A stretch of 64,000 nucleotides of DNA from Pirellulimonas nuda (lineage in GTDB: Bacteria; Planctomycetota; Planctomycetia; Pirellulales; Lacipirellulaceae). The first letter of the stretch is position 1. Every line of letters begins with the position of its first letter. The notes under the pieces are model-generated. The model had not been told where the DNA came from. It searched no databases and saw only the letters and a list, made by a program, of their open reading frames with translations. The translations under genes were made by a program, and so were the position numbers. Of the stretch, positions 1-64,000 are shown piece after piece. The stretch is from the NCBI RefSeq assembly GCF_007750855.1, contig NZ_CP036291.1, forward strand, positions 6,298,905 through 6,362,904, written 5' to 3'.

Positions 1-62
1 CACATGGCCACGCAAGTGTCGGCCATGGCGCCCCGCCACGCAAGCGAGGACCATGGCGCCCG
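1..62. repeat. REP-like palindromic repeat, degenerate double copy
   Basis: Two degenerate copies of a short palindrome (CATGG-CCACGCAAG...CCATGGCGCC) lie just past the stop of the downstream minus-strand hydrolase gene. Better copies are at 736-777 and 24929-24960, and a half copy is near 23603-23625. The best copy is a perfect hairpin with stem CATGCCCACG and loop CGAG. This is the usual structure of REP elements. Confidence 0.6.
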
Positions 63-66
63 GCTG

Positions 67-621
<555 letters not shown>

Positions 622-735
622 CTCACGGCCTCATCCGATGGGAGTTTGTAGGGGTGATGGATTGTAGCCGGGCGCCGGGCGCCATGCTCCACGGTCGCGT
701 GGGCATGCGACTTACGATACGCCGGCGTCCAATCC

Positions 736-777
736 GCCACACATGGCCACGCAAGCGTGGACCATGGCACCCGGCCG
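736..777. repeat. REP-like palindrome, family CATGSCCACG
   Basis: A copy of the ATGGCCACGCAAGCGTGGACCATGG-type imperfect hairpin followed by CACCC. It lies in the 245-bp gap between the hydrolase and PEP-CTERM genes. It matches 24929-24960 in spacing and flanks. Nothing else is recognised in 622-866. Confidence 0.65.
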
Positions 778-866
778 AGGCCGGAAAGCCGCCAGCGGAG
801 CCCGACGCATTAGCGGGACAGCGGCGCGATCCCAGCCGCTTCCTCGCTGACGCGTCCGGATCGGAT

Positions 867-2069
867 CTAAGGAGAGAAGTAGGGAGCACGGCGCCACACC
901 CCCGCGACCATCCCCAACGCGAGCGCCAGCGGCGCCGCGGCGGGTTCTGGCACGGGGGGGGCAGCCGTGGATGGGGCCGCACCGAAGTTGTTTTGCCAGG
1001 TCGTGTAGTCGTCTGGGTTGAACCGTTCACCCAGGCCGTCGCGCCAGGTGGTGTAGTCGGCCGCGTCGACGTGCAGGTCGGCGTTGAAGTCGCCGGGTTG
1101 GCCGGGGACGACGATCGAGAAGAACTGGTCGCCGGCGAAGTTGTTGAAGTTGACGCCGGACAGGCTCCCGGTCGAGGCGCCGGCGCCGTTGCCCCCCAGG
1201 TTGCCGGCGCCGGCCGGCAGGCCGCCGAGCACTTGGTTGGAGTGGTAGTTGTGGTTGCTGTTGCCGTAGGCCGCGTGCAGCTTGATGAGCTGGCCGGGGC
1301 GCGGCGAGCCGAGGTCGGCCAACGCGATAGAGAACTCGAAGCCGGTGGCGACGGCGGCCGCGTCGGCCTGGTTGGCGGCGCCGCTGCCGCCGGTCACCCC
1401 CGCGGTGTTGGTGTTGTTCAAGCCGAACTCTAGCGGCTGGGTGAGCAGCCCGCCGAGGGTCCGCGCTTCCCCCACGCCCCCCGGCCCCGGGGCCAGGCCG
1501 AGGTCGACGGGCGTGACCACGCCGTGCTGGACCGCGCTGCCTTGGCCGGCGCTTGCCGGGGCGCCGTTGCCGGTGACGGCAGGGCTTGCGCCCCCTGCGC
1601 GGTCGACGATGTCGACCGTAAACACGCTCCCTGTGAGCGAGCCCCACCGCGCGTAGAGGTGCAGGTCTGCCTGGAAGCCGGCGTCGAACGTCAGACCCCC
1701 TAGGTTGCGGGAGACGCCCTCGTAGTCGTAGCTGGGGGCCGCCGAGAGGACGTTCTCTCCCCCGGGGCGCGTGTCGAAGAACATGCTGAGCTTGTTGAAG
1801 TTGTTCTCGATGTTGCCGGCGAGCAACACGTACAGCCGGTCGCCAACGACCGTGGCGTAGGCCGCGTCGAGCTCGCCGCCGGGCCCCAGTCCATTGGCTT
1901 GCGTCGCGTTGCCGAAGCCGGTCTGCACCGTCTGCAGGGCCGCCGGCGGGCCGTAGAGCGCGTCGCGGGCGCCGTCGATCGTCGGCTGGGCGACGGCCGG
2001 CGCCGCCGCGGCCCAAGCCAATGCCCCGGCCCAAGCACCTGCCCAGCACAGCCCCACCGAACAACGCAT
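867..2069 (-). CDS. PEP-CTERM protein with dockerin-like repeat
   Basis: A 400-residue exported protein. The N-terminus is a signal peptide (about residues 1-27, Ala-rich, cut near AVAQP). The body is Gly/Asn/Ala-rich with no catalytic motif that I recognise. Near the C-terminus, GDFNADLHVDAADYTTWRD is a calcium-binding dockerin-like loop, followed by a second degenerate loop. It ends with the PEP-CTERM sorting tag: VPEP, a hydrophobic helix, then an Arg pair (WRRAP). In PEP-CTERM systems this tag is processed at the membrane by an exosortase, and the protein ends in the envelope or outside. The function of the body is unknown. It is divergent from the dehydrogenase gene at 2381. Confidence 0.85.
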   Translation of the reverse strand: MRCSVGLCWAGAWAGALAWAAAAPAVAQPTIDGARDALYGPPAALQTVQTGFGNATQANGLGPGGELDAAYATVVGDRLYVLLAGNIENNFNKLSMFFDTRPGGENVLSAAPSYDYEGVSRNLGGLTFDAGFQADLHLYARWGSLTGSVFTVDIVDRAGGASPAVTGNGAPASAGQGSAVQHGVVTPVDLGLAPGPGGVGEARTLGGLLTQPLEFGLNNTNTAGVTGGSGAANQADAAAVATGFEFSIALADLGSPRPGQLIKLHAAYGNSNHNYHSNQVLGGLPAGAGNLGGNGAGASTGSLSGVNFNNFAGDQFFSIVVPGQPGDFNADLHVDAADYTTWRDGLGERFNPDDYTTWQNNFGAAPSTAAPPVPEPAAAPLALALGMVAGVWRRAPYFSP

Positions 2070-2250
2070 GGACGATCTCGTCGGAAAAGCACACGAGGCA
2101 GTGAGGCGGGCGGGCCCAACGGCCCGCGCCCCTGTAGCCTAGTCGTGGCGGTGGGGGAGGGCAAGAAAACCGCGGCGGGCGAAGCTTGAGCCTCGGCTTG
2201 CGGCTGCCTATCTTTAGGCCTGCTCCTCTGGCGGGCGCGCAGGGTCGGCC

Positions 2251-2340
2251 CGCGCTGGGCTTGCCTGCACTGGGCTCGCCTGCACTGGGCTTTCCTGCAC
2301 TGGGCTTTCCTGCACTGGGCTCGCCTACACCGGGCTGCTT
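2251..2340 (+). repeat. 15-bp tandem repeat, six units
   Basis: Six consecutive 15-bp units of the form TGCACTGGGCTYGCC lie directly upstream of the dehydrogenase start. The first and last units are degenerate. They occupy the 5' leader region in the 311-bp divergent gap 2070-2380. A similar 15-bp periodicity occurs inside the synthetase gene (18306-18380) and in the Cys-rich protein gene (about 52690-52750). Confidence 0.9.
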
Positions 2341-2380
2341 GGCGCGGCGCAACCAGATCATCGAACGGAAGGACCTCTTC

Positions 2381-3736
2381 ATGAGCGCCCCAAACACGGC
2401 TTCCGCCTCTCGACGCCGGTTCCTGGCCCAGGCGGGCGCGATGGCGATGGCGGCGACCGCGCCCTACGCGTTTGGCGCGCCGGCGACGGCGCAGCGGCGG
2501 CGGTTCGCGTTGATCGGCGTCGGGGGCAACGGCACAGGGACCGCGCCGGTGGGGCAGAAGTTTGCAGACCTGACGGCGCTGTGCGACGTTGACGTCGGCC
2601 ACCTCGACCGCGGCAACCGCCTGCTGTGCGGCGGTAAGGCCGACCTGTACGCAGACTACCGCGAGGTGCTGGCGCGGGGCGACATCGACCTGGTGCAGAT
2701 CTCGGTCCCCGACCACTGGCACACGAAGATATTGATCGAGGCGATGCGGGCCGGCAAAGACGCCTACTGCGAGAAGCCGCTGACGCTGACCATCGACGAA
2801 GGCAAGCAGGTCCGCCGAGTCCAGCAAGAAACCGGCCGCGTGGTGCAGGTGGGCACCCAACAACGCAGCAGCTTCAACCTCTTTAACAAGGCGCTGGCGA
2901 TCATCGCCGACGGGCGGCTGGGCAAACTGAAACGCATCACCGTGGGGATCGACGCGGGGGCGTGGAGCCCAGAGATCCCGGTCGCCGAGCCGGCCAAAGG
3001 ATTCGACTGGGAGCGGTGGCTCGGCCCCGCGCCCTTGGTGGACCACCGGTTCTTGAAGGACCCCAAGGGGAAGACCTTCACCAACGGGCACACCCAGTTC
3101 CGTTGGTGGTATGAGTACTCGGGGGGCAAGCTGACCGACTGGGGCGCCCACCACGTCGACATCGCCATGCTGGGCATCGCCGCGGCCGGCCAGAACAACG
3201 ACCCCACGTCGGTCGGCGGAACGGCCGAGCACTACGTCGAGTTCAAGGACGGCGTCCCGACGCGCCACGACCGCTACAACACCGCCCACGCGTTCAATCT
3301 CGATGTCACGTTCGCCGGCGGCGACGTGGTGCTGAACATCCGCCACGACGTCGACAACGGCATCTTGTTCGAGGGGGACGCCGGGCGCCTCTTCGTCAAC
3401 CGCGGCAAGCTGGTCGGCAAGCCCGTCGAGGGGCTGCGGGCCGACCCGCTGCCCGAGGACGCCCTCTCCAAGGTGTACCGCGGGATGCCGATCGAGGGGA
3501 ACGACCGCGACGCGCACTGGGCGAACCTGATGTACTCCATCGAGCGTCGCACGCTGCCTATCTCCGACGTGCACTCCCACATGAAGATGCTGAACGTCTG
3601 CCACCTGGCGGGGATCTGCTGCCGGCTGGGCCGCACCATCCACTGGGACCAAGCGACTGAACAGATCACCGGCGACCCGCTGGCCGCCAGCATGATGAGC
3701 CGCCCCTACCGCGCCGGCTACCAGATCGAAGGCTAG
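2381..3736 (+). CDS. Tat-exported Gfo/Idh/MocA-family oxidoreductase
   Basis: A 451-residue NAD(P)-dependent sugar or cyclitol oxidoreductase. A twin-arginine signal (SRRRFLAQAG, about residues 10-19) directs folded export. The Rossmann motif GVGGNG is at about 46-51. The conserved EKPLT motif is at 131-135, with the C-terminal Gfo/Idh/MocA sheet after about residue 165. An in-frame extension reaches 2186, but that part translates the tandem repeat. The ATG at 2381 has a purine-rich GGAAGGA just upstream and begins the Tat signal, so I use it. The DUF1080 gene follows by 56 bp, and this pair is common in planctomycetes. Together they suggest periplasmic handling of oxidised or unusual sugars; the substrate is unknown. 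Confidence 0.9.
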   Translation: MSAPNTASASRRRFLAQAGAMAMAATAPYAFGAPATAQRRRFALIGVGGNGTGTAPVGQKFADLTALCDVDVGHLDRGNRLLCGGKADLYADYREVLARGDIDLVQISVPDHWHTKILIEAMRAGKDAYCEKPLTLTIDEGKQVRRVQQETGRVVQVGTQQRSSFNLFNKALAIIADGRLGKLKRITVGIDAGAWSPEIPVAEPAKGFDWERWLGPAPLVDHRFLKDPKGKTFTNGHTQFRWWYEYSGGKLTDWGAHHVDIAMLGIAAAGQNNDPTSVGGTAEHYVEFKDGVPTRHDRYNTAHAFNLDVTFAGGDVVLNIRHDVDNGILFEGDAGRLFVNRGKLVGKPVEGLRADPLPEDALSKVYRGMPIEGNDRDAHWANLMYSIERRTLPISDVHSHMKMLNVCHLAGICCRLGRTIHWDQATEQITGDPLAASMMSRPYRAGYQIEG

Positions 3737-3792
3737 GCCGGGCGGCGGGCCCCGCACACTTGTTCTCCCCCACCCTTCTCCAACGGCGTACG

Positions 3793-4617
3793 ATGAGATC
3801 CCTTCGCTGCCTCGCGCTGGCGGCTTTGACGCTCGGCGCTGCGGCCCTGACCGCGGCCCTGCCGGCCCGGGCCGAGAACCAAAACCCACGCCTCCCCAAC
3901 GGCTGGCGGGTGCACGACATGACCCGCCCCGCGCCGGAGCGGGTCGAGGTCAAACCCGACCCGGCCCAGCCGCCGTCCGACGCCGCCGTGCTGTTCGACG
4001 GCAGCGGCTTTGCGGCGTGGGAGGGGGCGTCGCAGCAGTTCAGCCCCAACGGGGAAGTCCCGTGGAAGCTCGCCGACGGTGTGATGGAGATCGCCGGCCA
4101 GGGGGGCGTCCGCACCAAGGAGAAGTTTGGCGACATCCAGCTCCATCTGGAATGGGCGTCGCCGAACCCGCACACCGGCGAGGCGGCGCAGCGACGCGGC
4201 AACAGCGGCGTCTTCCTGATGGGACGCTACGAGATCCAGATCATGGACGGCTTCGAGAACGACGCGTACGCGGACGGCATGATGGGCGCCGTGTACGGCC
4301 AGACGCCGCCGATGGTGAACGCGTGCCGCCGACCCGGAGAGTGGCAGACGTTCGACATCTTCTTTACCGCGCCCAAGTTTGCCGGCGGCGAGACGGTTGA
4401 GCCGGCGTACGTCACCGTGCTGCACAACGGCGTGCTGGTGCAGAACCACACGCCGGTTCTTGGCGCCACGCAGCACAACCTGCTGCCCCACTACACGCCG
4501 CACGCGGGCCAGCAGCCCATCGTGCTGCAGAACCACGGCGAGGCCGTCCGCCTGCGCAACATCTGGGTGCGGCGGCTGAACGACCGCAACACGCGGCCGG
4601 CGCCCACGCAGGAGTAA
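3793..4617 (+). CDS. DUF1080 protein (3-keto-disaccharide hydrolase-like)
   Basis: A 274-residue exported protein. A signal peptide covers about residues 1-27 (ending near ARAEN). The DUF1080 concanavalin-like fold follows: FDGSGFAAW, then the conserved core NSGVFLMGRYEIQIMD, then GEWQTFDIFFTAPKF. Family members include 3-keto-glycoside hydrolases and lectin-like glucan binders. The partnership with the Gfo/Idh/MocA enzyme just upstream fits a pathway in which a sugar is oxidised and the keto-glycoside is then cleaved. That pathway is inference. The ATG at 3793 is chosen because it begins the signal peptide; an in-frame extension to 3760 adds nothing meaningful. Confidence 0.87.
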   Translation: MRSLRCLALAALTLGAAALTAALPARAENQNPRLPNGWRVHDMTRPAPERVEVKPDPAQPPSDAAVLFDGSGFAAWEGASQQFSPNGEVPWKLADGVMEIAGQGGVRTKEKFGDIQLHLEWASPNPHTGEAAQRRGNSGVFLMGRYEIQIMDGFENDAYADGMMGAVYGQTPPMVNACRRPGEWQTFDIFFTAPKFAGGETVEPAYVTVLHNGVLVQNHTPVLGATQHNLLPHYTPHAGQQPIVLQNHGEAVRLRNIWVRRLNDRNTRPAPTQE

Positions 4618-4702
4618 GCGACGCGGGCGCCTGCGCGGCGTAACGTCGCAGCGCCGCTCGGACCTGAGGCCGCAGCGACGGCGCTGGTCGGTCTCCGCCC
4701 TT

Positions 4703-5605
4703 TCAAAAATCGGCCGCCTTGCTGATCCGTCGGCCGGCCGGCTTGTCCGGCGTTTCCCACATGGCGTACAGCCCCGGCTTGAAGGGGCGTTCGATCCGCG
4801 TGAGCGCCTGCTGCAGGAATTCGTACTGCGTTTGGGTGAAGCTGGCCAGCAGGCGCTGCAGCGCCTGGGGGTCGCCGGTGGCGTACTCCGCGGGGTAGGG
4901 GTAGAAGTCGCTCCAGTGCCCGGCGTGCTTGTTGGGGGGCATGGCGTACGTGGCGACGGTGGCGACACGCGTGCCGAGTTGCAGCGGCTGGCCGCCGGAC
5001 GCCTTGAGCTTGATCGGGACGATCTTTACCACGGGGTACGAGCCTCCCCCCTGCGTCAGGTCGGTTGGTACGGCGAGCAGCGCCGGGCTGAGCGACACCA
5101 CGACGCCGGGGTTGGCGTCGCCCGAGTTGAACTTGCGCGCGGCAAGCCATGCGTAGAAGGCCATGGTGGCCAGGCTTGCCGGGGCAAACAGCCAGATGGG
5201 CGTTTCTCCCCCGTCCTTGGTGGGGATCGACGCCTTCATCCCCGCCAGGCTCAGCCCGAGCCAGAGCGCCAGCGCCAGCGCCGCCACGCCCCCCCCGACG
5301 ATCAGCCCCAGCGGCTGATGCCTGTACCACCGCAGCGGGTTGAAGGGGACCTTGCCGGGATTGCTGGCGAGGGAATCGGGAACCCCGGGCCAGCCGACCG
5401 ACGCGGGGCCGGGCGGCGCGCTTGGTGGAGCGGCCGGCGGCGCGGGCTCTTCGGCCGGCGCCACGGGCGCTAGCTCAAACGACTGTCGGCACGCCGCGGC
5501 GCCGCACTTCACGCGTCGGCCGACATACTCCGCCGGCGCCGAGGCCGCTGCGCCGCAGTGGGGGCACTTCACCCGGACCCGTGGCTTGGCGTTTTCGTCG
5601 GGCAT
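4703..5605 (-). CDS. Zinc-ribbon membrane protein, DUF3239-like
   Basis: A 300-residue protein. The N-terminus has a zinc-ribbon-like segment (VKCPHCGAAA then KCGAAACRQSF, four spaced Cys). A Pro/Ala-rich linker follows, then two transmembrane helices at about residues 103-122 and 140-158. The soluble C-terminal part has NPGVVVSLSPALLAVPTDL and YPVVKIV, which resemble DUF3239 as I remember it. The family name is moderately sure; the function is not known. Such N-terminal ribbons are widespread on planctomycete membrane proteins and may bind partners or sense redox. It is followed by 64 bp to the MFS gene on the same strand. Confidence 0.7.
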   Translation of the reverse strand: MPDENAKPRVRVKCPHCGAAASAPAEYVGRRVKCGAAACRQSFELAPVAPAEEPAPPAAPPSAPPGPASVGWPGVPDSLASNPGKVPFNPLRWYRHQPLGLIVGGGVAALALALWLGLSLAGMKASIPTKDGGETPIWLFAPASLATMAFYAWLAARKFNSGDANPGVVVSLSPALLAVPTDLTQGGGSYPVVKIVPIKLKASGGQPLQLGTRVATVATYAMPPNKHAGHWSDFYPYPAEYATGDPQALQRLLASFTQTQYEFLQQALTRIERPFKPGLYAMWETPDKPAGRRISKAADF

Positions 5606-5668
5606 CGGCTTGGACTGGTTTACGGAAGGACAGGGCGATCGTGCTGCGCCGCGCCGCGCGCCCCGAGT

Positions 5669-7300
5669 TTATGCGGGGTGGCTCTCGATCACCTCTGCCC
5701 GGTAGCCGCCGCGGCTCTGGAAGTACAGGCCCAGCAGCACGTAGGCGACCAGCATCGTGGCGGGGAAGACGCACATGTCGGCCAGGGCGCCCTGCTTCTT
5801 CGAGTCGCCGATCTCCGTGATCTGCGCTCGGATGGCTTCTTGCTCGCTCTCGCTCTGCCCGGCCAGCGCCTTGGCGACCTTCACTTCGTCGACCACCGGG
5901 TAGTTGATGAACTTGTACTTCACCTCCTCGCTCTGCACCGCCAGACGCCCGTCGGCGTCGAACAGCTCCGGCGCTTCCTCGGCCAGCTCCTTGCTTTCGG
6001 CCACCCCCTGCGTCATGCGGGTGTCTTGCAGGGCGCCGATGTACACGCCCCCCAGCGTGCCGACCGCCAGCATGCCGATGCCCCCCAACGCGTTGAGCGT
6101 CAGCGCGCCCCCCTTGGGGGTTTGCTCCGCGGCGAGCCCCAGCATGGTGGGCCAGAAGAACGACTTGCCGATGCCGTACAGCGTGGCCGCGGCGAAGATC
6201 ATCATCCCCTGCGTGAACGACAGCGTGTACAGGCCCGCGATGGCCAGCGCGCAGGAGACGATCAGCAGGCCGATGGGGCTGATCTTATGGATGATCGGCC
6301 CCGCAAAGAACCGCAGCACCACCATGATGGCCGACGTGTAAACCAGCACGAGCCCCGGGTGGAACCCTTCGGTTTTGGCCACGTTTTCCATGATGCCGGC
6401 GATCCAGCCGTCGGTGCCGATCTCGGTGGTGGCCAGCGGCATCATGATCAGCGCCAGCACGAACAGCAGCGGGTTGCCCAGCGAGCCGGTGTACAGGCCC
6501 ATCGCCACGACCGCCGCTACGCCCAGCGCCGGGAAGACCCACGGGTTGACGCCGGGGAACGACTGGTTGAGCTGCAGCACGATCAGCAGGCTGGCGATGG
6601 CCGTGCCCAGCACGCCGAACTCGGCCAGCATCTCGCGGTACGACACGCCGGACGCGACGCGTTCTTGCTGCGGGAACTTCTCGCCGATCAGCATCAAGAA
6701 GAAGACGAGCGCCGGGGGAACGATGATGGCGATCTTGATCCACCACGGCAGCGTGTAGTCGGCCGTGTTCAGCGAGTTGAGCCCGATCGAGAGCAGCCCC
6801 GCGATCACCAGCCCGCCCGGCCAGCCGGCGTGCAGGATGTTCAGCCACTTGGTCTTGTCGCGGCTGAACATGGTGGCGACCACCGGGTTGATGTACGCCT
6901 CGACCGCGCCGTTGGAGAGCCCCAGCACCAGGCTCCCCCAGTACAGCAGGTTGTAGCCCAGGGCGGGGTCCCCGTTGCCGCCGTCGGAAACAAAGTACGC
7001 GGCGACCGCCACGGCGGACCACACCAGGTAGCCCAAGAACGAGATGACCATCGCGGTCTTGTAGCCGATGCGGTCGATAAACAGGCTGAAGCCGATGATG
7101 CTGATCGCGAACGGCCAGATGCCCATGCCGAACAGCTCGCCGCTGGTGGCCTTGTTCAGCCCGAACTCGGCCTCCCACTCGCTGAGCAAGAAGATGCGGG
7201 TGATAAACCCAAAGGCCGTGGTGATGAGCGCCAGGAAGCAGCCCCAGAACAGCTTCATGCTGGGGGCGCCGTTGTTGCGCGAGTTGTCCGCCATTGCCAA
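5669..7300 (-). CDS. MFS transporter
   Basis: A 543-residue integral inner-membrane carrier with about 12 hydrophobic helices and the major facilitator loop motif between helices 2 and 3 (DRIGYKTAM). After about residue 420 there is an unusually long hydrophilic insert rich in Glu and Lys (EEAPELFDADG through EIGDSKKQG), before a last hydrophobic helix. Planctomycete sugar-type MFS proteins often carry such an insert. Substrate is unknown. The start could be the second Met (7294). It is divergent from the ion channel gene, with a palindromic element in the 314-bp gap. Confidence 0.82.
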   Translation of the reverse strand: MAMADNSRNNGAPSMKLFWGCFLALITTAFGFITRIFLLSEWEAEFGLNKATSGELFGMGIWPFAISIIGFSLFIDRIGYKTAMVISFLGYLVWSAVAVAAYFVSDGGNGDPALGYNLLYWGSLVLGLSNGAVEAYINPVVATMFSRDKTKWLNILHAGWPGGLVIAGLLSIGLNSLNTADYTLPWWIKIAIIVPPALVFFLMLIGEKFPQQERVASGVSYREMLAEFGVLGTAIASLLIVLQLNQSFPGVNPWVFPALGVAAVVAMGLYTGSLGNPLLFVLALIMMPLATTEIGTDGWIAGIMENVAKTEGFHPGLVLVYTSAIMVVLRFFAGPIIHKISPIGLLIVSCALAIAGLYTLSFTQGMMIFAAATLYGIGKSFFWPTMLGLAAEQTPKGGALTLNALGGIGMLAVGTLGGVYIGALQDTRMTQGVAESKELAEEAPELFDADGRLAVQSEEVKYKFINYPVVDEVKVAKALAGQSESEQEAIRAQITEIGDSKKQGALADMCVFPATMLVAYVLLGLYFQSRGGYRAEVIESHPA

Positions 7301-7397
7301 GCCTTGGTTGCGAAGAGAAGTGGAGAAGATTGGCCGGCATTATAAGCAGACCGGGCGGCCCATGGGGACGGTCAAAAGGATAGGACGGGATGCTTGA

Positions 7398-7495
7398 GGG
7401 TGGCGGGGGGGCATCCCGACAGGGAAGCCCCCGCGGCGGTGGAGTTGTCGCCGCTCCAGCGGGGGCATCCCCTCCAGGGTGCTCCCCCGCCACCC
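7398..7495. repeat. Long inverted repeat (GGGTGGCGGGGG family)
   Basis: Left arm begins GGGTGGCGGGGGGGCATCCC and the right arm ends GGTGCTCCCCCGCCACCC. The arms continue inward with CCCCCGC and GCGGGGG. A broken half copy lies at 8393-8430. It occupies the middle of the 314-bp gap 7301-7614; the rest of that gap shows no feature I recognise. Confidence 0.8.
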
Positions 7496-7614
7496 CGACC
7501 AAGTGACCTTGTAACTCTGCCGATTGCGGCGCCTCCTTGGCACGCCTGCTCAGAAGCGGCTAAAAAAACCTCGCCAAACCGATCCCCACCAGCCCCTACC
7601 CGACGAGTCCCAGC

Positions 7615-8334
7615 GTGACCAGCAGCGCAGAAACCCCCTCCGTGGGGCGCCGACGGGTGTCGGTGGTCCACCTGCTCGCAGCGCTCGCGGCGATGTTCGT
7701 CGTGCTGCCGTTCATCGATACGCTCCGCTACGGCGAGCTGATCGAATCGGTCGCGTTCACCGTCGTGCTGCTCGCGGCGGTCGGCGCCGTTGGCGGGCGG
7801 CGGCGGACGCTGATCGCCGCGGTCGTGCTCGCGGCGCCGACGGTGATCGCGCGTTGGTGCACGCACACGACCGACGCCCAGCTTCCCAACGACCTAAGCC
7901 TGATCGCCGGGATGGTTTTCGTGACCTTCGTGGCCGTGCACCTGTTCCGCTACGTGCTGCGGGCGCCAGAGGTGGACGCAGAAGTGCTGTGCGCCGCGAT
8001 CGCCATCTACCTGCTGTTCGCGGTCGACTTCTCGTTCTTCTACACGCTGCTGGCGAGGTGGGAACCCGGTTCGTTCGAGTTCACCTACCCGCGCGACGCG
8101 GGGGCCAAGCTGGCGGGCTTCATGGCGCTGTACTACAGCATCCAGGTGCTCACCACGATCACGTTCGGCGACATCCTGCCGGTGACCAACGTCGCCCGCA
8201 TGCTGTCGCTGGTCGAGGGCGCCGTCGGGCTGTTTTATTTGGCGATCTTGATCTCTCGGCTGGTGGGGATTTATTCGGCGGGGAACGCGGAGGAGCGGGG
8301 CGGGGGGGCCTCGCAGGTCAGCGGTGACGTATGA
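7615..8334 (+). CDS. Two-pore-helix potassium channel-like membrane protein
   Basis: A 239-residue membrane protein with about six hydrophobic segments. Near residues 181-189 it has TTITFGDIL, which matches the potassium-channel selectivity filter (T-x-G-Y/F-G-D) in modified form: the first filter Gly is replaced by Phe, so the sequence is TITFGD. The last two helices and this pore loop match the Ion_trans_2 arrangement. The GTG start follows a divergent gap. It may be a potassium channel or a related low-selectivity pore. No regulatory RCK domain follows. Confidence 0.78.
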   Translation: MTSSAETPSVGRRRVSVVHLLAALAAMFVVLPFIDTLRYGELIESVAFTVVLLAAVGAVGGRRRTLIAAVVLAAPTVIARWCTHTTDAQLPNDLSLIAGMVFVTFVAVHLFRYVLRAPEVDAEVLCAAIAIYLLFAVDFSFFYTLLARWEPGSFEFTYPRDAGAKLAGFMALYYSIQVLTTITFGDILPVTNVARMLSLVEGAVGLFYLAILISRLVGIYSAGNAEERGGGASQVSGDV

Positions 8335-8352
8335 ACCACGGATGAAGGGGGA

Positions 8353-8430
8353 TGGCCACGAAGAGGCACGAAGAAGCACAAGGAACGAAAAGGGGTGGCG
8401 GGGGCGCACCCGTCAGGGAAGCCCCCGCGG
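8353..8430. repeat. Broken composite of two palindrome families
   Basis: 8353-8388 is the left arm of the GCCACGAAAAGGCAC family with no right arm. 8393-8430 is the left half of the GGGTGGCGGGGG element seen whole at 7398-7495. Together they fill the gap after the channel gene. They look like residues of two overlapping insertions. Confidence 0.65.
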
Positions 8431-8465
8431 GAGCGAAGTCTACTCCACCGGGCGCCGGCACTCGC

Positions 8466-8798
8466 CTATCCACATTGCACGATTGTTTCCACCTCCATGC
8501 AGTTGTCACAAAAGAAGATGTAGATCATGCCCACATCTCCGAACATGTAGTCTTAGTCGCCAGATAGTGCCGGACGGCTGTGCGGATTTGTATTTGATTC
8601 GTGTTCGATGGAATCGAGCTGACCCACGAACGACATCGCTTCGTCACAGTGTGGACATTCGGGCCAATCATCGTCTTGGATCCAATCCGGCATCCCACCA
8701 ATCTTGCTCCGCTCGCCGAGTTCATCGGAAGTCGGCTTGCCAGGGCTAAACAACATCTGGTATTCGCGAGACAAGCGTGCCATTTCTCGGGCTCCCAT
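8466..8798 (-). pseudogene. Small Cys-containing protein gene interrupted by an in-frame stop
   Basis: Reading the minus strand from ATG 8798 gives 81 residues with PDWIQDDDWPECPHCDEAM and FVGQLDSIE, then TAA at 8553-8555. The same frame continues for 28 more sensible residues (DYMFGDVGMIYIFFCDNC...) to TAG at 8466. At the break the sequence reads GGC GAC TAA GAC TAC. Removing the six bases TAAGAC restores a GDYMFGD segment, so a 6-bp insertion or duplication probably made the stop. It resembles DUF1963-type proteins (CPHC, GQLDS, FFC..C), but the assignment is tentative. Base composition is less GC-rich than its neighbours. Confidence 0.6.
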
Positions 8799-9089
8799 CG
8801 TTCTGGCTCAAGCGTCGCCATCGTCGCGGCGACTCTGCACGAAATTTATCGCCGCCAGGTGTGAAGAACAAAGGGCTTTGGAACCGCTGAGTCACTAGCC
8901 GTGACTCGACCTGGCAACGCATCGGCCATTCGATGGGCATAAGTCTTCCAAAACAATCGCCTCAGAAAAGCATTCCCCTCCAGCCCACCCCGCCGTATAG
9001 TACCCCCACCTGCAAGCGGACGCACCCAGCGCCGCGACTACTTCCTAGACGCCCACGCGCCGACTCAATGGGCTTACGGCGCCCCTGAC

Positions 9090-10193
9090 GTGGAGACTTC
9101 CAAGCTGCGGCGGCAGATCGCCTACGAGGCGGCCCGCTTGATGTACGAGCGCCAAGAATCGGAGTACTACCGCGCCAAGCTCAAGGCGGCGCGACGCTTC
9201 GGCCGCGGCTGGGTCAAACCGGCCGACCTGCCGAGCAACGCAGAGGTCCGCGACCAGGTGCAGCTGCTCGCTCGCCTGCACGAAGGGGACCAGCGGACCG
9301 CGGACCTACAGCAGATGCGCCTCGCCGCGCTGCGGATGATGCGGCTGCTGGCGCGGTTCCGCCCCAGGCTGATCGGCAGCGTGCTGACCGGTCATACCCG
9401 TCGCGGGTCGGACATCGACCTGCACCTGTTCTCCGACAGCTTGCACGCCGTGACCGGCGTGCTGGAACAAGAAGGGATGACCTACGACGTCGAGCGCAAG
9501 CAGGTCCGCAAGGAAGGCGAACAACGCGTCTATCGCCACATCCACGTGCCCCAGGAGCACCTGTTCGAGCTGACCGTCTACGCGGCGGACATGGCGCATC
9601 ATGTCTTCAAGAGTTCGATCACCGGCAAGGCGATCGAGCGGGTCAGCATTGCGGAGCTGGAGCAGTTCTTAGAGCGGGAGTACCCGGGCGTCGACATTGA
9701 GCAGACCCTCCGTGACGCCAGCGAGGGGATTGATCGCTACCAACTGTATGAGGTGTTGTTGCTGCCCCTCGAGAACGTCCGGCAGCACCCCGTGCACCAC
9801 CCCGAGGGGGACGCGCTGTACCACAGCCTGCAGGTGTTCGACTTGGCTTGCAACGCGCTGCCGTACGACGAGGAGTTCCTGACCGCGGCCCTGCTGCACG
9901 ACATCGGCAAGGGGATCGACCCGGCCGATCACGTTGCTGCCGGGCTGGAGGCGGTCGCGGGGATCGTCACCGAACGGCCCGCGTGGCTCATCGAGAACCA
10001 CATGCAGGCGCACGCGATCGCGGACGGCACCATCGGCTGGCGGCGGCTCCGCCGGCTGAAAGAATCGGAGAGCTTCCAAGAGCTGGTGCTGCTGGGCCAG
10101 TGCGACCGCGGGGGCCGGCGCCGCGGCGTCGAGGCGTCCGACCTTTATGAAGCCATCGCCTACCTACGCGAGCTGCGCGCGATGTGTGGCTGA
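9090..10193 (+). CDS. Nucleotidyltransferase-like / HD-domain protein
   Basis: A 367-residue protein. The middle region has GSVLTGHTRRGSDIDLHLF (about residues 90-110), a polymerase-beta nucleotidyltransferase signature with the G-S and D-x-D pattern. The C-terminal half has the HD metal-binding motif LLHDIGKG (about residues 268-275), preceded by YHSLQVF. The architecture resembles CCA-adding or poly(A) polymerase relatives and HD phosphohydrolases. It lacks the tRNA-binding part of a true Cca enzyme, so the exact reaction is unknown. The GTG start at 9090 is the earliest that fits; the upstream gap 8799-9089 shows nothing else. Confidence 0.75.
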   Translation: METSKLRRQIAYEAARLMYERQESEYYRAKLKAARRFGRGWVKPADLPSNAEVRDQVQLLARLHEGDQRTADLQQMRLAALRMMRLLARFRPRLIGSVLTGHTRRGSDIDLHLFSDSLHAVTGVLEQEGMTYDVERKQVRKEGEQRVYRHIHVPQEHLFELTVYAADMAHHVFKSSITGKAIERVSIAELEQFLEREYPGVDIEQTLRDASEGIDRYQLYEVLLLPLENVRQHPVHHPEGDALYHSLQVFDLACNALPYDEEFLTAALLHDIGKGIDPADHVAAGLEAVAGIVTERPAWLIENHMQAHAIADGTIGWRRLRRLKESESFQELVLLGQCDRGGRRRGVEASDLYEAIAYLRELRAMCG

Positions 10194-10236
10194 CGTGCGA
10201 ACGCGCCAAGCAGCCCGCCTCAGGTCTAGAAGGATG

Positions 10237-10431
10237 GCCACGAAAAGGCACAAAAAGCACAAGGAAGAACGTGTGCCCACGAATTGAACGAATCCCGCGA
10301 ATGCACTTTGGGAACGTGGAGTAGTTCGCCGTCCCGACCCACTATCTGCATCGCAATTCGCGTCGATTCGATCGATTCGTGGGCAACCTTTCGTCCGTCC
10401 GTTTTTGTGCTTCTTTGTGCCTTTTCGTGGC
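10237..10431. repeat. Long inverted repeat, GCCACGAAAAGGCAC family, with a second palindrome inside
   Basis: Outer arms: GCCACGAAAAGGCACAAAAA at 10238 and its near-complement ending at 10431. Inside is a different inverted repeat (10274-10384) with arms GCCCACGAATTGAACGAATC and its complement around GATTCGATCGATTCGTGGGC. Related outer arms occur at 48361-48507, 56283-56391 and (half) 8353-8388. The element fills the first part of the 619-bp gap 10194-10812. Confidence 0.85.
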
Positions 10432-10507
10432 AATCGTATCTGCCACTTCCGCGTTCCGCCGGGCCAATTTTCGACGCAAGTCACCCGTCGCCCGGGCTGT
10501 TTGCGGC

Positions 10508-10527
10508 CTCGTGAAACTCTTCACGAG
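10508..10527. promoter_or_regulatory. Perfect 8-bp inverted repeat, possible operator
   Basis: CTCGTGAA-ACTC-TTCACGAG is a perfect palindrome with a 4-base spacer. It lies 36 bp upstream of the candidate -35 box of the CBS-protein promoter. This position and size suit a dimeric repressor or activator, but no binding protein can be named. Confidence 0.35.
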
Positions 10528-10563
10528 TGTTCGGTTTTCTGCACCGCGGGGCCCAGATTTCTC

Positions 10564-10591
10564 TTGGGTCTGCCCGAGAGGCGGGTATACT
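10564..10591 (+). promoter_or_regulatory. Candidate sigma-70 promoter for the CBS gene
   Basis: TTGGGT (10564-10569) and TATACT (10586-10591) with a 16-bp spacer, upstream of the CBS-protein gene. The leader would be about 215 nt long. The remaining bases to 10812 show no clear hairpin terminator or riboswitch fold that I recognise. Confidence 0.4.
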
Positions 10592-10812
10592 CTCACTGGC
10601 CGGGGTGGTTTCACTCATCTCATCAAATCCTCGCCTCCCGGCCGTCGTTGAGAGCGTCTAACGGTGTTGGCCGTGGTCGGCGGGCCCGGCTGTTTGGCCC
10701 ATTTCGCCCGTCCGATTTTTTGACCTCAACAGTCGCCATTTCCCGACACGTAGCGGCCAGCGCTGCTGCGCGTCGCCCCGTTTCCCGACTCTTGCTCGAG
10801 AGGAAATCCGCC

Positions 10813-11283
10813 ATGTACGCCGTATCCGCCAGCGACTTCATGACCAAGAGGCTGATCACCCTCCGCACCGATGTCGACGTGCTCGACGCGGTGCGGACGC
10901 TGCTCAAGCACAACATCTCGGGCGCCCCGGTGGTAGACCGCTGCGGCAAGTACCTGGGGGTGTTCAGCGAGAAGTGCAGCATGCAGGTGCTGCTGGACGC
11001 CGCCTACGAGCAGATGCCGACCACCGACGTCGGCTCGTTCATGGACACCGAGGCGCAGACTATTGCGCCGGAAACGCAGTTGTTGTCGATCGCCCAGGTG
11101 TTCCTGCTCACCGGCTACCGCCGGCTGCCGGTGGTGGACGACGAGGGCTACCTGCTGGGCCAGGTGAGCCGGCGCGACGTGATCCGCGCCGCCATGAAGA
11201 CCATGGACACGGCGCCGCTGAAAGAGCGGAACCTGTTGTACCTGAGCGCCATCGTATCTCGCGAAGATGCACCCATGGTTTGA
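10813..11283 (+). CDS. Tandem CBS-domain protein
   Basis: A 156-residue protein made almost only of two CBS domains (about residues 8-60 and 75-132), with the usual endings GAPVVDRCGKYLGVFSEK and RRLPVVDDEGYLLGQVSRRDV. Paired CBS domains form a Bateman module that binds adenine nucleotides and reports energy state. There is no catalytic domain, so it may act in trans. ATG 10813 is preceded by GAGGAAA, a good ribosome-binding site; longer in-frame starts upstream lack one. A short hairpin, AAGCCTTCGGCTT followed by TT, lies just after the stop and may be a weak terminator. Confidence 0.85.
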   Translation: MYAVSASDFMTKRLITLRTDVDVLDAVRTLLKHNISGAPVVDRCGKYLGVFSEKCSMQVLLDAAYEQMPTTDVGSFMDTEAQTIAPETQLLSIAQVFLLTGYRRLPVVDDEGYLLGQVSRRDVIRAAMKTMDTAPLKERNLLYLSAIVSREDAPMV

Positions 11284-11300
11284 CGAAGCCTTCGGCTTTT

Positions 11301-11432
11301 GGCTGTCAGCGGTCAGCGGTCAGCTCTTTCCTACTCGCCCTGGTCCCAGGCTGCGGCCAGTTTACTCGCAACCGCCTGGTCCACGACTGCATCGCAAAAA
11401 GCTGAATGCTGACCGCTGAAAGCTGACAGCTA
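11301..11432. repeat. Long inverted repeat, GCTGTCAGCGGTCAGC family
   Basis: Left arm GGCTGTCAGCGGTCAGCGGT at 11301 and right arm containing GCTGACCGCTGAAAGCTGAC ending near 11432. It occupies the whole gap between the convergent CBS and NtrC-type genes. Confidence 0.8.
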
Positions 11433-11436
11433 AACG

Positions 11437-12813
11437 CTAAACTCCCACCTGCTCGTCCAGCCCCAGCCGCTTCATCTTCTTATAAAGCGTGGTGCGGTTG
11501 ATGCCGAGTTGGTCGGCGGTGGCGTTGCGGTTCCAGCCGTTGCCTTCGAGCACGTCGCGGATGATCTGCCGCTCCGGACCCTCCAGGGCTTCCTTGAGCG
11601 TGCGTCCCAGGCCGCTCCCCGCGGCCGGGTAGGCGCCCCCGGCGCGGAGCTCGGTCGGCAGGTCGGCGGGGGTGATCTCGGGGCCCTTGCCCAGCAGCAC
11701 GGCCCGCTCAACCACGTTCTGCAGCTCGCGGACGTTGCCGGGCCAGTGGTAGTGCTGCATCGCCGCGATGGCCTCGTCGGAGAAGCCGGTGGTCTTGCGC
11801 CCCGACTCCTCCACCGCTTCGTGCAGGAACCGCAGGGCGAGCAGCGGGATGTCGCTCGGGCGGCCGCGCAGCGGGGGCATCTCGATGTTGATCACGTTGA
11901 CGCGGTAGTACAGGTCTTGGCGGAAATCGCCCGCGGCGACGCGGGCGGCCAGGTCTTCGTTGGTCGCCAGCACCACGCGCACGTCGACGCGGTGGGTCTG
12001 CGTGCCGCCGACCGGCTCGAAGGCCAGCTCTTGCAGCACCCGCAGCAGCTTCACCTGCAGGGCGGGGGTGGCGGTGCCGATCTCGTCCAAGAAGATCGTG
12101 CCGCCGTCGGCCTGCAGGAACTTGCCCATCTTGTTCCCGGTGGCGCCGGTGAACGCGCCGGCGACGTGGCCGAACAGCTCGCTCTCGAGCAGCGTCTCGG
12201 GGAGGGCGCCGCAGGCGACCTCCACAAACGGCCCCTTCGCGCGGTCGCTGCGGCTGTGGACGGCGCGGGCGATCAGGCTCTTGCCGGTGCCGCTCTCGCC
12301 GGTCACCAGCACGGTGGCGCGGGTGTCTGCGATGCTCTCGACCAGGTCGAACACGCGGAGCATCCGCGGGTCCTGGCCGATGATGTGCCCCATGCCGTGC
12401 TTGCGGTCCAGCTCTGCCTTGAGCTTGGAGTTCTCGTCGATCACGCCGCGTTGGGTGAGGGCCCGCTCGATGGCCATCAGCAGTTCGTCGTCGATCAGCG
12501 GCTTGGTGAGGTAGTCGAACGCCCCCGCGCGGATCGCCTCAACCGCCTCGTCGGGCGAGCCGTAGCCGGTCATCAGCAGCGCCTGCATGGCGGGCCAGCT
12601 ACGCTGGGCGTGCTCCAGCAGGTCGAAGCCGTCGCCGTCCTGCAGGCGGATGTCGCACACCATCAGGTCGAACGGGCGGCGTTGCAGCCGGTCCGTGGCT
12701 TCGGCCATGCCGGCGGCTTCCTCGACCTCGAGCCCCTGGTCGCGCAGCCAGTCGGCCATCGACTCGAGGACGTGCGGGTCGTCGTCAACTAGTAGCAGTC
12801 GGCCGGCGGGCAT
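11437..12813 (-). CDS. NtrC-family sigma-54-dependent response regulator
   Basis: A 458-residue transcription activator counted from ATG 12813. The receiver domain (residues 1-120) starts LLLVDDDPH and has the phospho-acceptor Asp54 in VCDIRL. The central AAA+ domain has Walker A GESGTGKS, the sigma-54 contact loop GAFTGA and a DEIG Walker B. The C-terminal Fis-type helix-turn-helix ends LGINRTTLYKKMKRLGL. It activates RNA polymerase carrying RpoN, whose gene is also in this window at 58821. No sensor kinase is adjacent, so its signal is unknown. A longer start at 12858 is possible. Confidence 0.93.
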   Translation of the reverse strand: MPAGRLLLVDDDPHVLESMADWLRDQGLEVEEAAGMAEATDRLQRRPFDLMVCDIRLQDGDGFDLLEHAQRSWPAMQALLMTGYGSPDEAVEAIRAGAFDYLTKPLIDDELLMAIERALTQRGVIDENSKLKAELDRKHGMGHIIGQDPRMLRVFDLVESIADTRATVLVTGESGTGKSLIARAVHSRSDRAKGPFVEVACGALPETLLESELFGHVAGAFTGATGNKMGKFLQADGGTIFLDEIGTATPALQVKLLRVLQELAFEPVGGTQTHRVDVRVVLATNEDLAARVAAGDFRQDLYYRVNVINIEMPPLRGRPSDIPLLALRFLHEAVEESGRKTTGFSDEAIAAMQHYHWPGNVRELQNVVERAVLLGKGPEITPADLPTELRAGGAYPAAGSGLGRTLKEALEGPERQIIRDVLEGNGWNRNATADQLGINRTTLYKKMKRLGLDEQVGV

Positions 12814-12952
12814 AGCAAGCAGTGGGGCGCGTAGGAGCGACGGAACATGTGTCGCCAAATACCTACGTCACCCGGAGCGCCCGGTCAAAAACGCGACACG
12901 CCTTAAGCTGCATTGATGGCTAGAACCGTGCTGACCGCTACAGACGGACGGC

Positions 12953-13123
12953 GAACCACGAAGGGCACGAAGAAGCACGTTGAACGGAAGGACGGATTGC
13001 AAATTGCAAATTAGTCATTGCAAATTGCAAATTGGCCTGTCGGATCGCCTGCGCGTCAATTTGCAATTTGCAATTCTTCTTTCCCCTTCCTTCCCGTCGT
13101 GCGTCTTCGTGCCCTTCGTGGTT
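12953..13123. repeat. Long inverted repeat, GAACCACGAAGGGCAC family, with nested palindrome
   Basis: Outer arms GAACCACGAAGGGCACGAAG (12953) and CTTCGTGCCCTTCGTGGTT (ending 13123). Inside is a second palindrome, ATTGCAAATTGCAAATT against AATTTGCAATTTGCAAT, at 12996-13075. The right end overlaps the stop codon (complement of 13122-13124) of the PLP-enzyme gene. The element takes up most of the 308-bp gap 12814-13121. Confidence 0.88.
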
Positions 13124-14405
13124 AAGCCTTCCGCCCCGCGAGCGCCTGATCCAGGTCGGCAATTAGGTCGGCGGAGTCTTCGATGCCGCAGGCCAGGCGG
13201 ATCATGTTGTCGGGGATGCCGAACTTGGCCCGGTCTTCGGGGGTCTGCTTGTAATAGCTCATCACCAGCGGCTGCTCGATGAGCGTCTCGACCCCGCCGA
13301 GGCTCGGCGCGATGCGTGCGATCCGCGCGCCGTCGACCACGTCGGCCGTTTCGCGCCAGTCGGCGTCCTTGATGAGGAACGTCACCAGCCCGCCGTAGCC
13401 GCGCATCGTGCGGCGGGCCACGTCGTGGTAGGCGTGCGACTCGAGGCCGGGGTAGTAGACCTTCTCGACGCGCGGGTGGGCCTCGAGGAACTGGGCAACG
13501 CGTAGGCCGTTCTCGTTGTGCCGCTGCATGCGCAGCTCGAACGTCTTGAGCCCGCGGAGCAGCAGGTAGAGGTTCTGCGGGCCGTTCACGGCGCCCATGA
13601 TGCCGCGGAGGTTGCGGACCGGCTCGAGCTGGGCGGCGCTGCCGGCCACCACGCCGGCCAGCAGGTCGTTGTGCCCGCCGAGGTACTTGGTGGCCGAATG
13701 CAGCACGTAGTCGATGCCCGCGTCGATCGGCCGCAGGTTGTAGGGGGTGGCGAGCGTGGCGTCGATCAACGTCTCAACGCCGTGGTCGCGGCCCAGCTCC
13801 GCGAACCGCTCCAGGTCGATGATGCTCTGGTGCGGGTTGGTGGGAGACTCGCTGATGAGCATCCGCGTGGCGGGCGAGATGGCGTCGGCCATCGCCTGGT
13901 AGTCGCCCGTCTTCACCTGGCGGGTGGTTACGCCGAACCGCGACAGGTGCTCGCGACAGAACTGCCGGCTGCGGTGGTAACACTCGTCGAAGAACAGCAC
14001 CTCGTCGCCCTGGCTGAGCTTGGTCATCAGCAGGCCGACAAAGGCGGCCATGCCGCTGGAGAAGACCAGGGCCGCCTCGGCGCCCTCGAGCGCGGCGAGC
14101 TTGCGCTCCGCGACGCGTTCGCCGGGGTTTCCGTACCGGCCGTACTCTTCGCGGGGCTGGTCCTGCTCGATGAAGTCGATCACCGACTGCGTGTCGGCGA
14201 ACGTGTAGGTGCTGGCGCAGAAGATCGGGTCGGTGATGGCGTCGCCGTGCTTCTGGCGGGCCTCGCCGGCGTGCACGGCCAGGGTCGAGACGCCGATCTC
14301 TCCCCCCAGGGGCCCCGGCTCCCCACCCAAGGCGCTCGCGCCCCGTGGGTTGGGCGTGGCGCGCGGCGTGGCATCATGAGCGGGGAGCGAATCGACGCTG
14401 GCCAT
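13122..14405 (-). CDS. Cystathionine gamma-synthase / trans-sulfuration PLP enzyme
   Basis: A 427-residue PLP enzyme of the Cys/Met metabolism family (fold type I). Motifs are STLAVHAGE near the start, YGRYGNPGERVAERKLAALEG, and the PLP-binding lysine in HSATKYLGGHNDLLAG. The C-terminal RLACGIEDSADLIADL is typical of the family. Members condense an activated homoserine with cysteine or sulfide, or cleave cystathionine; which one applies is not readable. I chose ATG 14405 because a GGAGG-like leader (CCTCC on the plus strand) lies upstream and the longer in-frame start translates the terminator region. The stop codon is inside a palindromic repeat arm. A terminator hairpin lies in its leader. 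Confidence 0.87.
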   Translation of the reverse strand: MASVDSLPAHDATPRATPNPRGASALGGEPGPLGGEIGVSTLAVHAGEARQKHGDAITDPIFCASTYTFADTQSVIDFIEQDQPREEYGRYGNPGERVAERKLAALEGAEAALVFSSGMAAFVGLLMTKLSQGDEVLFFDECYHRSRQFCREHLSRFGVTTRQVKTGDYQAMADAISPATRMLISESPTNPHQSIIDLERFAELGRDHGVETLIDATLATPYNLRPIDAGIDYVLHSATKYLGGHNDLLAGVVAGSAAQLEPVRNLRGIMGAVNGPQNLYLLLRGLKTFELRMQRHNENGLRVAQFLEAHPRVEKVYYPGLESHAYHDVARRTMRGYGGLVTFLIKDADWRETADVVDGARIARIAPSLGGVETLIEQPLVMSYYKQTPEDRAKFGIPDNMIRLACGIEDSADLIADLDQALAGRKA

Positions 14406-14452
14406 GGAGGCCTCCCGGGTGGGGTGACGGCTCGGGCGGGCACGCGGCGCAT

Positions 14453-14522
14453 AAAAAAACCGCGGGCGCTGTCCAGGTTCTGGCCCCAGCTTCTGGGTCC
14501 AGGTTCTCGGACTAGGCCGCGG
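14453..14522 (-). terminator. Terminator-like hairpin in the leader of the PLP-enzyme gene
   Basis: Read on the minus strand, a structured segment closed by CCGCGG pairs (14517-14522 with 14460-14465) is followed at once by seven T (14453-14459). Inside are two direct copies of AGAACCTGGAC and a small CCAG-CTT-CTGG hairpin. No minus-strand gene lies upstream that it could end, so it probably acts within the leader of the gene starting at 14405 (attenuation or riboswitch), or ends a short RNA. I do not recognise a known SAM-riboswitch core in 14523-14700. Confidence 0.55.
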
Positions 14523-14870
14523 CAATCGACACTCCCAAGCGGATGCGGCTCGCCACGCGGGGCCGCATGACGCGACGCCCGTCGGCTCGACGCAGGCTCT
14601 TTAGCAGTTGTCGGCTGCAAGCGGCCACAAATCCCGAGACTTGCTGAAGTGTAACGCACCGCACGGCCGGGATCAACTCGCCGCGGCCGCCGTCGGGGGT
14701 CTACCCGGTAACGGGCCCGCCCCGGCGCCGTACTTGCGTAGGGGTCGCCCCACAGCAAGCGGGTGGTTCCGCGGGGGGTCAGCGCCTAGATTTACTGATC
14801 CGCTTTGGTTGGCGATCGCCCGAACAAGTCTCGAACCGCTACCCCTTCCGACGACAAACGGAGTCCCGTC

Positions 14871-17800
14871 GTGCTTCCTTTGGCGACCCCCCTTGCTGCT
14901 AGCCCCGAACGCCCGCTGCTGGCGCCCGCGACCGACTGGTCGCACCGCAGTGCGCGCCGTCTGAGTGACGTGCTGCGGATGCGCGCTCGGTCCCAAGCCG
15001 CGGCGCCGGCGTTCACGTTCCTAGAGAACGGCGAACCGATCGGCGTGATGAGCTTTGCCGACCTCGACCTGCGGGCCCGCGCCATCGCCGCGCGGCTGCA
15101 GGCCCGCGACGCCACTGGCCAGCCGGTGATGCTGGTGCTGGACCCGGGGCTCAACTACCTGGCGGCGCTGTTCGGCTGCTTCTACGCCGGCGCCATCGCC
15201 GTGCCGGTCTACCCCCCCGACCCGTTCCGCGTGGCGCGGCTGATGCCGCGTCTGCGCGCGGTGTTCGACAACGCCGGCTGCGAGCTGCTGGTGGGCGAGT
15301 CGAAAGAACTCGGCCGGGCCGACAGCCCCGTGCTGAAGATGAGCCCCCGCGCGCCGCTGCTGGTCGATCGCGTCACGCCGCAGGCGGCCGACCAGTGGGA
15401 GCCCGCCGCGGCGCCCCCCGACTCCCCCGCGATCCTGCAGTACACCTCCGGCACCACCGGCGTGGCCAAGGGGGTGGCGATCACGCACGACAACCTGATG
15501 CACAACATGCGGGCCCTGGAGCAGGCGCTGGACATCGACCACGCGGTCGCCCTGCACTGGCTCCCGCCGTACCACGACCTGGGCCTGATCGGCGGCGTGC
15601 TGGCGCCGGTGTTCGCCGGCCGCCACACCGTGCTGATGAGCCCGCTGGACTTCATGCGTAACCCCGCCGGTTGGCTGCGGGCGATCGACCGCTTCGGCGC
15701 CACCACCAGCGCGTCGCCCAACTTCGGCTACGAGCTCTGCCTGCGGAAGGTGCGCGAGGCCGACTGCGAGGGGCTCGACCTGAGCCGCTGGCAGATCGCC
15801 GCCAGCGGCGCCGAGCCGGTCCGCAGCGACACGCTCGATCGGTTCTGCGAGCGGTTCGGCCCCTACGGCTTCCGCCGCGAGGCGTTCACCCCCGCGTACG
15901 GGCTGGCCGAGGCGACGCTGTTTGTGAGCCTCAAGTCGCTGGGCGAGACGCCGCGTGCGATGGCCATCGACGGACCCGCGCTGGCCGAGCACCGCGTCGA
16001 GCCCTGCCCCCAGCAGCGGCCCGGCGCCCGCACGATCGTTAGCTGCGGCCCGCCGGGGCCCGAGATCGAGGTTCGCATCATCGACCCGCAGACGCGCGCC
16101 GCTACCGACCAGGTGGGCGAGGTGTGGGTCCGCTCGCCCGGCGTGGCCAGCGGCTACTGGCGACGCGCCGACGCCACGGCCGAGACCTTCGACGCCTCGA
16201 CCGCCGATGGGGCGCCCGGCTTCCTCCGCACCGGCGACTACGGCTTCATGCGCGAGGGCGAGCTGTACGTCACCGGCCGCAAGAAGGAGGTGCTGATCCT
16301 CGCCGGCCGCAACTACTACCCGCAAGACATCGAGGCCGCCATCCAGGCGCGGCACGAGGGGCTCAAGGGGGACGGGGGCGCCGTGGTCTCGGTAGAGATC
16401 GACAACGAAGAACGCCTGGTCGTGTTCCAAGAAGTGCACCGGCCACGCAAGCAAGACCTGGCCGCGCTGCTGGAGCTGGTGCGGGTGACGGTTGCCGAGG
16501 AAGTGGGGCAGGAGCCGCACGCGGTGGTGCTGATCGCCGCGGGCGAGGTCCCCAAGACCTCCAGCGGCAAGCTGCAACGCGCCGCCTGCTGGGCCGCCTA
16601 CCAGCAAGGCCTGCTGATGAAGCTGGCCGAGTGGACCGCCGCCGGCGAGCAGCGCCCGGAGCAACCCGAATCAGCCGGGCCCCAGTACGCCGCGCCGCAG
16701 ACCGAGACCGAGACCTGGCTGGCGGACGCCTGGGCGGACGTGCTTGGCGCCGAACGCATCGGGCGCCACGACCACTTCCTGCGGCTCGGCGGGAGGTCGC
16801 TGCAGGTGATCGATATGCTGCAACGCGTGGCGCAGCGGACCGGAGTCGAGCTGCCGCTGGCGGTCGTGTTCGAGCAGCCCACGCTCGCCGGGCTGGCGTC
16901 GCGGATCGACGGGGCCGTTCAGAGCGGCGCGTGGCGGGTCGGCAATCCCCGCGCGGCAGAGGCCGCCCCCGCCCCCGACGGCGCCGCGGGCCAGAGCCTG
17001 CCGACCACCCCCGCCCAGCACCGCTTCTGGCTGCTCGACCAGTTGGGCCTGGGGCCCGGCGGCGCCAACGTGCCGGTGGCGGTAGGGATCGACGGGCCCA
17101 TCGACACGCCGCGGCTGCAGCAGGCCCTCGACTGCTTGGTCGCCCGGCACGACGCGCTGCGCGCGCGGTTCGTGATGGAGGGCGCCCAGCTCCGCCAGCA
17201 GCTCGACCCGACCGCGCGGATCGTGCTCGAACCCATCAAGGCCGGCGGCCAAACCCCGGCGCAGGCCGCCCACAGCGAGCTGGCGTGGCGCCCGTTTGAC
17301 GTCACCCGCGCGCCGCTGGCGCGGGCCGCCCTCACCGCCGGCGATCGGCCGGTGCTGCTGCTGGTGCTGCACCACATGGTGTGCGACCGTGCGTCCGCGA
17401 CGCTGCTGCTGCAGGAGCTGGCGGCGTTGTACAACGGCGACCCCCTGCCGGAGAACGAGTGGTCGTACGCCCAGTCGCTCGCCCTGGCAACGGCCACCCC
17501 CTGCGACGATCCTCGCAGCCAGCAGAGCAGCCAGTACTGGAAGACGCGGCTGGCCGACGCGCCCGCGGCGATCGACCTGCCGCTGGCCCGGCCCCCGCAG
17601 TCCGATCGGCTGGATCAGGCCGCCTCCGCGGTCCGCCCGCTCGACGCCGCGCTGCTGCGGCGGGTCTCCGAGCTGGCGATGCAGGAATCGGCCACGCCGT
17701 TCTTGGTGTACCTCTCCGCGATGCACCTGATGCTGTCGCGCTACGCGCCCGACCGCCAGATCGGCGTCGGCGTGGCGCTCTCCAGCCGCTTGCCGCAGGA

Positions 17801-20800
17801 GCGCAGCACGGCGGGCTGCTTCATCAACGCGGCGCCGGTCTTTGCCGACGTGCAAGCGGGGGGAGACTACCGCACCTGGCTGCGGCGGCTGCGCGACGAC
17901 GCGCTAAACGACCTCCACCACGCCCGGCTGCCGTGGGAGCAGATCGTCGCCGCGGCCGACAAGCCGCGCGTCGCCGGGCGGATGCCGGTGGTGCAGACGT
18001 TCTTCTTGTTCGACGACTCCGAGGTCGAGCCGCTGCGGCTGGGCCCGCAACGCTCAACGGCGTTCGCCAGCGATTACCGCGGCATGGCGGCCTACGACGT
18101 GACGCTGGTCGTTGAGTCGGGCGCCCACGCCCCCACGGTGCGGCTGGTGTACGAGCCCGAGCGGATGCCGGCCGAAGCGGCCGAGGCGATGCTAGACGCC
18201 TACCTAACGATCCTGCAAACCGCCGCCGGGGCGCCCGAGACGCCGGTGGCTGCGCTGCAAGCGCCGACCGGCGCCCAGCGCGACAGGCTGCTGGCGCTGG
18301 CTCAGGGCCCGACGCTGGGTGGCCCGGCGCTGGGGGGCCCGACGCTGGGGGGCCCGACGCTGGGGGGCCCGGCGCTCGAAGACGCCGCCGACCCCTTGAG
18401 CCGCTTCCTCACGCACGCCGACGCGGCGCCCGGGGCGACCGCGGTTTCCTTCCGGGGCGCCGACGTCACATACGGCGCCCTGGCGGACCAAGCCGCTGCG
18501 CTGGCGCACCGCTTCGAGCGCCTCGGCGTGCGCCCCGGCGACCGGGTGGGGTTGTTTGCGGAGCGGTCGCCCGAGGCCATCGCCGCGATGCTCGGCCTGT
18601 GGATGACCGGCGCCGCGTACGTGCCGCTCGACCCCGCCTACCCCGACGCGCGGCTCCGCGACACCGCGGCCGACGCCGACCTGCGGCTGCTGGTGACCGA
18701 CGCCGACAACGCGCCCCGCGCCCACACCTTCGGCGCCCCGGCCCACACGCTCCAGGGGCTGCTTGGGGGCGCCGACCCGCGCCCCTTCGCGCCCCGCAGT
18801 CTCGACCCGCGGCGGCCCGCCTACGTGATCTACACGTCGGGCTCCACCGGCAGGCCCAAAGGGGTGGTCGTGCCGCTCGACGCGGTCGGCGCGATGCTGG
18901 GGGCCTTCGGCGCGGAGCTGGGGGTCGGGCCGGGCGACCGCGTGCTGGCCGCCACGACGTTTGGTTTCGACATCAGCGTGCTGGAGCTGTTCTTGCCGCT
19001 GGCCGCCGGCGCGGCGGTGCTGCTGGCGCCCGCCACGCTGGGGGTCGACCCCGAAGGGGTCGTCGAGCTGGCCCGCGGCGCGTCGCTGGTGCAGGCCACC
19101 CCGTCGGCGTTGCAAACGATGCTCACGCTCGGCTGGCGGCCACGCCCGGGGCAACGCGTGCTGTGCGGCGGCGAGGCGCTGCCGCCCGAGCTGGCCCGCG
19201 TGCTGCGGCTAGCGACCGATCGGCTGTGGAACGTGTACGGCCCGACCGAGACGACCGTCTGGAGCACCTGCCAGCAGATCGGCTCGGTAGGCGACTCGAT
19301 GCCCATCGGCCGGCCGATCGCCGGCACGTCGTGCTACGTGGTCGACCAGCGCGGCGCGCTGGCGCCCGTCGGCGTGTGGGGCGAGTTGTGGATCGGCGGC
19401 GCCGGCGTGGCAGCGGGCTACTGGCAGCGGCCCGAGCTTACCGCCGAGCGGTTCCTCGCCGACCCGTTCGCGCCCGCCTCTGGAGGGCGCGTCTACCGCA
19501 CCGGCGACGTCGCCCGCTGGAACCACCAGAGGGTCCTCGAGTTCGCCGGCCGACGCGACCAGCAGGTCAAGCTGCGCGGCCACCGCATCGAGCTGGGTGA
19601 GGTCGAGGCCGCGCTGGTGGGATGCCCGGAGGTCGCCGAGGCGGCCGTGGTCGTCCAGCAGCAGAGCCTGGTGGCGTTTGTCACGCTGGCGCCCGACGCG
19701 GCGGCCACGCCGGGCGACCTCCGCGCCCGGCTCGCCGAGACGCTCCCCGAGCCGATGATCCCCGCGGCGATCGTGCCGCTGGACGCGCTCCCCCGCAACG
19801 CGGCCGGCAAGATCGACCGCGCCGGGCTCGCCGCGCGGCGCGTCACGGGCGCCGACCGCACGCGTCAGATCGTCGCCCCGCGCGACCCCGAGGAACAGCT
19901 CGTCGCCGAGGTGTGGGCCGAACGCCTGCAGATGGACCAGCTAAGCGTGCACGACCACTTCTTCGAGCTGGGGGGCCACTCGCAGTTGGCCGTTGAGGTG
20001 ATGGTCGCCCTGGAGCAGCGCTCGGGCGTCCGGCTGCCGCTGGCGGCGCTGTTCGGCACGCCGACCATCGCGCACGCGGCGGAGCTGCTCCGCAACCCGC
20101 CGGCGGCGGACGCTTCGAGCTCGCTGATGGTGCTCAGCGCCACCGGCGACGCGCCGCCGCTGTTCTGTGTCCACCCGGCCGGGGGCACCGTGTTCTGCTA
20201 CGGCGACCTCGCCCAGCAGCTGGAGGGCCAGCGGCCCGTGATCGGCCTGCAGGCGCTGGGGGTCGACGGCATGCACGCGCCGCACGAGTCGATGGACGAG
20301 ATGGTGGCCCACTACCGCGCAGCGATCGAGGGCTTCTGCCCCACCGGCCCCTTCCACCTGTGCGGCTGGTCGCTGGGGGGCAACGTCGCCTTCGAGCTGG
20401 CCCGGCAGATGCGCGCCGCCGGCGCCGAGGTGGGCGTGGTCGCGCTGTTCGACTCCGGCGCGGTGCCGGCCACGGACGACGTGGCCGAGACCGACCTGAT
20501 GCCGCTCATCGGCGCGTTGTTCCCAGACATGCAGCACGTGCCGCTGGAAGAGCTCAAGCAGATGCCCCCCGAGGCGCTGGTGCAGTTCTTCGCCGAACGC
20601 GCGTCGCGGGCCCGGCTGATCGACAACCGCCAGCTCGCCGCGGGGGGGTTCATCCTCGACGTGTTCACCAAGAACATGCAGGTCTTCGTCCACCACCGCC
20701 CGGGCCGGTACGACGGCCCCGTCACGCTGCTACGCGCCGGCCTGCAGGCCACGATGCACGCCGCCCTGGGAGACGGCGCCCTGGGCTGGGACCGCGTGGC

Positions 20801-20936
20801 CGCCGACCTGACGGTGATCGACGTCCCCAGCGACCACACCCAGATGATGAGCCGGCCGCACGTCGACCGCGTGGTCGAGGGCCTGCGTGCGTCGCTCGCC
20901 AAGTGGGAAGCCGCTCATTTAGAAGCAGACGGGTAG
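14871..20936 (+). CDS. FAAL-ACP-C-A-PCP-TE lipopeptide synthetase, predicted N-acyl-glycine type
   Basis: A 2021-residue megasynthetase from GTG 14871 (ACGGAG ribosome site 7 bp upstream; a TTG at 14805 is less likely). Domain order: fatty acyl-AMP ligase (about 20-570; YTSGTTGVAKG, WLPPYHDLGLIGG, SPNFGYELC); carrier protein with Ser643 in LGGRS; condensation domain (about 710-1120; HHMVCDR at 834-840); Gly/Leu/Pro linker made by a 15-bp repeat (about 1146-1170); amino-acid adenylation domain (about 1170-1660); carrier with Ser1704 in LGGHS; thioesterase with Ser1834 in GWSLGG. My reading of the pocket residues is D-I-L-Q-L-G-V-V-W-K, close to the published glycine code DILQLGLIWK. The expected product is a fatty acyl-glycine or a derivative. 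It is a single cytosolic module with no tailoring or export gene next to it. Confidence 0.88.
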   Translation: MLPLATPLAASPERPLLAPATDWSHRSARRLSDVLRMRARSQAAAPAFTFLENGEPIGVMSFADLDLRARAIAARLQARDATGQPVMLVLDPGLNYLAALFGCFYAGAIAVPVYPPDPFRVARLMPRLRAVFDNAGCELLVGESKELGRADSPVLKMSPRAPLLVDRVTPQAADQWEPAAAPPDSPAILQYTSGTTGVAKGVAITHDNLMHNMRALEQALDIDHAVALHWLPPYHDLGLIGGVLAPVFAGRHTVLMSPLDFMRNPAGWLRAIDRFGATTSASPNFGYELCLRKVREADCEGLDLSRWQIAASGAEPVRSDTLDRFCERFGPYGFRREAFTPAYGLAEATLFVSLKSLGETPRAMAIDGPALAEHRVEPCPQQRPGARTIVSCGPPGPEIEVRIIDPQTRAATDQVGEVWVRSPGVASGYWRRADATAETFDASTADGAPGFLRTGDYGFMREGELYVTGRKKEVLILAGRNYYPQDIEAAIQARHEGLKGDGGAVVSVEIDNEERLVVFQEVHRPRKQDLAALLELVRVTVAEEVGQEPHAVVLIAAGEVPKTSSGKLQRAACWAAYQQGLLMKLAEWTAAGEQRPEQPESAGPQYAAPQTETETWLADAWADVLGAERIGRHDHFLRLGGRSLQVIDMLQRVAQRTGVELPLAVVFEQPTLAGLASRIDGAVQSGAWRVGNPRAAEAAPAPDGAAGQSLPTTPAQHRFWLLDQLGLGPGGANVPVAVGIDGPIDTPRLQQALDCLVARHDALRARFVMEGAQLRQQLDPTARIVLEPIKAGGQTPAQAAHSELAWRPFDVTRAPLARAALTAGDRPVLLLVLHHMVCDRASATLLLQELAALYNGDPLPENEWSYAQSLALATATPCDDPRSQQSSQYWKTRLADAPAAIDLPLARPPQSDRLDQAASAVRPLDAALLRRVSELAMQESATPFLVYLSAMHLMLSRYAPDRQIGVGVALSSRLPQERSTAGCFINAAPVFADVQAGGDYRTWLRRLRDDALNDLHHARLPWEQIVAAADKPRVAGRMPVVQTFFLFDDSEVEPLRLGPQRSTAFASDYRGMAAYDVTLVVESGAHAPTVRLVYEPERMPAEAAEAMLDAYLTILQTAAGAPETPVAALQAPTGAQRDRLLALAQGPTLGGPALGGPTLGGPTLGGPALEDAADPLSRFLTHADAAPGATAVSFRGADVTYGALADQAAALAHRFERLGVRPGDRVGLFAERSPEAIAAMLGLWMTGAAYVPLDPAYPDARLRDTAADADLRLLVTDADNAPRAHTFGAPAHTLQGLLGGADPRPFAPRSLDPRRPAYVIYTSGSTGRPKGVVVPLDAVGAMLGAFGAELGVGPGDRVLAATTFGFDISVLELFLPLAAGAAVLLAPATLGVDPEGVVELARGASLVQATPSALQTMLTLGWRPRPGQRVLCGGEALPPELARVLRLATDRLWNVYGPTETTVWSTCQQIGSVGDSMPIGRPIAGTSCYVVDQRGALAPVGVWGELWIGGAGVAAGYWQRPELTAERFLADPFAPASGGRVYRTGDVARWNHQRVLEFAGRRDQQVKLRGHRIELGEVEAALVGCPEVAEAAVVVQQQSLVAFVTLAPDAAATPGDLRARLAETLPEPMIPAAIVPLDALPRNAAGKIDRAGLAARRVTGADRTRQIVAPRDPEEQLVAEVWAERLQMDQLSVHDHFFELGGHSQLAVEVMVALEQRSGVRLPLAALFGTPTIAHAAELLRNPPAADASSSLMVLSATGDAPPLFCVHPAGGTVFCYGDLAQQLEGQRPVIGLQALGVDGMHAPHESMDEMVAHYRAAIEGFCPTGPFHLCGWSLGGNVAFELARQMRAAGAEVGVVALFDSGAVPATDDVAETDLMPLIGALFPDMQHVPLEELKQMPPEALVQFFAERASRARLIDNRQLAAGGFILDVFTKNMQVFVHHRPGRYDGPVTLLRAGLQATMHAALGDGALGWDRVAADLTVIDVPSDHTQMMSRPHVDRVVEGLRASLAKWEAAHLEADG
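18306..18380 (+). repeat. 15-bp tandem repeat inside the synthetase linker, five units
   Basis: Five 15-bp units of GGCCCGRCGCTGGGG encode a GP(T/A)LG-type repeat between the condensation and adenylation domains. Because the unit is 15 bp, copy changes keep the frame. The repeat lengthens a flexible linker. Confidence 0.92.
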
Positions 20937-21010
20937 GCCGGTCCTACTTCTCGCCCAACCCGTGGCTAGAATAGAGGGGTCCAGTCCATCGCCGTCTGAC
21001 AGAGACCGCT

Positions 21011-21202
21011 ATGCCGCTACCAGATCGTATCGTCCTCGACCCCTCCGTGCTGGTTGGCAAGCCCGCGGTCAAAGGGACGCGAATCGCCGTGGAGTTTGTC
21101 TTGGAGTTGCTCGCCAATGAATGGAGCGAACAACAGATTCTAGAGAACTACCCGGGGCTCGAGCACGACGACATCACCGCGTGCCTAAACCATGCGTCGT
21201 AA
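21011..21202 (+). CDS. DUF433 protein, slightly short
   Basis: A 63-residue protein with the DUF433 core: IVLDPSVLVGKPAVKGTRIAV, then ELLANEWSEQQILENYPGL and DDITACLNHAS. DUF433 proteins usually run about 10 residues longer and often pair with a PIN-like DUF5615 protein as a toxin-antitoxin-like unit. Here the protein stops right after the last helix begins, and no partner follows. It may be a remnant of such a pair. It follows the synthetase by 74 bp. Confidence 0.75.
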   Translation: MPLPDRIVLDPSVLVGKPAVKGTRIAVEFVLELLANEWSEQQILENYPGLEHDDITACLNHAS

Positions 21203-21399
21203 GCGCTAGCTGGGACATCCCGAGCGGGGGACGATAGCCCGCCGCGCGGTCGCAACGGACCTCACGCCCGTACCAGTTGTTCGACCTGTAGCAGCGCCCC
21301 GGCGCCCGGAAACGGTCGGCCGGCGCGTATTGGCCCGCCGCCCCCAGGAAAAAAAGCCATGCTTCCCATTGGGCCCACATCACTTGGGAAGACACTACG

Positions 21400-22329
21400 A
21401 TGGCGCAAGAACGGGCCGAGCCGGCCAATCCAAGGCTAAACGCGATCCTATCGGTCGCGACCATCCCGGCGATGCCCGACTGCGCGATGCGGGTGCTGGC
21501 CCTGAGCAACGACCCCAACAAGGACGCCATCGATCTGGCCAAGCCGATCGAAGCCGACGCCGGCATGGCGGCCCAGTTGCTGCGGTTCGTCAACTCGTCG
21601 TACTTCGGCTTCCAGCAGAAGATCGGCAGCGTGCCGCAAGCGGTCTCGCTGCTGGGCATCTCGCGGATCACCAACTTCGTGATGTGGAACGCCGTGTTCG
21701 CGGTGATCCCCGACCCCAACAGCCGCGCGTTCTCGATGACCGTCTTCCGCTGCGACGCGCTGCGTCGCGGGCTGCTGGCCCGGGCCATTGCGCGGCGTTT
21801 GGAGCCCGCGGCCGCCGAGGCGGCGTTCACCGCGGGGCTGCTGCAAGACATCGCCGTCCCGGTGCTGGTCAGGCACTTCGGCGACGCGTACCTGGCGCTC
21901 ATCCAGCGCTCCGAAGCAGAAGGGGTCGCCCTCTCGCAGTTAGAGTCGGACACCTACGGCTGGACCCACGCCGAGGCGGCCGGCCAGTTGCTGGTGCGGT
22001 GGGGCCTGCCGGAGCCCATCGCCGCACAGGTGCGTACGCACAGCGATCCCGAAGCGCTGCTCGCTACGCCGGGCGCCTCCTCGGCGGCGCTGGCGGTAGC
22101 GGTGGCGTCGCTGCTGCCCAGCTTCCGCCAGAGCGAGTGGCAGGCGTGCGCCCGCTTCCAGGGGTGCTGGGACCGGCTGCCGCTGGCCCAGCCCTCCTCC
22201 CCGGCCGCGTGCCTGGTGGAGGTCGACGAGGCCTTCACCGACCTGGCGCGGGCGCTGAGCGTCCGCTCCAACGGCCCGTCGCTGGTGGCGCTGTACACCG
22301 AGGCGCTGAGCCCCTGCGCCAGCCGCTAA
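21400..22329 (+). CDS. HDOD-domain protein
   Basis: A 309-residue protein with an HDOD domain over about residues 20-220 (AMRVLALSNDPNKDAIDLAKPIEADAG pattern, LLRFVNSSYFG, VPQAVSLLGI, AGLLQDIAVPVL). HDOD proteins are signalling relatives of HD hydrolases, usually without catalytic metal ligands; the HD pair is indeed replaced by LQD here. They take part in two-component or c-di-GMP-linked regulation. A 7-bp hairpin (CTTCCCA..TGGGAAG, 21363-21391) lies just before the start. Its stop overlaps the convergent ecotin-like gene by 4 bp. Confidence 0.85.
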   Translation: MAQERAEPANPRLNAILSVATIPAMPDCAMRVLALSNDPNKDAIDLAKPIEADAGMAAQLLRFVNSSYFGFQQKIGSVPQAVSLLGISRITNFVMWNAVFAVIPDPNSRAFSMTVFRCDALRRGLLARAIARRLEPAAAEAAFTAGLLQDIAVPVLVRHFGDAYLALIQRSEAEGVALSQLESDTYGWTHAEAAGQLLVRWGLPEPIAAQVRTHSDPEALLATPGASSAALAVAVASLLPSFRQSEWQACARFQGCWDRLPLAQPSSPAACLVEVDEAFTDLARALSVRSNGPSLVALYTEALSPCASR

Positions 22330-22811
22330 CCTTCTTCCACCGGGCCCATCTCCTCGCCCGCGGCCCACACGCGGTAGCGCACCTCTGCCCCCTCGGGCAC
22401 GTACACCACCACCGGCAGGCGGCTGTTGTAGCGGATCAGCGTGGGCTCTCCCCCGAGCGTGATGAAGCGCTCCACCTTGGGGGCGTTGGGGTCGACCGCC
22501 ATCAGCGTACCGGCCATCGGCCCCAGCTCGCTGACGACGTACTTGGGGAAGCCCCACCCCTCGACGTTCTGCTCTTCGATCTCCCCGCCGAAGAAGTAGC
22601 GGTTGGCGGCGTCGGTCTCTACCACCTTGCCGACCAGCAGCTCGACCTTGAAGGCCGACTCGTCCTCCTGCTTGGGCAGCTTCAACACGAGCCGAGTCAT
22701 CCCCTCCTCGGCCGGCGGAAACGCCTTCATGTTGTCGGCGGCGAGCGCGCCAGCCGCGGCGCCAAGCAAGCAGAAGGACGCGGCAACGAACACGGCGGAT
22801 GGGAGGTTCAC
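22326..22811 (-). CDS. Ecotin-like serine protease inhibitor
   Basis: A 161-residue exported protein with a signal peptide (residues 1-25, cut after ALAA). The mature part follows ecotin closely: FPPAEEGMTRLVLKLPKQEDE, VELLVGK, VEGWGFPKYVV, MAGTLMAVDPN, IRYNSRLPVVVYVPEGAEVRYRVW. Ecotin is a periplasmic dimer that blocks trypsin-fold proteases, and its P1 residue is a Met in the STMMA loop; here that loop reads GTLMA with Met104. Both Cys of the E. coli disulfide are absent (VETDAAN and MAVDPN), so the loop is not locked by that bond. No protease gene is adjacent. Likely role: protection against host or predator proteases (inference). Confidence 0.88.
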   Translation of the reverse strand: MNLPSAVFVAASFCLLGAAAGALAADNMKAFPPAEEGMTRLVLKLPKQEDESAFKVELLVGKVVETDAANRYFFGGEIEEQNVEGWGFPKYVVSELGPMAGTLMAVDPNAPKVERFITLGGEPTLIRYNSRLPVVVYVPEGAEVRYRVWAAGEEMGPVEEG

Positions 22812-22986
22812 GGGGGCGCCTGGGGGTTGAAGGAGAAACGCAAGAACCGCCGGTTTGGCGATTCCATCATGGCGCAGCCCATCGGACGGCTCCAGACCGG
22901 GCGCCTTGTTTGCAAATGCTTGTTGAGGGGTTCGGCGGGCGATACGATCTGGACATCACAGGCCCTTGTTATGCCAGCGGAAGACC

Positions 22987-23586
22987 ATGAGCGACATCGA
23001 CTGGAACCAGCGCTACGCGGACGAAGCATTCATCTACGGCTCGGAGCCGAACGCGTTTCTTGTCGAACATTCCGCCAGGCTCGCCGGACCGGTCCTATCG
23101 CTGGCAGAGGGCGAAGGACGCAACGCGGTCTTCCTGGCGACACTGGGCCTACAGGTCCATGGCGTCGACGGCTCTTCGGTAGGGCTCGCCAAGGCGCAGC
23201 GGCTGGCCGACGCCAAGGGGGTGGTCATCCAAACCGAGGTCGCCGACCTTGCCGCCTATCAACCGGCGCCCAGCAGCTACCGATCGGTGATCTCTATCTC
23301 TGCGCACCTACCCAGCAGCATCAGGCGCCGGCTCTACCCGTTGATTGAACGCTGCCTCATGCCTGGCGGAATCCTCTTGCTGGAGGCCTACTCGGAGCAA
23401 CAGCTACACAGAAATACCGGGGGGCCCAAGGACGCGGACAAGCTGATGTCCGTGTCCAAGATCCAACGCGAGTTTCAGCACCTTGAGCCGGTTGTTCTGC
23501 AGGAGATCGAACGCGAGGTATGCGAGGGCACGCATCACACGGGATTGGCATCGGTGGTACAGTTTATTGGGAGGAAGCCGGGGTAG
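22987..23586 (+). CDS. SAM-dependent methyltransferase (class I, TehB-like)
   Basis: A 199-residue Rossmann-fold methyltransferase. WNQRYADEAFIYGSEPNAFL opens the protein, followed by the SAM-binding motif VLSLAEGEGRNAVFLA (about residues 37-52) and the acidic strand end VHGVDGSS. The post-motif ISISAHLPS and the MPGGILLLEAY strand complete the fold. The N-terminal pattern is like TehB and small thiol or metalloid methyltransferases; the true acceptor is unknown. ATG 22987 is used; an upstream in-frame Met at 22966 has no better site. Confidence 0.83.
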   Translation: MSDIDWNQRYADEAFIYGSEPNAFLVEHSARLAGPVLSLAEGEGRNAVFLATLGLQVHGVDGSSVGLAKAQRLADAKGVVIQTEVADLAAYQPAPSSYRSVISISAHLPSSIRRRLYPLIERCLMPGGILLLEAYSEQQLHRNTGGPKDADKLMSVSKIQREFQHLEPVVLQEIEREVCEGTHHTGLASVVQFIGRKPG

Positions 23587-23602
23587 CCGGGGGCCTATCT
23601 CC

Positions 23603-23625
23603 GCGCTCGCGTGGGCATGGCGCCT
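23603..23625. repeat. Half copy of the CATGCCCACG REP
   Basis: CGCTCGCGTGGGCATGGCGCC is the right half of the palindrome found whole at 24929-24960. It sits in the 115-bp gap between the methyltransferase and the DUF6994-like gene. Confidence 0.5.
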
Positions 23626-23701
23626 CGCCGTGATATCGACAACAGAAGCTCAGACAACGTTGCCCTAGCGTAGAGCCCCAGCCGATCTCCACGATCCTTC
23701 C

Positions 23702-24403
23702 ATGATCGATACCTCATTCAATCTCTATGGCGACGCCGACGGCGGAGATCCTGATGCCACAAGTCCCACATTGCGCCGCTACCACAAACTTTTATGGAGC
23801 AAGTCATTGCCTAGTGGTGAGCTATTCGGCTTGCGCGATGACAATCCGGGCCTCTACCTTCGCCACAGCTCTGCATTGGGCGACTTCTCACTAGGGAGTG
23901 ATGCTATCACCCACTCCTACAAGAACCAGCTCAACAAGAAGTGGCTCACGACGCAAATACCGAACGAGGTGCAAGAGCTATTCAATCACGGGTCAACCAT
24001 CGGTGCATACCTCATCTTTCCCAACAACCAAGTGGATCGAAAGCATACAATAAACCAGGCCAGAGGCATATCGCGTCTTATTGACGACCGATTCGATTTG
24101 ACCCTGGAGTGCATCAAGCGCTTCTACATCAACGAGCCAAGTCCATTGGAGGATGCCCTCCGAAGGCATGCGTCGTTTTTCCGCCTGTTTGAGACGTTCG
24201 AGGGCTACGTTCAGTTCTTCCTTCTGAACGACTTGGTGGATGATCAAGACGACGTGAAGTTCTACCTGCCGTTCGATGACTTTCAGTCCCCGCCGAAGTT
24301 TCGGGGCAGGGAGGATTACATCGTCTACAAGAGCGGGGTAGAGTCGTTCATCAAATCTCGTAGTCGACGGATTGAAGAATTCGCTAGGCGGCTAAATACC
24401 TAA
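23702..24403 (+). CDS. DUF6994-like protein in a lower-GC segment
   Basis: A 233-residue soluble protein with no signal peptide. It opens MIDTSFNLYGDADGGDPDATSP, followed by LRRYHKLLWSKSLPSG and, in the middle, RGISRLIDDRFDLTLECIKRFY. I associate this pattern with the family DUF6994 from memory, so treat the name as tentative. No catalytic motif is evident. Codon use is clearly less GC-biased than the neighbours, which suggests recent acquisition together with the barstar gene that follows by 45 bp. Confidence 0.65.
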   Translation: MIDTSFNLYGDADGGDPDATSPTLRRYHKLLWSKSLPSGELFGLRDDNPGLYLRHSSALGDFSLGSDAITHSYKNQLNKKWLTTQIPNEVQELFNHGSTIGAYLIFPNNQVDRKHTINQARGISRLIDDRFDLTLECIKRFYINEPSPLEDALRRHASFFRLFETFEGYVQFFLLNDLVDDQDDVKFYLPFDDFQSPPKFRGREDYIVYKSGVESFIKSRSRRIEEFARRLNT

Positions 24404-24448
24404 CAATCGCATGACACTCGGCAATTTCATCGAAAAGGGCCTACCTGC

Positions 24449-24835
24449 GTGTCGAAAATACTTTCCGAGTTTCACTTCTGCCGCTTGCTCATTGACGGGA
24501 CGTGCTTTCGGTCTACCGCGGCTTTGCATGACGAGTTGTCTTTCAAACTAGGACTCCCATCTTGGTACGGCAGAAACTGGGATGCACTACTGGATTGCTT
24601 GTCGTCGATCGGCGACAAACGCAGCAATCTTTGCTCCCATTGGGATTGGATCAACGGAAAGCGACTCGTACTTTCAGTTGCGAATTTTTCGATTGAAAGC
24701 ATCGACGAAGACACGTTGCTGCCTTTCCTCCAGGTCGTTGCCGACGCAAACGACCGGCTCGCGAAAAGCGAGTCGCTCAACCGGATATGGATAGAATACA
24801 ACGCGCCTCCGTCCGGAACGGAGTCACAAGCGTGA
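24449..24835 (+). CDS. Barstar-family protein (ribonuclease inhibitor-like)
   Basis: A 128-residue protein with the barstar core: LLIDGTCFRSTAALHDELS, then LPSWYGRNWDALLDCLS, the most diagnostic segment, then a final beta strand IWIEYN. Barstar binds and blocks barnase-type ribonucleases. No barnase-like toxin is next to it, so it is either an orphan immunity gene or the partner of the DUF6994-like gene (inference). The start is GTG 24449. Lower GC than the region, like its neighbour. Confidence 0.82.
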   Translation: MSKILSEFHFCRLLIDGTCFRSTAALHDELSFKLGLPSWYGRNWDALLDCLSSIGDKRSNLCSHWDWINGKRLVLSVANFSIESIDEDTLLPFLQVVADANDRLAKSESLNRIWIEYNAPPSGTESQA

Positions 24836-24928
24836 AAGATAGATCGCGATGAAGAACGCAGTGAACCGGAGTCGGGCGCCAAGCTTGCGGGGATATGCGA
24901 CACACGGGAGGCAGGCGCCTGACCCACC

Positions 24929-24960
24929 ACACATGCCCACGCGAGCGTGGGCATGGCACC
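24929..24960. repeat. REP-like perfect hairpin, stem CATGCCCACG
   Basis: CACACATGCCCACG, loop CGAG, CGTGGGCATGGCACC gives a perfect 10-bp stem. It is the best of four copies in the window (1-62, 736-777, 23603-23625). It sits between the barstar gene and the end of the permease gene. Confidence 0.85.
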
Positions 24961-24969
24961 CCCCGAAGC

Positions 24970-26097
24970 CTAGTCATGCCGAAGCCCATCGGTCGGCTCC
25001 AGGCAGGCCGCGCGCCACGCCGGATAGAGGCCCCCCAGCAGGCCGAGGATGACCGCCACCAGGGCTCCCTGCACCAGCACCAGCGGGGAGACCTCGCCGG
25101 AGACGACGCGGCCCCCCGATTCGGTGAGGCTCAGCAGCCAGACGACCCCCAGGCCCAACAGATTGCCGAGCACCGCCCCCAGCAGCGTGATGGCCAGCGC
25201 CTCCCCAAGCACCAGCGCCACGACCCGCCCGCGGCGCCAGCCCAGGGCCCGCAGCACGGCCAGCTCGCCGGTGCGTTCGAACACGCTCATTAGCATCGTG
25301 TTGAGCACCGCCAGCGCGCCCACCACCACCGCGATGCTGCTGGTCATCCACGCCAGCGTGCCGGCGATTTTGAGCTCCGACGCGTTCTCGGCGAAGTCAC
25401 GCGCAATCGCTGCCTTGATCCGCGGGTCGACCCCCTCGATCTGCCCGGCAAGCTCCGCGAGCGCCGCGCGGTCGTGCGACTGACCGATCACGGCAAACCC
25501 GGTCACGTCTCCCTCGCGCAGCATCAGCTCCTGCAGCGCGGCGATGGGCAGCACGATCCAGCCGTTCTCAAACACGTTGGCCGACTCGTAGACGCCGCAC
25601 ACCTCGAAGGGTTCGCCCTCGATCAGCTCTACCGTGTCCCCCGGGCCCTTGCCGATGCCGCGGGCCAGCTCGGCGCCAAGCACGATCTGGCGGGCGCCCG
25701 GGCCGCTGGGGAGGCGCCCTGCGGTGAGCTCCAACTGCTGCATAAAAAAACTCTCGGGCCGCCACCCCTGGGCCTGCACGCCGAACAACTGGCTGGCGTC
25801 CAGCGCCAGCACGTCGATCAACATCGGCTCGCAGGCGGCCACCCCCGGCAGGGCGGCCACGCGGTCGCGGAGCCCCTCGGGCAGGGCGCTGGAGATGTGC
25901 TGAAGCTGCCCCTTCTGGAACAGCAGCAGGTCGATCCCGCGGCTCTCGTAGGCGTCGCGGAGCGACCGCTCGAACCCCCCCGAGACCCCCACCAGGGCCA
26001 CCACCGCGCACACGGCGATCGCCACCCCCAGCGTGGTGAGGGCCGTCCGCAGCGGGCGGTTGAGCAGGTTGGCGACGATCAGGCGGTGAAAACGCAT
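24970..26097 (-). CDS. ABC transporter permease, MacB/FtsX type
   Basis: A 375-residue inner-membrane protein. One N-terminal helix (RTALTTLGVAIAVCAVVALVG), a large periplasmic MacB_PCD-like domain (about residues 45-245), and three C-terminal helices of the FtsX fold (about 255-365, with LRALGWRRGRVVALVLGEAL) make the MacB topology. Such permeases work with a cytosolic ATPase in lipoprotein release, efflux or mechanotransmission. No ATPase gene is adjacent in this window, so the partner must be elsewhere. Confidence 0.88.
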   Translation of the reverse strand: MRFHRLIVANLLNRPLRTALTTLGVAIAVCAVVALVGVSGGFERSLRDAYESRGIDLLLFQKGQLQHISSALPEGLRDRVAALPGVAACEPMLIDVLALDASQLFGVQAQGWRPESFFMQQLELTAGRLPSGPGARQIVLGAELARGIGKGPGDTVELIEGEPFEVCGVYESANVFENGWIVLPIAALQELMLREGDVTGFAVIGQSHDRAALAELAGQIEGVDPRIKAAIARDFAENASELKIAGTLAWMTSSIAVVVGALAVLNTMLMSVFERTGELAVLRALGWRRGRVVALVLGEALAITLLGAVLGNLLGLGVVWLLSLTESGGRVVSGEVSPLVLVQGALVAVILGLLGGLYPAWRAACLEPTDGLRHD

Positions 26098-26256
26098 GCC
26101 TGGAGTGTAGTGGATCGATCCGGTTCCAGGGCGGGGGACGGATGCGCGCGTGTGCGCCGCTTGTCGCCCCGCGCTACGCCGTGATACGGTGGGGCGATTT
26201 TACCCGCCTCCCTAGCCCCCAACCCCCTGCCCCCAGCCCCGGGGGCAGCCCCTGCC

Positions 26257-29782
<3,526 letters not shown>

Positions 29783-29787
<5 letters not shown>

Positions 29788-29862
29788 CCAAGCACCAATA
29801 ATCAAGGATTCGCCGCCGTTCATTTGGGCGAATTGGTCCTTGGGGCTTGGGCATTGGTCATT
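29783..29862. repeat. Inverted repeat AATGACCAAG family over the carB stop
   Basis: Left arm AATGACCAAGCACCAATAAT and right arm ending GGGCTTGGGCATTGGTCATT. The TGA stop codon of carB is the TGA of the left arm. It may also act as a 3' hairpin for the transcript. Confidence 0.82.
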
Positions 29863-29894
29863 TCTTCTCTGGGCCAGTCAGCTAGAATCTAGGT

Positions 29895-30497
29895 ATGGCC
29901 ACTACGCTCGTTGAATACGAACAAGACGTCCCCCTCACCGGGCTCCCGGAAGAGGGACCTTACCGGCTGTCGGATTACTTGAGCCTACCCGATGTGCCAC
30001 GGGTGGAGTTGATGCAAGGGAGGTTCTACGTGGCGCCTGCTCCGAATTGGTATCACCAAGCCGTTTCGATGCAGTTGTCAAAGCACTTCGAGGCGATCGC
30101 GAGTGGGTCGGGCGGGCTTGCGCTGGCCGCGCCGACGGACGTGCATCTCATGGAGTCGACCGTCGTACAGCCCGACCTGCTCTACCTTGCCAAGGGGCGT
30201 CGCCCCAAGTCGCAACAACGGATCGATGTCGTCCCGGACCTCGTCATTGAGATCGTCTCGGGCCGATACGGGCGTCGCGATCGGGTTGCGAAGCTCGCCC
30301 TCTACGCCAAAGCGGGTGTAGCGGAATACTGGATCCTCGATCCGGAAGCCCAGATCTTCAGCTACTTCATCTTAGTGGATGGCGCCTACCAAGTACGTTC
30401 AGCAGAGCAGGGCAGCTACGTCTCCCCGCGTTGCCCCGAAGTGACGATCGACGAACCCGCGTTCTGGGCGGATGTCGATCGGTACGTCGGCGGGTGA
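29895..30497 (+). CDS. Uma2-family (DUF820) restriction-endonuclease-fold protein
   Basis: A 200-residue protein of the Uma2 family. It has LPDVPRVELMQGRFYVAP, then MESTVVQPDLLYL, then VPDLVIEIVSGRYGRRDRVAKLALYAKAGVAEYWILDPEAQ. The PD, the E in VIEIVS and the K in the last segment form the PD-(D/E)xK pattern of this nuclease fold. Members are abundant in cyanobacteria and planctomycetes and mostly of unknown role. It is a monocistronic gene after the carB repeat. Confidence 0.88.
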   Translation: MATTLVEYEQDVPLTGLPEEGPYRLSDYLSLPDVPRVELMQGRFYVAPAPNWYHQAVSMQLSKHFEAIASGSGGLALAAPTDVHLMESTVVQPDLLYLAKGRRPKSQQRIDVVPDLVIEIVSGRYGRRDRVAKLALYAKAGVAEYWILDPEAQIFSYFILVDGAYQVRSAEQGSYVSPRCPEVTIDEPAFWADVDRYVGG

Positions 30498-30842
30498 GAG
30501 CGCGCACCGCTAGCACAACGATTCTCAGAATCTCTTCTGACTGCCCTTGATCGCACGGGCCTGCTCACGTAACTTCCCGCCCATCGAAGGGGCCAACGCA
30601 TCGCACACATCGCGACGCGAACAGCCAACCGCGAAACGATTCAGACACGGGTCAAAGCAAGGAGGCTTTGCCAGTAAAACACCAAGCCACGTGGAGGATC
30701 GCCACCGGCCCTGCCAGGCCGAAGCGATCCGCGCAGCGGCCGGAGAGCATGGATGCACTCCGCCCGCTACCGCTCTCCCAGCGGCGCCACGACCGGATAA
30801 GGCGTTCTCCCCCCTCGCCCCCTGGTTGTGTTGCGTCCAATC

Positions 30843-30906
30843 GCTCCCGGAAAAGTTGCCCGTCCTCTGCCCCCCTGGGACGTGTGCTTTTCTGGGAGCT
30901 TTTTTT
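30843..30906 (+). terminator. Rho-independent terminator with no gene just upstream
   Basis: GCTCCCGGAAAAG (30843-30855) pairs with CTTTTCTGGGAGC (30887-30899) with one G-U, an inner GTCC/GGAC stem lies in the loop, and seven T follow (30900-30906). It is 345 bp after the Uma2 stop, so it ends either a long 3' UTR or an unannotated RNA. Confidence 0.7.
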
Positions 30907-30913
30907 ATGCGCT

Positions 30914-31199
30914 GCGTGCTGCGCACGCGGGGGATTGGCCGCTGCGCGGCCGGGGCTGGGGGCTCGCCGCTTTGCGGCTGGGCCTACGGCCCGGGGCTGG
31001 GGGGACGCGCTGTCGCGATCTCCACACGTCTGCGTTGTGGCATCGGGGGGCGACTGCTACACTCCCGCCCCCGCACACGCGGACGGAGCTGCAACACCCC
31101 CATTCCCCTTTCACCCCGTCCCCCCCATCCCCGTTCGCGCTGCGAACAATCCCCGTCCGCGAAAGCGGACAATCCCCAGTCGCGCAGCGACTAAGCCCC
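30914..31199 (+). repeat. Two arrays of small hairpins with GGGG / CCCC spacers
   Basis: Left array: GCGTGC-TGC-GCACGC, GGCCGC-TGC-GCGGCC, GCCGC-TTT-GCGGC and GGCC-TAC-GGCC at 30914-30991, separated by GGGGATT or GGGGCTGGG. Right array: GTTCGC-GCT-GCGAAC, GTCCGC-GAAA-GCGGAC and AGTCGC-GCA-GCGACT at 31133-31192, separated by AATCCCC. The two arrays are arranged as mirror images around about 140 bp. The right array ends at the kdsD start codon. Confidence 0.75.
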
Positions 31200-31200
31200 C

Positions 31201-32292
31201 ATGTCACGCACTACCGAAACACAACGGGAACCTCAGTCGCTCACGCCCCTTGAGCAGCTCCAGGCGGCGCGGGAGGTGATCCGGGTTGAGGCGGCCGCGC
31301 TGTGGGCGGTCTCTAACCGCATCGGCCCCAGCGTGGGCTGCGCGATCGAGCTGCTCTTGGGCGCGGCCGGCAGCGTGATTGTGACCGGTATGGGCAAGGC
31401 TGGGCTGGTGGGGCAGAAGATCGCCGCAACGCTCGCCTCGACCGGCGCGCGGGCCCACTTCGTTCACCCCGCCGAGGCCTTCCACGGCGACCTCGGACGC
31501 ATCCACGCCGACGACGTGGTGCTGATCCTCTCGCAGAGCGGCGAGACCGAAGAAGTCACCCGACTGCTGCCGAGTTTGGCCGAGATCGGCGCCCCCACCA
31601 TCGCGCTCACCGCTAGCCGCGCCAGCACGCTGGGCCGCTCGGCGACGCACGTCATCGAACTGGGGAAACTCGACGAGGCCTGCTCGTTGGGCTTGGCGCC
31701 CAGCACCAGCACCACCGCGATGCTCGCGGTGGGCGACGCGCTAGCGCTGGTCCTCAGCAAGATGCGCGGCTTCGGCGCCGAGGACTTCGCCCGCTTCCAC
31801 CCCGGCGGCAGCCTGGGACGCAAGCTCAGCCGCGTGGACGACTGGATGCGTCCGCTGGACGAGTGCCGGGTCGCGCCGGAATCGCAGACCGTGCGTCAGG
31901 TGATCGTCGCTTGCCGCCGCCCGGGGCGCCGCACCGGCGCGGTGATGCTGGTCAACGCCGCGGGCAAGCTCACGGGGCTGTTCACGGACAGCGACCTGGC
32001 GCGGATGTTCGAACGCCGCGACGAGTCGGCCCTCGACTCCCCGGTCAGCAGCGTCATGGCGGCCGCGCCCACCACGGTGCAGCAGGGCGCCAGGCTGGGC
32101 CAGGCGATGTCGCTCCTCTCCACGCGCAAGTTCAGCGAGCTGCCGGTGGTCGATGCCGCGGGCAAACCGGTCGGCCTGCTCGACGTGACCGACGTGCTGG
32201 GCGTCACGGGCGACGAGGCCGACGTCGGCGCCAAGAACAAAGCGCCCAGCGTGCGGATCTTCCCCAGCGAAGACCTGTTCGCGGCCGGCTGA
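31201..32292 (+). CDS. kdsD: Arabinose-5-phosphate isomerase, KpsF/GutQ/KdsD family
   Basis: A 363-residue enzyme that converts ribulose-5-phosphate to arabinose-5-phosphate, the first step to KDO for lipopolysaccharide. The SIS sugar-isomerase domain covers about residues 40-185 (GSVIVTGMGKAGLVGQKIA, LILSQSGETEE, the conserved FHPGGSLGRKL). Two CBS domains follow (about 205-335). A C-terminal tail of about 25 residues extends past the second CBS domain. kdsC follows by 222 bp with a palindromic element between, which splits the block physically. The function is supported by kdsC and the Lpt-like gene downstream. Confidence 0.92.
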   Translation: MSRTTETQREPQSLTPLEQLQAAREVIRVEAAALWAVSNRIGPSVGCAIELLLGAAGSVIVTGMGKAGLVGQKIAATLASTGARAHFVHPAEAFHGDLGRIHADDVVLILSQSGETEEVTRLLPSLAEIGAPTIALTASRASTLGRSATHVIELGKLDEACSLGLAPSTSTTAMLAVGDALALVLSKMRGFGAEDFARFHPGGSLGRKLSRVDDWMRPLDECRVAPESQTVRQVIVACRRPGRRTGAVMLVNAAGKLTGLFTDSDLARMFERRDESALDSPVSSVMAAAPTTVQQGARLGQAMSLLSTRKFSELPVVDAAGKPVGLLDVTDVLGVTGDEADVGAKNKAPSVRIFPSEDLFAAG

Positions 32293-32298
32293 GAAGAA

Positions 32299-32484
32299 TA
32301 ACCACCAAGAGCACTATGAATCACGAAGGACGGAAAGAACGAAACAGTAGGGTGCGATGGAGCGAAGCGTAATCGCACCTTAACGGTCACCATTGAAGTA
32401 ACCGCAACGGTGCGATTGCGCTTCGCTGCATCGCACCCTTCACCTCCTTTCGTCCTTCGTGATTCTTTGTGCCGTTCGTGGTTA
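32299..32484. repeat. Long inverted repeat with nested GGGTGCGAT palindrome
   Basis: Outer arms AACCACCAAGAGCAC...ATCACGAAGGACG and CGTCCTTCGTGATTCTTTGT..CGTGGTT. Inner palindrome GGGTGCGATGGAGCGAAGCG against CGCTTCGCTGCATCGCACCC at 32350-32438. It separates kdsD from kdsC. Confidence 0.87.
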
Positions 32485-32514
32485 AGCGTCCGTCCGTTAG
32501 TGGCTTAACGTCCC

Positions 32515-33015
32515 ATGAAACAAATCAAACTACTCCTGTCCGACGTTGACGGCGTGATGACCGACGGGTCGCTCGCGTTCGGGCCCGATGGGGACGAGAT
32601 CAAGACGTTCCACGTCCGCGACGGGCTGGCGGTGCACTTCTGGCAGTCGTTGGGGCTCAAGTTCGGCATCGTCACGGGCCGGACCTGCCGCATCGTGCAG
32701 GCGCGGGCCAAGGAGCTGGGCATCGGCTACGTCCGGCAGGGCGCCCTAGAAAAGCTGCCGCACGTCCGCGACCTCGCCAAAGAAGTCGGCGTGACGCTCG
32801 ACGAGATCGCCTACATCGGCGACGACCTGCTCGACCTGCCGGTGATCAAGGCCGTGGGCCTGGGCGCCAGCGTGGCCGACGGGGTGGAAGAAGTCCGCGC
32901 CGCGGCCCAATTCGTCACCCAAGCCCCCGGCGGCCGGGGCGCGGTGCGTGAGTTCGTTGAGCACCTCTTGAAAGAGTCCGGCCGCTGGGAAGAAGTGCTG
33001 AAGCGCTACCAGTAA
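32515..33015 (+). CDS. kdsC: 3-deoxy-D-manno-octulosonate 8-phosphate phosphatase
   Basis: A 166-residue HAD-superfamily phosphatase of the small C0 type, normal length for KdsC (about 170-190). Motif I is LLLSDVDGVMTDG (nucleophile Asp10, acid Asp12). Motif II sits in GIVTGR and motif III/IV in AYIGDDLLDLPV. GGRGAVREFVEHLL is the C-terminal tail typical of KdsC. It removes phosphate from KDO-8-phosphate in the cytoplasm. It lies between kdsD and the LptC/LptA-like gene, as in proteobacterial lipopolysaccharide operons. Confidence 0.92.
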   Translation: MKQIKLLLSDVDGVMTDGSLAFGPDGDEIKTFHVRDGLAVHFWQSLGLKFGIVTGRTCRIVQARAKELGIGYVRQGALEKLPHVRDLAKEVGVTLDEIAYIGDDLLDLPVIKAVGLGASVADGVEEVRAAAQFVTQAPGGRGAVREFVEHLLKESGRWEEVLKRYQ

Positions 33016-33112
33016 ATCGTCGCGTATTGCCCTCTGCGCCTACGCCCATTTGCGAGATACTGCATCCTCTCGCGGCGGCGCACAGACGCAGTGACAAGCA
33101 CACGTTCAAGAA

Positions 33113-33664
33113 ATGGAATTCGACATGCTAGCTCGTATTTGCTGGACGATCGCGGTTGCGGGTGGATTCATGTCGTGCAGCGGCCAAGCTGCGGCAGCAG
33201 AGGGCCTTGAAGCAGCCGGCGACGCAGGAGAGCTTGGCGAAAGCCTACAACTGCTAGGTTGCGAGCTCTCCTGGACGCCCCTCGAGTACAGCCGCTACTG
33301 GACGCCCCCGATCGGCTACAACCCCTGGCGAACGCCTGCGAGTTTCTATCGAGATCTCGGAGTTCTGGTCGTCCTGCCCATCCGTCGCCCGGCGACTGAT
33401 CCGGCGTTCTCTTCAGCAGCGAGCGGCCCTGGCGACCCACTCCACATCACGGCGCCCGACCCAGGCGCGTCGCGGCTGACTCTTAATTTCCGCTTCGATG
33501 CGCCCATCACAGAAAACACCAGCCCAAGCAGCGAACCAATCCTCTCTCCCCCCAAGCTTCAATTTAAAAGCGGAGTGCTCGCCGAGTCGACCACCGCTAA
33601 GTGGGGAGAAGAAGACCCAGCAGCCAAAACCAGCGAGTTCCGCGGTATCGCCTTCTGCCGTTAG
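33113..33664 (+). CDS. Secreted protein of unknown function
   Basis: A 183-residue protein, or 179 residues if it starts at the Met at 33125. The N-terminus is hydrophobic and ends AAAAEGLE, a plausible signal peptide. The rest has two Cys near the middle and end, many Pro and Trp, and no motif I recognise (SWTPLEYSRYWTPPIGYNPW is distinctive). It lies between kdsC and the LptC/LptA-like gene with 97 and 71 bp on either side, so it is probably cotranscribed. An envelope role is suggested only by context. Confidence 0.5.
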   Translation: MEFDMLARICWTIAVAGGFMSCSGQAAAAEGLEAAGDAGELGESLQLLGCELSWTPLEYSRYWTPPIGYNPWRTPASFYRDLGVLVVLPIRRPATDPAFSSAASGPGDPLHITAPDPGASRLTLNFRFDAPITENTSPSSEPILSPPKLQFKSGVLAESTTAKWGEEDPAAKTSEFRGIAFCR

Positions 33665-33735
33665 TTGCCTCCTCCGCGCCTCAGCGCCTCTGCGAGATGC
33701 TTCGGCCCCTCGCAGAGCCGCCTACCGAAGCACCC

Positions 33736-36700
33736 ATGCTCGCCCGAATCGCCCGCACCCTGATCGCGTTCGTCGTGCTTGTCGCGGCCTACTACGCGTA
33801 CGCGCGGCTGGCGGCGCCGTGGATTGAGCCGAAGGTAGACGTCTACGTCTCGCAGAACAGCTTCGACGAGGCGCCCAAAGAGGGGGGCGCGCTCGGACGC
33901 TATCAGACGATGCTCGCTCGCTACTTCAAATCGGGGCACTGGGCGCTCGTGGGCAAGCCTAAGGTGATCCGCGTTGATCGCGTGATGCTGGTGCTGGACG
34001 ATTACGAGCCGCGCGACGACGGCCGGCTGACGCTCACCAAGTTCATCGCGGTCTTCTTCCCCGACAGCTACGCGGACGGCCAGCCACCGCCCGGCGACGC
34101 GGTGGTGCTCGAGGCGCCCGGCGGCGGGTGGCTGCAGTTTGACGAGCCGTTTAACCCCGCGCGGGGGCGGATCGGCAACATCACCAGCGCCGCCTTCCCG
34201 GGGCCGATCACCATCCGCAGCGAGATGAAGTCCCCCGGCGACGAGGACGACCTGCTGATCCAAACCCGCGACCTGCGGATGAACGGCCCCGAGGTCTACA
34301 CAGACGACCGGGTCGACGTCCGCCAGGGCCGCTCTACCGCCGGCGGACGCCGGATGGTGATCCGCCTGGCGCAGAAGCCCACCGGCGGGGCGGGGCAGAA
34401 CGGCCTGAAGATCGGCGGGATCGAGTCGATGGAGATCTTTGACGAGGTGAAGCTGGCGCTGAGCGTCGGCGCCATCTACCCCGGCGAGAAAGACGACGAC
34501 CGCTCTCTGACGCTGCCCGTCGCCCGCCGCCCCGCGGCCGACCCGGCCGCCGCGGCCTGGGGCGCCGCCGTGGCCCAGGCGCCCGCGGCCCGCCCGCCGG
34601 CGCCCCCGGTGGAGATCTCCTGCCAGGGATCGTTCAAGTTCGACCTGGTGGGCCGTGTCGCCAGCTTCCGCGACGACGTGCACGTGTGGCAACTGAACCT
34701 CACCGGCCAGAGCGACCAGCTCATCTGCCAGGAGCTGCGGCTGCACTTCGAGTCGGACGCCTCGGGCAAGCCGGGCGCTACGCCCACCAACCTTCGGCCG
34801 CAGGCGCTCGAGGCCATCGGCCAGCCGGTGAAGCTCGACTCCCCGGCCCGCGGCGTGCGGGTGCGGTGCGACAACCTGCGGCTGGACATCGAGCAGCAAC
34901 TCGCCACGCTCAGCGGCCGGGCGTCCATCAGCCACTCCACGGCCGAGGTGGAGGCCCCCGTGATCCGCTACCGGCACCCGCCGAAGGAGCAGCCCTCGGC
35001 GGTGGGCGACGTGTGGCTCGCCGGCCCCGGCTCGCTGCGGGCGACCCCCGACGGCCCGGGCGGCCGGACCATCGAGGCCCAGTGGCAGGCCGCCGAGGAT
35101 GGCCGCTTCGCCGTGGCGCTCACCGCGGCGCCGACCCCCGAGGGCGCCGCTGCCGGGCCCCCCGCCAAACTGCTCTCGATCGTGGGCGCGCCGCGCTTCT
35201 CGGGCTCCGGCATCGGCGAAGTGCTGTGCCAGCGGATCGACCTGCGTCTGCTGGAGACCCCCGCCGACGGCCCCGAGGGCCCCGCGCTAGAGATCGACGC
35301 CAAGAGCGGGCTGGCGCTGCTGCCCGAACGGCTCGACGCCGCGGGCCCGCTGCGGATCGATTCGCCCCGGCTGGTCGGCAGCGCCGGCTCGCTGGTGGCC
35401 AAGTTCCTGGTCGACCAGAACGCGGCAGCGGGTGGCGGCCCGGCGCTCGGGTCGGGACGCGGCGCATCGCCGCTGACCGCCGCCAGCAACCAGCCCCCCG
35501 GCAGCGACCGGTTCTCGCTGACCGCGAAACAGATGCAGCTCGATCTCAGCGTCGCCGGCAAGCGGATCGACGCCCGAGGGCTGCGGTGCCGGGGCGACGT
35601 GGTGTTCGAGCAGTTGGCCACGGCGCCGGGCCCGCCGCCGCTGGCGGTGCGTGGCGAGGTGCTGAACGTAGGCGGCCTAGAGAAGACCGGCGCCGCGACG
35701 ATCGACGTCTTCGGCAGCGCCGCCGGCAACGCTCCGCCGCAGCAGGCCGCCAGGGCGATGATCCTGGCCCGCGGTCTGGAGCTGCAATCGGCCGAGGTGC
35801 ACCTCGACCAGGCCGCCGGCCGGATGTGGGCCGACGGCGAGGGGGACGCCAAGGTGCTGTCCGACCGCGACCTGCTGGGGGGCGCCAGCGGCCCGACCGA
35901 GCTCAACCTGCGGTGGGAAGAAGGGCTGCGGTTCGACGGCAGCACGATCAGCGTCCGCGGCAACGTGCTGGGCGAGGGCCCGCACGACTGGCTCCGCTGC
36001 CGCGAGCTCACCGCCCGGCTCAGCCGGCCGGTCGACTTCCGCGACGGCGGGGGCAACGGCGCCGGCAAGATCGAGATCGCCCAGGTCGACTGCGTCGGCG
36101 GGGTCGCCATCGACCACCGCACCGTCGACCCCGAGGGGCAACGCTCGCACGAACGCGCCAAGCTGGTGTCGCTGTCGATCAACCAACAAACGGGCGCCAT
36201 CCAGGGCGCCGGGCCCGGCTGGGTGCGCAGCGTCCACTACTCGAACCCCGAGGCGGGCCTCGGGGCCCCGGGGGCCGCGGCCGCGCCGGCGGCCGGCGCG
36301 GCGCCCAAGTCGAAGCTCCATTTCCTCCGCGTCGACTTCCAGCAGGGGATCTCCGGCAACATCAACGACCGCGTCCTCCGCTTCCACCGCCGCGTGCAGG
36401 CCATCTACGGGCCGGTAGACGCGTGGGAGCAGCAGGTAGAGCTGGACGCCCAGGGCCGCGGACCCGTGGGCGCCGCACAGCTCGCCTGCGAAGAGCTGCA
36501 GGTGTACGAAGACCCCGCGATGCGGTTCGCCGGCGCGGGGCGCGACGCCAAAGACACCAAGATGGAGCTGCGGGCACTGGGGGGCGTGCGCCTGGCCGGC
36601 ATGCAAGACGCCCAGACACGCTTCGAGGCCGACGCCGAAGAAGCGGTCTACAACCAGGCCAAAGACATGTTTGTGCTAGCAGGAGACGCACGCCGGACCG

Positions 36701-36867
36701 CGTCGCTCTCGCGGACCAGCAACCCCAACCTGCCGCCGGCGACGGTCACCGCCCAGAAGATCTCCTACTGGCGCGACCCGGTGGCGGTGAAGGTCGAAGG
36801 CCTCGGCGCCGGTCGGTTCGATGCCCAACCCGCCGCGACCGCCGCCAGGCCCGCCACGCCCCGCTAG
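33736..36867 (+). CDS. Very large LptC/LptA (OstA)-like envelope protein
   Basis: A 1043-residue protein. A single N-terminal transmembrane helix (RTLIAFVVLVAAYYAYARL) is followed by a long periplasmic part rich in beta-type segments, with Pro/Ala linkers (about residues 260-295 and around 855). Repeated ISCQGSFKFDLVGRVASFRDDVHVWQ- and TKMELRALGGVRLAG-like segments resemble LptA/OstA beta-jellyroll strands. LptC and LptA pass lipopolysaccharide across the periplasm; here both roles may be joined in one chain. ATG 33736 begins the anchor helix; the in-frame extension to 33601 overlaps the upstream gene and is rejected. Position after kdsD-kdsC matches the proteobacterial kds-lpt order. Confidence 0.75.
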   Translation: MLARIARTLIAFVVLVAAYYAYARLAAPWIEPKVDVYVSQNSFDEAPKEGGALGRYQTMLARYFKSGHWALVGKPKVIRVDRVMLVLDDYEPRDDGRLTLTKFIAVFFPDSYADGQPPPGDAVVLEAPGGGWLQFDEPFNPARGRIGNITSAAFPGPITIRSEMKSPGDEDDLLIQTRDLRMNGPEVYTDDRVDVRQGRSTAGGRRMVIRLAQKPTGGAGQNGLKIGGIESMEIFDEVKLALSVGAIYPGEKDDDRSLTLPVARRPAADPAAAAWGAAVAQAPAARPPAPPVEISCQGSFKFDLVGRVASFRDDVHVWQLNLTGQSDQLICQELRLHFESDASGKPGATPTNLRPQALEAIGQPVKLDSPARGVRVRCDNLRLDIEQQLATLSGRASISHSTAEVEAPVIRYRHPPKEQPSAVGDVWLAGPGSLRATPDGPGGRTIEAQWQAAEDGRFAVALTAAPTPEGAAAGPPAKLLSIVGAPRFSGSGIGEVLCQRIDLRLLETPADGPEGPALEIDAKSGLALLPERLDAAGPLRIDSPRLVGSAGSLVAKFLVDQNAAAGGGPALGSGRGASPLTAASNQPPGSDRFSLTAKQMQLDLSVAGKRIDARGLRCRGDVVFEQLATAPGPPPLAVRGEVLNVGGLEKTGAATIDVFGSAAGNAPPQQAARAMILARGLELQSAEVHLDQAAGRMWADGEGDAKVLSDRDLLGGASGPTELNLRWEEGLRFDGSTISVRGNVLGEGPHDWLRCRELTARLSRPVDFRDGGGNGAGKIEIAQVDCVGGVAIDHRTVDPEGQRSHERAKLVSLSINQQTGAIQGAGPGWVRSVHYSNPEAGLGAPGAAAAPAAGAAPKSKLHFLRVDFQQGISGNINDRVLRFHRRVQAIYGPVDAWEQQVELDAQGRGPVGAAQLACEELQVYEDPAMRFAGAGRDAKDTKMELRALGGVRLAGMQDAQTRFEADAEEAVYNQAKDMFVLAGDARRTASLSRTSNPNLPPATVTAQKISYWRDPVAVKVEGLGAGRFDAQPAATAARPATPR

Positions 36868-36988
36868 GCGAGCGGCCGGCGTAAGCCGACGGAGTCTTCG
36901 CCCAAACACAAACTATCAACCACAAGCGGCGCGCCGAGGCGCACGCTGCCCAGGGTTCTACTCCGTTGGCTGACGCCAACGGCTCGCC
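36868..36988. repeat. Inverted repeat GCGAGCGGCCGGCGTAAGCC family
   Basis: Left arm GCGAGCGGCCGGCGTAAGCC...GACGGAG starts right after the TAG of the Lpt-like gene; right arm CTCCGTTGGCTGACGCCAAC..GGCTCGC. The same family is inserted in frame in dnaX (57555-57724). It fills the gap between two convergent genes. Confidence 0.85.
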
Positions 36989-36993
36989 CGGGG

Positions 36994-37875
36994 TTACGCG
37001 GTCAGCGTTTGTGGTTGGCCGACTAGGTTGATGACTTCTTCGATCAGCCCGCGGTGCGGAGCGATCAAGATCGGCTCGGCGCGGAACGGGCAGGTGCGTT
37101 CCAGCCGGGGGCTGAGCATCACGCCCCCTGCCTCTTCCACGATCAACTGCACGGCCGCGATGTCCCACGGCCCCTGTTTGACGCTCTGGGGCCGGTTGTC
37201 GTGCACCACCAGGGCCAGGTGGCTGAGCCCCTCCAAGCACCGCAGGCCGATCCCTGCGTTGGGGACTCCGGCGGTCACCAGCCCGGCGCCGGCGGGGCTG
37301 CGGAGGGCGGCGCGGCAGTGCGTGAAGAACTCCGTCTCCAGGGCCGCCTCGCCGTAGGGGTTCATCTCGACCCACGAGTCGGCGAGCAGCGGCTGCTCGC
37401 TGGGCGCCGTGAGCGGGGCGCCGTTCTTGAACGCCCCCAACATTTCAACCGCGTAGAACCACTCGCCCGTGAGCGGGAAGTAGGCCACCCCGGCGTGCGT
37501 GCGGCCGCCCCGGCGGCGTGCGATCAGCACCGAGGGGTACTGCGGCCCGACGTGCATCAAGAACGCGCTGGTGGCGTCCAACGGGTCGACGATCCACAGG
37601 TCGCTAATCGCCGCGGGGCTCTGGCCGGCCGGCAGGTTGGGGTTGAGCTCTTCGGAAAGGATCTCTGCACAACTCCCGCTGCGGAGCACCTCGAGCGCGG
37701 CCCGGTCGGCCCGGCGGTCGATGTCCGACACGAGGTCGCCCACCCCCTTGCGCTCCACCGAGTGCATGCGTCCGTAACCGTCGCGGATCACGGCCCCCGC
37801 TGCTTCGGCCGCCTGAGCGGCCAGGGTGAGGTCAGGGTCGAGCGAGAGCAGGTGGGCAGGGATCGGGTGGGGCAT
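36994..37875 (-). CDS. Inositol-monophosphatase-family phosphatase
   Basis: A 293-residue Mg-dependent phosphatase of the IMPase / 3'(2'),5'-bisphosphate nucleotidase family. The metal site is readable: ILSEELN (Glu-Glu), WIVDPLDATSAF (the DP-x-D-G-T motif with Ala in place of Gly), and the C-terminal WDIAAVQLIVEEAGG. The substrate may be inositol phosphate, PAP or a sugar phosphate. The ATG at 37875 is used; longer in-frame starts run through the G-tract and REP sequence. A polypurine tract lies just upstream. Confidence 0.88.
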   Translation of the reverse strand: MPHPIPAHLLSLDPDLTLAAQAAEAAGAVIRDGYGRMHSVERKGVGDLVSDIDRRADRAALEVLRSGSCAEILSEELNPNLPAGQSPAAISDLWIVDPLDATSAFLMHVGPQYPSVLIARRRGGRTHAGVAYFPLTGEWFYAVEMLGAFKNGAPLTAPSEQPLLADSWVEMNPYGEAALETEFFTHCRAALRSPAGAGLVTAGVPNAGIGLRCLEGLSHLALVVHDNRPQSVKQGPWDIAAVQLIVEEAGGVMLSPRLERTCPFRAEPILIAPHRGLIEEVINLVGQPQTLTA

Positions 37876-37877
37876 GC

Positions 37878-37924
37878 GGGGCGGGGGGAGGGGGGAGGGG
37901 GGAGGGGGGAGGGAGGGGAGGCGG
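37878..37924 (+). repeat. Low-complexity G-rich tract in the leader
   Basis: Runs of 4-7 G separated by single A make about 45 bp of GGGGGGA-type repeats on the plus strand, immediately upstream of the phosphatase start. Several G-runs of three or more could form a G-quadruplex in DNA. The remaining gap to 38179 holds the REP pair. Confidence 0.8.
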
Positions 37925-38008
37925 GGCAGTAAGCCTAAGTCTCGCTTGAAACATCGAATGATGAAAGAGCGCTGCGCCATGGTTTGATTATCCATCGTGC
38001 GCAAATAT

Positions 38009-38125
38009 GGAGCCGGAAGCGTCAGCGCCCGGAGGTTTTTGCGTACGTGGGACTCTCCGGGAGCGGAGGCGCCTCTAGGTGAGCGCGTGCTCGGAGACCT
38101 CCGGGCGCTAACGCTTCCGGCTCCA
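38009..38125. repeat. REP pair upstream of the RAYT
   Basis: GGAGCCGGAAGCGTCAGCGCC...GGAGGTT at 38009 and its inverted copy CCTCCGGGCGCTAACGCTTC..CGGCTCC ending 38125. The two units face each other around a 55-bp spacer. Confidence 0.9.
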
Positions 38126-38179
38126 AGAAGGAACAACGCTCCTGCTTGACACGTCGACGCAAGCAATTACTGTACAAAA

Positions 38180-38734
38180 ATGCACTTCATGATCACGAGC
38201 ACGACGTACGGCGCTTGGCTCCCAGGCGACCCGCGCGGGTCCGTTACCTCGGTCCGCGACCGGCGTGAAGGGGAAGCCACTTCTAGTCACCGACTCGAGC
38301 ACTCGACCTACGGGGAACCCTGGGAGCCCCAAATGATCGGCCTGCATCACAGCGCCGCGCAAGCTATGAAGGGCGATCCTGTTCGGCTTTCCAGGGCTCA
38401 AGCACAGGTCGTTGTGCTGCAGCTCCGCGAGACGGCCAGCTACCGTGGCTGGGCGCTGCTGGCGGTGGCGGTCATGGCGAATCATTTCCACGTTGTGATG
38501 AGCGCAAGCAACGACTCGGATCCGCAAAAGATTCTCAACGACCTGAAGGCCTACACGTCGCGGGCGCTCAATCGCAAGTTCGGCAAACCCGCGTCGGCTC
38601 GCTGGTGGACAAGCGGCGGATCAAAGCGCCGGCTGTTCAATAATGCTGCGATTGGTGGCGCAATCCACTACGTGAGATTCAAACAGTTCAATCCGCTAAT
38701 AGTATGGCCGCCTCTCGAAGAACCGCAGCTGTGA
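38180..38734 (+). CDS. REP-associated tyrosine transposase (RAYT, Y1/HUH)
   Basis: A 184-residue single-strand DNA transposase-like enzyme. The HUH motif is at residues 102-104 (ANHFHVVM), and the catalytic tyrosine is probably Tyr125 in DLKAYTSRALN. MHFMITSTTYGAWLPGDPRG is the usual RAYT N-terminus. The gene is flanked on both sides by inverted pairs of the same REP unit (38009-38125 and 38743-38812), the classic RAYT/REP arrangement. Members cut and join REP hairpins and are thought to spread them. All key residues are intact, so it may be active. Confidence 0.92.
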   Translation: MHFMITSTTYGAWLPGDPRGSVTSVRDRREGEATSSHRLEHSTYGEPWEPQMIGLHHSAAQAMKGDPVRLSRAQAQVVVLQLRETASYRGWALLAVAVMANHFHVVMSASNDSDPQKILNDLKAYTSRALNRKFGKPASARWWTSGGSKRRLFNNAAIGGAIHYVRFKQFNPLIVWPPLEEPQL

Positions 38735-38742
38735 TCCACTCT

Positions 38743-38812
38743 GGAGCCGGAAGCGTAGGCGCCCGGAGTGTTCGCGAGCAACAACCTCCGGGCGCTGACG
38801 CTTCCGGCTCCA
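38743..38812. repeat. REP pair downstream of the RAYT
   Basis: GGAGCCGGAAGCGTAGGCGCC at 38743 and inverted AACCTCCGGGCGCTGACGCT..CCGGCTCC ending 38812, with a spacer of about 16 bp. Same unit as at 38009-38125. Confidence 0.9.
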
Positions 38813-38836
38813 GGCTGCTTTATGGAGCGGTGAGGC

Positions 38837-39862
38837 CTATTCCACCACCCACGTCTCGCCCGAGTTGAACAACGCGTCCAGGTCTCCCGCCCCTTGGCGC
38901 TTCACCGCCTCGGCGACCTGGTCGTTGATCAGCACGTCGTACCGCGGCGCGTCGACGCTGCGGAACACGCCGATGGGCTCTGGGAAGCCGTCTTCGTAGC
39001 GGAGGCGGCTCAGCAGGTAGGCGAGGCTCGGCTCCGGGGCCGCCTCGTCGTGGAACAGCAGGTCGTCTTCGCTGATCCCCTTGCCCAGCTCTACCACCTC
39101 GGGGGTGAGTCCGTTCAGGCGGATCCCCTTGTCGCGGTTGGCGCCGAAGATCAGCGGCTTGCCGTGCTCTAGCTCGAGCGTGGTCTCGGCCTTCAGCTTG
39201 CGGTCCTTGGCGTAGTCCCAGGCGCCGTCGTTGAAGACGTTGCAGTTCTGGTAGACCTCAACAAACGACGAGCCCTGGTGGCGGGCGGCGCGTTCGAGCG
39301 TGGCGCCCAGGTGCTTGATGTTGGTGTCGATGCTGCGGGCCACAAAGGTGGCCTCGGCGCCGATGACAATCGACAACGGGTGCAACGGGTTGTCGATGGC
39401 GCCCATCGGCGTGCTCTTGGTCCGCTGCCCCAGCGGCGACGTGGGGGAGTACTGCCCCTTGGTCAGCCCGTAGATGCGGTTGTTGAACAGGACGATGTTG
39501 AGGTCCATGTTCCGGCGGATGGCGTGCATCAAGTGGTTGCCGCCGATGGACAGGCCGTCGCCGTCGCCGGTGATGACCCACACGTGCAGGTCGGGCCGGG
39601 CGCTCTTGAGCCCCGTCGCCACGGCCGGCGCGCGGCCGTGGATAGAGTGGATGCCGTACGTGTTCATGTAGTACGGGAACCGGCTGCTGCAGCCGATGCC
39701 CGAGACGAACACCGTCTTCTCGCGCGGGATCCCCAGCCCGGGCAGGATCTTCTTCATCTGCGCCAGGATGGAGTAGTCGCCGCAACCGGGGCACCAGCGG
39801 ATGTCTTGATCGCTGGCGAAGTCTTGGGGGGTGAGGACGGGGAGGTCGAGGGAGGTGGTCAT
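38837..39862 (-). CDS. korB: 2-oxoacid:ferredoxin oxidoreductase, beta subunit
   Basis: A 341-residue TPP-binding subunit. CPGCGD (Cys24, Cys27) opens the protein, GIGCSSR follows, and ITGDGDGLSIGGNHLMHAIR with FNNRIYGLTKGQ is the thiamine diphosphate / Mg motif (GDG to NN). With the fused alpha subunit it oxidises 2-oxoglutarate or a related oxoacid to acyl-CoA while reducing ferredoxin. The exact oxoacid is not readable; 2-oxoglutarate is the most common partner for this fused-alpha type. The ATG is 5 bp from the arm of the repeat element that separates it from the alpha gene. Confidence 0.9.
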   Translation of the reverse strand: MTTSLDLPVLTPQDFASDQDIRWCPGCGDYSILAQMKKILPGLGIPREKTVFVSGIGCSSRFPYYMNTYGIHSIHGRAPAVATGLKSARPDLHVWVITGDGDGLSIGGNHLMHAIRRNMDLNIVLFNNRIYGLTKGQYSPTSPLGQRTKSTPMGAIDNPLHPLSIVIGAEATFVARSIDTNIKHLGATLERAARHQGSSFVEVYQNCNVFNDGAWDYAKDRKLKAETTLELEHGKPLIFGANRDKGIRLNGLTPEVVELGKGISEDDLLFHDEAAPEPSLAYLLSRLRYEDGFPEPIGVFRSVDAPRYDVLINDQVAEAVKRQGAGDLDALFNSGETWVVE

Positions 39863-39866
39863 GTGG

Positions 39867-40367
39867 GAGATGATAGAGGTTAGATGATAGATGATAGATG
39901 ATAGGACGGACGACGCTTCGCGATGCGCTGGCGCTAAATAGGAGGCAGCTTGGCGCGCAGTGACTTTTGAAGTCCGCGGAGCATTCTTCCTTCTTCTTCG
40001 ATCATTTCGAGGATGCGGCTGGGTTGACTGGGTTCGAGGTAGCGGAGGCGTAGGGCGAGTTGGATGAAGGTTTCGAGTTCGCTAAGCGACCCGAACGCAA
40101 TGGAGAGGTGCCGGAGGTAATCTTTGATCGAGTCGCGTCCGTTCCCTTCGGCGATATTAGCCGGGATCGAACTAGCGGCGCGGCGCATCTGGTTGGTCAG
40201 CGAGAAACGATCGTCGGAAGGAAACCCTGCGGTGAGCACGTAAGTCTCTTCTGCAATATCCATCCCCAACTGCCACACTTTAAGGTCGTGGTGGCTCCGA
40301 ATATCACTCCCCATCTAAGCGAGCTCCCAACCGTCCCTATCATCTAACCTCTATCCTCTATCATCTC
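39867..40367. mobile_element. Palindrome-flanked cassette carrying the four-helix-bundle gene
   Basis: Left arm 39867-39909 (GAGATGATAGAGGTTAGATG, then ATGATAG repeats and GGACGG) and right arm 40331-40367, whose complement reads GAGATGATAGAGGATAGAGG..TTAGATGATAGGGACGG. The arms enclose about 420 bp with one gene (39934-40314). The right arm encodes the last residues and stop of KorA (EMIEDRG-stop). The cassette interrupts the korA-korB pair. Confidence 0.75.
39934..40314 (-). CDS. Four-helix-bundle protein (23S rRNA intervening-sequence protein family)
   Basis: A 126-residue all-helical protein of the S23 / IVP four-helix-bundle family: HHDLKVWQLGMDIAEETY, then FSLTNQMRRAASSIPANIAEG (the most diagnostic part), then YLRHLSIAFGSLSELET. 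The family is known from 23S rRNA intervening sequences and as the accessory protein (Avd) of diversity-generating retroelements. No reverse transcriptase or rRNA is nearby here. The gene lies between inverted repeat arms and between korA and korB. Its role is not established; a role in spreading the flanking palindrome is my inference. Confidence 0.9.
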   Translation of the reverse strand: MGSDIRSHHDLKVWQLGMDIAEETYVLTAGFPSDDRFSLTNQMRRAASSIPANIAEGNGRDSIKDYLRHLSIAFGSLSELETFIQLALRLRYLEPSQPSRILEMIEEEGRMLRGLQKSLRAKLPPI

Positions 40368-42248
40368 AACAATCTTCTGATGCACTTCCGCCACACTAAA
40401 CGGCTTGCCCTGCACCTTGTTGAGTCCCACGGCATCGACCAAGAACTGCGAGCGGATCAGCATCCGCAACTGGCCGCAGTTCAGCTCGGGGATCAGCACT
40501 TGCTTGAAGTTGCCGAGGATCTCGCCCAGGTTGCGCGGGAAAGGGTTCAGGTAACGCAGGTGGGCGTGCGTGACGCTCAGGCCGGCTTTCTGGGCGCGGT
40601 GTACGGCGGTCGCGCACGAGCCGTAGGGGCCGCCCCAGCTCAAGACCAATAGGTCGCCGCTGGAAGGACCGTCCAGCTCTTGCAAGGGGATGTGGTTCGC
40701 GATGCCCGCCACCTTGGCGGCCCGCGTGTTGGTCATGTGCTGGTGGTTCTCGGGGTCGTAGCTGACGTTGCCGGTGACGTCCTGCTTCTCCAGCCCGCCG
40801 ATGCGGTGCTGCAGGCCGACCGTTCCTGGCAGCGCCCACGGGCGGGCCAGCTTGTCGTTGCGTTTGTAGGGGAGGAACGTTTCACCCCCCGCACCGTTGG
40901 CCCCTTCACCGTGAGCGCCGTCACCGTTCGTGGGGGCTATCGGCCCGGGGTGCTGGATGTCGATCCGCGGCAAGTCGGCCGCCTTGGGCACTCGCCACGG
41001 CTCGGAGCCGTTGGCGATGTAGCCGTCGCTGAGGAAGAAGACCGGCGTCATGAACGTGGTGGCGATCCGCCACGCCTCTTGCACCGCGTAGAAGCAGTCG
41101 GCCGGGCCGCTGGCCGCGACGATCGGCATCGGGCACTCGCCGTTGCGGCCGAACATCGCCTGCAGCAGGTCGCTCTGCTCCGTCTTGGTGGGGAGCCCCG
41201 TGCTGGGGCCGCCGCGCTGAATGTTCAGCACCAGCATCGGCAGCTCGGTCATCACGGCCAGCCCGAGCGCTTCGGCCTTGAGCGCGATGCCGGGGCCGCT
41301 AGACGACGTGACGGCCATCTCGCCGCCGAACGCCGCGCCGATCGTCGCGGTGACCGCGGCGATCTCGTCCTCGGCCTGGAACGTGAGCACGTCGAAGTTC
41401 TTGTGCCTAGCCAGCTCGTGCAGCACGTCGCTGGCCGGGGTGATCGGGTAGGCGCCAAAGAACAGCCGCTTGCCGGACACCTTGGCGGCCGCGATCAGCC
41501 CCCACGCCAGGGCGGTGTTGCCCATGATGCTGTAGTAGGTGCCGGGCTCCAGCACCGCCTTGGGGACGTGGTACTGGGTGTTGATCGCCTCGACGGTTTC
41601 GCCGTAGTTGAAGCCCGCCTTGAGGGCGCGTTCGTTGGCCTGGGCCACCTCGGGCCGCTTGCCGAACTTCTCTTCGATGAACCGCAGCGTCGGCTCCAGC
41701 GAGCGGTCGTACAGCCAGAACACCAGCCCCATGGCGAAGAAGTTCCGGCAGCGGTCGGCTTCTTTCTGGCTGAGCCCCAGGCCCTCGACCGCGGTGCGGG
41801 TGATCTTGGTGATGTCGATGCTGTGCAGCTTGTACTTCTGGTCCAGGCTGCCATCTTCCAGCGGGTTGGTCGCGTAGCCGGCCTGTTCGAGGCCGCGCTT
41901 GTCGAAGGAGCTGGAGTCGCAGATCAGCACGCCGGCGTCGCGGAGGTCGCCGATGTTGGTGGTCAGCGCCGCCGGGTTCATCGCCACCAGGGCGTCGACC
42001 GTGTCGCCCGGCGTGAAGATCTCGGTGCTGGAGAAGTGGACCTGGAAGCCCGACACGCCCGCCTTGGTGCCGCGCGGGGCGCGGATCTCGGCCGGGAAGT
42101 CGGGGAAGGTGGCGACGTCGTTGCCCGCCAGCGCGCTGGTGGTGGTGAACTGCGTGCCGGCCAACTGCATGCCGTCGCCGGAGTCGCCGCAGAAGCGGAC
42201 AGTGGCGTCAACGAGTTCCTGAACCTGCTTTAATTCTGCGGTCGACAT
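40344..42248 (-). CDS. korA: 2-oxoacid:ferredoxin oxidoreductase, fused gamma-alpha subunit
   Basis: A 634-residue protein. The N-terminal gamma-type domain covers about residues 12-200 (FCGDSGDGMQLAGTQF, PAEIRAPRGTKAGVSGF). The alpha pyrimidine-binding domain starts about residue 250 (YPITPASDVLHEL, FQAEDEIAAVTATIGAAFGG, TSSSGPGIALKAEALGLA, QRGGPSTGLPTKTEQSDLL). Partner of KorB; the pair feeds low-potential electrons to ferredoxin in a reductive or oxidative TCA step. The last codons (MIEDRG-stop) lie within the repeat arm at 40331-40367, so the C-terminus may have been replaced by insertion. Confidence 0.92.
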   Translation of the reverse strand: MSTAELKQVQELVDATVRFCGDSGDGMQLAGTQFTTTSALAGNDVATFPDFPAEIRAPRGTKAGVSGFQVHFSSTEIFTPGDTVDALVAMNPAALTTNIGDLRDAGVLICDSSSFDKRGLEQAGYATNPLEDGSLDQKYKLHSIDITKITRTAVEGLGLSQKEADRCRNFFAMGLVFWLYDRSLEPTLRFIEEKFGKRPEVAQANERALKAGFNYGETVEAINTQYHVPKAVLEPGTYYSIMGNTALAWGLIAAAKVSGKRLFFGAYPITPASDVLHELARHKNFDVLTFQAEDEIAAVTATIGAAFGGEMAVTSSSGPGIALKAEALGLAVMTELPMLVLNIQRGGPSTGLPTKTEQSDLLQAMFGRNGECPMPIVAASGPADCFYAVQEAWRIATTFMTPVFFLSDGYIANGSEPWRVPKAADLPRIDIQHPGPIAPTNGDGAHGEGANGAGGETFLPYKRNDKLARPWALPGTVGLQHRIGGLEKQDVTGNVSYDPENHQHMTNTRAAKVAGIANHIPLQELDGPSSGDLLVLSWGGPYGSCATAVHRAQKAGLSVTHAHLRYLNPFPRNLGEILGNFKQVLIPELNCGQLRMLIRSQFLVDAVGLNKVQGKPFSVAEVHQKIVEMIEDRG

Positions 42249-42342
42249 GACTGGTTAGATGCCTCGGAGGGGATGCGCAAGGGATGAGGATGTTACGGAG
42301 TTAAAGTCTGTGGGGCTATGCCGTAATGATCGCCGTGCGAAA

Positions 42343-42508
42343 GGGGAGGTGGGGATTACGAAGAGATGTGGAGATAGGATTGCCGAGGGCCAAGTATCAA
42401 CCCGGACCCAACCATTCTTGTTCTTGGTTTCGTGCAAGCTTGCATGCGATCGCAGCCATGCCCTACGAATGACCATCCCCACATCTCTTCGTTATCCCCA
42501 CCTCCCCC
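42343..42508. repeat. Long inverted repeat GGGGAGGTGGGGATTACGAA family
   Basis: Left arm GGGGAGGTGGGGATTACGAA..GAGATGTGG (42343-42376); right arm CCCCACATCTCTTCGTTATC..CCCACCTCCCC (42476-42508). It is the only clear structure in the 368-bp gap 42249-42616 between korA and the next minus-strand gene. Confidence 0.85.
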
Positions 42509-42616
42509 TTCCGTCACCCGACAGGGAAGTCCGCCTTTGCACTGCTACAAGTGTAGCAATTGGCGGTCTGGGGCATAACGGCGGGTCGGGCAGAGATTGC
42601 CGACTTTTAACGCAAT

Positions 42617-43462
42617 CTAGGGGCGATCCGGCTTCTGGTAGAACTTCGAGAGGTCGAAGCCGCCGCGTTGCTCGTCTTCGACGATCTTCAGCCGCTTCTC
42701 TAGGTACTCGATCCGGCGGGAAAGCGAGGGGAGCAGGTCTTCGTCGTCCCGTTGGGCCATCGGGCGGGGGGGCGACGGGTAGTCGAGCTGCCGGTGCAGC
42801 GAGCTGAACAGCAGCAGCGGGTCCTTCTTGCGGTTCGCCAGGGCGATCCGGCCCTCGCGGTCGCCGAACAGGATGGCCTGCGTCAAAATGTCGCTCGGGT
42901 TCCTCCGACGGTAGTGCTCGCTGTGGACGTAGATCAGGTCCGCGATGTCCACCATGCCGATCTTCCGCCGCAACGCGTCGATCCACTTGCGCCACGGCGG
43001 GTCGAACCCCGGGTCGGCCGCCACGGCCTCCAGGCCCCGGTCGTAGCCCAGCCGGTTCCGGCAGAGCACCTCGAATTGGTAGAGAAAAACCCCCTGCTGC
43101 GTGGGGGACTCGGACCGGTACTTGGCCTCGAGCTGCAGCACCTCGAGCCCCAGCCGGAAGTCGAAGTTCCCCCGCTCCTTCTCCCCCTCGGAGACGATGT
43201 AGGTCTGAAACGCCGTAAAATAGTGGGGCAGCCGGGCCATCGCGCTGGCCAGCACGCCGGCGTGCCGCAGCTCGGAGAGCAAGAAATCGATCGCCATCGG
43301 CAGCTTGGTGGTGGCCAACGCCTCCTCCCGCGCGCCGCTGAGGATCTCCTGCGTGGGGGCGTTGTCCGTCAATCGGCTGGCGAGCGTGGCGAAGAACTGG
43401 GCCTGCTCGATGTATTCCTCCCGACCCAACGGGGCGACCGGGTTCAGCGCAGTGTCGGTCAT
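42617..43462 (-). CDS. Conserved protein of unknown function
   Basis: A 281-residue cytoplasmic protein with no signal peptide or membrane segment. It is mostly helical. YIEQAQFFATLASRL is near the start, and a C-terminal coiled coil (LSRRIEYLEKRLKIVEDEQR) is followed by FDLSKFYQKP. No catalytic motif is seen. Its position upstream of korA on the same strand and its well-formed sequence suggest a real gene that may be shared among planctomycetes. The function is unknown. Confidence 0.7.
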   Translation of the reverse strand: MTDTALNPVAPLGREEYIEQAQFFATLASRLTDNAPTQEILSGAREEALATTKLPMAIDFLLSELRHAGVLASAMARLPHYFTAFQTYIVSEGEKERGNFDFRLGLEVLQLEAKYRSESPTQQGVFLYQFEVLCRNRLGYDRGLEAVAADPGFDPPWRKWIDALRRKIGMVDIADLIYVHSEHYRRRNPSDILTQAILFGDREGRIALANRKKDPLLLFSSLHRQLDYPSPPRPMAQRDDEDLLPSLSRRIEYLEKRLKIVEDEQRGGFDLSKFYQKPDRP

Positions 43463-43523
43463 GGGAGGCTCATTGGTGTACGATGCGGCAAGCCTATAAT
43501 TGAAGCAGCTTCAAGCGCAAGCG

Positions 43524-43609
43524 GATAGCCGACGGGCTACGCCCCGTCGGAGTAGCTGCCTAGCGTGCGTCTATCGAGCCACACCGACGGGGCGGAGCCC
43601 GTCGGCTAC
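43524..43609. repeat. Inverted repeat ATAGCCGACGGGCTACGCCC family
   Basis: Left arm TAGCCGACGGGCTACGCCCC..GTCGG, right arm CCGACGGGGCGGAGCCCGTC..GGCTAC. The same family is at 46521-46586 and 58527-58591. It fills the gap before ribBA. I looked here for an FMN riboswitch and did not find one. Confidence 0.85.
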
Positions 43610-43633
43610 TTCCCTACTTCTGCTAGCTTTAAC

Positions 43634-44848
43634 ATGCCCACCACCCGCTTCTCTTCCATCGACCACGCCGTTGAGGCGATTGCTGCCGGCAAGGTAGTGA
43701 TCGTCGTCGATGCGGAGGACCGCGAGAACGAGGGAGACTTCATCGCCGCGGCCGAGAAGGCGACGCCCGAGATCGTCAACTTTATGGTCAGCCGCGGGCG
43801 GGGGCAGCTCTGCACGCCGCTGCTGCCCGAGGCGGCCGCGCGGCTCGAGCTGCCGCCGATGATCGCCGACGCCGCCAACACGGCGCCGCTGCGGACCGCC
43901 TACACGGTGACGGTGGACCACCGCTCGGCCAAGACCGGCATCACCGCCAGCGAACGCGCGACCACCATCCGCGCGCTGGCCGACCCCAAGACCGTGCCGA
44001 CCGACCTGGCGAGGCCCGGGCACGTTTCGCCGCTGATCGCCAAAGAGGGGGGCGTGCTGCGACGCGCCGGGCACACCGAGGCGGCGGTCGACCTGGCCCG
44101 CATGGCGGGGCTGCAGCCGGCCGGCGTGCTGTGCGAGATCCTCAACGACGAGGGGGACCGGGCCGACCGCGACCAGCTCGCGGCGCTCGCCGTCGAGCAC
44201 GACCTGCCGATCATCACCATCGAAGACCTGATCGCCCACCGCCGCGTACGCGAGAAGCTGGTCTACCGCATCGCCGAAGCCAAGATGCCCACGCACTACG
44301 GCCACGGCACGATCATCGCCTACGGCGTTAAGCACGAGTCGCAAGAGCCGGTCGTGTTCGTCATGGGCGACCTGACGAAGGTCGACGCGCCGCTGGTGCG
44401 GCTCCACTCGTCGTGCTTCACGGGCGACCTGCTGGCGTCGCTCCGCTGCGACTGCGGCGATCAACTGCACATGGCGCTCGACATGATCCAGAGCGAGGGC
44501 GCCGGCGTGCTGGTCTACCTGCCGCAGGAGGGCCGGGGGATCGGCCTGGTAGAGAAGATCAAGGCCTACAAGCTGCAAGACGAGGGGCTCGACACGGTCG
44601 AGGCCAATGTCGCCCTAGGTTTTAAGGCAGACCCCCGCGATTACGGCGTCGGCATCCAGTTGCTCAAAGACCTGGGCCTGCGGCGCGTGCGGCTGCTGAC
44701 CAACAACCCCAAGAAGACCGACGCGTTCATCTACGGCGGCTTCGACCTCGAGGTGGTCGACCAAGTGCCGATCGTCCCGCCGATGCACGAGCACAACGCG
44801 GCCTACATGCGGACCAAGCGGGAGAAGATGGGGCACCAACTGCCGTGA
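43634..44848 (+). CDS. ribBA: Bifunctional riboflavin synthesis enzyme (DHBP synthase / GTP cyclohydrolase II)
   Basis: A 404-residue fusion. The N-terminal 3,4-dihydroxy-2-butanone-4-phosphate synthase (about residues 5-205) has DAEDRENEGDFIAAAE, FMVSRGRGQLC and RRAGHTEAAVDLA. The C-terminal GTP cyclohydrolase II (about 210-400) has RLHSSCFTGDLLASLRCDCG with three zinc-binding Cys, and LPQEGRGIGL. It makes both precursors of riboflavin in the cytoplasm. ATG 43634 gives the standard N-terminus; the in-frame extension to 43565 translates the repeat. Confidence 0.95.
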   Translation: MPTTRFSSIDHAVEAIAAGKVVIVVDAEDRENEGDFIAAAEKATPEIVNFMVSRGRGQLCTPLLPEAAARLELPPMIADAANTAPLRTAYTVTVDHRSAKTGITASERATTIRALADPKTVPTDLARPGHVSPLIAKEGGVLRRAGHTEAAVDLARMAGLQPAGVLCEILNDEGDRADRDQLAALAVEHDLPIITIEDLIAHRRVREKLVYRIAEAKMPTHYGHGTIIAYGVKHESQEPVVFVMGDLTKVDAPLVRLHSSCFTGDLLASLRCDCGDQLHMALDMIQSEGAGVLVYLPQEGRGIGLVEKIKAYKLQDEGLDTVEANVALGFKADPRDYGVGIQLLKDLGLRRVRLLTNNPKKTDAFIYGGFDLEVVDQVPIVPPMHEHNAAYMRTKREKMGHQLP

Positions 44849-44906
44849 CGACGCGGTGGGCAGACGTTTCTCTGCCGCGCCGGGGGCGGGGGCGGGCCTC
44901 TCCTGC

Positions 44907-44974
44907 GCCGGGGGCGGGGACGCCCCGGCTCGCACGCGGCTCACTTTGCGAGCCGGGGCGTCCCCGCCCCCGGC
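44907..44974. repeat. Inverted repeat GGGGCGGGGACGCCCCGG family
   Basis: Left arm GCCGGGGGCGGGGACGCCCC..GGCTCGCA, right arm TGCGAGCCGGGGCGTCCCCG..CCCCCGGC, with a 12-bp loop. The same unit is at 61448-61526. Confidence 0.88.
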
Positions 44975-45007
44975 CCCCGGCGCGTCACGAACAACCGCTC
45001 CGCTGCC

Positions 45008-45451
45008 ATGCTCCGCTTCCACACCAACCTCCTCGCCCCCCCCCCAGCAGCGAACGAGGGTCCGATCGTAGAGCTCCGCGGGCTGCTGCTCCCCACGCTC
45101 ACCGGCCCCGCGGGGGGGCCGCCCGTCTTCACCAACCCCCTTCCGGTCTCCTTCGAGCAGTGCCAGGCCGAACTTCTCACCATCCCCCGGCTCGACGCCG
45201 AGCCGGACGGCTACTTCTTGGTGGCGGGCGAGGCGGATGGCCAGCGTTGGCAGGTGGACGGGCACATGTTCGAGCTGGAGGGCGCCATGCACCGCGTGGA
45301 AGCCCACGGCGCATGCCCGCCGGGGGTCTTCGACGCGATCCTGGGGAGCCTGGGCTGGCCGGCGGCGCCGCTGGTGTTCCAGCTCGTGCAGGAGGGGGTA
45401 GTGCTGCGGGAGGCCGATTTCCGCTGCTGGGCCGCTGCCGGCGTGGGCTGA
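45008..45451 (+). CDS. Small conserved hypothetical protein
   Basis: A 147-residue protein with no signal peptide or membrane helix. It includes VSFEQCQAELLTIPRLDAEPDGYFLVAGE and WQVDGHMFELEGAMHRVEAHG. I do not recognise the family. The open frame, the position after ribBA and the codon bias like its neighbours support a real gene. The segment order suggests a compact alpha/beta fold. The function is unknown. Confidence 0.6.
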   Translation: MLRFHTNLLAPPPAANEGPIVELRGLLLPTLTGPAGGPPVFTNPLPVSFEQCQAELLTIPRLDAEPDGYFLVAGEADGQRWQVDGHMFELEGAMHRVEAHGACPPGVFDAILGSLGWPAAPLVFQLVQEGVVLREADFRCWAAAGVG

Positions 45452-45551
45452 GTGCTCCCTTGCCCCTTCCCGCGGGCCCCGGTACATTCGTGGATTCGCT
45501 GCAAAACCAAAGTCGCCCAGATAGAGGGGGCCCCGCACCGGCCCGCCGAAG

Positions 45552-46022
45552 ATGACGCTTGCTGCCCGTAAATCAACGATGATCAAGGCCGCCGATGTCG
45601 AGCCGAAGTGGCTCTTGGTGGACGCGACCGACAAGATCGTCGGCCGGCTGGCGAGCGAAATCGCCGTGCGGCTGATGGGCAAGCACCGGCCGACCTACAC
45701 GCCGCACGTCGTCACCGGCGACTGCGTGATCGTGGTCAACGCCGAGAAGGTGCACTTCACCGGCAATAAGTGGGAAAACAAGCGGTACGCTTGGTACACG
45801 GGCTACACCCGCCAGCGGACCATCTCGGCCGGCGACCGGCTAGAACGCCGCCCGGAGCTGATCCTGCAGGAGGCCGTCCGCCGGATGCTCCCCAAGAACA
45901 AGCTGGCGAACAAGATGCTGGCCAACCTGAAGGTCTACGCCGGCCCCGACCACCCGCACCAGGCCCAACAGGCCGAAAAGGTGGACCTGGGAGTGACGGT
46001 CGCCGAGAAGACAAAGGCTTGA
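45552..46022 (+). CDS. rplM: 50S ribosomal protein L13
   Basis: A 156-residue large-subunit protein. LLVDATDKIVGRLASEIAVRL, GKHRPTYTPHVVTGDCVIVVNAEKV, TGNKW and RMLPKNKLANKMLANLKVYAG are all L13 landmarks. It binds 23S rRNA early in assembly. The start may be ATG 45552 or ATG 45579; the second gives a more usual N-terminal length and neither has a strong ribosome site. rpsI follows 68 bp later, the universal order. Confidence 0.95.
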   Translation: MTLAARKSTMIKAADVEPKWLLVDATDKIVGRLASEIAVRLMGKHRPTYTPHVVTGDCVIVVNAEKVHFTGNKWENKRYAWYTGYTRQRTISAGDRLERRPELILQEAVRRMLPKNKLANKMLANLKVYAGPDHPHQAQQAEKVDLGVTVAEKTKA

Positions 46023-46090
46023 TTCGGTGGACCATCGTCCGCCGCTCAGAAATACATCCCGTAGTTGAAGCCCATTCGTAGTTGAAAACT

Positions 46091-46495
46091 ATGCCTACCG
46101 CAGAAAAAGTCATCGACGCTCTAGGAACGGGTCGCCGCAAGACGGGGGTCGCCCGGGTCCGCGTACGCCCCGGCACCGGCAAGATCACCATCAACAAGCG
46201 GCCGCTGGAAGACTATTTCAAGGTGGTGCAGGACCGCAACGCGGTCGTCGCGCCGCTGGATTTCTGCGAGCTGCGTGACAAGGTAGACGTGATCATCTTG
46301 TGCCACGGCGGGGGCCCCACCGGCCAGGCCGGCGCCTGCATGCAAGGGATCGCCCGGGCCCTGATCAAGTACGACAGCGACCTGCACGACAAGCTCCGCG
46401 AACGCACCTTCCTCACCCGCGACCCGCGGATGAAGGAACGCAAGAAGCCGGGCCTCCGCGGCGCCCGCCGGGCCTCGCAGTTCTCCAAGCGTTAA
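46091..46495 (+). CDS. rpsI: 30S ribosomal protein S9
   Basis: A 134-residue small-subunit protein: GTGRRKTGVARVRVRPGTGK, INKRPLEDYF, GGGPTGQAGACMQGIARAL, and the basic tail GLRGARRASQFSKR that reaches the P-site tRNA. ATG 46091 is used rather than the TTG three codons earlier. It is cotranscribed with rplM and followed 25 bp later by a terminator. Confidence 0.96.
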   Translation: MPTAEKVIDALGTGRRKTGVARVRVRPGTGKITINKRPLEDYFKVVQDRNAVVAPLDFCELRDKVDVIILCHGGGPTGQAGACMQGIARALIKYDSDLHDKLRERTFLTRDPRMKERKKPGLRGARRASQFSKR

Positions 46496-46520
46496 CGCTC
46501 GCGAGAAAAACTCGAACCTC

Positions 46521-46586
46521 AAAAGCCGCCGGGCTACGCCCCGGCGGCTTTTTTCGTGCGCCGGCCGGGGCGTAGCCCGGCGGCTA
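46521..46586 (+). terminator. Terminator made of a dispersed repeat, after rpsI
   Basis: AAAAGCCGCCGGGCTACGCC..CCGGCGGCTTTTTT (46521-46554) is a GC-rich hairpin with flanking A and T runs, a textbook bidirectional terminator. An inverted further copy, CCGGGGCGTAGCCCGGCGGC, follows at 46565-46584. Both belong to the GCCGMCGGGCTACGCCCC repeat family seen at 43524 and 58527. Confidence 0.88.
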
Positions 46587-46745
46587 TCGGCGGGGGGCCT
46601 GAGGTGAGTGGGTCGCGCGGATTTGCTGCCGGGCAGCGAAAATCTTGGGGCGATTCGGCGCCCTTGCGTGTGGCCCGGGGTTAAACTCTCAGGTAGCCGG
46701 GCTCTGCTCGGCCCTTTTCCCGGTGTAGACGCGAGGGTCACGGCC

Positions 46746-48362
46746 ATGGCGTTGCGTATTGCTCTACTGGCGGCAGCGATCGGGGCCGCCACGGCGGCGC
46801 AGTCGGCGCCTCAGCCCGGGGCCGCGGCTGGGCGGATCGATCAGCTCCTGATGGCCGACACCGGCGCCAGCGCCGGTGAGCTGGCCCCGCGGGCCGACGA
46901 CGCGACCTACCTCCGCCGGGTGTGGCTAGACATCGTGGGAGACATCCCCACGCCGGAGCACGTGACCGCCTTCGTGCTCGACCCCGCCCCCGACAAGCGG
47001 GCCCGTGTGGTCCGCGAGCTGCTCGCCACGCCGCAGTACGGCCAAAACTGGGCCCGCTACTGGCGCGACGTGATCCTCAGCCGCAAGCTGGAAGACCGCG
47101 CCGCGATCGTCTCGGGCCCGGTGGTCGAGAAGCTCACGGCCGAGCTGAACGCAAACCGCCCCTGGGACGAGGTAGCCAGCGAGTTCATCACCGCTACCGG
47201 CGACGTCCGCGAGGATGGCGCCACCGCCATCCTGATGGCCCAAGACGGCCGCACCGAAGAGACGACCGCCGAGGTGGCCCGCATCTTCCTCGGCATCCAG
47301 ATCCAGTGCGCCCAGTGCCACGACCACCCGTGGGACCAGTGGAAGCGCGAGCAGTTCCACGAGCTGGCGGCCTTCTTCCCGCGCGTCAGCGTGCGGCCTC
47401 TGCAGACCCCCACCAAGCGGACCTTCGCGGTGGTGGTGAGCGACGCCCCCGAGCGGCGTTTCCAGAAGAAGCCGGTTGATGGCAACCGCCCGACGCCCGA
47501 GCACTACATGCCGGACCTCGACGCCCCGGACCAGCCCGGCACGCGGATGCAGCCGCGGTTCTTCCTCACCAGCGCCGAGCTGCCCTACGGCACGGCCGAC
47601 GCCGACCGCCGCGGCCAGCTCGCGGATTGGCTCACCGATTCACCGTGGTTCGCTACGGCGCTGGTGAACCGGGTGTGGTCTGAACTAGTCGGCGAGGGCT
47701 TCTACGAGCCGATCGACGACATCGGCCCCGACCGCGACACCACCGCCCCCGAGACGGTGGCGCTGCTTTCCAACCAGTTTGCGGACAGCGGGTACGACCT
47801 GAAGTGGCTGATGGAAACCATCTGCGCCACCCAGGCCTACCAACGCGAGACCCGCCCACGCCGCGGGCCGGACGCCACGCCGTTCACCGCCAGCGTGGCC
47901 CAGCGCCTGCGCGGCGACCAGCTCTACAACGCGATCCTCACGGCGCTGGAGATCAACGACTCGGCGCGCACGCCGCTGGCGGGCCGCGGCGGGGGGCAGG
48001 GCTACGGCGGCCGGGGGACGCCGCGCGACGCGTTCAACGCGGCGTTCGGCTACGACCCCAGCATCCAACGCGAGGCGGTCTCGGCCAGCATCCCGCAGAC
48101 GCTGGCGATGATGAACACGTCGAAGATCAACCTGGCGATTAGCGCCAACCGCACGACGATGCTCGGCCGGCTGCTGGCCGACACGCCCGACAACCACGAC
48201 CTGGTGGACGACCTCTACCTCCGCACGCTCTGCCGCACGCCGACCCAGGCCGAGAGCGCAGCGGGGCTGGCGTACATGAAGCAAGTAAAAGACCGGCGCG
48301 AGGGGGCGGAAGACTTGTTGTGGGCGCTGCTGAACTCGGCCGAGTTCGTGCACCGCCGATAG
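46746..48362 (+). CDS. DUF1549/DUF1553 planctomycete protein
   Basis: A 538-residue exported protein with a signal peptide (residues 1-18, cut near AQSAP). DUF1549 covers about residues 35-240 (RVWLDIVGDIPTPEHV, NWARYWRDVILSR, QIQCAQCHDHPWDQWKREQFHELAAFF). DUF1553 covers about 270-530 (WFATALVNRVWSELVGEGFYEPIDDIGP, YDLKWLMETICATQAYQRE). The CAQCHDHPWDQW part has a C-x-x-C-H pattern, yet no full N-terminal cytochrome domain is present. Such proteins pair with DUF1501 proteins in planctomycetes, and their role is not established. ATG 46746 begins the signal peptide. The TAG stop overlaps the start of a palindromic repeat. Confidence 0.88.
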   Translation: MALRIALLAAAIGAATAAQSAPQPGAAAGRIDQLLMADTGASAGELAPRADDATYLRRVWLDIVGDIPTPEHVTAFVLDPAPDKRARVVRELLATPQYGQNWARYWRDVILSRKLEDRAAIVSGPVVEKLTAELNANRPWDEVASEFITATGDVREDGATAILMAQDGRTEETTAEVARIFLGIQIQCAQCHDHPWDQWKREQFHELAAFFPRVSVRPLQTPTKRTFAVVVSDAPERRFQKKPVDGNRPTPEHYMPDLDAPDQPGTRMQPRFFLTSAELPYGTADADRRGQLADWLTDSPWFATALVNRVWSELVGEGFYEPIDDIGPDRDTTAPETVALLSNQFADSGYDLKWLMETICATQAYQRETRPRRGPDATPFTASVAQRLRGDQLYNAILTALEINDSARTPLAGRGGGQGYGGRGTPRDAFNAAFGYDPSIQREAVSASIPQTLAMMNTSKINLAISANRTTMLGRLLADTPDNHDLVDDLYLRTLCRTPTQAESAAGLAYMKQVKDRREGAEDLLWALLNSAEFVHRR

Positions 48363-48507
48363 CCACAAAAAGGCACGAAAAGGCACAAGAACGAAGGAGG
48401 TGCAATTGCGCCTTCGGACTATGGCGCCCTACTCGTAGCGTCTGTCTTGAGCAGCGGGGTCTCTAGTTACCGTTCGTCTTTGTGCTTTTTCGTGCCTTTT
48501 TGTGGCA
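48361..48507. repeat. Long inverted repeat, GCCACAAAAAGGCACGAAAA family
   Basis: Left arm AGCCACAAAAAGGCACGAAA, right arm TTTTTCGTGCCTTTTTGTGG. It begins on the last bases of the DUF1549 stop codon (TAG 48360-48362). It occupies the gap before the DUF1501 gene. Confidence 0.87.
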
Positions 48508-48547
48508 ATCGTCGTCTTGAGGCGGGTTTTACCACTAGGTGATCGTC

Positions 48548-49837
48548 ATGCTCCAGCACCACATCCGCGTCGCTACCGACGCCCGCCGGGTTACTTCGCG
48601 GCGAGATTTTCTGCGCACGATCGGCGCCGGCGCGGCGGCCGGCGGAACGCTCAGCCTCACCGACCGGCTCTGCCTCGCGGCGCCCGAGCTGCGGCGCCGC
48701 GGCAAGGCGTGCATCCTGCTGTGGATGGCCGGCGGGCCGAGCCAGTTCGAGACCTTCAGCCCCAAACCGGGGCACTCCAACGGCGGCGAGACCAAGGCGA
48801 TCAGCACCAAGGTCCCAGGCATCCAGGTCTCCGCGAACCTGCCGGAGCTGGCCGGCGTGATGGACGAGCTGGCGATCATCCGCTCGATGACCAGCAAAGA
48901 AGGGAGCCACCCACGCGCCAGCTTCTACATGCACCACGGCTACCTGCCGATGGGGGGCGTCAAGTTCCCCACGCTCGGCTCGAACGTCGCCCACCAGATC
49001 GGCGACGCCGCCAACGAGCTGCCTAGCTACGTGCGGATCGGCGACCGCAGCCAGAACGCCGGGAACGGGGGATTCCTGGGGGTCGACTACGACCCGCTGG
49101 TGCTCTCCAACCCCACCAAGCCGCCGGAGAACGCCAAGCCGTACTCCAGCAAAGACCGCTACCAGCGGCGGCTCGCGCTGCTCTCTGGGTTCGAACGCGA
49201 CTTCGGCGCGGTGCAGGGCGCCGACGTGGTGGCGGACCACAAGAAGCTGGTCGCCGCCGCCAGCGAGATGATCCTCAGCCCCAAGATGGAAGCGTTCGAC
49301 ATCGAGCGCGAGCCGCAGAGCGTGCGCGACGCCTACGGCGAGGGCCAGTTCGCCGCGGGGTGCCTGCTCGCACGCCGGCTGATCGAGGCGGGGGTCACCT
49401 TCATCGAGGTCGGCCTCGGGGGCTGGGACACCCACCAGGACAACTTCGCCAAGGTCGCCGAGAACTGCGGCAAGATCGACCGCCCCGCGGCCGCACTCAT
49501 CCGCGACCTCAAAAGCCGCGGCATGCTGGACGACACGCTGGTGATCTGGACCGGCGAGTTCGGCCGGACGCCCAAGATCAACCCACGCGGCGGCCGCGAC
49601 CACTACCCCAGGGCGTTCAACTCCATGCTCGCGGGGGGCGGCGTCCGCGGCGGACAGGTGATTGGCCAGACCGACGCCGCGGGCGCCGACGTCACCGAGC
49701 GCCCGGTCGGCGTGAAAGACTTGTTCCAAACCGTCTACACATCGCTGGGGATCGACCCCTCGATCGAGAACCAAAGCCTGATCGGCCGCCCAATCAAGCT
49801 GGTGGACGAGGGGTCGCCCGTCACCGAGTTGTTGTAG
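48548..49837 (+). CDS. DUF1501 protein (Tat-exported, sulfatase-like fold)
   Basis: A 429-residue protein with a Tat signal (TSRRDFLRTIG, about residues 16-26). The DUF1501 body follows: GKACILLWMAGGPSQFETFSPK, FEVGLGGWDTHQDNF-like GLGGWDTHQDNFAKV, and VIWTGEFGRTPKIN. This is the alkaline-phosphatase / sulfatase type of fold, with possible metal-binding D and H residues. It follows DUF1549/1553 as in most planctomycetes. ATG 48548 is preferred; a GTG lies three codons upstream. Its end overlaps the convergent PEP-CTERM gene by 17 bp. Confidence 0.9.
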   Translation: MLQHHIRVATDARRVTSRRDFLRTIGAGAAAGGTLSLTDRLCLAAPELRRRGKACILLWMAGGPSQFETFSPKPGHSNGGETKAISTKVPGIQVSANLPELAGVMDELAIIRSMTSKEGSHPRASFYMHHGYLPMGGVKFPTLGSNVAHQIGDAANELPSYVRIGDRSQNAGNGGFLGVDYDPLVLSNPTKPPENAKPYSSKDRYQRRLALLSGFERDFGAVQGADVVADHKKLVAAASEMILSPKMEAFDIEREPQSVRDAYGEGQFAAGCLLARRLIEAGVTFIEVGLGGWDTHQDNFAKVAENCGKIDRPAAALIRDLKSRGMLDDTLVIWTGEFGRTPKINPRGGRDHYPRAFNSMLAGGGVRGGQVIGQTDAAGADVTERPVGVKDLFQTVYTSLGIDPSIENQSLIGRPIKLVDEGSPVTELL

Positions 49838-50777
49838 AGGCGCCACCCCTACCAACCAGGCCAGCCACAAGCATTCCCGCTACCAGCAGCAACAAGCTCG
49901 TGGGTTCTGGCGTAGCGACCGCCGCGGCCTGCCCCGCCGCCGGCGCCCAGTGGTCGCGCCACACGGTGTAGTCCGCCGCGTCGACGACGCCGTCGCCGTT
50001 GCCGTCGGCCCCCTGCACGCCGGTGAGACCGAAGTCGGCCCGCCACTTGGCCAGGTCTTCTGCGTCCACCGCGCCGTCGCGGTTGTAGTCTCCCGGGAGC
50101 GGCGCGAGGGCCGCCGTGTTGATCGCGGCAGCGGCCGCCAGCAGGCCCCCGGCGTCCTGGTCGAAGTTCATCAGCATCAGCAGGGGCTCGCTGGGCGCAA
50201 CGCCCGGCGACGTGAACCGGCCGAACCAGCCGTACACGCCCGAGGGAAACTCTCCCGCGCCCGCCAGCACGTAGTAGAACGGGTGGACGTGCCGCCCCAG
50301 GTCGCTCGCCAGCGGCTCCAGCGCTTGCACCTGGCCCGACTCGGAGAGCAGCCCGTGCTGGTCGAACGTCACGTCGCCAAACAGCCGGGTCGAGAGCACA
50401 CGCAGCGAGGCGCCCTCCGGGTTGTCGTCCACCTGCTGGTCGAGCGGGTCCCAATGCCACAACATCCGCTGCGGCGCCCCGGGCTGCGAGTAGTCCGGCA
50501 TCGCGAGGGGCTCGTAAAACAACCCCGCGCCCGGCGCCAGCCCGGTGAGGTCGACCCCGGGGATGTCGCTCAGCCACACGGCATCGCCCGGGAAGGGCTG
50601 ACACTCCGGGTCGCTCTCGCCATAAACCCGGCCCGCCAACCCGGGCGCCACGAGCCCCCCCGACAGCGTGACCTGTTCGTCGACGACCAGCATCTCGATC
50701 GGCGTGCAGTGGGCGCCCCCATGGCGCGCCGATAGCGCGACCAGCGCCACACCAAAAAAGATCCATCGAGCCGTCAT
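49821..50777 (-). CDS. PEP-CTERM protein with dockerin-type repeats
   Basis: A 318-residue exported protein with a signal peptide (residues 1-22). Near the C-terminus are two calcium-binding dockerin-like loops, GDYNRDGAVDAEDLAKWRADFG and GNGDGVVDAADYTVWRDHW. The PEP-CTERM tag follows: ATPEPTS, a hydrophobic helix, then a short basic end. The body (PFYYVLAGAGEFPSGVYGWFG) is of unknown function. It is the last gene of a minus-strand group with DUF1559 and another PEP-CTERM gene, 71 bp after DUF1559. Confidence 0.86.
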   Translation of the reverse strand: MTARWIFFGVALVALSARHGGAHCTPIEMLVVDEQVTLSGGLVAPGLAGRVYGESDPECQPFPGDAVWLSDIPGVDLTGLAPGAGLFYEPLAMPDYSQPGAPQRMLWHWDPLDQQVDDNPEGASLRVLSTRLFGDVTFDQHGLLSESGQVQALEPLASDLGRHVHPFYYVLAGAGEFPSGVYGWFGRFTSPGVAPSEPLLMLMNFDQDAGGLLAAAAAINTAALAPLPGDYNRDGAVDAEDLAKWRADFGLTGVQGADGNGDGVVDAADYTVWRDHWAPAAGQAAAVATPEPTSLLLLVAGMLVAGLVGRGGASTTTR

Positions 50778-50848
50778 CTCTTACTCCATGTGCGTTGTTG
50801 TAAAAGTTTGATCCGTGTCAGCCGTGCTATCCGTGGTCAAACGTGGCG

Positions 50849-51517
50849 TCACTGCGGCAGCGCAAACTCGTACCCCGCGTCGATCCACTCCACCACCTGC
50901 GATGCGCTGATCGAATCAACGTGCCCGTCCACGTACAAGTAGTTCGCGGCGCCGGCGTGACGCTCGAGCGAGATGTCGCGCTCCACCTTCACCCGCACGA
51001 TGCCAAGCTGGCGGTTGATCGGCAGATACCAACTGGCCGTGTGGACGTGCTCGTTCTGGAACGCGGTGCTGCGTACGTCGGAGCCCTCGAAGAAGCTGAT
51101 GGTCTTGCTCGTGGCCGTCAGCTTGTTGAGGTTCCGCACCGCCAGCGGCACGTCCGCCGCCAGGTACTCGTTGATCACGTAGGTGGTGGAGCGGTCGCGG
51201 AGCCGCTCGGCGGCCTGGATGTCTTGCGGGCAGACGCGGATCGCATCGACCGATTCCAGGTAGGGCGCCAGCGTGTAGACCCAGGAGCCCCCCTGGTCGG
51301 TCGCGTCGTGCGAGTAGGTCGGGAACTCGCCGCCGCGGGAGTCGCAGTAGCGCAGCACGGCGATCCCTAATTGGCGCATATTGCTGCGGCAGGAGGCAGA
51401 GCGCGCGGCATCCCGCGCGCTCTGCACAGCCGGCAACAACAAGGCGATCAGCACGCCAATCACCGCGATCACGACCAGCAGCTCTACGAGCGTGAGGGCG
51501 TATCGGCGGCGTGGCAT
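50849..51517 (-). CDS. DUF1559 pseudopilin-like protein
   Basis: A 222-residue protein starting with a type IV prepilin-like N-terminus: the short basic leader MPRRRYA, then [25 protein letters not shown] with Glu five residues into the helix. [20 protein letters not shown] follows, the DUF1559 continuation. Near the end, [11 protein letters not shown] is the H-x-G-DG-like motif of this family. It is anchored in the inner membrane and probably exported through a type II / pilus-like system. Its start codon overlaps the stop of the upstream gene (TAATG). Confidence 0.9.
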
Positions 51518-52308
51518 TAGGTTCGCCTCCTACGCAGCAGCCCCACAGCCGACAGCGCCGCTACCGCCAGGCACGCGCCCGCCGCCGGTTCTGGGACCAC
51601 CTGCACCAGGGCGGGGGCATAACCCAGCGACGCCACGGCGGCGCCAAGCTCGGCCTGCCCGACGCCGCGGAACAACACAAAATGGTACGCGTCGCTGGCG
51701 CCGACGCCCGACTGCGACGTCGCGAGCGACAGCGACGCCAGGTAGATCCCGAGCGGCGCGGCGTCGCCCTCCAGGCTGTAGCGGATGGTGCCGTGCGTCT
51801 CAGGGTCGGCCGACACCGGCACGCTGAGCATCGCCAGCGACGGGGCGCCGTCCTGGGTGAACATCGCCGCGCTGGGCGCGGCGGGGTTGCTCCCCTGGAA
51901 CCCACGGAGCTGGGCGTCGCCGGCGTCAACGAACGCGGCGCCGTCCCACTTCTGCAAGCCGGTCGTGAAGCCAACCGACAGCACGCTGCCGGTGTCGAAC
52001 GTCGCGCCGTAGCCGGGCGCGAAGCCGGGCCCCGAGTAGTAGTGCGGGGCGAACGACCCGGGGTTGAGCGGGTCGGGGACCAGCCCGGGGTTGGGCCGCG
52101 CGTACCACGCACCGTTGTGCGGGGCCAGCGGCATTACGTAGACGCTACGCTCGGGCGTCGCGGAGTCGGAGTAGGGCCCGTCGCCGATGAGCGACCGCGT
52201 GACAACCTTGCCCCCCTCCTGAGTAACCTGAATCTGCGGCCCGTGGGCACAAACCCCGGCCACCGGCAGACCAACAAGCACCAGCCCGTAGAAGAATAAT
52301 CGTTGCAT
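51517..52308 (-). CDS. PEP-CTERM protein of unknown function
   Basis: A 263-residue exported protein with a signal peptide (residues 1-21, cut near GVCAHG). It ends with the PEP-CTERM tag: VVPEPAAG, a helix, then LLRRRRT. The body is rich in Gly, Ala and Ser with [23 protein letters not shown] and no catalytic motif. ATG 52308 is used; longer in-frame starts lack a signal peptide. First gene of the three-gene minus-strand group; its stop overlaps the DUF1559 start, so translation is coupled. Confidence 0.86.
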
Positions 52309-52415
52309 GGACAGAGAGTCCCTATCGTTTAAGAAAGCGACCGCGCAGCGGGCCCACAGCGAACCCGCGACGCGATGCGCACAGGAGACAATAGCCGCCG
52401 ACTTACAGCCGGCCG

Positions 52416-53060
52416 CTACCCAAGCCAGATGACCGCCTCGGCGCCCTGAGGCGGCGGGGGCGTCGGCGGCGCGGCGCAGCAGACACGCCACGCGGCGGGA
52501 AGACAGACAAGGGCCTCCCAATGGACCGGCCCTTCAATACGCACCGCTTCGGGCGGGGGCGTGCTCCCCTGAACGAGCCACACGACCGACAGCCCGTCGC
52601 ACTCCATCGCCCGCAGCAGGGCGATGCCGGGCGCCGGTGAAGGCGCCTGTTCTGCCTGGCAACAGCAGCAGCCGGGCCGTGAGGGCGCCGTCGTGCAGAC
52701 GGGCGCCGCGGAGTCAGGGGCCGCGGAGTCAGGCGCCGCGGAGTCAGGGGCCGTGCAAAGGGCGGTGGCGGGCTTGCTCTCGACCCAGGGCGAAACATCG
52801 AGCCCCGCCTTCTGGGCGGCGGCGAGCGCAAACCCAGGGGGACGGACCCCCACGCGACGCGCCCACGCCAACCGCTGCGGGGGGGTCAGGCAGCAGCAGT
52901 CGCGCCAGCAGTGCTCGGCGGTCGCGCACCCGCACGGGCAGTTCTCGCAGGGGAAACGCTCGGCGCCCGATCGGGGCGGGCCGACGCGCGCAGGAAGGGG
53001 CATCCCGGTCGCGACAACCAGGAACCAAACGGCGAGCAGCAGGTGGGTGAGTCGTGCCAT
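52416..53060 (-). CDS. Cys-rich secreted protein with 15-bp repeat
   Basis: A 214-residue protein with a signal-like N-terminus (HLLLAVWFLVVATGMPLPA). The mature part has CENCPCGCATAEHCWRDCCC, eight Cys within 20 residues, then LTPPQRLAWARRVGVRPPGFAL, and a second group CCCCQAEQ. A 15-bp tandem repeat encodes APDSA three times (about residues 104-118). Clustered Cys can bind metals or carry sulfur, but no known family is recognised. It follows the CoA-disulfide reductase fusion by 53 bp on the same strand, which suggests a sulfur- or metal-linked role. Confidence 0.7.
   Translation of the reverse strand: MARLTHLLLAVWFLVVATGMPLPARVGPPRSGAERFPCENCPCGCATAEHCWRDCCCLTPPQRLAWARRVGVRPPGFALAAAQKAGLDVSPWVESKPATALCTAPDSAAPDSAAPDSAAPVCTTAPSRPGCCCCQAEQAPSPAPGIALLRAMECDGLSVVWLVQGSTPPPEAVRIEGPVHWEALVCLPAAWRVCCAAPPTPPPPQGAEAVIWLG
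52688..52750. repeat. 15-bp tandem repeat in the Cys-rich protein gene
   Basis: Three to four copies of GCCGCGGAGTCAGGS in 15-bp steps encode APDSA repeats on the minus strand. It is the third 15-bp tandem repeat in the window (2251-2340, 18306-18380). Confidence 0.85.
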
Positions 53061-53113
53061 GGCGGATCCGTCGCCAGACTAACACGCCGCCCCGGGCCGT
53101 TGTACCGACTGCG

Positions 53114-54757
53114 TCACTTGGTCGCGGCGACGCGTGCATAGGTAGTGAAGCCGCCGCTCAGGTTGCGGGCGTCGCGGCCCGACTGGTTGAGCAGCCGGGT
53201 CGCCATGTAGCCGCGCATCCCTACCTGGCAGTAGGCGATCACCGGCCGGCCCTCGGGGAGCTCGCCCAGTCGCCCGCGGAGCTCGTCCAGCGGCAGGTTC
53301 ACCGCGCCCGGGACCGCCCCCAGGGCGAACTCGGTGGGCGTGCGGACGTCGACCACCGTGGCGCCGTCGCACGCGCCGGCCAGCAGGTCGGCCGAGTGCA
53401 CGATCGGCTGGTCGCCGCGCAGCACCCCCGCGGCGATAAAGCCCGCCATGTTCACCGGGTCCTTGGCGGAGCCGTACTGCGGCGCGTAGCACAGCTCGGA
53501 TTCCTCCAGGTCGTACACGGTCATGCCGGCCTGGATGGCCATTGCGATCACGTCGATCCGCTTGTCGACGCCGGCGCCCCCCACCGCCTGGGCGCCGAGC
53601 ACGTGCCCCGTTTCCGGGTCGAACAGCAGCTTCAGCGTCATCGGCTCGGCGCCGGGGTAGTAGCCGGCGTGATGGGCCGGGTGGAGGTAGACCTTCTGGT
53701 ACTCGCGCTGCTGCCGCTGGCAGGCCTTCTCGCTCAGGCCGGTCATGGCGGCGGTGTGATCCCAGAGCCCCACCACCGCGGTCCCCTGGGTGCCGCGGTA
53801 GGCGCTGTCGCGACCGAAGATATGGTCGGCGGCGATCCGTCCCTGGCGGTTGGCGGGCCCGGCGAGCGGGACCTGCGCCGGCGCGCCGGTCACCGAGTCG
53901 AACGTCTGGACGGCGTCGCCCACCGCGTAGATGTCGGGGTCGGTGGTCTGCATGTGGGGGTTCACGAGGATGCCCCCGCGGGGGCCGACCTCGAGGCCCG
54001 CCGCGACCGCCAGCGTGTTCTCGGGGCGGACGCCGATGCTCATCACCACAAAGTCGGCCGCGATCGACTCGCCGCTATCGAGCGTCAGCCGCAGGCCGTC
54101 GCCGGCTTGCTCGAACCGCTCGACCGTGGTCCCCAGCAGCACACGCACCCCCCGTTTGACGAGCTCCGCGGCGATCGGCACGATCATCTCGGCGTCCCAG
54201 GGGGGGAGCACCTGCACGTCGCGTTCGATCAGCGTCACGTCGAGGCCGCGGCGCGTGAGGTTCTCGATCATCTCAACGCCGATGAACCCGCCGCCGATCA
54301 CTACCGCCCGCTTGGCGCGTGCCGTGGCCCCCTGCAGCCGGTCGGCGTCGTCCAGGTTCCGCAGCGTGTAGACGCCGGGCAGGTCGGCGCCCGGGGTGGG
54401 CGGGCGGACCGGCGCGGCGCCGGGGGAGAGGATCAGCTTGTCGTACGATTCGGTCGCCACGGCGCCGGTGGCGAGCTCGCGGATGGCGACCGTCTTCTCG
54501 GCGCGGTTGATCGACTCGACGCTGTGCAGCGTCCGCACGTCGAGGCGGTAGCGATCGATCAGCCTCTGGATGGGGCTGACCAGCAGCTTGGCGCGCGACT
54601 CGATCTCTCCGCCGATGTAGTAGGGCATGCCGCAGTTGGCGAACGACGGGTCGGGCCCGCGTTCGAGCAGCACGATCTCGGCCGACTCGTCGAGCCGCCG
54701 CGCCCGCGCCGCAGCCGACGCCCCGCCGGCCACGCCCCCTACGATGAAGATCTTCAT
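53114..54757 (-). CDS. CoA-disulfide reductase-like flavoprotein fused to a rhodanese
   Basis: A 547-residue protein. The N-terminal FAD/NAD(P)-dependent reductase (about residues 1-450) has IVGGVAGGASAAARARR, the redox-active Cys42 in SFANCGMPYYIGGE, VVIGGGFIGVEMIENL and DIYAVGDA. The C-terminal rhodanese (about 455-547) has VVDVRTPTEFALGAVPGA and the active loop Cys in IAYCQVGMRGY. This CoADR-RHD architecture reduces CoA disulfide, CoA persulfide or polysulfide. With the rhodanese and ArsR genes beside it, a role in sulfane-sulfur handling is likely. Cytoplasmic. Confidence 0.92.
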   Translation of the reverse strand: MKIFIVGGVAGGASAAARARRLDESAEIVLLERGPDPSFANCGMPYYIGGEIESRAKLLVSPIQRLIDRYRLDVRTLHSVESINRAEKTVAIRELATGAVATESYDKLILSPGAAPVRPPTPGADLPGVYTLRNLDDADRLQGATARAKRAVVIGGGFIGVEMIENLTRRGLDVTLIERDVQVLPPWDAEMIVPIAAELVKRGVRVLLGTTVERFEQAGDGLRLTLDSGESIAADFVVMSIGVRPENTLAVAAGLEVGPRGGILVNPHMQTTDPDIYAVGDAVQTFDSVTGAPAQVPLAGPANRQGRIAADHIFGRDSAYRGTQGTAVVGLWDHTAAMTGLSEKACQRQQREYQKVYLHPAHHAGYYPGAEPMTLKLLFDPETGHVLGAQAVGGAGVDKRIDVIAMAIQAGMTVYDLEESELCYAPQYGSAKDPVNMAGFIAAGVLRGDQPIVHSADLLAGACDGATVVDVRTPTEFALGAVPGAVNLPLDELRGRLGELPEGRPVIAYCQVGMRGYMATRLLNQSGRDARNLSGGFTTYARVAATK

Positions 54758-54791
54758 GATGCGCCTATGCGTGATTGTGATCTACGAGAAC

Positions 54792-54871
54792 TGAACCACG
54801 AAGGGCACGAAGAAACACGAAGGAAGCATGAAATGACCTTCCTTCGTGCTCATTCGTGCCCTTCGTGGTTA
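54792..54871. repeat. Inverted repeat, GAACCACGAAGGGCAC family
   Basis: Left arm GAACCACGAAGGGCACGAAG, right arm CATTCGTGCCCTTCGTGGTT, with a small spacer around CTTCCTTCG. It separates the rhodanese gene from the reductase gene within one minus-strand group. Confidence 0.9.
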
Positions 54872-54875
54872 GCCG

Positions 54876-55415
54876 TCAAGCCGAGCACGAGCCGGCTTGG
54901 TTCCAAGGCATCTTGGCCAGCAGCATCCCCATGCCGCAGGTGTTGGTCACGCCGGCCAGCACCAGGCCGGCGCCGACCAGCGCGCTCAGCCCCAGCAGCC
55001 AGGGGTGCACCAGCACGCCGAGCACGACCCCCAGCACCACCAGCGTCCCCGCCGCGATCCGCACCTGGCGTTCGAGCGACATGCACTGCTTGCCGCGGGT
55101 GACCGGCAGCCCCGCCGCGGCGCACGCCTCGGTCCCCCCCTCGACGTTGAGCACCCGCCCGGCGCCCGCGGCGGCCAGCTTGCCGCACGCCGTCGCGCCG
55201 CGGCTCCCTGCTTTGCAGATGAACACGAGCTCTTGGTCGGGGCCGAACTCGGCCAGCAGCCCCTTGGGGTCGAGCCGGTCGAGCGGGCGGTTCACGGCCC
55301 CATCGACGTGCACCTCGCGGAACTCGGCCGGCGTGCGGACGTCGATCAGCCGCGGCCGAGCCGGGCCGGCGAGCCGCTCACGCAGCTCGCCTGGAGAAAG
55401 GGATTGTGTCGTCAT
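54876..55415 (-). CDS. YgaP-like rhodanese with two membrane helices
   Basis: A 179-residue protein. The rhodanese domain (about residues 1-105) has LIDVRTPAEFREVHVDGA and the active loop Cys67 in VFICKAGSRGATA. A DUF2892-type tail follows, SLERQVRIAAGTLVVLGVVLG and a second helix GLSALVGAGLVLAGVTNTCGM. This is the architecture of E. coli YgaP, an inner-membrane thiosulfate sulfurtransferase. In E. coli ygaP is cotranscribed with the ArsR-type gene ygaV; here an ArsR gene lies 108 bp upstream, which supports the same regulation. Confidence 0.9.
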   Translation of the reverse strand: MTTQSLSPGELRERLAGPARPRLIDVRTPAEFREVHVDGAVNRPLDRLDPKGLLAEFGPDQELVFICKAGSRGATACGKLAAAGAGRVLNVEGGTEACAAAGLPVTRGKQCMSLERQVRIAAGTLVVLGVVLGVLVHPWLLGLSALVGAGLVLAGVTNTCGMGMLLAKMPWNQAGSCSA

Positions 55416-55523
55416 CGGTTCGCTCCCATGGATTGGAATATCTCGACCTATCGACCTGTGTTTTGAAAAAAACGCGGCCCGGTGCTTCGTGGTTCGCTTG
55501 GGCGGGTCTGGGCGGCCGGCGTT

Positions 55524-55838
55524 TCACTCGCTGCCGAACCGCCCCTCCACGCACTTGAGGATGCTGGCCAGGTGGGGCTCCGCGACGGTGTAGTAAACCC
55601 GCCGACCTTCTTTCTCGCTCCCCAGCAGCCCACACCGCTGCATCAGCCGCAGGTGTTCGCTGGCCATCGCGCTGGGCAGCTCGCACGCCTCGGCCAGCTC
55701 TCCTACGGTAAACCGCCCCTGCAGCAGCATTTGCACGATCCGCAGCCGGTGCGGGTGGGCAAGCGTCCGCAGACACTCGGCGGCTTGGCCGAGGGCTTCG
55801 AGGCTGGTCAGTCGGAGGGTTTTGCTGCGGGTCGCCAT
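55524..55838 (-). CDS. ArsR/SmtB-family regulator of the sulfur module
   Basis: A 104-residue winged-helix repressor: CLRTLAHPHRLRIVQMLLQG, FTVGELAEACELPSAMASEHLRLMQRCGLL, then the wing EKEGRRVYYTV. Cys are at 22, 52, 69 and 96, so a persulfide-sensing thiol switch is possible, although the pattern does not clearly match SqrR or BigR. I choose ATG 55838 because a consensus promoter overlaps the upstream ATG 55871, which would then lie outside the transcript. It probably represses itself and the rhodanese and reductase genes and is relieved by sulfide or a metal (inference). Confidence 0.88.
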   Translation of the reverse strand: MATRSKTLRLTSLEALGQAAECLRTLAHPHRLRIVQMLLQGRFTVGELAEACELPSAMASEHLRLMQRCGLLGSEKEGRRVYYTVAEPHLASILKCVEGRFGSE

Positions 55839-55848
55839 GTCACTATTA

Positions 55849-55876
55849 AATATATCGGAAGGTTTCGACATGTCAA
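55849..55876 (-). promoter_or_regulatory. Consensus sigma-70 promoter of the ArsR operon
   Basis: On the minus strand, TTGACA (55871-55876) and TATATT (55849-55854) with a 16-bp spacer. The -10 box is only 10 bp from ATG 55838, so the transcript would be almost leaderless. The AT-rich stretch and the GACATGTC palindrome at the -35 end are suitable repressor sites. Confidence 0.7.
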
Positions 55877-55908
55877 TCCAATATTTCTCGGGCAGGGTCA
55901 GAAGACGG

Positions 55909-56063
55909 GAACCGCCAAGAGCGCCAAGGCGCGCGAAGGTTGCGGGAACTGGCGCGAGGAACTGCGATTTGGGGCGAGGCGCCTTTGAAGAAGAACCGGG
56001 CCCATCTTGTCCATCCGGTCTAGTTTTCTTCTTTCTTGGCGCTCTTGGCGTCCTTGGCGGTTC
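55909..56063. repeat. Long inverted repeat, GAACCGCCAAGAGCGCCAAG family
   Basis: Left arm GAACCGCCAAGAGCGCCAAG, right arm CTTGGCGTCCTTGGCGGTTC. An extra right-arm copy (GTCTTGGCGGTTCCC) lies at 56089-56104. Same family as 60371-60530. Confidence 0.87.
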
Positions 56064-56152
56064 AAAACGTCCGTCGAGGCGCTCGTGGCGTCTTGGCGGT
56101 TCCCGGCGCCCCTTTGACTGCCGGCGGCCAGTCGCCGAGAATACAAAGTCCG

Positions 56153-56268
56153 ACGGCGCCCGGTGGGGGGCCCCTGCAATGGGGGCCTTACGAACCTGGT
56201 CAGGGTGGAAACGCAGCAGCCATAAGTTTGCGTCTCTTTGTGTGGGGGTCCCCTACCGGCCGCCGTCG
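56153..56268 (+). ncRNA. ffs: Signal recognition particle RNA (small bacterial type)
   Basis: A roughly 115-nt hairpin RNA. The conserved apical core reads GGTCAGGGTGGAAACGCAGC AGCC (56199-56222), the SRP RNA Ffh-binding signature. The ends pair: CCGGTGGGGGGCCCC with GGGGTCCCCTACCGG, extended by CGGCG/CGCCG-type pairs. It assembles with Ffh to target membrane proteins. It lies directly before dnaX, the usual bacterial neighbourhood (SRP RNA, dnaX, ebfC). Confidence 0.9.
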
Positions 56269-56282
56269 AACGATCAAACGAT

Positions 56283-56391
56283 AGCCACGAAAAGGCACAA
56301 AAAAGCACAAAGAACGGACGGAGGAAGGCGACACGAATCAGCGCCGGATCGTGCTCTTCCTTTTTGTGTTTTCTTGTGCCTTTTTGTGGCC
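56283..56391. repeat. Long inverted repeat, GCCACGAAAAGGCAC family
   Basis: Left arm AGCCACGAAAAGGCACAAAA, right arm CTTGTGCCTTTTTGTGGC. It ends 8 bp before the dnaX start codon, so it covers the ribosome-binding region. Same family as 10237 and 48361. Confidence 0.87.
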
Positions 56392-56398
56392 ATTCTTC

Positions 56399-58045
56399 AT
56401 GCCTGACGCCCCGCAATCCGCCGACGGCTACACGGTCGTCGCCCGCCGCTATCGGCCGCAGACGTTTGACGAGCTCATCGGCCAGCAGCACGTCGCCCGT
56501 GCGCTCAAGCAGGCCATCACGACCGGCCGCGTGGGGCACGCCTACTTGTTCACCGGCGCCCGTGGGGTGGGGAAGACCTCGGCCGCGCGCATCCTTGCCC
56601 GCGCGCTCAACTGCCAGCAGGGCCCCACGCCCGAGCCGTGCAACCAGTGCGACGCCTGCCTGAGCATCATCGACGGCAGCGACGTCGACGTGATGGAGAT
56701 GGACGGCGCCAGCAACCGCGGCATCGACGAGATCCGTCAGCTCCGCCAGAACGTGGCGGTCCGGCCGAGCCGCTCGCGGTTCAAGGTGTACCTGATCGAC
56801 GAGGTGCACATGCTCACCAAGGAGGCCTTCAACGCGCTCTTAAAGACGCTGGAAGAGCCGCCGGAGCACGTGAAGTTCATCTTCGCCACCACCGACCCGC
56901 AGAAGCTGCCGATCACGATCCTCTCCCGCTGCCAGCGGTTCGACTTCGCGGGGGTCGACAGCGTCGCCATCCAGACGCGCCTCGCGCAAATCGCCGAGGC
57001 CGAGGGGGTCGAGATCGAGCCCGCGGCGCTGCAGATCCTCGCGACCCGCGCCGCCGGTTCGATGCGAGACAGCCAGTCGCTGTTGGAGCAACTGCTGGCA
57101 GTGGCCGGCGGCAAGATCACGGCCGATGAGGTGCAGTCGCTGCTGGGGATCGCCTCGACCGAACGTATTAGCGCGCTGGCGGACGCCATCGCCGCGCGCG
57201 ACGCGGCCCGCGCTTTGGAGGAACTGAGCGGCTCGCTCGGCGGGGGCGCCGACGCCGGCCAGCTGCTCGACCAACTCATCGGCTACCTACGCGACGCGAT
57301 GGCCCTGGCGGTCGGCTGCCCGCCCGAGCGGATGCTGTACGCCCTGCCGGGCCAGGAAGACTCGGTCCGCGCGCTCGGCGCTAGGCTCGGCGTGTCCGGC
57401 GTGCTGGCGGTGCTGCAGGTGCTCGACCAGACCGCCGCGCGGATGCGCGTGAGCCTGCACGGCCGGACGCTGGTCGAGATGGCCATCGTGCGCGCCGCTT
57501 CGCTAGACGACCTAGAAGACCTGTCGCAACTAATCACGGACCTCCGCAATCAGCCCCCGGGCGAGCCGGGGGCGTCGGCACCCGGAAGGGGCGGGCGAGG
57601 CGGAGCAAACCCGGGAGTACAAACCGGGGCAGGCCGGAGTCCGTCGGGGAGCGTAGCGGGGGGGAACCCGGAGAGTTCTTCGCCGCGTCCTCCGGCGGCT
57701 TACGCCGACGGCTCGCCTGCGGGGGGCGTTGGCAGCGGGGGGCTTGTCGGGCAGCTTGCGCAGCAGGTTGCGATGGCCGCGCCGATCACATCGCCCAAGC
57801 CGGCCGCGGCGCCCGAGCGGCCCGCGTCCCCGTCGGCGTCCCCGTCGGCGGCGCCCCGGTCGCTGGCGGAGCAGTTCGTGGCGGTCGCCTCCTCGGCCCC
57901 CGCGGCGCCCCGCCCCCCCAAGATGTCCCGCCGGCAACTGCAGGCCGAGGCGCTCGAGCACCCGTATATCAAGCAGGCGATGGAGACCTTTGGCGTCGAA
58001 GCAGACGGCGTGCGGTATACTCCACCGCAAGAAAAGGCGAAGTAG
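56399..58045 (+). CDS. dnaX: DNA polymerase III subunit gamma/tau with in-frame repeat insertion
   Basis: A 548-residue clamp-loader ATPase. YRPQTFDELIGQQHVARAL opens it; Walker A is GARGVGKTSAAR, a Cys cluster (CNQCDAC) binds zinc, and Walker B with sensor is LIDEVHMLTKEAFNALLKTLEEPP. Domain III runs to about residue 380. A Gly/Pro/Ser-rich linker follows, part of which (about residues 386-442) is encoded by a palindrome of the GCGAGC..GTAAGCCG family (57555-57724). The C-terminal tail ends EHPYIKQAMETFGVEADG. It loads the beta clamp in replication. ebfC follows, as usual. Confidence 0.95.
   Translation: MPDAPQSADGYTVVARRYRPQTFDELIGQQHVARALKQAITTGRVGHAYLFTGARGVGKTSAARILARALNCQQGPTPEPCNQCDACLSIIDGSDVDVMEMDGASNRGIDEIRQLRQNVAVRPSRSRFKVYLIDEVHMLTKEAFNALLKTLEEPPEHVKFIFATTDPQKLPITILSRCQRFDFAGVDSVAIQTRLAQIAEAEGVEIEPAALQILATRAAGSMRDSQSLLEQLLAVAGGKITADEVQSLLGIASTERISALADAIAARDAARALEELSGSLGGGADAGQLLDQLIGYLRDAMALAVGCPPERMLYALPGQEDSVRALGARLGVSGVLAVLQVLDQTAARMRVSLHGRTLVEMAIVRAASLDDLEDLSQLITDLRNQPPGEPGASAPGRGGRGGANPGVQTGAGRSPSGSVAGGNPESSSPRPPAAYADGSPAGGVGSGGLVGQLAQQVAMAAPITSPKPAAAPERPASPSASPSAAPRSLAEQFVAVASSAPAAPRPPKMSRRQLQAEALEHPYIKQAMETFGVEADGVRYTPPQEKAK
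57555..57724. repeat. Palindromic element inserted in frame in dnaX
   Basis: Left arm CCCCGGGCGAGCCGGGGGCG..TCGGC, right arm CCGGCGGCTTACGCCGACGG..CTCGCCTGCGGGG. The right arm matches the intergenic element at 36868-36988. The insertion lies in the flexible linker after domain III and keeps the frame. Confidence 0.8.
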
Positions 58046-58104
58046 GGCGGGGCCCGCCCTACCTTCGAAGACCTACTCAATCAACTTCGCGTGAGGCGAT
58101 AGCG

Positions 58105-58473
58105 ATGCTCAAGGGACTCGGCGCACTGGCGAACCTCGGCACGATCATGCAGCAGGCCAAGGAGGTCGGCGGCAAGATGCAGGCGGCCCAGGAGCGGCTG
58201 CGCCAGCAGCGCGTCACCGGCGCCGCCGGCGGCGGCATGGTCGAGGTAGAAATGACCGGCGCCGGCGAGGCGCTGGCCGTGCGGATCGACGCCGGCCTGG
58301 TCGCTAGCGGCGACCGCGAGATGATCGAAGACCTGCTGCCGGCCGCAATCAACGCCGCGCTAGAGAAGACCCGCGCCCTGCACGCCGAGGCGATGCAAGA
58401 GGCCGCGTCCGGCATGAACGTGCCGGGTATGCCCGATATGTCGGAGCTAATGGGGAAGCTGGGGGGGAGTTGA
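58105..58473 (+). CDS. ebfC: YbaB/EbfC nucleoid-associated protein
   Basis: A 122-residue dimeric DNA-binding protein: MQQAKEVGGKMQAAQERLRQ, VEVEMTGAGEALAVRIDAGL, EDLLPAAINAALEKTRAL, and a short Met/Gly-rich tail. Normal family length is about 105-110. It binds DNA and compacts the nucleoid. It lies 59 bp after dnaX, the near-universal dnaX-ebfC pair; recR is not next in this genome. Confidence 0.94.
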   Translation: MLKGLGALANLGTIMQQAKEVGGKMQAAQERLRQQRVTGAAGGGMVEVEMTGAGEALAVRIDAGLVASGDREMIEDLLPAAINAALEKTRALHAEAMQEAASGMNVPGMPDMSELMGKLGGS

Positions 58474-58526
58474 TCCTCGTCCGTCGTCCGCTGTCCGTTG
58501 ACGGATCGGCCGCGCCGCCAAGGGCC

Positions 58527-58591
58527 ATAGCCGCCGGGCTACGCCCGGCGCGTGACCCCGCCGCAACCGCCGGGCGTAGCCCCGCGGCGAT
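58527..58591. repeat. Inverted repeat ATAGCCGCCGGGCTACGCCC family
   Basis: Left arm ATAGCCGCCGGGCTACGCCC..GGCG, right arm CGCCGGGCGTAGCCCCGCGG..CGAT. Same family as 43524 and 46521. The rest of the 347-bp gap to rpoN holds a hairpin CCCGCGTC/GACGCGGG (58675-58714), which may lie in the rpoN leader. Confidence 0.85.
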
Positions 58592-58820
58592 TGGGGGTGC
58601 GGAGGAGGGTTCGGAAGCGCCTTTCTGGCCGCTTCTTAATTATGCGTAATCCGCGCAATCGCTCCGGGTAGACTCCCGCGTCGGGGTCTTTCTGGCGTAG
58701 AATTACGACGCGGGCATGCGACGCTTCGCAGCAACTGATCTTCGCGGCAGCGCGGCCCGTTTGGTACACCACGGAAAGTGCCCGGTCGGGGCCGAACCGC
58801 CCCCCAGTGAGGAACGACCC

Positions 58821-60359
58821 ATGAGACTCTCCTTCGGCCAACACATGCAGATGGCGCAAAAGCAAGTGCTTGCGCCGCGGATGATCCAGTCGATGGAGAT
58901 CCTGCAACTGCCGATCATGGCGCTCGCCGAGCGGATCGAGCAGGAGATGGAAGACAACCCCACGCTCGAGCAGTCTACGGGCGATGGCGAAGAGTACGAC
59001 GACGAGGTCGGCTTCGACAAACCGGAAGACCCCAACGCGCCCGAAGACGGCGAGCGCGAGATGGTGGTCGACGAGGCGCACAACAACGAAGAAGACTTCG
59101 AGCGCCTGGTGAACATGGCGGAGAACCTGCCGGACGACTACGAAGAGCGCAGCCGGCCGTCGCGTGGGCAGATGGAGGCCGAGGCGGACCGCGCCCACGA
59201 CGCCATGATGAACATGGCGGACCGCCCCGAGAGCCTGGCCGACTACCTGCACCACCAGCTCAACTGGTTCGACGCCCCCGAGGCCGTGCGCAAGATGGCG
59301 GAGCGGCTGATCTACAGCCTCGACACCAACGGCTACCTGAAGACGCCGCTGGAAGAGCTGGTGCCGCCGACCCCGTCCGCCGAAGGGATCGACCCCGTGA
59401 AGTGGCGCACGGAGCAGTTGGAGGTGATCCACGCGGCGCTGGCGCTGGTGCAGTTGTTCGATCCCCCGGGGGTCGGCGCGCGGTCGCTGCAAGAGTGCCT
59501 GCTGCTGCAGCTCACGGCTGGCATGCCTTTCTACGACGAGCTCAAGACGCTCATCCAGGACCACCTGTCCGACCTAGAGAACAACCGCCTGCCGATCATC
59601 GTCAAGAAGACCGGCTACTCCATCGAGACCATCCAAGAGGCGTGGGAAGAGCTCCGCAAGCTCAAGCCGAAGCCGGGCGCCGACTTCGGCGACTCGCCGG
59701 TGCCGCAGGTCACGCCCGACGTGTTCGTTGAGAAGAACGAGGCGGGCGAGTACGAGATCCGCCTCGAGGACACGCAGCTCCCGTCGCTGGCCATCAGCCC
59801 CTACTACCGCAAGCTGCTGCAGCAGGCCGGCTCGGCCGACCAGAAGACGCGCGAGTACATCAAGCAGAAGATCAACTCTGCCCAGTGGCTGATCGAGGCG
59901 ATCGAGCAGCGACGCGGCACGCTGACGCGCGTCTCCGAGGCGATCGTCGCCCACCAGACCCGCTTCCTTGAAGACGGCCCGGAGTCGATCGAGCCGCTCA
60001 AGATGCAGCAGATCGCGGACAAGGTAGGGGTGCACGTCACCACGGTCAGCCGCGCGGTGGACGACAAGTGGATCCAGACGCCGCGAGGCATCTTCCCGCT
60101 GAAGCGGTTCTTTGTCGGCGGCACCACCGGCGCCGACGGCGAGGACATCGCCTGGGACCGCGTGCGGCTCAAGCTGCAAGAGATCGTCGACGGCGAGGAC
60201 AAGAGCGCCCCGCTGTCGGACGACGCGCTGGTCGAAGCGCTCGCCAAGGAAGGGATCACCGTCGCCCGCCGCACGGTCACCAAGTACCGCAAGGCGATGA
60301 ACATCCCCAGCAGCCGCCAGCGCCGCGACTGGTCGAAGACCCCCGCCGCCGCTGAGTAA
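58821..60359 (+). CDS. rpoN: RNA polymerase sigma-54 factor
   Basis: A 512-residue sigma factor. Region I (MRLSFGQHMQMAQKQVLAPRMIQSMEILQLP) contacts activators; an acidic region II follows (about residues 45-110); the core-binding and HTH parts follow (KMQQIADKVGVHVTTVSRAV). The RpoN box is ARRTVTKYRK near residue 488. ATG 58821 with GAGGAA upstream is chosen; the longer frame to 58716 is unlikely. It works with NtrC-type activators such as the one at 11437. It follows ebfC but is separated by a repeat. Confidence 0.95.
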   Translation: MRLSFGQHMQMAQKQVLAPRMIQSMEILQLPIMALAERIEQEMEDNPTLEQSTGDGEEYDDEVGFDKPEDPNAPEDGEREMVVDEAHNNEEDFERLVNMAENLPDDYEERSRPSRGQMEAEADRAHDAMMNMADRPESLADYLHHQLNWFDAPEAVRKMAERLIYSLDTNGYLKTPLEELVPPTPSAEGIDPVKWRTEQLEVIHAALALVQLFDPPGVGARSLQECLLLQLTAGMPFYDELKTLIQDHLSDLENNRLPIIVKKTGYSIETIQEAWEELRKLKPKPGADFGDSPVPQVTPDVFVEKNEAGEYEIRLEDTQLPSLAISPYYRKLLQQAGSADQKTREYIKQKINSAQWLIEAIEQRRGTLTRVSEAIVAHQTRFLEDGPESIEPLKMQQIADKVGVHVTTVSRAVDDKWIQTPRGIFPLKRFFVGGTTGADGEDIAWDRVRLKLQEIVDGEDKSAPLSDDALVEALAKEGITVARRTVTKYRKAMNIPSSRQRRDWSKTPAAAE

Positions 60360-60370
60360 CGGACATACGG

Positions 60371-60530
60371 GAACCGCCAAGACGCGCCAAGGACGGAAGT
60401 TAGACGGGATGAACAGGAACGACCAATAGAATAACTGTTAACGCCAGCCGGTCTATCCGCAACTCCATCCGGCTAATCCTGTCAGTCCCTTTCGTCCGTC
60501 TTGGCGCTTCTTGGCGTCCTTGGCGGTTCA
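60371..60530. repeat. Long inverted repeat, GAACCGCCAAGACGCGCCAA family
   Basis: Left arm GAACCGCCAAGACGCGCCAA, right arm CTTGGCGTCCTTGGCGGTTC. An inner imperfect pair (GACGGGATGAACAGGA / TCCTGTCAGTCCC) is present. Same family as 55909. It lies 11 bp after the rpoN stop. Confidence 0.87.
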
Positions 60531-60581
60531 ATCTTTCGTACTTCGTGGCGTCTGGGCGGTTCGGTCGTCTATGATAGGCGT

Positions 60582-61394
60582 GTGAATCTCGACGCCACGC
60601 ATATCGCCATCCGCGAACGCTCGTTCTCGGAGATCCTCGACCTGGCGTTGCGCGTCGGCGTCCGGCACGCGGGGCCGCTGCTGCTGCTGTGGGCCATCGG
60701 CGTGCTGCCGTTCGCGGCGATCAACTTTGCGCTGCTGCAGGGGGCCCTCAGCGATCGTTCGCTCAGCAGCGAGCCAGAAGCCTACGTCTTCTGGCAACTG
60801 CTGCTGGTCGTGATCGAGGTCCCCTTTGCGACCGCGTTGATGACGCTCTACCTGGGGCAGGCGACCTTTGCCCACCACGTGAGCCGGCGGCGGCTGGCGG
60901 CCGACTTCTTCCGCAGCCTGCCGCAGTTGCTCCTTTTACAGGGGGCGCTGCGTGGGCTGATGACGCCGCTGGTGCTGACGCTGCTGGGCCCGTACGTGGC
61001 GTGGCCCTACCTGTCGGAGCTGATCCTGCTGGAGCGCAACCCGCTGTTTGCCGGGCGTAGCGGACGGATCAGCACGATGCGTCGCAGCCGCAACCTGCAC
61101 CGCGGCGCCGGGGGCGAGCTGTTCGCCCGCTGGCTGGCGGCCGCAACGGTGGGGGTGTTGATGACGGTCTCGGTGGCGACCGGCGTGGGGGTGCTGACGA
61201 CCCAGCTCACGGGCGTCACGCTGTCGGACCGCGCGGCGATGCTCTACCTCTGGCCGGCGGCGGCGTGGGCCGTTCTCGGTTATCTTGCGGTGGTGCGGTT
61301 CCTGGCCTACCTGGACCTGCGGATCCGGCGTGAGGGCTGGGAGGTCGAGCTGGCCATGCGTGCCGAGGCCGCCAAGCTGGTGCGGCTGTCGTAA
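60582..61394 (+). CDS. Membrane protein of the DUF4129 cluster
   Basis: A 270-residue integral membrane protein with about five or six hydrophobic helices (LLLLWAIGVLPFAAINFALL, FWQLLLVVIEVPFATALMTLYLG, LLLLQGALRGLMTPLVLTLLG, ATVGVLMTVSVATGVGVLTT, WPAAAWAVLGYLAVVRFLAYL). IRERSFSEILDLALRVG begins the chain. The start is taken as GTG 60582 because the earlier frame translates repeat sequence. It precedes DUF4129, DUF4350 and MoxR genes and is probably cotranscribed. Function unknown; such clusters are thought to handle envelope stress or surface proteins. Confidence 0.75.
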   Translation: MNLDATHIAIRERSFSEILDLALRVGVRHAGPLLLLWAIGVLPFAAINFALLQGALSDRSLSSEPEAYVFWQLLLVVIEVPFATALMTLYLGQATFAHHVSRRRLAADFFRSLPQLLLLQGALRGLMTPLVLTLLGPYVAWPYLSELILLERNPLFAGRSGRISTMRRSRNLHRGAGGELFARWLAAATVGVLMTVSVATGVGVLTTQLTGVTLSDRAAMLYLWPAAAWAVLGYLAVVRFLAYLDLRIRREGWEVELAMRAEAAKLVRLS

Positions 61395-61409
61395 ACAAAA
61401 GGGCAAGCG

Positions 61410-62312
61410 TTGCAGACGCGATCAAGGTCAACGATCACCCAAGCGATCCGGGGCGTCCCCGCCTTCGGCGCGGCGGAATGGACCGACGACTCCGGGGCGC
61501 CGGGGGCGGGGACGCCCCGGATCGCACGGCTGGTGCGTCTTGCGATTGCTGTGGTCGCATTGCTGGTACTAGTTGAACGCTCAGAGGCTGCGCCAACCGC
61601 GGCGCCCGACGCGGCCGTCGAAACAGGCCGCGAGGCGCTGGCCGACCAGTGGGACGCCCCCTGGTACGACGCCAAGACCGACTCGCTCAAGGCGATCCCG
61701 GTCAAAGCGCCGAAGCCGGCCCCGCCCCCCGCGGCGCCGCAGGAGCCCTGGGGGTTCTGGGAATGGCTCAGCGGCCTGTTCGGCGCGTGGAACCTTGACC
61801 TGGGAGAGATCGTCCTCTTCCTCGGCTGGCTTGCGCTGGCGGCGTTGCTGGTCGCCCTGATCTGGGCGCTGGTGCGGTCGATCCAAACCAGCGACTTGGC
61901 AGACGCCCAGGCCGAGGCAGAGCGGTCCGCCATGCGCCGGCGGATCGAGAGCGTCGAAGCGCTCCCCGCGCCGGTGGCCAGCGGCGTGAAGGACCTGCTG
62001 GCCGAGTCGGCCCGGCTGCGCGACGCGGGGGACCTGGCGGGCGCCATCGTCTACTTGTTCAGCCACCAACTGATCTCGCTCGATCACGCCGGCGCCATCC
62101 GCTTGGTGAAGGGGAAGACCAACCGCCAGTACCTCCGCGAGCTGGGGCGTTGGGCCCCTGCGGCGGCGCCGCTGTTGGCCAAGACGGTAGACGCCTTCGA
62201 GGCCTCCTTCTTCGGGGGGCACACCCCCACGCGGCAGCAGTTCGACGCGTGCTGGGAGGCCGCGCTGCTGCTCCCGGCAGCTGCCACGCCGGCCAAGGAG
62301 AAGGCGGCATGA
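61410..62312 (+). CDS. DUF4129-type membrane protein
   Basis: A protein of up to 300 residues; the reading frame begins at 61410, but residues 12-40 are encoded by a palindromic repeat (61448-61526). A GTG at 61533 gives a cleaner N-terminus that starts directly with the signal helix (RLAIAVVALLVLVERSEA), and I think it is the real start (about 259 residues). A second membrane helix is GEIVLFLGWLALAALLVALIWAL. The DUF4129 part at the C-terminus (LVKGKTNRQYLRELGRWAP, FEASFFGGHTPTRQQFD) is typical. Its stop overlaps the next start (ATGA), so translation is coupled. Confidence 0.85.
   Translation: MQTRSRSTITQAIRGVPAFGAAEWTDDSGAPGAGTPRIARLVRLAIAVVALLVLVERSEAAPTAAPDAAVETGREALADQWDAPWYDAKTDSLKAIPVKAPKPAPPPAAPQEPWGFWEWLSGLFGAWNLDLGEIVLFLGWLALAALLVALIWALVRSIQTSDLADAQAEAERSAMRRRIESVEALPAPVASGVKDLLAESARLRDAGDLAGAIVYLFSHQLISLDHAGAIRLVKGKTNRQYLRELGRWAPAAAPLLAKTVDAFEASFFGGHTPTRQQFDACWEAALLLPAAATPAKEKAA
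61448..61526. repeat. Inverted repeat GGGGCGGGGACGCCCCGG family at the DUF4129 gene start
   Basis: Left arm GATCCGGGGCGTCCCCGCC, right arm GGCGGGGACGCCCCGGATC. Same unit as 44907-44974. It lies either in the leader or inside the first 40 codons of the DUF4129 gene. Confidence 0.85.
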
Positions 62313-63457
62313 GCACGCGGGCCCCGCAGACCCTGATGCTGCTGCTCATCGCCGCCGTCGGCTGCGGCGAGCCGGAGCTGCGCACGCGCCACGGCGTGCG
62401 CTCGGGCGCCAACGAGGGGAGCGTGAACGGCCTGTCGGTGCTCTCGCGGATGTTCGAGAGCGCCGGCGCGGACGTGCGCTCGTGGTCTTGGCTGTCGCCC
62501 TCGCTCGGAGAGACGGACGTGATCGTGTGGGCGCCGGACGACTTCAACGCCCCCAGCCCCGAGGCGCACGGCTGGATCTACTCGTGGCTGACCGGCGAGC
62601 CGGGGCGGACCCTGATTTACATCGGGCGCGACTTCGATGCGACCCCCGGCTACTGGGCCGAGGCAGAGAAGCTGGCCGCGGCGCCGTTGGCGCCGGAGTA
62701 CGCGCGGCGCAGGCGCGAGGCGACCGCCCGACAGAACACCGCGGCGGGAAAGGCGCTCTCGCCCGACGTGGCCCCCGGCTGGTTCACGCTCGACCCGGCC
62801 CCCAAGCCGGCCAAGGTGACGCGGTTCACCGGGCGTTGGGGGCGGACGGCCGACGCCTCGAAGGCCGGAGTGGAGCGGCGTACGCGGCTGATCCCCGTCG
62901 ACCCGTCGGCCGTCGGCCCGGACAACCGGCTCCTGGTGCTGCTGGGAGACCAGTCGGGCGAGCCGATCGTCAGCCAGTTGCAGTACGCAACCTACGCGGA
63001 CGAGCCGTCGCGGCTGATCATGATCGAGAACGGCTCGTGGCTGCTGAACGAGCCGCTGGTGAACCACGAACACCGCAAGCTGGCCGGCCAGCTCGTCCGC
63101 CACGTACGCGCCAATGGGCGCGAGGTGGTGGTGCTGGAATCTGGCCCCGGCGGCCCCCCCGTGCGCAACGAAGACCCCTCCGGCGCGCCCCCGATGGGGC
63201 TGCTGCTGTTCCGCGTGTGGCCCATCGGGGCGACGCTGGCGCAGATCGCGGTGCTGGGCGTGGTGTTTGCCCTGTCGCGGTGGCCGATCTTCGGCGTCCC
63301 GCGTCGGCTGGAGCAGGACTCGCTGACCGACTTCGGCCGACACACCGACGCGGTCGGCCGGCTGCTGGCGGCCACCAAAGACCGGGCGTTCGCTTACGGG
63401 CGCCTGCTGGCATATCGTGACAAGTCAACCAGCCGAGACGCGAAGAGCAGGACGTAG
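62309..63457 (+). CDS. DUF4350-type lipoprotein of the MoxR cluster
   Basis: A 382-residue protein with a lipoprotein-like N-terminus (LLIAAVGCGEPE; lipobox Cys about residue 19) and one more hydrophobic helix near residues 308-327 (IGATLAQIAVLGVVFALSRWPIF). NEGSVNGLSVLSRMFESAGADVR and DVIVWAPDDFNAPS fit the DUF4350 sandwich fold. The two halves suggest a periplasmic domain tethered to the inner membrane. It is translationally coupled to DUF4129 (ATGA) and is followed by the MoxR gene. Confidence 0.82.
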   Translation: MSTRAPQTLMLLLIAAVGCGEPELRTRHGVRSGANEGSVNGLSVLSRMFESAGADVRSWSWLSPSLGETDVIVWAPDDFNAPSPEAHGWIYSWLTGEPGRTLIYIGRDFDATPGYWAEAEKLAAAPLAPEYARRRREATARQNTAAGKALSPDVAPGWFTLDPAPKPAKVTRFTGRWGRTADASKAGVERRTRLIPVDPSAVGPDNRLLVLLGDQSGEPIVSQLQYATYADEPSRLIMIENGSWLLNEPLVNHEHRKLAGQLVRHVRANGREVVVLESGPGGPPVRNEDPSGAPPMGLLLFRVWPIGATLAQIAVLGVVFALSRWPIFGVPRRLEQDSLTDFGRHTDAVGRLLAATKDRAFAYGRLLAYRDKSTSRDAKSRT

Positions 63458-63461
63458 CTAG

Positions 63462-63539
63462 GCGCGGATCAAGCGGATGCAAAAGGATAGGCAGTCATGT
63501 GAACTTCGTGCGCCCGTCGCATCCACTCCGATCCGCGTC
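63462..63539. repeat. Inverted repeat GCGCGGATCAAGCGGATGC
   Basis: Left arm GCGCGGATCAAGCGGATGC, right arm GCATCCACTCCGATCCGCGTC, with a 38-bp loop. It lies in the 134-bp gap between the DUF4350 and MoxR genes. Confidence 0.8.
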
Positions 63540-63591
63540 CTACTTCTTGGGCTCGGCGAAAACGTTCTAAAACCTCTTGACCCCTTCTGCT

Positions 63592-64000
63592 ATGACCGAG
63601 CCTCCCCACCAAGACTCCACGGAGCCCTTCGCCAGCCCCCCCCCGCCGCTTGCGCCGGAGCCGACGCCGATCCAGCGGATGTTCGCCGCCATCAAGCGCG
63701 AGGTGGGCAAGGTGTACATCGGCCAGGAGGAGCTGGTGCTCTCGACGCTGGTGGCGCTCTTCTCCGGCGGGCACGTGCTGATCGAGAGCGTGCCGGGCCT
63801 GGGCAAGACGCTCTTTGTGCGGACGCTGGGCAAGGTGCTGGGCTGCAAGTTCGGGCGGATCCAGTTCACCGCCGACCTGATGCCCTCGGACATCACCGGC
63901 GCCCCGATCTTCAACCTCAAGACGCAGGACTTCTCGTTCCGCCCCGGACCGGTCTTCACCCAACTGCTGCTGGCGGACGAGATCAACCGCGCGCCGGCCA
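63592..64000 (+). CDS. MoxR-family AAA+ ATPase, cut by the window end
   Basis: The first 136 codons of a MoxR-type ATPase, open at the right edge. A Pro-rich N-terminal tail (about 25 residues) leads into IQRMFAAIKREVGKVYIGQEELV, Walker A ESVPGLGKT, TADLMPSDITGAPI and LLLADEINRAPA (Walker B). MoxR ATPases act as chaperones for membrane or metal-containing proteins and are usually next to DUF58 genes. DUF4129 and DUF4350 genes upstream fit the planctomycete cluster. ATG 63592 is the start. Confidence 0.93.
   Translation, partial: MTEPPHQDSTEPFASPPPPLAPEPTPIQRMFAAIKREVGKVYIGQEELVLSTLVALFSGGHVLIESVPGLGKTLFVRTLGKVLGCKFGRIQFTADLMPSDITGAPIFNLKTQDFSFRPGPVFTQLLLADEINRAPA

Follow-up and report, generated by a model that had tools for sequence, protein, structure and literature searches.

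Genes of the 23S rRNA intervening-sequence protein family as content of hairpins with seven-nucleotide arms in protein operons

We describe a class of cassettes in which a gene of the 23S rRNA intervening-sequence protein (IVP) family is enclosed by inverted arrays of 7-nt repeats and inserted in protein operons, and we are close to certain that the class exists as described. What is new is the recognition that IVP genes of many phyla are the cargo of operon-borne hairpins with 7-nt arms, a link that was absent from the open-licence literature that we searched. A large family named for a rare site in 23S rRNA was thus found, in our sample, almost always inside 7-nt-repeat hairpins in ordinary operons. 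The starting point was a 64,000-nt stretch of the Pirellulimonas nuda genome (GCF_007750855.1, contig NZ_CP036291.1, positions 6,298,905 to 6,362,904), hereafter the window, which belongs to a single contig of 6.62 Mb.

In the window, the arms at 39867-39897 and 40337-40367 were 90% complementary over 31 nt around a 439-nt interior and ran inward to GGACGG (39904-39909) and CCGTCC (40331-40336), in agreement with the near-complementary arms of 39867-39909 and 40331-40367 named in the original prediction. Read on the + strand, the left arm consists of tandem 7-nt units (AGATGAT AGAGGTT AGATGAT AGATGAT AG), a regularity that the original prediction had left unmentioned. TAGATGA units were present in both arms, and tandem units of 7 nt are the mark of heptameric repeats (STRR). 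The last korA codons (EMIEDRG) and the korA stop lie within the right arm. The only family matches among the ORFs of the cassette were those of the IVP gene, with 119.9 bits for PF05635 (23S_rRNA_IVP, cut-off 33.8) and 113.4 bits for TIGR02436 (four helix bundle protein, cut-off 24), which bears out the earlier statement that a single S23/IVP-family gene lies between the arms. The neighbours were korA and korB, both on the - strand, and the cassette does split two genes of one enzyme, as had been claimed. The ORF family search found no transposase inside the cassette, of the kind that an insertion sequence or autonomous transposon would carry, and an Rfam scan of the window returned SRP RNA only and no group I or II intron RNA. 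Folded as single-stranded DNA, the cassette had an unremarkable total energy (z -1.0).

Table 1. Coordinates of features in the window, and repeat units of the IVP cassettes of the same genome
Feature	Position in window	Strand	Description
Whole IVP cassette, korA-korB	39867..40367	-	korA-korB spacer, 501 bp; unit TAGATGA
5' arm on gene strand	40331..40367	-	G-rich; 7-nt units TAGATGA/TAGAGGA/TAGAGGT
3' arm on gene strand (CTATCATCTATCATCTATCATCTAACCTCTATCATCTC)	39867..39909	-	C-rich; stops 4 nt short of korB start codon
IVP gene	39934..40314	-	126 aa, four-helix bundle; profile matches and structure model
korA (2-oxoacid:acceptor oxidoreductase alpha), host gene	40344..42248	-	Tail encoded by cassette arm
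korB (beta subunit), host gene	38837..39862	-	Downstream of cassette; family search
Gene-free hairpin	11295..11437	.	Unit AGCGGTC, unit family as in sucC-sucD IVP cassette
Gene-free hairpin	27985..28087	.	Unit GGGGCGA, inner CGCAAGCG; unit and inner motif as in IVP cassette L006
Gene-free hairpin	28936..29058	.	Unit GGGGCGA-like
IVP cassette, sucC-sucD			Unit AGCTTTC
IVP cassette downstream of tsf			Unit GTGAGTG
IVP cassette L006			Unit GGGGCGA, inner motif CGCAAGCG
Broken IVP copy, upstream of apparent rpoC			Unit ATTGCAA
Sixth IVP cassette of the genome			29-nt GC-rich unit

PF05635 genes number six in this genome, and one is interrupted by stop codons. All six were framed by inverted arms of tandem units, the unit being different each time; it was 7 nt long in five cassettes. 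The other IVP proteins of the genome found by sequence search shared no more than 42-46% identity with that of the window, and they are therefore not recent copies of it.

In order to assess the association more widely, we assembled a set of IVP loci from three sources: relatives, a scan of GTDB that gave 80 loci in many phyla and in one archaeon, and seven additional genomes. Since the loci were located via the protein and not via the flanks, the association with arms is not built into the sample. Arms with a score of at least 14 were found at 78% of 105 IVP loci, compared with 2.3% when flanks were mismatched and 0.2% when positions were shifted, and a self-match at lag 7 at 68% of the same loci, against 4% of controls, with peaks at 7, 14 and 21 only; these loci are partly non-independent, some having sites in common, and the first alignment was based on planctomycetes. 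In a larger set of 165 loci from about 15 phyla, inverted arms were present at 134, a 7-nt period at 135 and one or both at 155 (94%). Repetitive flanks were thus found nearly everywhere, rather than plain flanks throughout or arms missing near such genes, and the same gene occurred elsewhere with other arms, both among the six IVP genes of P. nuda and in the set as a whole, as the original prediction had proposed to check. On the gene strand, the 5' arm was G-rich at 128 of the 134 armed loci. The cassette had a median length of 473 nt among 136 relatives, with arms of 31 nt. Among 144 units, 106 were distinct, with a weak shared pattern (NYAGGGR), so that period and polarity are conserved and the sequence is not. 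Taken together, these data support the view that palindrome and IVP gene form a single cassette. We also considered that the units might be selected to give stop codons in all frames and rejected this (59 of 144 units, 50 +/- 4 after permutation).

We then recorded where the cassettes are inserted. By family search, sites included pgk-tpiA, pgk-pyk, pdh-type E1-E2, rmlD-rmlA and cheB-cheA, and by sequence reading carA-carB, accB-accC and nuoC-nuoD. Both flanking genes were co-directional with the IVP gene at 71 loci and both antisense at 7, the neighbour calls being simple and the mixed orientation classes being blurred by spurious antisense ORFs in GC-rich DNA. In four genera the korA cassette began at or within the korA stop, and in the inspected cases the cassette started at the upstream stop codon. 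None of the 238 fetched IVP loci lay near a 23S gene by BLAST against the 23S of this genome; of four conserved rRNA oligos applied to this 23S as a positive control, only two worked, so that the statement rests on the BLAST comparison. The 23S of this genome is a single copy of 2820 nt with no insert. A location inside 23S or on phages was rejected, with none among the 238 loci and no phage match. Plasmids of cyanobacteria also carry IVP genes (38 records, most of them from Nostocales); some of these plasmids are conjugative and may offer a route of transfer. One relative assembled in 700 contigs (G011) gave 20 IVP-like matches, almost all of low score and many of them at the ends of contigs, which may represent a divergent multi-copy subfamily.

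The closest known system is the intervening sequence (IVS) of 23S rRNA in Coxiella and Leptospira, and the comparison made in the original prediction proved apt. The Coxiella IVS is 428 nt long, carries an IVP-family ORF with 7-nt repeats upstream of it and is excised by RNase III (PMC4990558). IVS and cassette have in common the ORF family, a similar length (428 nt and a median of 473 nt), complementary terminal arms of 28-31 bp and tandem 7-nt repeats located 5' of the ORF; the window cassette accordingly shows complementary arms around an IVP ORF. However, the IVS sits in an rRNA gene, whereas the window cassette and the others lie in protein operons, and IVP is described as decaying in Coxiella, whereas the cassette IVP is under strong purifying selection. 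Inserts in the rRNA of CPR bacteria carry an IVP domain too (PMC11270868).

Heptameric repeats are a second point of comparison. They are abundant in Xanthomonas (GGGAATC) and Nostoc (GGGGA(C/T)T), where they frequently form inverted pairs in the spacers of aligned ORFs; the majority of those in Xanthomonas are transcribed (PMC4692102); in Nostoc, 7-nt repeats also make up the P6b stem of the trnL intron (PMC4476775). The tandem 7-nt units, inverted pairs and variable copy number of these simple repeats (STRR) recur in the cassettes (PMC4692102, PMC4476775). These two reports draw no link to IVP, and the terms "S23" and "four helix" do not occur in PMC4692102, whereas at nearly every locus of our set the arrays, with over 100 different units in all, frame an IVP gene.

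The structure model of the window IVP (pLDDT 94.2) superposed on Xcc0516 (2gsc, five chains of four-helix bundles) with 0.8 A rmsd and TMt 0.93-0.96. It also matched Avd of diversity-generating retroelements (DGR), alone and within the DGR ribonucleoprotein (4dwl, 8ube), at lower sequence identity, with TM values of 0.72-0.87. The relation of IVP and Avd has been noted before (PMC10053308). Although Avd and IVP share this fold, the cassette has no reverse transcriptase and no template or variable repeat, and the IVP scored 37.4 bits against the Avd profile, under the cut-off of 80. RVT_1 has two matches in the genome, both away from the window (2.13 and 5.74 Mb), and the locus is not a DGR with Avd.

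The two arms evolve in concert. In 68 of 136 same-site pairs, arms paired within each element and not across elements, from which it follows that both arms change together. Between sister species of Mesorhizobium, the number of units per arm ranged from 3 to 22, left and right counts being partly correlated. This turnover with pairing kept is probably due to slippage in whole 7-nt units together with hairpin-templated correction. Mismatches in the arms showed no excess of G.U over A.C (120 and 127), so there is no RNA-specific pairing signal, and pairing could act at the DNA level; we therefore rejected RNA-specific covariation.

Gain and loss were followed at two sites. At korA-korB, whose alignment in relatives the original prediction had put forward as a check, we compared 30 spacers (the own genome and 29 relatives) and found IVP in four, from four genera (G000, the own genome, G001, G019 and G027, the copy of G019 being broken); the other 26 were bare or held gene-free palindromes with other units. 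The intact IVP proteins of this site were mutual best matches with 60-64% identity, which points to one old insertion with later losses. At nuoC-nuoD of Mesorhizobium, where the proposed search for empty sites was successful, nine species had a plain allele (GACGAATTGAGGCGCCAGA directly followed by ATG) and other species cassette A (unit GTGAATG) or cassette B (unit AGTAGTG). Several alleles had no cassette but still carried the left flank of cassette alleles, GCGAAGCAGT or nearly so, which we read as loss scars, and one scar joins at an ATGG common to the arm and the nuoD start. Empty and filled alleles differed at their edges, with no clean target-site duplication. Since cassettes A and B share their outer right flank, two insertions are no more likely than a single one that was replaced or diverged deeply. 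In one further Mesorhizobium (L322, genome G108), a different small ORF lies upstream of nuoD with a trace of a GCAGTAG repeat and no right arm.

In a tree of 211 IVP proteins, the 12 recurrent insertion sites required 15 label changes, against 61.6 after shuffling, with many forks unresolved in this short protein. The dN/dS of IVP proteins at one site was 0.06-0.13. As IVP lineages follow insertion sites, dN/dS is low and the arms change together, the cassette is best described as a long-lived but losable resident that rarely moves and not as an active transposon. The original prediction of an autonomous mobile palindrome was not supported: lineages cluster by site, the copies of this genome are far apart (42-46%) and the arms enclose no transposase gene. 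We saw no sign of recent transposition, since genes at unrelated sites were at most 84% identical. Two cyanobacteria of different families (L104 and L112) carry IVP genes of 84% DNA identity with GGGAATA/GGGAACA-type arms at unrelated sites, and if any cassette moved fairly recently, this pair is the strongest candidate.

Gene-free hairpins with a loop of at most 160 nt numbered 18 in the window, fewer than the about 25 predicted, and only three of them had 7-nt units (Table 1). The idea that they are cargo-free relatives of the cassette holds for these three, most others being REP-like or built of 10-nt units; that all palindromes of the window are such relatives was rejected, three or more kinds being mixed. 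Over 864 kb of the genome, a sample that takes in the window, we counted 93 hairpins, 12 of them with 7-nt units, the window cassette among these, and the rest with 8- to 10-nt units or GC-rich and REP-like. Nearly all gene-free 7-nt hairpins drew on unit families that also occur in the genome's own IVP cassettes (TAGATGA, GGGGCGA, AGCTTTC/AGCGGTC, GTGATGA and ATTGCAA), and the proposed genome search for arms with and without the gene thus had a positive outcome. Palindrome density did not track the number of IVP genes, with zero in IVP-rich G041, G018 and G013, from small samples of 40-60 kb. A RAYT-like Y1 transposase gene (38180-38734, +) lies beside korB, flanked by REP-like palindromes at 38008-38125 and 38741-38813 (TGGAGCCGGAAGCG..), to which the arms of the IVP cassette are unrelated.

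What the data show directly is the anatomy of the cassettes, their 7-nt period, polarity and sense orientation, their insertion into spacers that are otherwise empty, repeated loss, vertical persistence at a site, purifying selection on the protein, and turnover of both arms together with pairing kept. The best overall explanation is, in our view, that these cassettes of about 470 nt make up a widespread class of elements which corresponds, in protein operons, to the 23S rRNA IVS, a reading to which we give an even chance. That they also work at the RNA level as IVSs do, argued by analogy, we judge slightly less probable than that; since a G.U bias is absent and the DNA fold of the cassette is unremarkable, this mechanism is a best guess and not a result. 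The cassette would be transcribed with its host operon, the arms would pair in the mRNA into a long stem whose loop contains the ORF, and RNase III or a similar nuclease would cut this stem, as happens in 23S IVSs, which are excised without ligation. The IVP would be a pentameric barrel, as is Avd, which associates with RNA, and may bind its own 7-nt-repeat hairpin and stabilise it, and on rare occasions may aid its spread. A role of IVP itself in promoting the spread of the cassette is a tentative proposal, and we lean against it. A shade more tentative still is the broadest formulation, in which IVP and inverted 7-nt arrays would be an unrecognised class of nucleic-acid-protein elements across bacteria and at least one archaeon, the IVP reading the 7-nt periodicity and not a fixed sequence, keeping the hairpin alive as its letters drift and mobilising both cargo-bearing and gene-free hairpins, with 23S IVSs and heptameric STRRs as members. 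The association joins two puzzles, the role of IVP and the abundance of heptameric repeats in Xanthomonas, cyanobacteria and others, and offers a direct test of both, namely binding of IVP to hairpins of 7-nt period and cutting of the operon mRNA at that place.

Four other explanations were weighed. The purifying selection on IVP, the persistence of the cassette at one site across genera and the position of sites between subunit genes or metabolic partners (sucC-sucD, tsf, pgk-tpiA, pgk-pyk, pdh E1-E2-type, rmlD-rmlA) would suit a regulatory module useful to the host, in which hairpin and IVP tune the ratio of the flanking cistrons (korA/korB, sucC/sucD, carA/carB, nuoC/nuoD) and are kept for that purpose; but a module of this kind is missing from 26 of 30 korA-korB spacers and cleanly and frequently lost within one genus, Mesorhizobium, and we hold it to be rather unlikely. 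It is improbable that the cassettes spread in trans as retroelements, with an Avd-related IVP recruiting a host reverse transcriptase and the hairpin RNA being copied into new operons: the fold shared with Avd of the DGR ribonucleoprotein and the sense orientation within operons fit, but IVP-rich genomes G002, G005, G043, G053 and G055 have no RVT_1 match at all, and the window IVP falls under the Avd cut-off.

One could also regard IVP as a passenger that merely sits among 7-nt simple repeats, some of them G-quadruplex-forming, that are common between genes. Such repeats are indeed abundant in Xanthomonas and Nostoc (PMC4692102), and gene-free 7-nt hairpins do occur in this genome, but the association extends to 94% of IVP loci in many phyla, even where the sampled sequence had no such hairpins (G041, G018, G013), and GGG is present in only 53 of 139 units (38%), on which count we also rejected the G-quadruplex as a general rule; we consider the passenger reading very improbable. 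Movement of the hairpins, with or without IVP, by REP-associated tyrosine transposases is what we credit least. REP and REPIN elements with RAYT are likewise short intergenic palindromes, some of them cargo-free, this genome has eight RAYT matches and the RAYT-like gene among REP-like palindromes is near the cassette, but the cassette differs in its 7-nt tandem arms, to which REP arms (TGGAGCCGGAAGCG..) are unrelated, and in a gene of another family; moreover, G041 has four IVP genes and zero RAYT matches, and G048 eight RAYT matches and zero IVP. Neither RAYT nor reverse transcriptase was supported as an obligatory partner, IVP genomes without RAYT or RVT_1 matches being present in the sample. 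The preferred reading remains that of a protein-operon counterpart of the IVS.

A separate family of palindromes with units of about 10 nt (CCACGAAAAGGCACAAA) occurs in the window at 10233-10435, 12954-13123, 48354-48514, 54794-54870 and 56281-56393. Similar arms recur elsewhere in the genome (L347, L377), never around an IVP gene. The last of these palindromes lies 22 nt behind a bacterial small SRP RNA (Rfam RF00169) at 56163-56259.
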